Below the pieces are notes generated by a model. The model was not told the DNA's origin. It worked only from the letters and a program-made list of their open reading frames with translations, and searched no databases. Of a stretch of 24,449 nt of DNA, positions 1 to 24,449 are shown piece after piece. This stretch comes from a virus: the IMG/VR virus record IMGVR_UViG_3300034096_000471, positions 1 to 24,449 of that record; one strand, given 5' to 3'. Positions within the stretch are counted from its first letter, which is position 1, and each line of letters opens with the position of its first letter. A program made the translations under genes and the position numbers.

Positions 1-73
1 ATAAAACACTCGACGTTCTGATGCTCTTTTAGTTTATAGAGTGGCTCGTGCACCAGAACGTCGAGTGTTTTAT
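1..73. repeat. 20-bp perfect inverted repeat at the window edge
   Basis: Bases 1-20 are the exact reverse complement of bases 54-73, with a 33-base spacer. The right arm lies in sound gp20 coding sequence (portal motif RAPERRVFY). The left arm, read in the gp20 frame, has an in-frame TAA at 2-4 and then residues that do not look like portal protein; portal-like sequence resumes at about base 20 (DALLVYR). The likeliest cause is a snap-back or chimeric read end at a contig terminus, not a biological hairpin. Confidence 0.85.
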
Positions 74-820
74 GTAGACGTTGGTCAATTACCAAAACAA
101 AAAGCAGAACAATATGTTCGTGATATGATGAGTCGCTTTAGAACACGACTCACATATAACCAAGCAACAGGTGAAGTACGAGATGAGCGTAATCATCTAT
201 CTGTTCTTGAAGACTATTGGATTCCACGTCGTGAAGGTTCAAACGGAACTCAAATTACCACACTTCCGGGTGGTAATGCTATGTCACAAATTGAAGACGT
301 AGATTACTTTAAGAAGAAACTTTATGCATCTTTAAATGTTCCATTAAGTCGTTTGGCATCTGATCAAACTGGATTTAATATGGGACGATCTGTAGAAATT
401 ACAAGAGAAGAAGTAAAGTTCTATAAGTTCATTGAACGTATTCGTCATCAGTTTAGCAAACTATTTTTAGATTTATTACGTGTTCAAATGATTCTTAAAG
501 GAATCATGACGGAAGATGATTGGAAAGAATTACGTCCAGATATTAATATTGTCTTCAATACAGATAATTATTTCTGGGACCTAAAAGAATCAGAAATTCT
601 TGCAGAACGATTAAAGATGGTTCAGTTTGTTGATGCATATGTTGGAAAATATTTTTCTTCAGAGTATGTTCGTAGAAATATTTTGAAACAAACCGAAGAA
701 GAAATGCGCAAGATGGATGGAGAAATGGAAGTTGATCGTCAACGAATTCAACAAGAACAACTTGCACTTCAAGCACAGCAACAAGCAGCAGCAGACCAGC
801 AACAGGGAACTCAACAGTGA
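20..820 (+). CDS. 20: Portal vertex protein gp20, C-terminal part (5' end missing)
   Basis: This is the C-terminal half of the T4-type portal protein, the dodecameric ring at the head vertex through which DNA is packaged and to which the neck attaches. The ring also nucleates prohead assembly. The signature run RAPERRVFYVDVG is followed by the conserved LPKQKAEQY, EDYWIPRR, TLPGG and VPLSR segments, all in the order seen in T4 gp20. The last 30 residues are rich in Gln and Glu, a normal disordered tail. T4 gp20 is about 524 residues; about 267 are here. The frame is open from base 5, but bases 1-19 look like an inverted artefact, so I place credible coding from about base 20. The GTG at 41 is an internal Val codon, not the start. 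The stop overlaps the next gene's GTG by 4 bases. Confidence 0.95.
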   Translation, partial: DALLVYRVARAPERRVFYVDVGQLPKQKAEQYVRDMMSRFRTRLTYNQATGEVRDERNHLSVLEDYWIPRREGSNGTQITTLPGGNAMSQIEDVDYFKKKLYASLNVPLSRLASDQTGFNMGRSVEITREEVKFYKFIERIRHQFSKLFLDLLRVQMILKGIMTEDDWKELRPDINIVFNTDNYFWDLKESEILAERLKMVQFVDAYVGKYFSSEYVRRNILKQTEEEMRKMDGEMEVDRQRIQQEQLALQAQQQAAADQQQGTQQ

Positions 821-1245
821 AAGATTTTCAATCATTGATATTAAAAAGTGGTATGCAACACCTCATTCAAAAAAATGAGCCCATGTTTAAAAAGTCATTG
901 ATTGATGTTTTGTCGTTTAAATTGAATGAAAATATCAATTTTTTAACACTTCAAACAAATAAAAGTTTATTATACAGTAAGTATAAATCAACTGAACTTA
1001 CTGAAAATATAAAACTTTTTATTGAATTTTTAGAATCATATGATCCTAAAACTAATACAAAATTAAAATTGAAAAATGATAGTGTTATAAATATTACTGA
1101 GCAAGAAATTGCAGAGATTAAAAGTCTATTTAATCAACTGAGCCCAAATAATAGACAAAAGATGGCTGAAACAATTTTTGAAAATAAAAATAGTTTGGAT
1201 CAACATTTGGAGTTTTACGGAAAAACAAAGGTACTAATAAAATGA
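817..1245 (+). CDS. Hypothetical protein in the gp67/gp68 prohead-core position
   Basis: A 142-residue protein with no motif I can name. It is rich in Lys, Asn and Leu and looks largely helical. The C-terminal third (INITEQEIAEIKSLF, then LSPNNRQKMAETIF) resembles the short helical segments found in small prohead-core proteins of marine T4-like phages, but that is resemblance from memory. It lies between portal gp20 and protease gp21, where T4 has the core proteins gp67 and gp68, so a role in the scaffold core is a reasonable inference. The start is GTG at 817, overlapping the gp20 stop as GTGA. AGGGA at 804-808 gives a ribosome site with 8 bases of spacing. No membrane segment or signal peptide is visible. 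Confidence 0.7.
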   Translation: MKDFQSLILKSGMQHLIQKNEPMFKKSLIDVLSFKLNENINFLTLQTNKSLLYSKYKSTELTENIKLFIEFLESYDPKTNTKLKLKNDSVINITEQEIAEIKSLFNQLSPNNRQKMAETIFENKNSLDQHLEFYGKTKVLIK

Positions 1246-1406
1246 ATCAACAAGTAAATGAAATGATTAAGAATATGATTGATGAGAATGTTGTGGCTTT
1301 CAAAGAGAACACTGCCAAGGTTCTTTATGAAAAAACTGGTAAAAAAATTGAAAGCGTCTATCAAACAGTTGCTCAAAATCTTTTAAATCAAAATAAATCC
1401 AAATGA
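1242..1406 (+). CDS. 54-residue hypothetical protein ahead of gp21
   Basis: A short ORF from ATG at 1242 to TGA at 1404-1406. It overlaps the preceding gene by 4 bases (ATGA) and the gp21 start by 4 bases (ATGA). This tight coupling on both sides is the best evidence that it is real. The product is a single predicted amphipathic helical stretch with motif FKENTAKVLYEKTGKKIESV and no Cys. AAAGG at 1227-1231 could serve as a weak ribosome site. By position it could be a small prohead-core component like T4 gp67 or gp68; the sequence alone does not prove this. Confidence 0.7.
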   Translation: MNQQVNEMIKNMIDENVVAFKENTAKVLYEKTGKKIESVYQTVAQNLLNQNKSK

Positions 1407-2047
1407 AACTAATAACTGAAATTAACGAAGATATAAAGTACGTTAAAGAAAATACTGGAAACGGTGAAAAGAATTATTTCATCGAAGGTATTTTTATGCA
1501 ATCTGGTGTAAAGAACCGCAATGGTCGTGTATATCCTCAAAGCACTTTACTCAAAGAGTGCAAACGATATATTACTGAATATGTTGATAAGGGTCGTGCA
1601 TTGGGTGAATTAAACCATCCAACTGGTCCTACAGTCAATCTTGATAGAGTCTCCCATATTGTAAAAGAGCTTCACGAAGATGGTAATACCATTTACGGAA
1701 AAGCCAAAGTAATGGATACTCCAATGGGTCGTATTGTAAAGAATCTCATTGAAGAAGGTGCTCAACTTGGAGTATCGACTCGTGGTATGGGTTCTCTTAA
1801 GTCAAAAAATGGGTACCAAGAAGTTCAAGAAGATTTTATGCTTGCTGCTGTTGATATTGTTGCAGACCCATCAGCTCCTAATGCCTTTGTAAACGGTATT
1901 ATGGAAGGTAGAGAATGGATTCTTGAAAACGGATCCTGGTCAGTAAAAGATTATGAGAATGCTCGTAAAATTATAAAGAATTCTTCAAAGAGTGCATTAA
2001 ATGAAAATATGTTAAAACTCTTTAACAATTACTTTAGGAGTATGTAA
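1403..2047 (+). CDS. 21: Prohead core protease gp21
   Basis: Serine protease of the T4 prohead (MEROPS U35/herpesvirus-assemblin-like fold) that degrades the scaffold and trims capsid proteins before DNA packaging. The catalytic His is H72 in GELNHP and the nucleophile is S125 in LGVSTRGMG, both in the expected context. The N-terminal half has the usual NRNGRVYP segment, and VDIVADPSAPNAFV lies after the Ser. The length of 214 residues matches T4 gp21 (212). The N-terminus contains LITE (residues 3-6), which fits the (L/I)-x-E cleavage preference and may be a self-processing site. The start ATG overlaps the previous stop and has no clear ribosome site, so translation is probably coupled. The stop overlaps the next start as TAATG. 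Confidence 0.96.
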   Translation: MKLITEINEDIKYVKENTGNGEKNYFIEGIFMQSGVKNRNGRVYPQSTLLKECKRYITEYVDKGRALGELNHPTGPTVNLDRVSHIVKELHEDGNTIYGKAKVMDTPMGRIVKNLIEEGAQLGVSTRGMGSLKSKNGYQEVQEDFMLAAVDIVADPSAPNAFVNGIMEGREWILENGSWSVKDYENARKIIKNSSKSALNENMLKLFNNYFRSM

Positions 2048-2886
2048 TGAGTTTTAATCTAATAACTGAAGGATCCAAAGATTACATGAAATATGTACTT
2101 CAGTTATCTGAGGCAAAAAAGTCATCAACTACTAAACCCAAAAAAACTTTACCAACAGAGTCAAAACCTGTTATTAATGTTCCTACTGAGGATCAAAAAC
2201 GTCCAATTAAGGCTGCTGGATCTGGTGGTAGTGAGGAGTTTTTTAGAAATAGTAAACCAAAATGGGACGATGAATTTCTTGAGACAAAACCATACGACAG
2301 AACAAAAAAGAATGACAGTTTAGTTACTCCTATTTTATTTGGTGGTAGCAACCTACCAAATAATAAAGGCAAGATGCTAAAGAAAGGTGCTAATGGTGAG
2401 GATGGTCCCGAAGAGACCGATGAAAGTGGTGGATTAGATTATCTTACCAATGTAGCACAGGGTGCAAGTATTGTTGATTATGCAGATCAAATGTTACCAG
2501 CAGCAGCTAAATTAGCTTTAGCTGCTTCATTATTTGGTAAAAAAGTTAAAAAAACTCCTGATGGTGATGATGGTAAAAATCCTAATACCGGTATTCCTTC
2601 TAGTGGTAATCCAGCTCTTGATAGCTTTAATATTGATGTTATGAATAAAGTTAAAGAATATGCTGGTGGAAAAAATCTTGGTCCTCTTGGGGATAAGGTG
2701 TTCAAATACTCACAAAATTTAGGGGCATTAGATCCACTTAATCCTTTATTGGGATTAAAATTGGGTTATGAAATGCTTGGTGGAAATGAAATTCTCAAAC
2801 GTACACGAGAAATTGGAGCAGCCCAAAGTTCTGGGGCGCAATCAAGTATGGGTCACCCATCTGGTTTTGGATATTATGGAAGATAA
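2047..2886 (+). CDS. Unknown 279-residue protein between gp21 and gp22, possible processed head protein
   Basis: I do not recognise this protein. It is low in complexity: a Lys/Ser/Thr/Pro-rich segment (residues 24-60), Gly/Asn-rich linkers, an Ala-rich helix (MLPAAAKLALAASLFG, about residues 149-164) and a Gly/Ser/Tyr C-terminus ending in GFGYYGR. The N-terminus holds two sites matching the T4 prohead-protease rule (L/I)-x-E|(A/G): ITE|G at residues 6-9 and LSE|A at 20-23. T4 itself has no gene here. Because it sits in the morphogenesis operon, I infer an internal or scaffold-associated head protein that gp21 may trim. AGGAG at 2036-2040 lies 6 bases before the ATG. The ORF inside it in another frame is a shadow. 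Confidence 0.8.
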   Translation: MSFNLITEGSKDYMKYVLQLSEAKKSSTTKPKKTLPTESKPVINVPTEDQKRPIKAAGSGGSEEFFRNSKPKWDDEFLETKPYDRTKKNDSLVTPILFGGSNLPNNKGKMLKKGANGEDGPEETDESGGLDYLTNVAQGASIVDYADQMLPAAAKLALAASLFGKKVKKTPDGDDGKNPNTGIPSSGNPALDSFNIDVMNKVKEYAGGKNLGPLGDKVFKYSQNLGALDPLNPLLGLKLGYEMLGGNEILKRTREIGAAQSSGAQSSMGHPSGFGYYGR

Positions 2887-2892
2887 GAATAT

Positions 2893-2900
2893 TATAAATA
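2893..2900 (+). promoter_or_regulatory. T4-type late promoter for gene 22
   Basis: Exact TATAAATA, the T4 late consensus read by gp55, in the gap between the 279-residue gene and gp22. The predicted transcript start is about 6 bases downstream, giving a leader of about 20 bases that includes AGGGA at 2911-2915. Confidence 0.8.
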
Positions 2901-2925
2901 ATTTAAGCTTAGGGATTAACACACT

Positions 2926-3975
2926 ATGAAACAAAATAAAAAACTAAATCTATCAGAAGCCGCTAACCAAGTTATGGGTGTATTGGATGCCACCGGAAAG
3001 TCGGATGCTGACGCATCTGGTCGAGGTTCCATGTTACCCGGACCAATTACCGGTATGCCCCCAGCCACTACCCCAACCAACGGTATGCCATCAGTTCCAG
3101 CAGCAGCAATGATTTCACAAAAATACCTTGCTTCAATTGGTCAAGGTGGAGCTGCTCCAGTAGCTCAAGAATCTGATGAAGCTGAAGGTTCGGAAGAAGA
3201 GATGGAATCAGAAGAAGATGAAGATGAGAAGAAGAAAGAAGTTCAAGAGAATTTCCGCAATGCTCTTATCTCTCTCCTAGGTGAAGAAAATATCAATGAG
3301 GATGCACTAGGTCAACTCGAAGCAATCTTTGAAGTTGCTGTTGCTGACCGTGTTGAAACACAAGTTGCCAAGATTCTTGTTGACCTTGATGAAGGTGCAA
3401 AGGGTTATCTTGAGAATGTAACAAATTCGCTCGTAGAAAAGGTAGATGACTATCTTGAGTACGTTGTCGAAGAGTGGATGACTGAGAATGCAGTTGCAGT
3501 TGAGCAAGGTGTAAAAACCACTATTGCTGAGAACTTCATCTCTGGTCTTAAAAATCTCTTTGAGAATCATTACATCGATGTTCCAAATGAAAAATATAAT
3601 GTTCTTGATGATCTATATGCACAAAATAGAGAACTTGAAAACCGTCTCAACGAATCTATTAAGTTCTCAATTGATCTTAAGAAGGAAGTTGCTCTAACTG
3701 AGTGTGCCGGAATCTTTGTTTCTGAAACCAGAAACATGGCTGATACACAAGTTTCCAAATTACAAAATCTAATGGAAAACATCAACTTCAATACTCCTGA
3801 CGAGTATCGTAACAAGTTGGTTGCAATCCGAGAAAACTATTTACAGGGTGGTCGCGTTTCTGCACCCTCTAAACCAGTCGATGAGGATATGTCGTTCTCA
3901 CAGGCTGTATCTGCTCCAACCACACTTGTAGAAGGTTATGCAAATGTATTGGGAAGATTGAATAAGAAACTTTAA
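2926..3975 (+). CDS. 22: Prohead scaffolding core protein gp22
   Basis: Major scaffold protein of the T4 prohead core, around which gp23 assembles and which gp21 later degrades. It has the family's layout: a short basic N-terminus, a Pro/Gly/Met-rich segment (residues 32-60), a very acidic run (about residues 82-101, mostly Glu and Asp) and then a long predicted coiled coil. The N-terminus contains LNLSE|AAN (cut after residue 11), a good match to the prohead protease rule. Its 349 residues exceed T4 gp22 (269) but the family varies. It has its own late promoter and lies immediately before gp23. The identification rests on position, composition and the NRLNESIKFSIDLKKEVALTE-type helical region. 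Confidence 0.93.
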   Translation: MKQNKKLNLSEAANQVMGVLDATGKSDADASGRGSMLPGPITGMPPATTPTNGMPSVPAAAMISQKYLASIGQGGAAPVAQESDEAEGSEEEMESEEDEDEKKKEVQENFRNALISLLGEENINEDALGQLEAIFEVAVADRVETQVAKILVDLDEGAKGYLENVTNSLVEKVDDYLEYVVEEWMTENAVAVEQGVKTTIAENFISGLKNLFENHYIDVPNEKYNVLDDLYAQNRELENRLNESIKFSIDLKKEVALTECAGIFVSETRNMADTQVSKLQNLMENINFNTPDEYRNKLVAIRENYLQGGRVSAPSKPVDEDMSFSQAVSAPTTLVEGYANVLGRLNKKL

Positions 3976-3987
3976 ATTTACTAATTA

Positions 3988-3995
3988 CTAAATAA
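3988..3995 (+). promoter_or_regulatory. Probable late promoter and ribosome site for gene 23
   Basis: CTAAATAA lies about 29 bases before the gp23 ATG. It is a variant of TATAAATA, and the CTAAATA form is known from marine T4-like phages. It is followed by a strong ribosome site, AAGGAGA at 4007-4013, 10 bases before the start. This is the clearest Shine-Dalgarno in the plus-strand head genes, as suits the most abundant virion protein. Confidence 0.55.
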
Positions 3996-4023
3996 TTTTA
4001 TCCAACAAGGAGATACTAATAAA

Positions 4024-5475
4024 ATGCAATTTCAAGAAAATACCCCGTATGATGTTTTAACCGAGAAATGGAATCCAGTGCTCAATCACGCAGCTCTGGC
4101 TCCAATCGGTGATGATTACCGTAAGAAAGTTACTGCCGTTCTTTTAGAGAACCAAGAACAAGCCATTCGCACCCAGCACCTAACAGAAGATATGTCTTCT
4201 GGTAACTTTGGTGGTCCATCGACCTCTACTGGTTACAATACTGGTGCAGTTTCTGGATATGATCCAGTGCTTATCAGTCTTGTTCGTCGTTCTATGCCAA
4301 ATCTAATGGCATACGATATCTGTGGCGTTCAGCCTATGACAGCCCCAACTGGGTTGATCTTTGCAATGCGTACACAATATGGTAAAGGTACCAATTATAC
4401 TAGTAATGACTACACAGAAGCTCTTTTCCAGGAGCCATTCCCACAGTACGGTGGTTCTGGTTATACCTTAACTGGTCTTTCTGGTGCTGGTGTTACTGCT
4501 GGTTCTGGTCTCAATGCTGACCGTAACATTATTGCTGGTTCATGTGGTGGTGGTACTGCATGGGCTCAAGGTTATGCTGCTGCTGGTATCAACTCATTCA
4601 ATGCCCTTCGTGGTATGTTGACCAATTTTGGTGAAGGTATTGGTTCAGCCAATGCAACATCACCATACCAAGCATTTAATCAAATGTCATTCTCGATTGA
4701 TAGAGTTGCAGTTCAAGCACGTACACGTGCTCTGAGCAGTAATTACACTGTTGAATTGGCACAGGATCTAAAGGCAGTCCATGGTCTAGATGCAGAAGCC
4801 GAACTCGCAAATCTTCTCAGCACTGAAATTCTTGCTGAAATTAACCGCGAACTAGTCCGTACCATCTATTATGTTGCAAAACCAGGATCACAACAAGGTG
4901 ATTTGGGTCTAAAGGGTATGTATAACCTTTCTGGCGACTCTGATGGTCGTTGGTCTGCAGAACGTTTCCGTGGTCTTAGTTTCCAAATCGAGCGTGAATG
5001 CAATGCAATCGCCAAGGAAACACGTCGTGGTAAGGGTAACTTTATCATCTGCGACAGTGATACTGCTGCAGCTCTTGCAATGTCAGGCTTTATGAGTCTC
5101 TCCCCCGGTATTGCACCACAACTAAATGCTGATGACACACAATCAACATTTGCTGGTGTACTTAACGGTAAGGTCAAGGTTTACATTGACCCGTACGCCC
5201 CACTTGGTGCTAACTTCTTTGTAGCTGGCTACAAGGGTGAAAGTGCATATGACGCAGGTCTGTTCTACTGCCCATACGTTCCGCTCCAAATGGTTCGTGC
5301 TGTTGATCCTGCTAGCTTCCAACCACGTATCGGGTTTAAGACTCGTTATGGTATTGTTGCCAATCCGTTTGTACTTAATGCCAATAAAGTTCCGGATGCA
5401 GAAACTCTCTCTGCTGGGTTGAACCAATACTACAGATTGAGCGCAATCGCCAATCTACACGGTAACGGTGCCTGA
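4024..5475 (+). CDS. 23: Major capsid protein gp23
   Basis: HK97-fold major head protein of the T4 group. Conserved blocks appear in the T4 order: PNLMAYDICGVQPM, the Gly-rich variable region, SFSIDRVAVQARTRALSSNY, VELAQDLKAVHGLDAEAEL, EINRELVR, GNFIICDSDTAAAL, FAGVLNGKVKVYIDPYA and FQPRIGFKTRYGIVANPF. Its 483 residues compare with 521 in T4. The N-terminal ~55 residues match the propeptide that gp21 removes; HLTE|DM (cut after residue 55) is the likeliest site, though the residue after the cut is Asp rather than the usual Ala or Gly. There is no gene 24 (vertex paralogue) beside it. A strong terminator follows 28 bases after the stop. Confidence 0.98.
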   Translation: MQFQENTPYDVLTEKWNPVLNHAALAPIGDDYRKKVTAVLLENQEQAIRTQHLTEDMSSGNFGGPSTSTGYNTGAVSGYDPVLISLVRRSMPNLMAYDICGVQPMTAPTGLIFAMRTQYGKGTNYTSNDYTEALFQEPFPQYGGSGYTLTGLSGAGVTAGSGLNADRNIIAGSCGGGTAWAQGYAAAGINSFNALRGMLTNFGEGIGSANATSPYQAFNQMSFSIDRVAVQARTRALSSNYTVELAQDLKAVHGLDAEAELANLLSTEILAEINRELVRTIYYVAKPGSQQGDLGLKGMYNLSGDSDGRWSAERFRGLSFQIERECNAIAKETRRGKGNFIICDSDTAAALAMSGFMSLSPGIAPQLNADDTQSTFAGVLNGKVKVYIDPYAPLGANFFVAGYKGESAYDAGLFYCPYVPLQMVRAVDPASFQPRIGFKTRYGIVANPFVLNANKVPDAETLSAGLNQYYRLSAIANLHGNGA

Positions 5476-5503
5476 GTATTAAGTTAGACTGTAAGTTAAC
5501 AAT

Positions 5504-5533
5504 AAAACCCTCCCAAGAAATTGGGAGGGTTTT
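5504..5533 (+). terminator. Intrinsic terminator after gene 23
   Basis: A perfect 13-bp stem (left arm 5504-5516, right arm 5521-5533) with a GAAA tetraloop at 5517-5520 and a CCCTCCC/GGGAGGG core. It is followed by CTTTTAT. It closes the head-gene operon right before the late promoter of the next gene. Confidence 0.93.
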
Positions 5534-5541
5534 CTTTTATC

Positions 5542-5549
5542 TATAAATA
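5542..5549 (+). promoter_or_regulatory. T4-type late promoter abutting the gp3-like gene
   Basis: Exact TATAAATA ending 6 bases before the A of the ATG at 5555. T4 late transcripts start about 6 bases after the box, so the mRNA is predicted to start at the start codon itself. No ribosome site lies between box and ATG. Confidence 0.8.
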
Positions 5550-5554
5550 TTCAT

Positions 5555-6091
5555 ATGGCAAATCTAAATTGTTCAGGTAATACAAATCCTCTATATAACA
5601 GTTATTTTTCTTTATTGTTTAATAGAGGTACATCACAATTTGAATTACTATGTCAACGTGTAAATCTTCCAGGAATTTCTGTACCTAGTTTAGTGCAACC
5701 AACAACGTTAGGAACAACAATTCCAGTTCCAAGTATGGTAGCAGCCTTTGCTGATTTATCTGTAGAATTTATAGTTGATGAAAATATGACTAATTGGAAG
5801 TCACTATATTCATGGATACGCAATATTTCTAATATTAAAGATGATAGTAGTAATAATTTAGAATATTATAAATGGCATACAACTGCAACATTAAATATCT
5901 ATTCTGCACCATATACTATTAATGGGTGTAATACACCAATAACTGTAACCTTTATTAATATTGTACCAGTTTCACTTGGTGGACTACAGTTTCAATCAGA
6001 CGCAAGTGATACATCTATTCAAAAAACAACATGTGCCTTTAAATATTCATACTATACAATAACTCCCGATGCACCCAGTGTATTGAGTTAA
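5555..6091 (+). CDS. 3: Tail-tube-fold protein, probable tail completion/sheath stabiliser gp3
   Basis: A 178-residue protein with the layout of the T4 gp19/gp3 tail-tube superfamily: FELLCQRVNLPGISV near the N-terminus, then FADLSVEFIVDENMTNWKSL with the D-E-N...W pattern, and a C-terminal strand pair (VPVSLGGLQFQSDASD, then CAFKYSYYTI). Marine T4-like phages usually carry gp3, which caps the tail tube and stabilises the sheath end, directly after gp23; this order is from memory. A second tube protein (gp19) would be expected before gp20, outside the window, which makes gp3 more likely here than gp19. The gene is transcribed from a late promoter touching its start and ends convergently with the next gene, overlapping it by 4 bases. 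Confidence 0.72.
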   Translation: MANLNCSGNTNPLYNSYFSLLFNRGTSQFELLCQRVNLPGISVPSLVQPTTLGTTIPVPSMVAAFADLSVEFIVDENMTNWKSLYSWIRNISNIKDDSSNNLEYYKWHTTATLNIYSAPYTINGCNTPITVTFINIVPVSLGGLQFQSDASDTSIQKTTCAFKYSYYTITPDAPSVLS

Positions 6092-6762
6092 ATATAGTCA
6101 TTTGGATTATCAGACCAACTTTCTGGGTTATCTGATGGAAGGTTGGGATCATAAGACAATTTATTTGGACCAGGCTTGCCTTTAGATCGTTTTATAGGCT
6201 TAGGTTGCTTCGGAGCCTCTTCGATCAACAAATCCTCTACAGAGGGTTCCTGCTTGTCAGATTCTTCTATTTCTTCTCCGTCATCGTCACCATCTACCAT
6301 AATTTCAGCACCTTCATACGTATCTATCAAATCATTGACAAAATTAACAAAATCTTCATTATTAAAGAGATCTGTCAATAGATGAAGTCCTGCTTCTGGA
6401 CCAAATTCTGTATTTTCTGGGGCACTTGTAATTAATGATTTGGGATCAGTTTCCATTGCAGTATGATATATTTCATACATTTTTTCTAGTTCAACTGTTG
6501 CACTACCAATGTATACGATAACGTGGCGAAATATTGAAACTTCGGAACTTCTTATATTTGAAAGATAATTTGTTAATTTACAATATTCAATCATTTCACC
6601 TAACGCATCTCTCATCATATATGATTCGATTAGAGCAGGCATTTTTATGAATATTTTTTCTGAAGATGCTTCACTTACTAAACCAACAATTTCTTCGCCA
6701 GTAGTAAGTTTAATAACTCTTAGAATTCCACCAAAGGGAGTTTCTTGTACTTCGTCAGCCAT
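6088..6762 (-). CDS. Sm-like N-terminal domain protein with acidic, Pro/Lys-rich tail
   Basis: A 224-residue protein of unknown role. Residues 10-90 (GGILRVIKLTTGEEIVGLV, then KIFIKMPALI) resemble the bent beta-sheet of Sm-like domains, a module often seen in hypothetical proteins of marine T4-like phages. The C-terminal third is acidic (DGDDDGEEIEESDKQEPS) and then basic and Pro-rich (PKQPKPIKRSKGKPGPNK), and looks disordered. The start is well defined by AGGAGGG at 6768-6774, 5 bases before the ATG. It is the last gene of the leftward uvsY-uvsW operon and its stop codon overlaps the convergent gp3-like stop within 6088-6091. RNA binding would suit an Sm-like fold but is only an inference. 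Confidence 0.78.
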   Translation of the reverse strand: MADEVQETPFGGILRVIKLTTGEEIVGLVSEASSEKIFIKMPALIESYMMRDALGEMIEYCKLTNYLSNIRSSEVSIFRHVIVYIGSATVELEKMYEIYHTAMETDPKSLITSAPENTEFGPEAGLHLLTDLFNNEDFVNFVNDLIDTYEGAEIMVDGDDDGEEIEESDKQEPSVEDLLIEEAPKQPKPIKRSKGKPGPNKLSYDPNLPSDNPESWSDNPNDYI

Positions 6763-6777
6763 AGTAACCCTCCTAAT

Positions 6778-8280
6778 TTATTTATCATCGGTAGGTAGTG
6801 GCATAGACATTATCTTATAATCAAACTTTTCTTTTTTATAAATTTTAATTCGTTCTTCAAAATGTCTATAAACATGGTTCTTGTATGACATGTAACAAAG
6901 GTCATCAACAATATCATAAACTTTTAAAGTTTTCTTTTTAGCAGATATACGTAAACCTCTACCAATACTTTGCAATAAACGAATTATAGATTTCGTAGGA
7001 GAGGCAAGAATAATATTATCAATGTTGACAATGTTAATGCCAGTACTAGTAGTACCGTAACTCGCAACCAATATGGCATTAGTTTGTGTATCCACGATAC
7101 GTCGGATCGATTCTCTTGCTTCACTTTCTGTCTTTCCATGAATAAGATATACTTTCTTATCCGTTCCTGCTGCATCAATGAGAGCGTGGAGAGGTTTCCC
7201 GTGTCCTTCGACGTAGTTGAAGAGGATGAGTGTGTTACCTTTGGTATGAATTGCGAGTTCTTTGACAAATTCATTCCTCCTACTATTACTTATTATAGTT
7301 TTGATTTCATCAGGATATTTTTGCTTCTTCATATCCTGTTTCTCTTGGTCTGTATACTTCAATACAATGCAGTCAACAGCAAGAGTAGCAAGTAAACCTT
7401 TGTTCATTAGGCTCTTTGTCTGAATAAATTGTACAGCAGGTCCTAGAATGCCTTCTATGCTTAAACGATGTGCCTGCGTTTGATCTAATGTGCCCGTAGT
7501 ACCAATACGAAACCATGCTTTAGTTAACTTCTGACCAATTAGGTTAATAGATTCGGCTTTGGCTTGGTGGCATTCATCAAAGAAGATTGCATCAAACTGA
7601 TCAAACCATTCTCTAGGTAACTTGTAGATAGATTGCCAAGTAGAAACAATTACTTGTTTGTTGGTATCTTTTTCAAGCCCTGCACTGATTTTATGAATAT
7701 ATTTTCTTGATAGCCAAGAAGGATCTGCCTTTGAGTAATCAAAGAAATCTGTTTCCATCTGTGTAACTAGCCCCACAGTTGGAACCAAAACTAAAATCTT
7801 TCTGTCTGATTTTATTACGGAGAGTAGATAGCGGAGCAAGACGTAGATTATTAAACTTTTTCCAGAACCTGTCGGAGATATTATTACACACCGATGAGCG
7901 TTTATAGCGTGAAGAATTGCTTGGCTTTGGTGAGGGTGCATTTTGACCCTCTGTTTCTTTACAGAAACTTTCAGTGTCTCGTAGAAATCCAGAAGTTTCT
8001 CCTCCGTTATGCATAGGGGATTCCTGCTCTCTTTAATATTTAAAGTATATTGGCGGTCTTTACAAAACTTACTAAGGTAAGATTTAAGACCTCTTGGAAG
8101 AGTGGAAGATAGAATATCAAATAATCGTATTTTACCATCCCATATACGCCGTTTAAATAATGGCATATACTCAGCACCAGGAATCATGAACGAGAAATAA
8201 TCTCTCAGTTCTTGTTTGACTCCCTTTTCTGTTTTTATATAGTAACGAACTTCGTCTACAGATTCAACTTCTACATCCAC
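6778..8280 (-). CDS. uvsW: UvsW RNA/DNA helicase
   Basis: Superfamily 2 ATP-dependent helicase that unwinds R-loops and branched DNA and drives branch migration. In T4 it helps switch replication from origin-dependent to recombination-dependent initiation. The N-terminal domain (RDYFSFMIPGAEYMP, WDGKIRLFD) matches T4 UvsW. Walker A is SPTGSGKS (135-142), motif II DECH (235-238), motif III TTGT (261-264) and motif VI QSIGRGLR (437-444). The length of 500 residues equals the family norm. The start is GTG at 8280: the N-terminal MDVEV-like sequence aligns with T4, and the next Met is about 30 residues in. It lies between uvsY and the Sm-like gene. A late-type box ends 5 bases before the GTG. Confidence 0.97.
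   Translation of the reverse strand: MDVEVESVDEVRYYIKTEKGVKQELRDYFSFMIPGAEYMPLFKRRIWDGKIRLFDILSSTLPRGLKSYLSKFCKDRQYTLNIKESRNPLCITEEKLLDFYETLKVSVKKQRVKMHPHQSQAILHAINAHRCVIISPTGSGKSLIIYVLLRYLLSVIKSDRKILVLVPTVGLVTQMETDFFDYSKADPSWLSRKYIHKISAGLEKDTNKQVIVSTWQSIYKLPREWFDQFDAIFFDECHQAKAESINLIGQKLTKAWFRIGTTGTLDQTQAHRLSIEGILGPAVQFIQTKSLMNKGLLATLAVDCIVLKYTDQEKQDMKKQKYPDEIKTIISNSRRNEFVKELAIHTKGNTLILFNYVEGHGKPLHALIDAAGTDKKVYLIHGKTESEARESIRRIVDTQTNAILVASYGTTSTGINIVNIDNIILASPTKSIIRLLQSIGRGLRISAKKKTLKVYDIVDDLCYMSYKNHVYRHFEERIKIYKKEKFDYKIMSMPLPTDDK
6779..6786 (-). promoter_or_regulatory. Possible late promoter for the Sm-like gene
   Basis: On the minus strand GATAAATA (7 of 8 match to TATAAATA) overlaps the uvsW stop codon. 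A start about 6 bases later would give a short leader of about 11 bases that keeps most of the AGGAGGG ribosome site. In AT-rich DNA a chance match is possible. Confidence 0.45.
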
Positions 8281-8284
8281 TCAA

Positions 8285-8292
8285 TATTTATG
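8285..8292 (-). promoter_or_regulatory. Late promoter abutting uvsW
   Basis: On the minus strand CATAAATA (7 of 8 match) ends 5 bases before the GTG start of uvsW, within the 18-base gap after uvsY. The predicted transcript start falls on or within a base of the GTG. T4 uvsW is also expressed late, which supports the call. Confidence 0.65.
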
Positions 8293-8298
8293 GTAATA

Positions 8299-8736
8299 TT
8301 AGACAATACCCTGAGTCATCTTAAACCAATCAATAGCGGACTTGATAGAGAAGTTTCTATTATTAAGAACTTTTAAAAATTCTTCAACCATCTTAACTTT
8401 AACTTCAATCACAGCAATCTTCAATTTTAATTCAATAATCTTTGGATCTGCCTCTATAAACTTTTCTACATCAGTCTTTAGTAGAGTCAGTCCATTTGGA
8501 TCCTCTCCCCAGGCTTCCAATTCTTCACGACTAGCCTTACCAGTAAAGATCTTCCACTTACGGAGTTTAAGAATTGCTAGATCATTTACCTGCTTACATA
8601 GAATTAGTTTAAAGTCTGCATGAAGGCACAGGTATTTACTATGTAGTTGAGGAGTTCTAATAGCCTCATTTCCTAGTTCTGAAGAGTCAACAGAAGCGTC
8701 TTTAGAAATATTGAGTTTAAGGTCTTCTAGATTCAT
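8299..8736 (-). CDS. uvsY: UvsY recombination mediator
   Basis: Mediator that loads the UvsX recombinase onto gp32-coated single-stranded DNA in T4 recombination-dependent replication. Its 145 residues compare with 137 in T4. The N-terminus (MNLEDLKLNISKDASVDSS) follows the T4 pattern MRLEDLQEELKKDVFIDS, and the C-terminus (NRNFSIKSAIDWFK) follows SRGFAIKHIQDMR. The middle is Lys-rich and helical, as expected for a DNA-binding hexamer. It is the first gene of the leftward operon and is read from a strong early promoter whose -10 box ends 7 bases before the A of the ATG. No Shine-Dalgarno is visible, so the mRNA may be leaderless. The gap to uvsW is 18 bases. Confidence 0.93.
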   Translation of the reverse strand: MNLEDLKLNISKDASVDSSELGNEAIRTPQLHSKYLCLHADFKLILCKQVNDLAILKLRKWKIFTGKASREELEAWGEDPNGLTLLKTDVEKFIEADPKIIELKLKIAVIEVKVKMVEEFLKVLNNRNFSIKSAIDWFKMTQGIV

Positions 8737-8742
8737 ATGAGT

Positions 8743-8770
8743 ATTATAATATAAGTCAAGAAAATGTCAA
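8743..8770 (-). promoter_or_regulatory. Early sigma-70-type promoter for uvsY
   Basis: On the minus strand TTGACA (8770-8765) and TATAAT (8748-8743) are both perfect, with a 16-base spacer. The usual start 7 bases after the -10 box is 8736, which is the A of the uvsY ATG. Confidence 0.88.
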
Positions 8771-8779
8771 CTAAATAAC

Positions 8780-8807
8780 TTGACATCTTTATAAGTTGTA
8801 TTATATT
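8780..8807 (+). promoter_or_regulatory. Divergent early promoter for the sugar island
   Basis: TTGACA at 8780-8785 and TATATT at 8802-8807, with a 16-base spacer. The predicted start is about 8814, giving an 8-base leader to the ATG at 8822 with GAGG at 8814-8817. Its -35 box is 9 bases from the uvsY -35 box, in back-to-back orientation. Confidence 0.75.
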
Positions 8808-8821
8808 TAACATGAGGTTAT

Positions 8822-9460
8822 ATGATTATTGATTTACGTGAAATTCCAACCGTATGGATTAATTTAGATTCAGCAACTAAAAATGCTGAAATTATGCAAA
8901 ACAGATTTGAAAAACATGGGTTTCAAAATACTCATAGAAAATCTGGTTTGATTATCCCACCTCCAGAAGGAACACCAAGAGATATATATCATTTTATGGG
9001 GTGTGGTCAATCACATATTGATATACTTGAATCTTTACAGTATACTACACCTCTATTAATTTTAGAAGATGATGTGGAATTTGCTGAAAATTTTAATCCA
9101 ATTATTGATATTCCAGAAGATAGTGATGGAATATATCTTGGTGTATCAAGTGGAAATAGATATTACGCCTCAAAAAGATATAATGAAAATTATTTAAGAA
9201 TTGGTGGAATTCTTGCTGCTCATGCAATTTTGTATGTTACTCCCACATATCGACAAAATATGGCTGATGTAGGTAATCATTGTCTGCATGTGTTGCAACA
9301 ACCATGGGATATGGGTACTGCACAGATTCAATTCTATCATAGAGTTTATGCAACAAATCAACCAATGTTTTATCAATCAAATGATAGAGAAAATGCTAAT
9401 AAATGGCAAGGGTTTACTGATTGTGGTTTAGAGGATAGAAATACGGAATTTCCAATATGA
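8822..9460 (+). CDS. GT25-like glycosyltransferase
   Basis: A 212-residue protein resembling family 25 glycosyltransferases (LPS-type galactosyltransferases). It has the N-terminal INLDSATKN segment, a GCGQSHIDILE motif (residues 60-70, where GT25 has G-C-x-x-S-H) and LILEDDVEF (79-87), which supplies the acidic metal- and sugar-nucleotide-binding residues. The donor is not predictable. It is the first gene of the island, 14 bases after the -10 box of the divergent early promoter. Its last 4 bases overlap the next start (ATGA). There is no membrane segment, so it probably acts in the cytoplasm. Confidence 0.8.
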   Translation: MIIDLREIPTVWINLDSATKNAEIMQNRFEKHGFQNTHRKSGLIIPPPEGTPRDIYHFMGCGQSHIDILESLQYTTPLLILEDDVEFAENFNPIIDIPEDSDGIYLGVSSGNRYYASKRYNENYLRIGGILAAHAILYVTPTYRQNMADVGNHCLHVLQQPWDMGTAQIQFYHRVYATNQPMFYQSNDRENANKWQGFTDCGLEDRNTEFPI

Positions 9461-10245
9461 TTACGTATAACCATATGGGTATGTATGGACGTATGGGAAA
9501 CCAAATGTTTCAATACGCAACCCTATATTCAATAGCAAAAACTAGAGGATATGAATTTGGTGTTCCATATTCATTAAAATCTTCTAATCCATATATTAAT
9601 TTTTGTTTAAATGATGCTTTTAATAATCTTACTGCACAAGATAGTAGTAATATTCTTAATCCAAATAGAGCACAAGAAAGAAATTTTACATATAATGCTG
9701 GTATATTTGGTATTCCTGATCACACTGATATCATAGGTTATTTTCAAAGTGAAAAATATTTTATTGATTATCGACAAGATTTATTAAAAGAATTTGAATT
9801 TACTCCAGAAATTAAAATTCAAGCAGAAATAATACGGCAAATTGGTAAAAAATTAGCAGTTGCACTACATATACGGTTAGGTGATTATACTAATTTAACA
9901 GATAAACATCCTATTTGTACTATGGAATATTATGAAGAGGCATTAAATCAAATTCCAGATAATGCTTTTCTTTATATTATTAGTGACGATAATGAAAAAG
10001 CTGCAGAACTATTTAAAGATTTAAAAAGACCTTTTTGTATTCCTGATACAAAAAATCAAAACATTGATATATGTTTAATGACTATGTGCGATTATCATAT
10101 AATTGCAAACAGTTCTTTTAGTTGGTGGGGTGCATGGTTGAGCGAAAGTAAACAAGTGATTGCTCCTAGTAAATGGTTTGGAGAATCACCAGATATGCCA
10201 AAAAATTGGTCAGATATTTATTGCAAAGATTGGATTATAATATAA
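9457..10245 (+). CDS. GT11 fucosyltransferase (alpha-1,2-type)
   Basis: A 262-residue GT-B enzyme of family 11, which transfers L-fucose from GDP-fucose, normally forming alpha-1,2 links. The hallmark motifs are clear: GRMGNQMFQYA near the N-terminus (11-21), HIRLGDY (138-144, the family's HxR..D motif that contacts GDP-fucose) and ANSSFSWWGAWLS (217-229). The length is close to bacterial GT11 enzymes (about 280-300). The GDP-fucose donor could be made by the Gmd and Fcl homologues in the same window. The start overlaps the preceding stop by 4 bases. This is the most securely assigned transferase in the island. Confidence 0.9.
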   Translation: MITYNHMGMYGRMGNQMFQYATLYSIAKTRGYEFGVPYSLKSSNPYINFCLNDAFNNLTAQDSSNILNPNRAQERNFTYNAGIFGIPDHTDIIGYFQSEKYFIDYRQDLLKEFEFTPEIKIQAEIIRQIGKKLAVALHIRLGDYTNLTDKHPICTMEYYEEALNQIPDNAFLYIISDDNEKAAELFKDLKRPFCIPDTKNQNIDICLMTMCDYHIIANSSFSWWGAWLSESKQVIAPSKWFGESPDMPKNWSDIYCKDWIII

Positions 10246-10285
10246 TGTTATTTTATATTACAGAATATATATCTGGAATTAACTC

Positions 10286-11164
10286 ATGAGACGATTTAAT
10301 GCTACATCTATAACAGACCCTGTAACGTGGGATGGTTGGTCTAACCATGGAGTATATGAATGGTTAAAAAATAATTTAGAAATAAATAATCAAATTATGA
10401 ATTTAATTATTGATAATACAATAATTTCAGATTATCATGATAATGAAGAATGTTATGCAATTTTAATAGAATCTCCAGATATTATTGAATGGTATCATCA
10501 AAATGTCTTTAAAGTAACAGAAAAAAGTTTTTTTGAAATTCTTTCTGAAAAAATGATTACAGGTAATCATAAATTTAAAAAATTGTATACTTTTGATAAA
10601 AGATATGATGGACTACCCAATACAGTAATAATGGGACAAACATGTTTTCCTACTATATCAAATGATAAAATGGATTTGTATACAAACGAAAAAACAAATC
10701 TTTTAACATTTATAACAACTAATAAAACAATGACAACGCTTCATAAATTTAGAGTTTCATTGGCACACAGTTTAATAGAAAAGGGGATACAAGTATTTGG
10801 GCATGGTTATAAATCAATAACTTGTAAGTCTGAAGTTCTCAAAAACACAATGTTTTGTTATGCAATTGAAAATGGAATATATAGAGGATATCATACAGAA
10901 AAAGTTATGGATTGTTTTGTGACTGGATGTATACCAATTTATATCGGGGATCCAGACATAGGTAATCATTATGACACTAGAGGTATGATTATTTTTAAAA
11001 ATACTGAAGAAATGATAAATACAACAATTGAACTTTCAAAGGATTTATATTATCAAATGCTACCATATATTCAAAGAAACTTTGAAATAGCTACTAAAGA
11101 ATATACTCCATCTTTTGAAAAATGTGTAAAATTAATTTATGAGGATATGAATCACAATGCTTAA
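10286..11164 (+). CDS. GT10-like glycosyltransferase (possible alpha-1,3-fucosyltransferase)
   Basis: A 292-residue protein. The C-terminal half carries the donor-binding pattern of family 10 and related GT-B enzymes: CYAIENGIYRGYHTEKVMDC (191-210), where GT10 has Y-x-T-E-K, followed by FVTGCIPIYIGDPDI. The middle region (LLTFITTNKTM, HKFRVSLAHSL) fits the family's strand-helix unit before it. The first 100 residues are divergent. A fucosyltransferase would suit the neighbouring GT11 and the GDP-fucose genes, but another hexosyltransferase of the exostosin or GT10 type is possible. A 40-base gap precedes it, and the stop overlaps the next start by 8 bases. Confidence 0.72.
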   Translation: MRRFNATSITDPVTWDGWSNHGVYEWLKNNLEINNQIMNLIIDNTIISDYHDNEECYAILIESPDIIEWYHQNVFKVTEKSFFEILSEKMITGNHKFKKLYTFDKRYDGLPNTVIMGQTCFPTISNDKMDLYTNEKTNLLTFITTNKTMTTLHKFRVSLAHSLIEKGIQVFGHGYKSITCKSEVLKNTMFCYAIENGIYRGYHTEKVMDCFVTGCIPIYIGDPDIGNHYDTRGMIIFKNTEEMINTTIELSKDLYYQMLPYIQRNFEIATKEYTPSFEKCVKLIYEDMNHNA

Positions 11165-12377
11165 TACTAAAATAAAAATATTAGATGAAAAAATTAAAAA
11201 ATCTTTAGAAGATACCGAACCAAATTGTAATATATTTACAAATATGGATATTGGTTCTGGTTATGAAATGGAAATAGATAGAAGATGTGGTAAAGATATA
11301 AATTATGACCGCGATGTTATGAAAAAATTTTTGTTTATAATGTGGAGATCTTTAAAATTTTCAGAAGAAACCTATAATAAAGTGTATGCTTCTCTTGATT
11401 TTAATGATTTTATAGAAATAAAAAATAATCAAATAGATTATGCTTCAATTATTAAAAATTGTAAACATTATACAAATTGTTATAAAAAACCAAAATATAA
11501 TCTTATAATTCCAGTAAAAAATAGAGAAGATCATTTAAAAACATTTTTAAAAAATGCTATTCACTTGTTTAAATCCAATCCAGATTGGTGTCTTACAATT
11601 ATTTTTCAAGAAGATAACACAGAAAATTTTGAAAAAACTTTATCTCTTGTATCTGATTGTCCAAATGTTCATGTTATTGATATGCCACATAATGATGAAT
11701 TTATTTTACAATATGGGAATAACATGAACAGATCATTGTGTTATAATGTAGCATCTATGTTTGTAGAATGCGACTTTCAAATAAATCATGATGTAGATCT
11801 TTTATTTGGACAAAATTATATTGATAATATAGAAAGAAAAACAAAAAATGAATCTTTTATGTGGTTACAACCATATAGAGGAAGTAGAGTTATTTCTTTA
11901 ACTGATGAACAAACAAAATATTTTAAAAGTGAAATAGAAAAGGGAAATTCACTTCCAATTCATATAATAGATATTCCCCCAACCAGAAATACTCCATATG
12001 CAGTAGGTTCAACTGGTGGATCTATTGTAGTAAAATATGAAGTATTTAAAGAAATTGGAGGATATGATCCTGAAATTGTTTGGGGATATGCTCCAGAGGA
12101 TATTATTTTTTGGTTAAAATTAGAAATTTATTTTAAAACGTATAAATATACAGAACAATATAAGTCAGAACCATTTTTTTCTAATACTGTATTTTCACAC
12201 GATACAGATGTTGAATTGTTTCATATGTATCATCCGTTAACAGAAACAGATAAAAGATATCCATATTTTCCTTTATTTATTTCTAATTGGCTTATGAATG
12301 TTGCAACAGAAGAAGAACACAAAAAATGGTTGGAGGTTTCACGTGAAAAATTTTACAATAATGATGCTGGGATATAA
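11157..12377 (+). CDS. GT-A glycosyltransferase, GT2/GT7-like
   Basis: A 406-residue protein. About 110 N-terminal residues of unknown function precede a GT-A domain: NLIIPVKNREDHLKTFL (115-131) is the nucleotide-binding start, NHDVDLLF (210-217) holds the DxD metal motif (D212, D214), and GGYDPEIVWGYAPEDIIFWL (301-320) matches the acceptor-side G-W-G-x-E-D motif of GT7-type galactosyl- or N-acetylgalactosaminyltransferases. Transfer of galactose or a related sugar from a UDP donor is therefore plausible, but the substrate is unknown. It overlaps both neighbours (8 bases upstream, 35 bases downstream with the chosen GTG start). Confidence 0.8.
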   Translation: MLNTKIKILDEKIKKSLEDTEPNCNIFTNMDIGSGYEMEIDRRCGKDINYDRDVMKKFLFIMWRSLKFSEETYNKVYASLDFNDFIEIKNNQIDYASIIKNCKHYTNCYKKPKYNLIIPVKNREDHLKTFLKNAIHLFKSNPDWCLTIIFQEDNTENFEKTLSLVSDCPNVHVIDMPHNDEFILQYGNNMNRSLCYNVASMFVECDFQINHDVDLLFGQNYIDNIERKTKNESFMWLQPYRGSRVISLTDEQTKYFKSEIEKGNSLPIHIIDIPPTRNTPYAVGSTGGSIVVKYEVFKEIGGYDPEIVWGYAPEDIIFWLKLEIYFKTYKYTEQYKSEPFFSNTVFSHDTDVELFHMYHPLTETDKRYPYFPLFISNWLMNVATEEEHKKWLEVSREKFYNNDAGI

Positions 12378-13086
12378 TTCAGTTGATTGGATAAGAAAAT
12401 CAGTAGAAAGTGCATTAAAACAAAATTATACAAATTTTCAAGTAATTGCAGTAGACGCACATACTAATGATGGTACATATGAAATATTAAAAGAATATGA
12501 ATCTGATTCAAGATTTAAATTAATAAGAAATGATGAACGCAAGTATGTTTCAGAAAATGTATGTATTGCAGTAGATAATGCTCCAGATGACAGTATAATG
12601 TGTGCTTTGGATTTTGATGATTGGTTGTTACGAGACGATGTACTTTCTATTTTAAATGATACATATAATGAAGATGTATGGATGACATATGGAAATTATG
12701 TTGATTACTATTCTAAAAATTTAACAGTAGATCATAGAGCGTTAAGTGATTATCCAAAAGATATAGTTGAGAATAATAAATTTAGATCAGATAAATGGAG
12801 ATCAACGCATTTACGAACGTTTAAAAAAAGCCTATTTCAAAAAATAAATAGAAAAGATTTTATAGATCCAGTAACTGGAACCTGGTATAAAATGTCAGGT
12901 GATATGGGATATATGTTTCCGATGTTAGAAATGGCTGGACACCGCCACAAATTTATTTCTACTATTCTTTATAGTTACAATAAAACTAATCCAATTAATG
13001 ATGATAAAGTATCATTAGATGAACAACTAAGATGTGAATTTTCAATAAGAAATTCTCCTATTTACTCAAAAATTGAATCATTATAA
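12343..13086 (+). CDS. GT2 family glycosyltransferase
   Basis: GT-A fold transferase of about 247 residues. It starts with the family's first strand (FTIMMLGYNSVDWIRKSVES), then VIAVDAHTNDGTYEIL, and has the metal motif in LDFDDWLLRDDV (D90, D92, D93). SGDMGYMFPMLEMAG lies near the acceptor side. The frame is open from ATG 12298, but that start would add 15 residues unlike the family and overlap the previous gene by 80 bases. I chose GTG 12343 because GGAGG at 12332-12336 sits 6 bases before it and the product then begins directly with the first beta strand. Donor and acceptor are unknown. Confidence 0.82.
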   Translation: MKNFTIMMLGYNSVDWIRKSVESALKQNYTNFQVIAVDAHTNDGTYEILKEYESDSRFKLIRNDERKYVSENVCIAVDNAPDDSIMCALDFDDWLLRDDVLSILNDTYNEDVWMTYGNYVDYYSKNLTVDHRALSDYPKDIVENNKFRSDKWRSTHLRTFKKSLFQKINRKDFIDPVTGTWYKMSGDMGYMFPMLEMAGHRHKFISTILYSYNKTNPINDDKVSLDEQLRCEFSIRNSPIYSKIESL

Positions 13087-13092
13087 AAATTT

Positions 13093-14046
13093 ATGAAAAG
13101 AATAATTATATTAAACACACCAGAAGTACCAATTTTTGGAACACATTTATTTCATGTAAAAAAATTATGTGAAGGATTTAAATGGAATGGAATTGATGTT
13201 ATTGAAATTAATACTCTAGAAAGCTTATATTCTATTAATTTAAATGATAAAGATTTTGTATATCTGTCAAATTATATTATAAACAGAACTGATGATCCAA
13301 TATTTTCAACATGTGTAAAATCAAATGATTTAATTGAAAAATTATTTAATTATTTTTTTGAAACAAAATGTATTCCTATATTTTGGTTTTGGCATTCTTT
13401 TATAGATAATCAACTTATGAGTATATTGCATAATCGATATATTCTTACAGGTGAGCATTTTAGATCAAAACCACAATCCTTATCACATTTAAAAGCATGG
13501 GATCTTCAGAATAAAATACATAATTATGTACCATCTACTTTTTCTGCTGCAATACATCCTGATAAAATTGGAACTTTTACTAGAAATAAAAAATCTTTAA
13601 GTAATTTTGTAGGATGTTCATACAAAACAGAATGGTTGAATAAATTAATGTTAAGAGATAATGAAGTCCATTCTATATTAATAACACCACCCTTTATTTC
13701 AGAAGAAAAAAGGGTAAATTCTTTTTTAGATTCAGTTACTTCATTGGGGTTTCATGCTGAAGCAAATATAACTAATAATGTTGTTGTTGAAAGAGTATTT
13801 GAAGGTTTAGCATACGGAAATGTAGTTATTTCTGATAATCCTTGTTGCACAAATATGACTGATGGTATTATTGAATACGTTAATTCTTATGAGAGTCTTA
13901 TTGACTTAATACATAAAGCGTGGTATAATAAAGATTATCGAATTAACAAACAAGAAATGGGAATGAAATGGTGTAAACAATATGGAACATACAAACCAGT
14001 TGCTTATAATTTTATACAAAAAGCAGATGAAATAAATGTATATTAA
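13093..14046 (+). CDS. Putative GT-B glycosyltransferase
   Basis: A 317-residue protein with two alternating alpha/beta halves. The C-terminal half contains VVVERVFEGLAYGNVVISDN (about residues 234-253), typical of the nucleotide-sugar-binding region in GT1/GT4-like and CgeB-like transferases (E-x-x-x-x-G-x-V-x-I-S-D). The N-terminus (RIIILNTPEVPIFGTHLFHV) looks like the first Rossmann strand with a Gly-His turn. It lies 6 bases after the GT2 gene among other transferases. The exact family is not certain; the assignment rests mainly on the C-terminal motif and context. Confidence 0.65.
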   Translation: MKRIIILNTPEVPIFGTHLFHVKKLCEGFKWNGIDVIEINTLESLYSINLNDKDFVYLSNYIINRTDDPIFSTCVKSNDLIEKLFNYFFETKCIPIFWFWHSFIDNQLMSILHNRYILTGEHFRSKPQSLSHLKAWDLQNKIHNYVPSTFSAAIHPDKIGTFTRNKKSLSNFVGCSYKTEWLNKLMLRDNEVHSILITPPFISEEKRVNSFLDSVTSLGFHAEANITNNVVVERVFEGLAYGNVVISDNPCCTNMTDGIIEYVNSYESLIDLIHKAWYNKDYRINKQEMGMKWCKQYGTYKPVAYNFIQKADEINVY

Positions 14047-14091
14047 AATAAGTAACTTACACATATATTCTAAACAATTGGAAAAACTCAT

Positions 14092-14859
14092 ATGATTATT
14101 AAAGATGCCATTATACCATTTCACCCAAAAGATATTTCAACTTTACCTATGTGTTGTGAATCTTTAAAAAATATTTTAAATGTTGAACGAATTATATTAA
14201 TTTCATCAATAAATCCAAATATTAATGGAACCCAATTTATTAATGAAAAAGATATATCTGAAATAATTTCATTACCACAGTTAACTCAAATTTGGAATGA
14301 AAAAAATCCAAATCTATCCTATAGAAGTGGTTGGATATACCAACAACTTATAGAATTAGCAGTTCCACAAATTATAACTGATGTATCAGATGATTATATT
14401 GTATGTGATTCAGATATTGTATTTTTAAATAACCCATATAATGAAGTTTTAAATAATATTTTTCCTTTTAATAGTGCTTTTAATGGAGAATATCATTTAC
14501 CATATAGATGTACTTATGAAAGGTTAATGAAAGAACCAGCAAAATCTGGTATTTCATTTATAAACCATCATTTAGTTACTAATAAAAATTATTTAGCAGA
14601 ATTAAAGTTACTAATTGAAAGTAGAAACGGTAAACGATGGGATATTGCTTTAATCGAATCATTGGATTATTTTGAAGGATCTGGATTTGCATCTGATGAT
14701 TTATATGGTGATTGGATGTTTACTTATCATCCTGATAAAATGTTACAGATTCCAATAAAAATTTTGGATATATCTCATATTCCTTCTCCACATGATCTTA
14801 TACATTTAACTGAAAGTGGTTTTCATATTGTTAGTTCACAGGAATACAAAAGAGGATAA
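14092..14859 (+). CDS. DUF6492-like putative glycosyltransferase
   Basis: A 255-residue protein resembling the DUF6492 group of uncharacterised GT-A-like enzymes found in polysaccharide clusters. Visible features are YRSGWIYQQLIELA (77-90) followed by DDYIVCDSDIVFLNNP (100-115), in which D106-S-D108 is the likely DxD metal site. The tail has FASDDLYGDWMF and a His-rich end. A transferase role fits the cluster; no substrate can be given. A 45-base gap precedes it, in which I see no promoter I would trust. The stop lies 5 bases before the next ATG, whose ribosome site AGAGGA overlaps this gene's end. Confidence 0.68.
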   Translation: MIIKDAIIPFHPKDISTLPMCCESLKNILNVERIILISSINPNINGTQFINEKDISEIISLPQLTQIWNEKNPNLSYRSGWIYQQLIELAVPQIITDVSDDYIVCDSDIVFLNNPYNEVLNNIFPFNSAFNGEYHLPYRCTYERLMKEPAKSGISFINHHLVTNKNYLAELKLLIESRNGKRWDIALIESLDYFEGSGFASDDLYGDWMFTYHPDKMLQIPIKILDISHIPSPHDLIHLTESGFHIVSSQEYKRG

Positions 14860-14864
14860 TTAAT

Positions 14865-16013
14865 ATGAATATTAAATTAGTAAAAGATACTATAAGTAAT
14901 GGTGAAATTGATGATCTTTGTAAATGGTTATCAACATATCCAAAATTAACAAAAGGATTATTAACAGAAGAGTTTGAACAAAAATGGTCTGAGTGGCAAG
15001 GAACCAAATATTCAGTATTTTTAAATTCTGGTTCTTCAGCTAATTTAGCTATGTTGTATGCATTAAAAATATCTAATAGATTAAAAAATAATAAAATCAT
15101 TTTACCATGTGTATCTTGGGTGACCACAATAAGTCCAGCAATTCAATTTGGAATGGAACCCATATTATGCGATACAGATATAGAAACACTTGGACTAGAT
15201 ATTGAATGTTTAGAAAAACTTTGTAAAGAAAATAATCCAGCATGTATAATGCTAGTACATGTATTAGGAATACCAAATAAATTAAAAGAAATAAAAGATA
15301 TTTGTAAAAAGTATGATATAATACTACTAGAAGATTCTTGTGAAAGTGTTGGATCTATAATTGATAATAAAAAAACTGGAACTTTTGGTTTAATGTCTTC
15401 ATTTTCTACTTATTATGGTCACCACCTTTCAACTATTGAAGGTGGATTTGTTTGTACCGATGATCATGAACTTTATGAAATATTAAAATCAATTAGATCA
15501 CATGGTTGGAGTAGGGATTTATCGGAAAAAACTAAAAAGAATTTACAAATGAATCATGATATAGATGATTTTAAAAATCTTTATACTTTTTATTATCCGG
15601 GTTTTAATTTAAGAGCAACTGAGGTTCAAGCTTTTTTAGGAATTAATCAATTAAAAACTGTAGATACAAAAAATAATAAAAGATATAAAAATTTGTTAAA
15701 ATATGATGAATTGATAGAAAATAGTTACTGGAAATACAAACCTTCAGGTTTTGTTAGTAATTTTGCATATCCAATAATACACCCATTAAAAAGTAAATTA
15801 GTAGAATCTCTTATAAAGGCTAAAATTGAATGTAGACCATTAATATGTGGTAGTATGTCTAGACAACCTTTTTATTATAAAAAATACGGATTTAAAATGT
15901 ATCCATTTTCAGATATAATACATGATTATGGATTGTATCTACCAAATAACCCTGATATGTCAGAAAATGAAATAGAATATGTTGCAAATATAGTTAATGA
16001 AAATATAAACTGA
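14865..16013 (+). CDS. ColD-like GDP-4-keto-6-deoxymannose 3-dehydratase (DegT family, His for Lys)
   Basis: PLP/PMP enzyme of the DegT/DnrJ/EryC1/StrS family, 382 residues. Family landmarks are LNSGSSANLAMLYAL (53-67), LEDSCESVGS (155-164, with Asp157 for the pyridine nitrogen) and STYYGHHLSTIEGG (181-194). In ordinary family aminotransferases the last motif holds the Schiff-base Lys; here that position is His186. This replacement defines the 3-dehydratases ColD and E1, which use PMP to remove the C3 hydroxyl of a 4-keto-6-deoxy sugar. ColD acts on GDP-4-keto-6-deoxymannose, the product of Gmd, which is also encoded here, and the next gene is an Fcl/ColC-type reductase. GDP-L-colitose (or a related 3,6-dideoxyhexose) is therefore a likely product. 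GDP linkage is inferred from context. Confidence 0.83.
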   Translation: MNIKLVKDTISNGEIDDLCKWLSTYPKLTKGLLTEEFEQKWSEWQGTKYSVFLNSGSSANLAMLYALKISNRLKNNKIILPCVSWVTTISPAIQFGMEPILCDTDIETLGLDIECLEKLCKENNPACIMLVHVLGIPNKLKEIKDICKKYDIILLEDSCESVGSIIDNKKTGTFGLMSSFSTYYGHHLSTIEGGFVCTDDHELYEILKSIRSHGWSRDLSEKTKKNLQMNHDIDDFKNLYTFYYPGFNLRATEVQAFLGINQLKTVDTKNNKRYKNLLKYDELIENSYWKYKPSGFVSNFAYPIIHPLKSKLVESLIKAKIECRPLICGSMSRQPFYYKKYGFKMYPFSDIIHDYGLYLPNNPDMSENEIEYVANIVNENIN

Positions 16014-16020
16014 GGATAAT

Positions 16021-16962
16021 ATGGAAAAAAATTCAAAAATTTTTGTAGCCGGTCATAATGGATTAGTTGGTTCTGCTTTAGTGAGAAAATTAAAAAATGA
16101 GGGATATGACAATATAATAACACGATCCAAAAGTGAATTAGATCTTAGAGATCAATTATCTGTATCATATTTCTTTTCTAAAGAAAAACCCGAATATGTT
16201 TTTTTGAGTGCAGCTAAAGTTGGTGGTATAGGATGGAATCAACAATGTCCTGCAGATTTTATATATGATAACTTACAAATACAGAATAACGTTATTCACT
16301 ATTCTTATATAAACAATGTAAAAAAATTATTATTTTTGGGTTCGGCGTGTATATATCCTAAAATCACACCACAACCTATAAAAGAAGAATATCTTTTGAC
16401 CAGTGAACTTGAACCAACAAATGAAGGTTATGCTTTATCTAAAATTGTTGGTTTAAAGATGTGTCAGTATTATAGTAAACAATATGGATTTAATGCTATC
16501 TCTTTAATGCCAACAAATTTATATGGTAATAATGATAATTTTAATATTGAAAAATGTCATGTGATTCCTGCAATGATACGAAAATTTATTGATGCTAAAG
16601 AATCAAATAAAACCAGTGTTACATGTTTTGGAGATGGAACTCCAACAAGAGAATTTTTATATTCTGATGATCTTGCAGATGCTTGTTTATTTTTAATGAA
16701 TAGTTACGATTCATCTGATATAATAAATGTAGGATCTAATGAAGAAATCACTATTAAAACTTTAGCAGAAACAATTAAAAAACATGTTGGATATTCTGGA
16801 GAAATATTATGGGATTCAAGTAAACCAAATGGAACGCCACTAAGAAAAATATGTAATAAAAAAATAAATAATTTAGGATGGTATTCTCAGACATCTCTAG
16901 ATAATGGAATAAAATCAACAATAGATTGGTTTAATAAAAATTACCAAAAGGCAAGAAAATAA
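16021..16962 (+). CDS. fcl: GDP-L-fucose synthase-type 3,5-epimerase/4-reductase (Fcl/WcaG or ColC-like)
   Basis: Extended short-chain dehydrogenase, 313 residues, converting GDP-4-keto-6-deoxymannose to GDP-L-fucose with NADPH. The NADP motif is GHNGLVGS (11-18). The catalytic set matches E. coli Fcl with an offset of one: S108, Y137 and K141 (YALSK), plus the epimerisation residues C110 (SACIYP) and H180 (CHVIPA). The N-D-N-F-N motif before H180 is also typical. It directly follows the ColD-like gene (7 bases) with the ribosome site GAGGA before the ATG, so it may instead, or also, act as ColC and reduce the dideoxy intermediate to GDP-L-colitose. Sequence alone cannot decide between these. 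Its stop overlaps the next start as TAATG. Confidence 0.92.
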   Translation: MEKNSKIFVAGHNGLVGSALVRKLKNEGYDNIITRSKSELDLRDQLSVSYFFSKEKPEYVFLSAAKVGGIGWNQQCPADFIYDNLQIQNNVIHYSYINNVKKLLFLGSACIYPKITPQPIKEEYLLTSELEPTNEGYALSKIVGLKMCQYYSKQYGFNAISLMPTNLYGNNDNFNIEKCHVIPAMIRKFIDAKESNKTSVTCFGDGTPTREFLYSDDLADACLFLMNSYDSSDIINVGSNEEITIKTLAETIKKHVGYSGEILWDSSKPNGTPLRKICNKKINNLGWYSQTSLDNGIKSTIDWFNKNYQKARK

Positions 16963-17528
16963 TGATTTCATATTCGCAACCAGGATCAAAACAAGACTTA
17001 TGGGTACTAAAAACTCTTAATAATCAAAAAAATGGAATTTTTATAGATATTGGTTGTGCTACTCCATTTTATTTAAGTAATACTGCTTCTTTAGAAAAAT
17101 ATCATAATTGGACTGGACTTGCTTTTGATATTAATTTTTCTAATTCTGATTATATTAATAGTGATTTAAATGAATATAGGGGAACTGAATATAATAATTG
17201 GAATTTATCAAGAAAAAACACAAAAACATATGAAGGAAATGCTTTAACTTTTGATTATTTAAAAATTTTTAAAGAAAATAATATTCCTCCAATTATTGAT
17301 TATTTGTCAATTGATTTAGAGCCACCTGAAGTTACTTTAGAAGCATTTAAAAAATTACCACATGATGTATATAAATTTAAAACAATAACATTTGAGCATG
17401 ATGCATATGCACGATCAAAAGAATGGTTAGATCAAACTAGAACTATTATAACAAGTTATGGTTATCTATTGGTAGAAACTACAGAACAAGATGATTTTTA
17501 TATATTATCTGCACAACAATTAAAATGA
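16962..17528 (+). CDS. FkbM-like SAM-dependent methyltransferase
   Basis: A 188-residue protein with a class I methyltransferase core: GIFIDIGCATPFYLSNTASL (25-44) is motif I for SAM binding, GLAFDI (52-57) gives the acidic residue after strand 2, and IDYLSIDLEPPEVTLEAF has the D-x-E pattern typical of the FkbM family. Short FkbM-like enzymes are common in sugar clusters, where they O-methylate glycans. It lies between the Fcl gene (1-base overlap) and the epimerase (4-base overlap), so it is clearly part of this operon. The substrate is unknown; a sugar hydroxyl is the best guess. Confidence 0.75.
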   Translation: MISYSQPGSKQDLWVLKTLNNQKNGIFIDIGCATPFYLSNTASLEKYHNWTGLAFDINFSNSDYINSDLNEYRGTEYNNWNLSRKNTKTYEGNALTFDYLKIFKENNIPPIIDYLSIDLEPPEVTLEAFKKLPHDVYKFKTITFEHDAYARSKEWLDQTRTIITSYGYLLVETTEQDDFYILSAQQLK

Positions 17529-18430
17529 ATTACTTAATAACAGGTGGATGTGGTTTTATCGGTTCACATATTGTTGATAGGCTAATAAATGAAGGTCATA
17601 AAGTTACAGTGATCGATAATTTATCTTCTGATGCACATGAGAAATTTTATTATAATTTCAAAGCATCATACTATCATTATAGTGTAATTGATTATGAACA
17701 ATGTGCTGATGTATTTAATAAGACTAAACCAGATTATGTCTTGCACTTGGCAGCAGAAGCACGTATTCAAAATTGTATAGCAGACCCAACTTTAGCATTT
17801 CAAACCAATTTAACTGGAACGCTTAATATTCTTGCTTTAGCTAAAAAGTATAAAGTAAAACGACTGGTTCTTTCTACTACTTCTGCAATATATGGTTTAA
17901 CTAATACAGGGTTGTTAAACGAAGAAATGTCACCAGATTGCTTAAATGCTTATTCTTTGAGTAAATATCAAGCTGAACAAGTTTGTAAAATGTATAGTAA
18001 CATGTATAATTTAGACACAGTTTGCTTACGTTATTTTAATGTATATGGTCCACACCAACCAACAAAAGGTCCATATGCTCCTGTAATTGGTGTATTCAGC
18101 AGACAAAAACAAGCAGGACAAAAGTTAACTATTGTTGGAGATGGTAAGCAAACTAGAGACTATGTTCACGTATCTGATGTAGTTGATGCAAATATAAAGG
18201 CAGCAATTCATTCTAATAAATTAAATGGAGAAGTTTTTAATGTTGGAACTAGTAAAAATTATTCTGTAAACTGGATAGCATCTCAGATTGAAAATAATCC
18301 TAATAATATAATGTATATACCACCAAGAGTAGGAGAAGTTCATGATACGATTGCAGATAATTCAAAAATTATTACTACTTTAAATTGGACTCCTACAATT
18401 AGTTTAGATGAATATATTAAATGTATTTAA
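17525..18430 (+). CDS. NAD-dependent sugar-nucleotide epimerase/dehydratase (GalE-like)
   Basis: Extended SDR enzyme, 301 residues. It begins with the Rossmann motif ITGGCGFIGSH (G7, G10, G13). D31 in VIDNLSS suggests NAD(H) preference. HLAAEAR, LSTTSAIYG and YSLSKYQAE (Y143, K147) follow, then LRYFNVYGPHQ, and DGKQTRDYVHVSDV near the substrate site. This is the pattern of UDP-glucose/UDP-GlcNAc 4-epimerases and relatives, so it probably interconverts UDP-hexoses for a neighbouring transferase, but a 4-epimerase or 4,6-dehydratase of another sugar cannot be ruled out. It is the last gene of the first sugar block, 39 bases before gp55, and that gap holds the gp55 promoter. Confidence 0.88.
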   Translation: MNYLITGGCGFIGSHIVDRLINEGHKVTVIDNLSSDAHEKFYYNFKASYYHYSVIDYEQCADVFNKTKPDYVLHLAAEARIQNCIADPTLAFQTNLTGTLNILALAKKYKVKRLVLSTTSAIYGLTNTGLLNEEMSPDCLNAYSLSKYQAEQVCKMYSNMYNLDTVCLRYFNVYGPHQPTKGPYAPVIGVFSRQKQAGQKLTIVGDGKQTRDYVHVSDVVDANIKAAIHSNKLNGEVFNVGTSKNYSVNWIASQIENNPNNIMYIPPRVGEVHDTIADNSKIITTLNWTPTISLDEYIKCI

Positions 18431-18435
18431 TTATC

Positions 18436-18463
18436 TTGCAATACCTTAAATATAGGATATAAT
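18436..18463 (+). promoter_or_regulatory. Early promoter for gene 55, abutting its GTG
   Basis: TTGCAA at 18436-18441 (4 of 6 match to TTGACA), a 16-base spacer, then perfect TATAAT at 18458-18463. The predicted start, 7 bases after the -10 box, is 18470, the G of the gp55 start codon. It would let the late sigma factor be made early without reading through the sugar island. Confidence 0.72.
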
Positions 18464-18469
18464 ATATCT

Positions 18470-19039
18470 GTGAAAAACCCTCGTAAAAAGAAAGCATCAT
18501 CAGACGCAGATTACGTAAGTAATACTGACCTATACGCTGCTTTGATTGATTATCGTAAAAAGACTGATGAAGCAGAGAATGCTGGAAGAAAAAAACCCAA
18601 GTTACCAGATTTTATTGGTGAATGTATTTTAAAGATAGCATCTAGACTTTCATATCGTCCTAATTTTGCAAATTACCCATATAGAGAAGAGATGGTATCA
18701 GATGCCGTTTTAAACTGTATAACCTATATTGGTAATTTTGATCCAGCAAAGTCAACCAGCCCGTTTGGTTATTTAACCCAAATATGCTGGTTTTCTTTTG
18801 TTCGTATTATAAACAAAGAAAAGAAAGAAAAATATACTCAATACAAATATGCTGAACAACAAAATGATAAAGATTTTCATCATTGGTTCAATAAAGTATA
18901 TGCTGGTGTTGATATTGGTCGTAGAGATTTCTTTGGACTTACAGACTTAGATATGGATAGATTTGATATTATGTGTACCCCAAAGAAAACTAAAGGCAAA
19001 CGAACTCGCAAATCTAAAAAACCAACATTAGACATATGA
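18470..19039 (+). CDS. 55: Late-transcription sigma factor gp55
   Basis: Phage sigma factor that binds host RNA polymerase and recognises TATAAATA late promoters, helped in T4 by gp33 and the gp45 clamp. Its 189 residues compare with 185 in T4. Conserved parts follow the T4 order: YVSNTDLYAALIDYR at the N-terminus, YPYREEMVSDAVLNCITYIG with NFDPAKSTSPFGYLTQICW (sigma region 2-like, -10 recognition), then FVRIINKEKKEKYTQYKYAE. The C-terminus is basic (KKTKGKRTRKSKK). The start is GTG; no alternative Met occurs before the conserved region. It sits alone between two blocks of sugar genes, and its stop overlaps the next ATG by 4 bases. Targets (TATAAATA boxes) are present in this window. Confidence 0.95.
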   Translation: MKNPRKKKASSDADYVSNTDLYAALIDYRKKTDEAENAGRKKPKLPDFIGECILKIASRLSYRPNFANYPYREEMVSDAVLNCITYIGNFDPAKSTSPFGYLTQICWFSFVRIINKEKKEKYTQYKYAEQQNDKDFHHWFNKVYAGVDIGRRDFFGLTDLDMDRFDIMCTPKKTKGKRTRKSKKPTLDI

Positions 19040-19680
19040 AAAATTTATTAATTCCTAAAAAAACAATATTTGAAAAACAAAGATTTGGTAATAACCGAGA
19101 TGGTGGTTATATCTTTGCAAAAACTCCAATTAAAAATCAAACAATTTATGGATTTGGTGTAGATAATGATATTACATGTGAAAGTGAATTACAAAAATAT
19201 TTTTCTGGAACAGTAAATTTATTTGATGGTACGTGTGATTTTAATAAAGAGTTACCTTTAAATATTACCTATAATAAAATAAATATTACAAAAGACAATA
19301 TTAATGATATTTTAAATTCAAATTCTCCTATGATTGTAAAAATGGATATAGAAGGATCTGAATATGAATGTTTACATTGTATGGAAGAAAACATATTACA
19401 AAATATTGAACAATTAATTATAGAATTTCATTTACATCATTTTAGTCTTGATTATTTTTATAATATAATTCTTAAGTTAACTAAAACGCATAAAATATTT
19501 CATATTCATGGAAATAATTGTTGTGGTCTATTAGATGGAATTCCAACAGTAGTTGAATTATCGTTTATTAATAAAAATTTATGCAATTTAGACGAAAATG
19601 ATAATAATATGTATCCAGATTCAAAATTAGATTTTAAAAATCTTGATGATAGAGATGAATTGTTTTTTAAATGGTGGTAA
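19036..19680 (+). CDS. FkbM-like methyltransferase (second copy type)
   Basis: A 214-residue protein. [11 protein letters not shown] and [17 protein letters not shown] (37-53) form the N-terminal part and SAM motif region, and [14 protein letters not shown] (100-113) is the FkbM hallmark D-I-E-G-S-E. A His-rich stretch follows ([13 protein letters not shown]). It is not closely similar to the 188-residue methyltransferase in this window, so it is not a simple duplicate. It starts inside the gp55 stop (ATGA) and ends 7 bases before Gmd. Glycan or sugar O-methylation is the likely role from family and context; the substrate is unknown. Confidence 0.8.
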
Positions 19681-19687
19681 TTTATAT

Positions 19688-20710
19688 ATGAAAAAAATAG
19701 CACTTATTACTGGAATTTCTGGACAAGACGGAAGTTATCTTACGGACCTGTTGTTATCTAAAGGATATGAGGTTCATGGATTAATTCGTCGAAGTTCTTC
19801 ATTTAATACTGGAAGATTGGAACATCATATTGAAAATGAAGAAGTTTATAATAAAACATTATTTCTTCATTACGGAGATATGAATGATTTTACAAGTATA
19901 TACAATATTCTTTTAAAACACAATCCAATTGAGATTTATAATCTTGCAGCACAGAGCCATGTAAGACTATCCTTTGACATGCCTGTATATACTGGAGAGG
20001 TGGATGCGATTGGAACAACTAATATTTTAGAAGCTATAAGATCTTATCAAGATCATAGTGGTAATAAAATTCGTTACTACCAAGCATCTAGTAGTGAAAT
20101 GTTTGGAAAAGTTCAAGAAGTTCCTCAAAAAGAAACTACTCCTTTCTATCCTCGATCACCATATGGTTGTGCTAAAGCATACAGTCATTATATGACTGTA
20201 AATTATAGAGAAAGTTATAATATGCATGCCTCATGTGGTATTCTATTCAATCATGAAAGTCCCCGTCGAGGTGAAACTTTTGTAACTAGAAAAATTACTA
20301 GGGCTGTAGGTAGAATTTCTCAGGGTTTACAAACAGAATTGAGATTAGGAAATCTAGATTCTTTTAGAGATTGGGGGTATGCAGGCGATTATGTTGAAGC
20401 AATGTGGTTAATGTTACAACAAGATCTTCCTGATGATTATATTATTGCAACAGGAAAAATGATTTCTGTAAAAGAATTTTGTGAATATGCATTTAGTTTA
20501 GTTGGTCTAGATTATAAAAAGTATGTAATCATAGATCCAAAATATTTCAGACCTACTGAAGTTGATGAATTATTAGGTGATTCTAGTAAAGCTAAAGAAA
20601 AATTATTATGGGAACCAAAAACTGATGTATACAGTTTAGCAAAAATGATGGTTGATGTGGATACCAATCTGGCAAAAGAAGAATTGTTAATTCGTAATTT
20701 AATTAAATAA
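19688..20710 (+). CDS. gmd: GDP-mannose 4,6-dehydratase
   Basis: Converts GDP-D-mannose to GDP-4-keto-6-deoxymannose, the shared precursor of GDP-fucose, GDP-colitose and GDP-perosamine. It has the family signature throughout: [19 protein letters not shown] at the N-terminus, [29 protein letters not shown] (S135 and E137), YGCAKAY (Y159, K163), [18 protein letters not shown] and [13 protein letters not shown]. The 340-residue length is near the usual 345-370. The frame is open from 19643, but ATG 19688 begins at the first strand and avoids overlapping the methyltransferase, so I chose it. It is split from the ColD-like and Fcl genes by gp55 and lies 4 bases before gp47. Confidence 0.95.
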
Positions 20711-20714
20711 ATTT

Positions 20715-21761
20715 ATGAAATCAATCATTCTTAACGATACCCACTTTGGGTATAAAGCAGATTCCCCAATAGTCTTGGAATACTTTCTGTCCTTCTTTGA
20801 GGGACAGTTATTTCCATATATTAAAGAAAACGATATTAAAATCATCTTTCATTTAGGTGATGTATTTGATCGTAGAAAATATATTAATTTTAAGACTCTT
20901 CAACAGGTTCGTACAAGGTTTTTTGAACCTCTTCAAGAACTTGGAGTAAAATGTATTGCCATCTGTGGCAACCACGATACATATTACAAGAATAATAATA
21001 CAGTCAATTCTTTACAAGAAATTGCACAACAGTATTCAAACTGGGAGATTCATTCAGAACCGACAGAGATTCAAACGTCTGCTGGTTGTGTAGCACTATT
21101 ACCTTGGATCAACCCAGAGAATGAGATTAAGTCAGCAGAGTTTATTACCAACACTACCTGCTCTATATTACTGGGACATTTAGAGTTGTGTGGCTTTCAG
21201 AGTATTCGCGGTATCTTTATTGAGCATGGCTATGACCCAAAACATTTTGACAAATTTGAATATGTTCTTACTGGGCATTATCACATTAAATCTAGCCGGG
21301 ATAATATACATTACCTGGGATCTCAGTACCAAATGGCTTTTTCAGACGTTTGGGAAGCCAAAGGGTTTCATGTCTTTGATTTTGCAGCAAGAACGCTTGA
21401 ATTTATCGAGAATCCAAAAAGGCTTTTCTATACGTTTGACTACGATGAAACCAACCCAGAAAAATTAGACTACTCAAAGTTTAAAGATACTTATGTTAAG
21501 ATCTTTATTAAAAACCGAACTAAAGGTCCTGCCTTTGAGAAGTACTTGGATAAGTTCTATGAAGCAGGAGTAGCAGAATTGTCTGTAACAGAAGATGTGA
21601 CTGCAAACCCAGATCTAGTCGCTGTTGATATTCATAAAGATACTTTACAGTTACTTCATGAAGAGATTGATACAGTTACTGAAAAGTCAATTAATAAAAA
21701 TGTACTTGCTGATATTATAAACACAGCATATAATACAGCCATGTCAAAGGATGAAGATTGA
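20715..21761 (+). CDS. 47: gp47, SbcD/Mre11-like recombination nuclease subunit
   Basis: Nuclease subunit of the gp46/gp47 complex (Rad50/Mre11 type), which resects DNA ends for recombination-dependent replication and degrades host DNA in T4. The metallophosphoesterase motifs are all present: N-D8-T-H10, GDVFDRR (48-54), GNHD (85-88), LGHLE (153-157) and TGHYH (186-190). Its 348 residues match T4 gp47 (339). The stop TGA overlaps the TTG start of gp46 (TTGA), a sign of coupled synthesis of the two subunits. A TAAATAA run just before the ATG is a poor late-promoter match, and I do not call it. Confidence 0.97.
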   Translation: MKSIILNDTHFGYKADSPIVLEYFLSFFEGQLFPYIKENDIKIIFHLGDVFDRRKYINFKTLQQVRTRFFEPLQELGVKCIAICGNHDTYYKNNNTVNSLQEIAQQYSNWEIHSEPTEIQTSAGCVALLPWINPENEIKSAEFITNTTCSILLGHLELCGFQSIRGIFIEHGYDPKHFDKFEYVLTGHYHIKSSRDNIHYLGSQYQMAFSDVWEAKGFHVFDFAARTLEFIENPKRLFYTFDYDETNPEKLDYSKFKDTYVKIFIKNRTKGPAFEKYLDKFYEAGVAELSVTEDVTANPDLVAVDIHKDTLQLLHEEIDTVTEKSINKNVLADIINTAYNTAMSKDED

Positions 21762-23479
21762 TAGATTTTCTAACAGTTCGTTTTAAAAACTTTGGTTCAT
21801 TTGGTAATAATTTTTCTGAGATCAAACTCGATAATTATAAAACCACTTTAGTCACAGGTACTAATGGGAATGGTAAGTCTTTTGCTCTATTAGACTCTCT
21901 GTGCTTTGGTTTGTTTGGAAAGCCATTTCGACCTATTAACATTCCACAACTCATTAATACGGTGAATGGTAAACAATGTGTTGTAGAAATTGAATTTAAG
22001 AAATCTAACTGCCATTTCCTAGTTCGCCGTGGTCTTGCACCAAAGTTATTTGAAATCTTTAAAGATGGAGAAATGCTCGACCAGAATGCTAAGACTAAAG
22101 ATTACCAAGAGATGTTTGAAGAAAATATTCTTGGATTTGACTATGCAGCATTCAAGCAGGTAGTTATTCTTGGCAAGTCTAACTTTGTTCCTTTCATGCA
22201 ATTGACTCCTGCTGAAAGACGTAAGATCATTGAAGGTCTTCTAAATCTTGATATTCTTGCTGATATGAATTTGTACGTTAAAGGACAACTATCAAGTCTT
22301 AAAGTTTCTCTTGGTGAACAAGAAAGTATGTTAAAGATTGTACATGAAAAGATTAAGTCTCAGAAAGAAGTATTAGAAACAATACAAACCACTGCAGTAG
22401 AAGAAATTAAGTCTATTGAAGTATCTATTCAAGATTATACAACTAAGATTGCCGATGACAATGTACTACAGGCAAAGCATGAAATAAATCTTAAAGATGT
22501 ATCTGCTAAACTTACCAAGAAGTTAACAAACCTAAGTGCTCTAAAAGATGTTCCTGCTATGTTAACCAAGGCAGAGGTATTGGAAGCAACATTAGTTGAA
22601 GAGATTGATTCTCTCAAAGAAAATGCATTATGCAAGTGCTGTGGTCAGAATCTACCTAAGTTTCAAAAAGAAAAACATATTCAAGATAAAGAATCTAAGT
22701 TAGAAGATTGCCGTAAAGCAATTGCCATTGCTACAAAGAAAAATGTAGAACTTTTAGAACTGCAAACTGAAGTAGAAGAACTGAAGACACTTAAACAAAA
22801 ATATCAATTAGAAAATAACGATATTTCATATCAAATTATCAGCAATCAATCTTCTCTTAGTTTTATGAAAAAAGAAAAGAATAAGAAGTTGGTTAATGAT
22901 AGTGAGACTACATTATTACAAAAAATTAAAGATGCAGAATTAGAAAAAGAAAATGCTACTAAGCAATTGGATGCATTAATCACAAAACAAATACACCATG
23001 ATATTGTCTATGATATACTCAAAGATGGCGGTCTTAAAAGCCGCATTATTGCACATTATGTTCCCATCATCAATGGACTCGTTAACAAGTTCCTCGGAAA
23101 ACTTAATCTATATGTTGACTTCACCATCGACGAAGAGTTCAAAGAAACAATTAAATCAAGATACCGAGATGCATTCTCATATTCCTCTTTCTCTGAGGGA
23201 GAAAAACAACGTATTGATTTAGCAATTCTATTAACTTGGCGTGAAGTTGCACGAATGAAGAACAGTCTCAACTGTAATCTATTAATATTTGATGAGATTC
23301 TAGACTCATCTCTAGATGCTGCAGGTACAGAAGCCTTTATGAAAATCTTGAATAAGATGACAAATAAATGTTCTATCTATATCATTAGTCACAAGGCAGA
23401 TCAATTAATTGATAAGTTTGATCAAAGCCTGCAGTTTGAAAAGAAAAACAATTTTTCAAAAATAAAAACAATAATATAA
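21758..23479 (+). CDS. 46: gp46, SbcC/Rad50-like recombination ATPase subunit
   Basis: SMC-type ATPase partner of gp47. Walker A is GTNGNGKS (34-41), followed by GLFGKPFRPI as in T4. The middle is a long coiled coil interrupted by a zinc hook, CKCCGQ (C292 and C295). The ABC signature is FSEGEKQ (478-484), Walker B LLIFDE (508-513), the D-loop SSLD and the switch His in IISHK. Its 573 residues compare with 560 in T4. The start is TTG at 21758: an in-frame stop lies one codon upstream, no ATG or GTG occurs before the conserved N-terminus, and AAAGGA at 21746-21751 gives a ribosome site 6 bases away. It ends 40 bases before the next gene. Confidence 0.97.
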   Translation: MIDFLTVRFKNFGSFGNNFSEIKLDNYKTTLVTGTNGNGKSFALLDSLCFGLFGKPFRPINIPQLINTVNGKQCVVEIEFKKSNCHFLVRRGLAPKLFEIFKDGEMLDQNAKTKDYQEMFEENILGFDYAAFKQVVILGKSNFVPFMQLTPAERRKIIEGLLNLDILADMNLYVKGQLSSLKVSLGEQESMLKIVHEKIKSQKEVLETIQTTAVEEIKSIEVSIQDYTTKIADDNVLQAKHEINLKDVSAKLTKKLTNLSALKDVPAMLTKAEVLEATLVEEIDSLKENALCKCCGQNLPKFQKEKHIQDKESKLEDCRKAIAIATKKNVELLELQTEVEELKTLKQKYQLENNDISYQIISNQSSLSFMKKEKNKKLVNDSETTLLQKIKDAELEKENATKQLDALITKQIHHDIVYDILKDGGLKSRIIAHYVPIINGLVNKFLGKLNLYVDFTIDEEFKETIKSRYRDAFSYSSFSEGEKQRIDLAILLTWREVARMKNSLNCNLLIFDEILDSSLDAAGTEAFMKILNKMTNKCSIYIISHKADQLIDKFDQSLQFEKKNNFSKIKTII

Positions 23480-23485
23480 ATATAG

Positions 23486-23513
23486 TTGACAAGTCTAACA
23501 ACGGAGTTATAAT
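23486..23513 (+). promoter_or_regulatory. Early promoter abutting the 50-residue ORF (gene 45 region)
   Basis: Perfect TTGACA (23486-23491) and TATAAT (23508-23513) with a 16-base spacer. The predicted start, 7 bases after the -10 box, is 23520, the A of the ATG. It would drive the small basic ORF, gp45 and gp44. Confidence 0.88.
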
Positions 23514-23519
23514 AGAGTC

Positions 23520-23672
23520 ATGAACGAGGAAAGTTTTCAGAAGTTTAGTAATCGGGGCAAGAACAAGCCATCGGGTTTAGGAAAGAAGCAACAGAAGAGA
23601 AGTAAGCGTGGTGATCGCCACGAACAAAAGCAACAACTTAACGATAGCGTTTATCGTAAAGAACGTGAGTAA
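23520..23672 (+). CDS. 50-residue strongly basic protein between gp46 and gp45
   Basis: A short ORF of 50 residues: 15 Lys or Arg against 7 Asp or Glu, no Cys or Trp, and a central GKKQQKRSKRGDRH stretch. The perfect promoter placed exactly before its ATG is strong evidence that it is real. I do not recognise it. In T4 this interval holds gene 45.2 and rpbA (an RNA-polymerase-binding protein); the length is too short for a typical RpbA (about 129 residues) and I see no clear similarity. Nucleic-acid or polymerase binding is a guess from charge and place. It ends 17 bases before gp45. Confidence 0.8.
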   Translation: MNEESFQKFSNRGKNKPSGLGKKQQKRSKRGDRHEQKQQLNDSVYRKERE

Positions 23673-23689
23673 TTTTTAGAAAGATTTAT

Positions 23690-24361
23690 ATGACAACTGT
23701 GACAAAAATGCGTTTCTCAAGAGATACCTATACTATTCTCAAGAACTTTGCAGCAATCAATTCAAATATTCTTATTTCACCAGGAAATGTCCTAAAGACT
23801 ATCTCTCCTGGTAAGAATATTTACGTTGAGGCTACAATTTCAGAAGACTTTGACGTTGAAGTTCCTATTTGGGATTTGAACAAGTTTTTAGGTGTTGTAA
23901 GTATGTTCTCAAACCCCGATTTAGAGTTCCACGATACCCATGTAGTCGTTTCTAACGGCAGATCGAGTGTTACATACTATTACTCAGAACCGAGCCTCCT
24001 GACGGTTCCTACTAGAGAACTGAAGATGCCAAAGACCACAATTAAGTTTGATCTTGATGAAAAAGATCTAAATGAAATTTTGAAGGCAGCAAGCATTCTA
24101 CAGGTAAGTGATCTTCGTATGATTGGTGGAGATGGTTCTTTCCGTATTATGGTTGACGATTCTAGTCAGAGTACTACCAATAGTTTTGAGATTGTTTTGG
24201 ATGAGAACTATACTGGTAAGGATTTTGAAGGTACTTTGAATGTATCAGAAATTAAGTTTATTCCCGGTTCATACACTGTGGAATTGAGTGATACTATTAT
24301 CTCTAAGTTTACTCATAAGAGTCTGGAACTTGCTTACTACATCGCTATCAAGCGGGGTTAA
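23690..24361 (+). CDS. 45: Sliding clamp gp45
   Basis: Trimeric DNA polymerase processivity clamp of the T4 group, also the mobile activator of late transcription through gp55 and gp33. Its 223 residues compare with 228 in T4. The N-terminus (MRFSRDTYTILKNFAAINSN) follows T4 MKLSKDTTALLKNFATINSG, then FDVEVPIWDLNKFLGVVSMF matches the clamp's inner helix and strand. The C-terminal half repeats the fold (LDEKDLNEILKAAS). I keep ATG 23690 as the start; a second possible start (ATG at residue 7) aligns better with the T4 N-terminus, so six extra residues may be spurious. No good ribosome site is visible for either. Confidence 0.95.
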   Translation: MTTVTKMRFSRDTYTILKNFAAINSNILISPGNVLKTISPGKNIYVEATISEDFDVEVPIWDLNKFLGVVSMFSNPDLEFHDTHVVVSNGRSSVTYYYSEPSLLTVPTRELKMPKTTIKFDLDEKDLNEILKAASILQVSDLRMIGGDGSFRIMVDDSSQSTTNSFEIVLDENYTGKDFEGTLNVSEIKFIPGSYTVELSDTIISKFTHKSLELAYYIAIKRG

Positions 24362-24363
24362 TT

Positions 24364-24449
24364 GTGTCTGACATTAATAGTCTGCTCTGGGTTGAAAAAT
24401 ATCGACCCAAGTCATTATCTGATTGTATTCTTCCTATTGATCTTACCAC
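24364..24449 (+). CDS. 44: Clamp-loader ATPase subunit gp44 (5' end only)
   Basis: The window ends 28 codons into this gene. The visible N-terminus reads SDINSLLWVEKYRPKSLSDC, with the W-V-E-K-Y-R-P motif of AAA+ clamp-loader large subunits (T4 gp44, RFC type). With gp62 it loads the gp45 clamp onto primed DNA using ATP. The start is GTG at 24364, 2 bases after the gp45 stop; no other start lies before the motif. The order 45-44 is the same as in T4. Confidence 0.9.
   Translation, partial: MSDINSLLWVEKYRPKSLSDCILPIDLT

Follow-up and report, generated by a model that had tools for sequence, protein, structure and literature searches.

The open reading frame at 14865–16013 encodes a member of the ColD family and is read as a ColD-type, PMP-dependent nucleotide-sugar 3-dehydratase that would act within a route from GDP-mannose to GDP-L-colitose, a reading to which a probability of roughly 0.78 was given. 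Family membership was established by the sequence ranking, the tree and its AU tests, and the fold; a histidine at the position of the catalytic lysine, the lack of the Fe-S motif and the linkage to Gmd and Fcl were also shown. The same evidence upholds the initial annotation of this DNA, which had proposed a ColD-like 3-dehydratase and not a Lys-type enzyme. The window, which is the whole stretch of DNA analysed, is a virus record of 24,449 bases.

Assignment of the protein to the ColD family

The protein matched the generic DegT family of Pfam (PF01041) with 220 bits, and no NCBIfam model matched the open reading frame above its cut-off. The PHROGs label is 'aminotransferase' (PHROG 3139) and many phage annotations carry such labels, as the initial annotation had warned in stating that a generic aminotransferase label would hide the chemistry. 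Ranking against PDB sequences gave ColD as the best match at 231 bits, followed by E1 (145 bits), the best aminotransferase (115 bits) and perosamine synthase (92 bits). A careful tree of 64 proteins grouped the query with ColD of E. coli O55 and ColD-like proteins with support of 99/92, while the E1-types came together at 100/99 and all Lys-types stood apart at 100/100. On the tree check proposed in the initial annotation, the query therefore fell outside the Lys-types, and His186 was not misaligned. Placement among the Lys-types was rejected by the AU test (p 1.4e-5) as well as by the tree, as was placement among the E1-types (p 3e-33).

The active-site motif STYYGHHLSTIEGG contains the adjacent residues His186 and His187. 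The first of the pair aligns with His188 of ColD in the Schiff-base lysine column, which is where the initial annotation had located it, and is conserved in relatives; the same column is altered in the ColD mutants 3b8x (H188N) and 2r0t/3gr9 (H188K). Residues W85, D157, S181, H186, N248, E322 and R324 correspond to W88, D159, S183, H188, N248, E329 and R331 of ColD. In an alignment of 38 relatives the HH..T.EGG block was invariant or nearly so. The large sets of relatives were gathered in part with the HH..T.EGG pattern, so that the uniform histidine within them arises partly by construction. The histidine was also present in relatives collected independently of the motif, namely the tblastn phage matches L006–L008, the loci L003–L005, which were retrieved by patterns drawn from elsewhere in the query, and those distinct Fcl-anchored loci that had a recognisable ColD-like protein. 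This, together with the conservation of the block, indicates that His186 is not a chance substitution.

A sugar aminotransferase that operates despite the histidine, or a 4-aminating PMP enzyme, is a highly improbable reading of the gene. It is favoured by membership of the DegT family and by the behaviour of SpnQ, which transaminates when its reductase is absent, but ColD and E1 did not do so under those conditions (PMC8987622). Identity as a Lys-type sugar aminotransferase was rejected, as the catalytic lysine is missing from the site and a histidine stands at that position, and the tree and AU test exclude the Lys-types.

Both E1 and SpnQ require a 4-Cys [2Fe-2S] site, which ColD does without (PMC8987622). 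When the cysteine columns of E1 were aligned with the query the only one filled was C159, which is also present in ColD, and the later E1 cysteines were absent. With this motif lacking and the NCBIfam RfbH model giving 197 bits against a cut-off of 423, identity as E1/RfbH was rejected. Proteins of E1/RfbH type with Fe-S cysteines do occur on phage contigs (L173 13844–15175, L202 12573–13904 and L213 12512–13840). The L173 protein scores 434 bits, above the RfbH cut-off, and L213 contains Gmd and Fcl with no ColD-like gene in the flank searched.

The predicted structure of the protein had a pLDDT of 94.5 and its top 12 structural matches were all ColD chains, with TM-scores of 0.87–0.91. Aminotransferases ranked close behind, with TM-scores of up to 0.86 by query length, so similarity of fold is not enough to tell the two classes apart. 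The sole low-confidence stretch of the model was the loop at 188–190 adjoining the catalytic histidine, which may possibly reflect the absent cofactor and second subunit.

Compared with ColD (WbdK) of E. coli (PDB ids 2gms, 2gmu, 3b8x, 2r0t and 3gr9), the phage protein has the same fold, histidine for lysine, no Fe-S motif, matching active-site residues and a nearby Gmd and Fcl/ColC-family short-chain dehydrogenase/reductase (SDR). It differs in having 37% identity to the characterised enzyme, in its position within a separate subclade, in Gly185 replacing Ser187, in its location within a phage genome and in a partner SDR that is Fcl-like, not ColC. E1/RfbH, the CDP-4-keto-6-deoxyglucose 3-dehydrase, also has the histidine and the fold, but contains the Fe-S motif and forms a separate clade. 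GDP-perosamine synthase and the other Lys-type DegT aminotransferases share the fold and cofactor family with the query, but have a catalytic lysine and lie in their own clade.

The glycan island and its genes

The window belongs to an uncultured T4-like phage, as identified by PHROG matches to the portal, head protease, major head protein, tail tube, helicase, late sigma factor, SbcD/SbcC-like subunits and sliding clamp. The major head protein was at most 53% identical to those of cyanophages. L002, an identical contig, and L003, a 55% relative, also occur in IMG/VR. The ColD-like gene lies in an A+T-rich glycan island at 8822–20710, with a GC content of about 25–31% compared to 33–42% in most flanking core genes. 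The island contains glycosyltransferase-like and methyltransferase-like genes, two SDRs, Gmd and the ColD-like gene, and is interrupted only by the gene for the late sigma factor (Table 1). On another T4-like contig, L111, a ColD-like gene (5582–6745) has the genes for the late sigma factor and gp47 on either side, which places it in the genome region that the gene occupies in the window.

Table 1. Coordinates of the features identified in the window
Feature	Position	Strand	Details
gp23-like major head protein	4024..5475	+	T4-like phage context
GT11 fucosyltransferase-like; candidate colitosyl- or fucosyltransferase	9457..10245	+	30% to O55 cluster alpha-1,2-fucosyltransferase
GT10 fucosyltransferase-like	10286..11164	+	PF00852, 28 bits, cut-off 23.9
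GT2-like glycosyltransferase	12298..13086	+	weak matches to glycosyltransferase models only
DUF6492-like protein	14092..14859	+	directly upstream of ColD gene; 19.8 bits, below cut-off 22.9
ColD-like PMP-dependent GDP-4-keto-6-deoxymannose 3-dehydratase (predicted)	14865..16013	+	ATG start, 382 aa
Active-site motif STYYGHHLSTIEGG	15405..15446	+	residues 181-194; His186 codon 15420-15422, replaces PLP lysine
Fcl (WcaG-like) SDR	16021..16962	+	7 bp downstream of ColD gene; probable C5-epimerase/C4-reductase (ColC role)
FkbM-like methyltransferase	16962..17528	+	19.7 bits, below cut-off 22.7
GalE-like short SDR (UDP-glucose 4-epimerase-like)	17525..18430	+	
gp55-like late sigma factor	18470..19039	+	inside glycan island
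FkbM methyltransferase	19036..19680	+	28.9 bits, above cut-off
Gmd, GDP-mannose 4,6-dehydratase	19688..20710	+	TIGR01472 509 bits, cut-off 415; 52% to E. coli Gmd

The location within an A+T-rich island could suggest a recently acquired or decaying passenger gene with no function in the phage. Such an explanation is very unlikely, given that the open reading frame is intact and full-length with its catalytic residues conserved, and that the cassette is kept across many divergent viral contigs. No genes for making GDP-mannose were found in the window, nor were tRNA genes, which were sought as a clue to the host. Sites resembling the T4 late promoter (ATAAATA) were not above chance in the window, with 14 found and 20.5 expected.

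Substrate, partner reductase and predicted product

The presence of Gmd in the same window as the ColD-like gene, noted in the initial annotation, was confirmed by the NCBIfam match given in Table 1. Among distinct viral loci Gmd was found near the His-type enzyme in 47/69, compared with 4/41 control loci (Fisher p 1e-9), and an Fcl-like gene in 52/69 compared with 8/41 (Fisher p 1e-8), the control being distinct viral loci anchored on a single Lys-type DegT family. Most loci were searched over a flank of about 7 kb, and those at contig ends over less, which makes these counts lower bounds; about a third of the 69 viral loci had no Gmd inside the flank. The product of Gmd is GDP-4-keto-6-deoxymannose, and this is therefore the probable substrate of the ColD-like enzyme. 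As nucleotide specificity is not readable from the sequence here and identity to ColD is low, a 3-dehydratase for a CDP- or dTDP-linked sugar, like E1 or SpnQ, might be considered. This is improbable in view of the strong linkage to Gmd, the product of which is GDP-linked, the missing 4-Cys Fe-S motif and the rejection of an E1 grouping by the AU test.

We infer the reaction, its substrate and product, the acceptor and any benefit to the phage as follows, with the ColD-type mechanism taken from PMC8987622. The phage Gmd would convert host GDP-mannose into GDP-4-keto-6-deoxymannose, the ketone of which would be held by the ColD-like enzyme through PMP. His186 would remove a proton from C4' of PMP, causing the C3 hydroxyl to depart. 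Hydrolysis of the adduct would yield PLP and an enamine sugar, which on loss of ammonia would give GDP-4-keto-3,6-dideoxymannose, and PMP would be regenerated by glutamate. The Fcl-like SDR would then most likely form GDP-L-colitose through C5 epimerisation and C4 reduction, and the GT11 or GT10 enzymes would move colitose onto a glycan of the host surface or onto part of the virion. The O55 cluster alpha-1,2-fucosyltransferase, a relative of the GT11 enzyme, is presumably the colitose transferase of that cluster, judging from the O55 O-antigen.

Counting against this reading are the 37% identity to ColD and the separate subclade, Gly185, the low-confidence loop, the WcaG-like reductase, the lack of GDP-mannose-making genes in the window and the viral loci in which no Gmd was found. 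The weakest step of this route is the reductase. The initial annotation had described the neighbouring gene as an Fcl/ColC-type enzyme, of which the Fcl part stands, with 47% identity to WcaG, and the ColC part does not by sequence, with 34% identity to ColC of E. coli O55; identity as a true ColC was rejected by these values and by the tree. The SDR retains the Ser/Tyr/Lys, Cys109 and His179 positions. Its close viral relatives (at least 60% identity), retrieved by the Fcl gene and counted after removal of near-copies, lay directly beside a His-type ColD in 18/19 cases, at a distance of no more than 150 bp, and Gmd was present in 18 of the same 19. Because of this adjacency the SDR probably performs the ColC step despite its likeness to WcaG.

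In the SDR tree ColD-like genes had neighbours of three types: true ColC, WcaG-like, which includes the SDR of the window, and a divergent, nearly all-viral clade. The true ColC type was found beside ColD-like genes in O55, Prochlorococcus L036 and L068, and near one in L075. In bacteria, the slot that abuts ColD on its upstream side is filled by a WcaG-like SDR in L064 and L072 and by a ColC-type SDR in L068. The reductase step may thus be interchangeable, with the Fcl of the window serving as a colitose synthase and perhaps also in GDP-fucose synthesis. The nearly all-viral clade comprises 37 divergent Fcl-like reductases (for example L091 8149–9048, L102 6060–6992 and L003 7066–7989), every one having a ColD-like gene beside or close to it, a linkage that is partly by construction since most of these loci were retrieved through ColD. 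This clade is a possible new type of GDP-3,6-dideoxyhexose synthase.

On gene context GDP-L-colitose is the likeliest predicted product. A less likely but appreciable alternative is that the 3-dehydratase leads to a different sugar, with Fcl making GDP-L-fucose separately and the GalE-like SDR or a host enzyme reducing the ColD product to another 3,6-dideoxyhexose. The greater similarity of Fcl to WcaG than to ColC, the presence of both GT10 and GT11 enzymes and the location of the GalE-like SDR within the same island would all fit, but the adjacency of close viral Fcl relatives to ColD and the slot shared by both SDR types in bacteria argue for L-colitose.

The relatives of the window Fcl (63–71% identity) adjoin ColDs that are just 29–35% identical to the query, and the close relatives of the query ColD (50–59%) mostly adjoin divergent Fcls (28–38%). 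This mismatch means that the window pairs genes from two phage lineages, as would be expected if the pairing itself were selected.

Distribution and biological meaning

The sugar-making cassette recurs in many aquatic phages and a range of bacteria. The cyanophages ACG-2014f and S-CAM7 share the gene order Gmd-Fcl-ColD-GT11 and the HH motif; their ColD proteins are 34–35% identical to the query, belong to a different ColD-like subclade and are annotated as aminotransferase or CDP-sugar dehydrase. A viral protein on L210 (9754–10914) is nearer to true ColD than that of the window, with 49% identity to ColD of E. coli O55, to which it is sister in the tree (100/100). ColD-like enzymes are also present in SAR11 (Pelagibacterales) and Prochlorococcus AG-402-K14 (L020, L030, L033, L036–L039 and L041), and that of L036 has a true ColC-type partner. 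In four loci (L109 5866–7002, L118 5874–6974, L120 5905–7017 and L122 5898–6998) a Lys-type DegT aminotransferase gene lies directly upstream of the His-type ColD, the two genes touching in most cases, an arrangement that could yield a 3-deoxy-4-amino sugar.

Gmd, Fcl and fucosyltransferases have been recorded in cyanophages as cell-wall genes (PMC9602691), and at least one published ocean survey of phage metabolic genes left out contigs bearing islands of this kind, classing them as lipopolysaccharide islands (PMC11360552). Among the papers searched for phage-encoded colitose, ColD or 3-dehydrase, no report was found. The chemistry is known and the cassette was already deposited, in ACG-2014f and S-CAM7, under misleading labels; the interest lies in its spread among phages and its swapped reductases.

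Colitose and other 3,6-dideoxyhexoses are known to define the antigens of bacterial lipopolysaccharides. By producing such a sugar, a phage could alter the range of phages or predators able to recognise the cell it infects, or could coat its own particle. Because 'aminotransferase' labels hide this chemistry, naming the members of this His-type clade 3-dehydratases would put right the annotation of hundreds of viral genes and allow the phages that make dideoxy sugars to be predicted. More tentatively, a pathway leading from GDP-mannose to a 3,6-dideoxyhexose may be encoded by many aquatic phages, T4-like and other, which would use it to remodel glycans of the host surface or to decorate their virions. 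In that case Fcl-like reductases of different clades would carry out the ColC step interchangeably, among them the nearly all-viral clade, perhaps a synthase type of its own.
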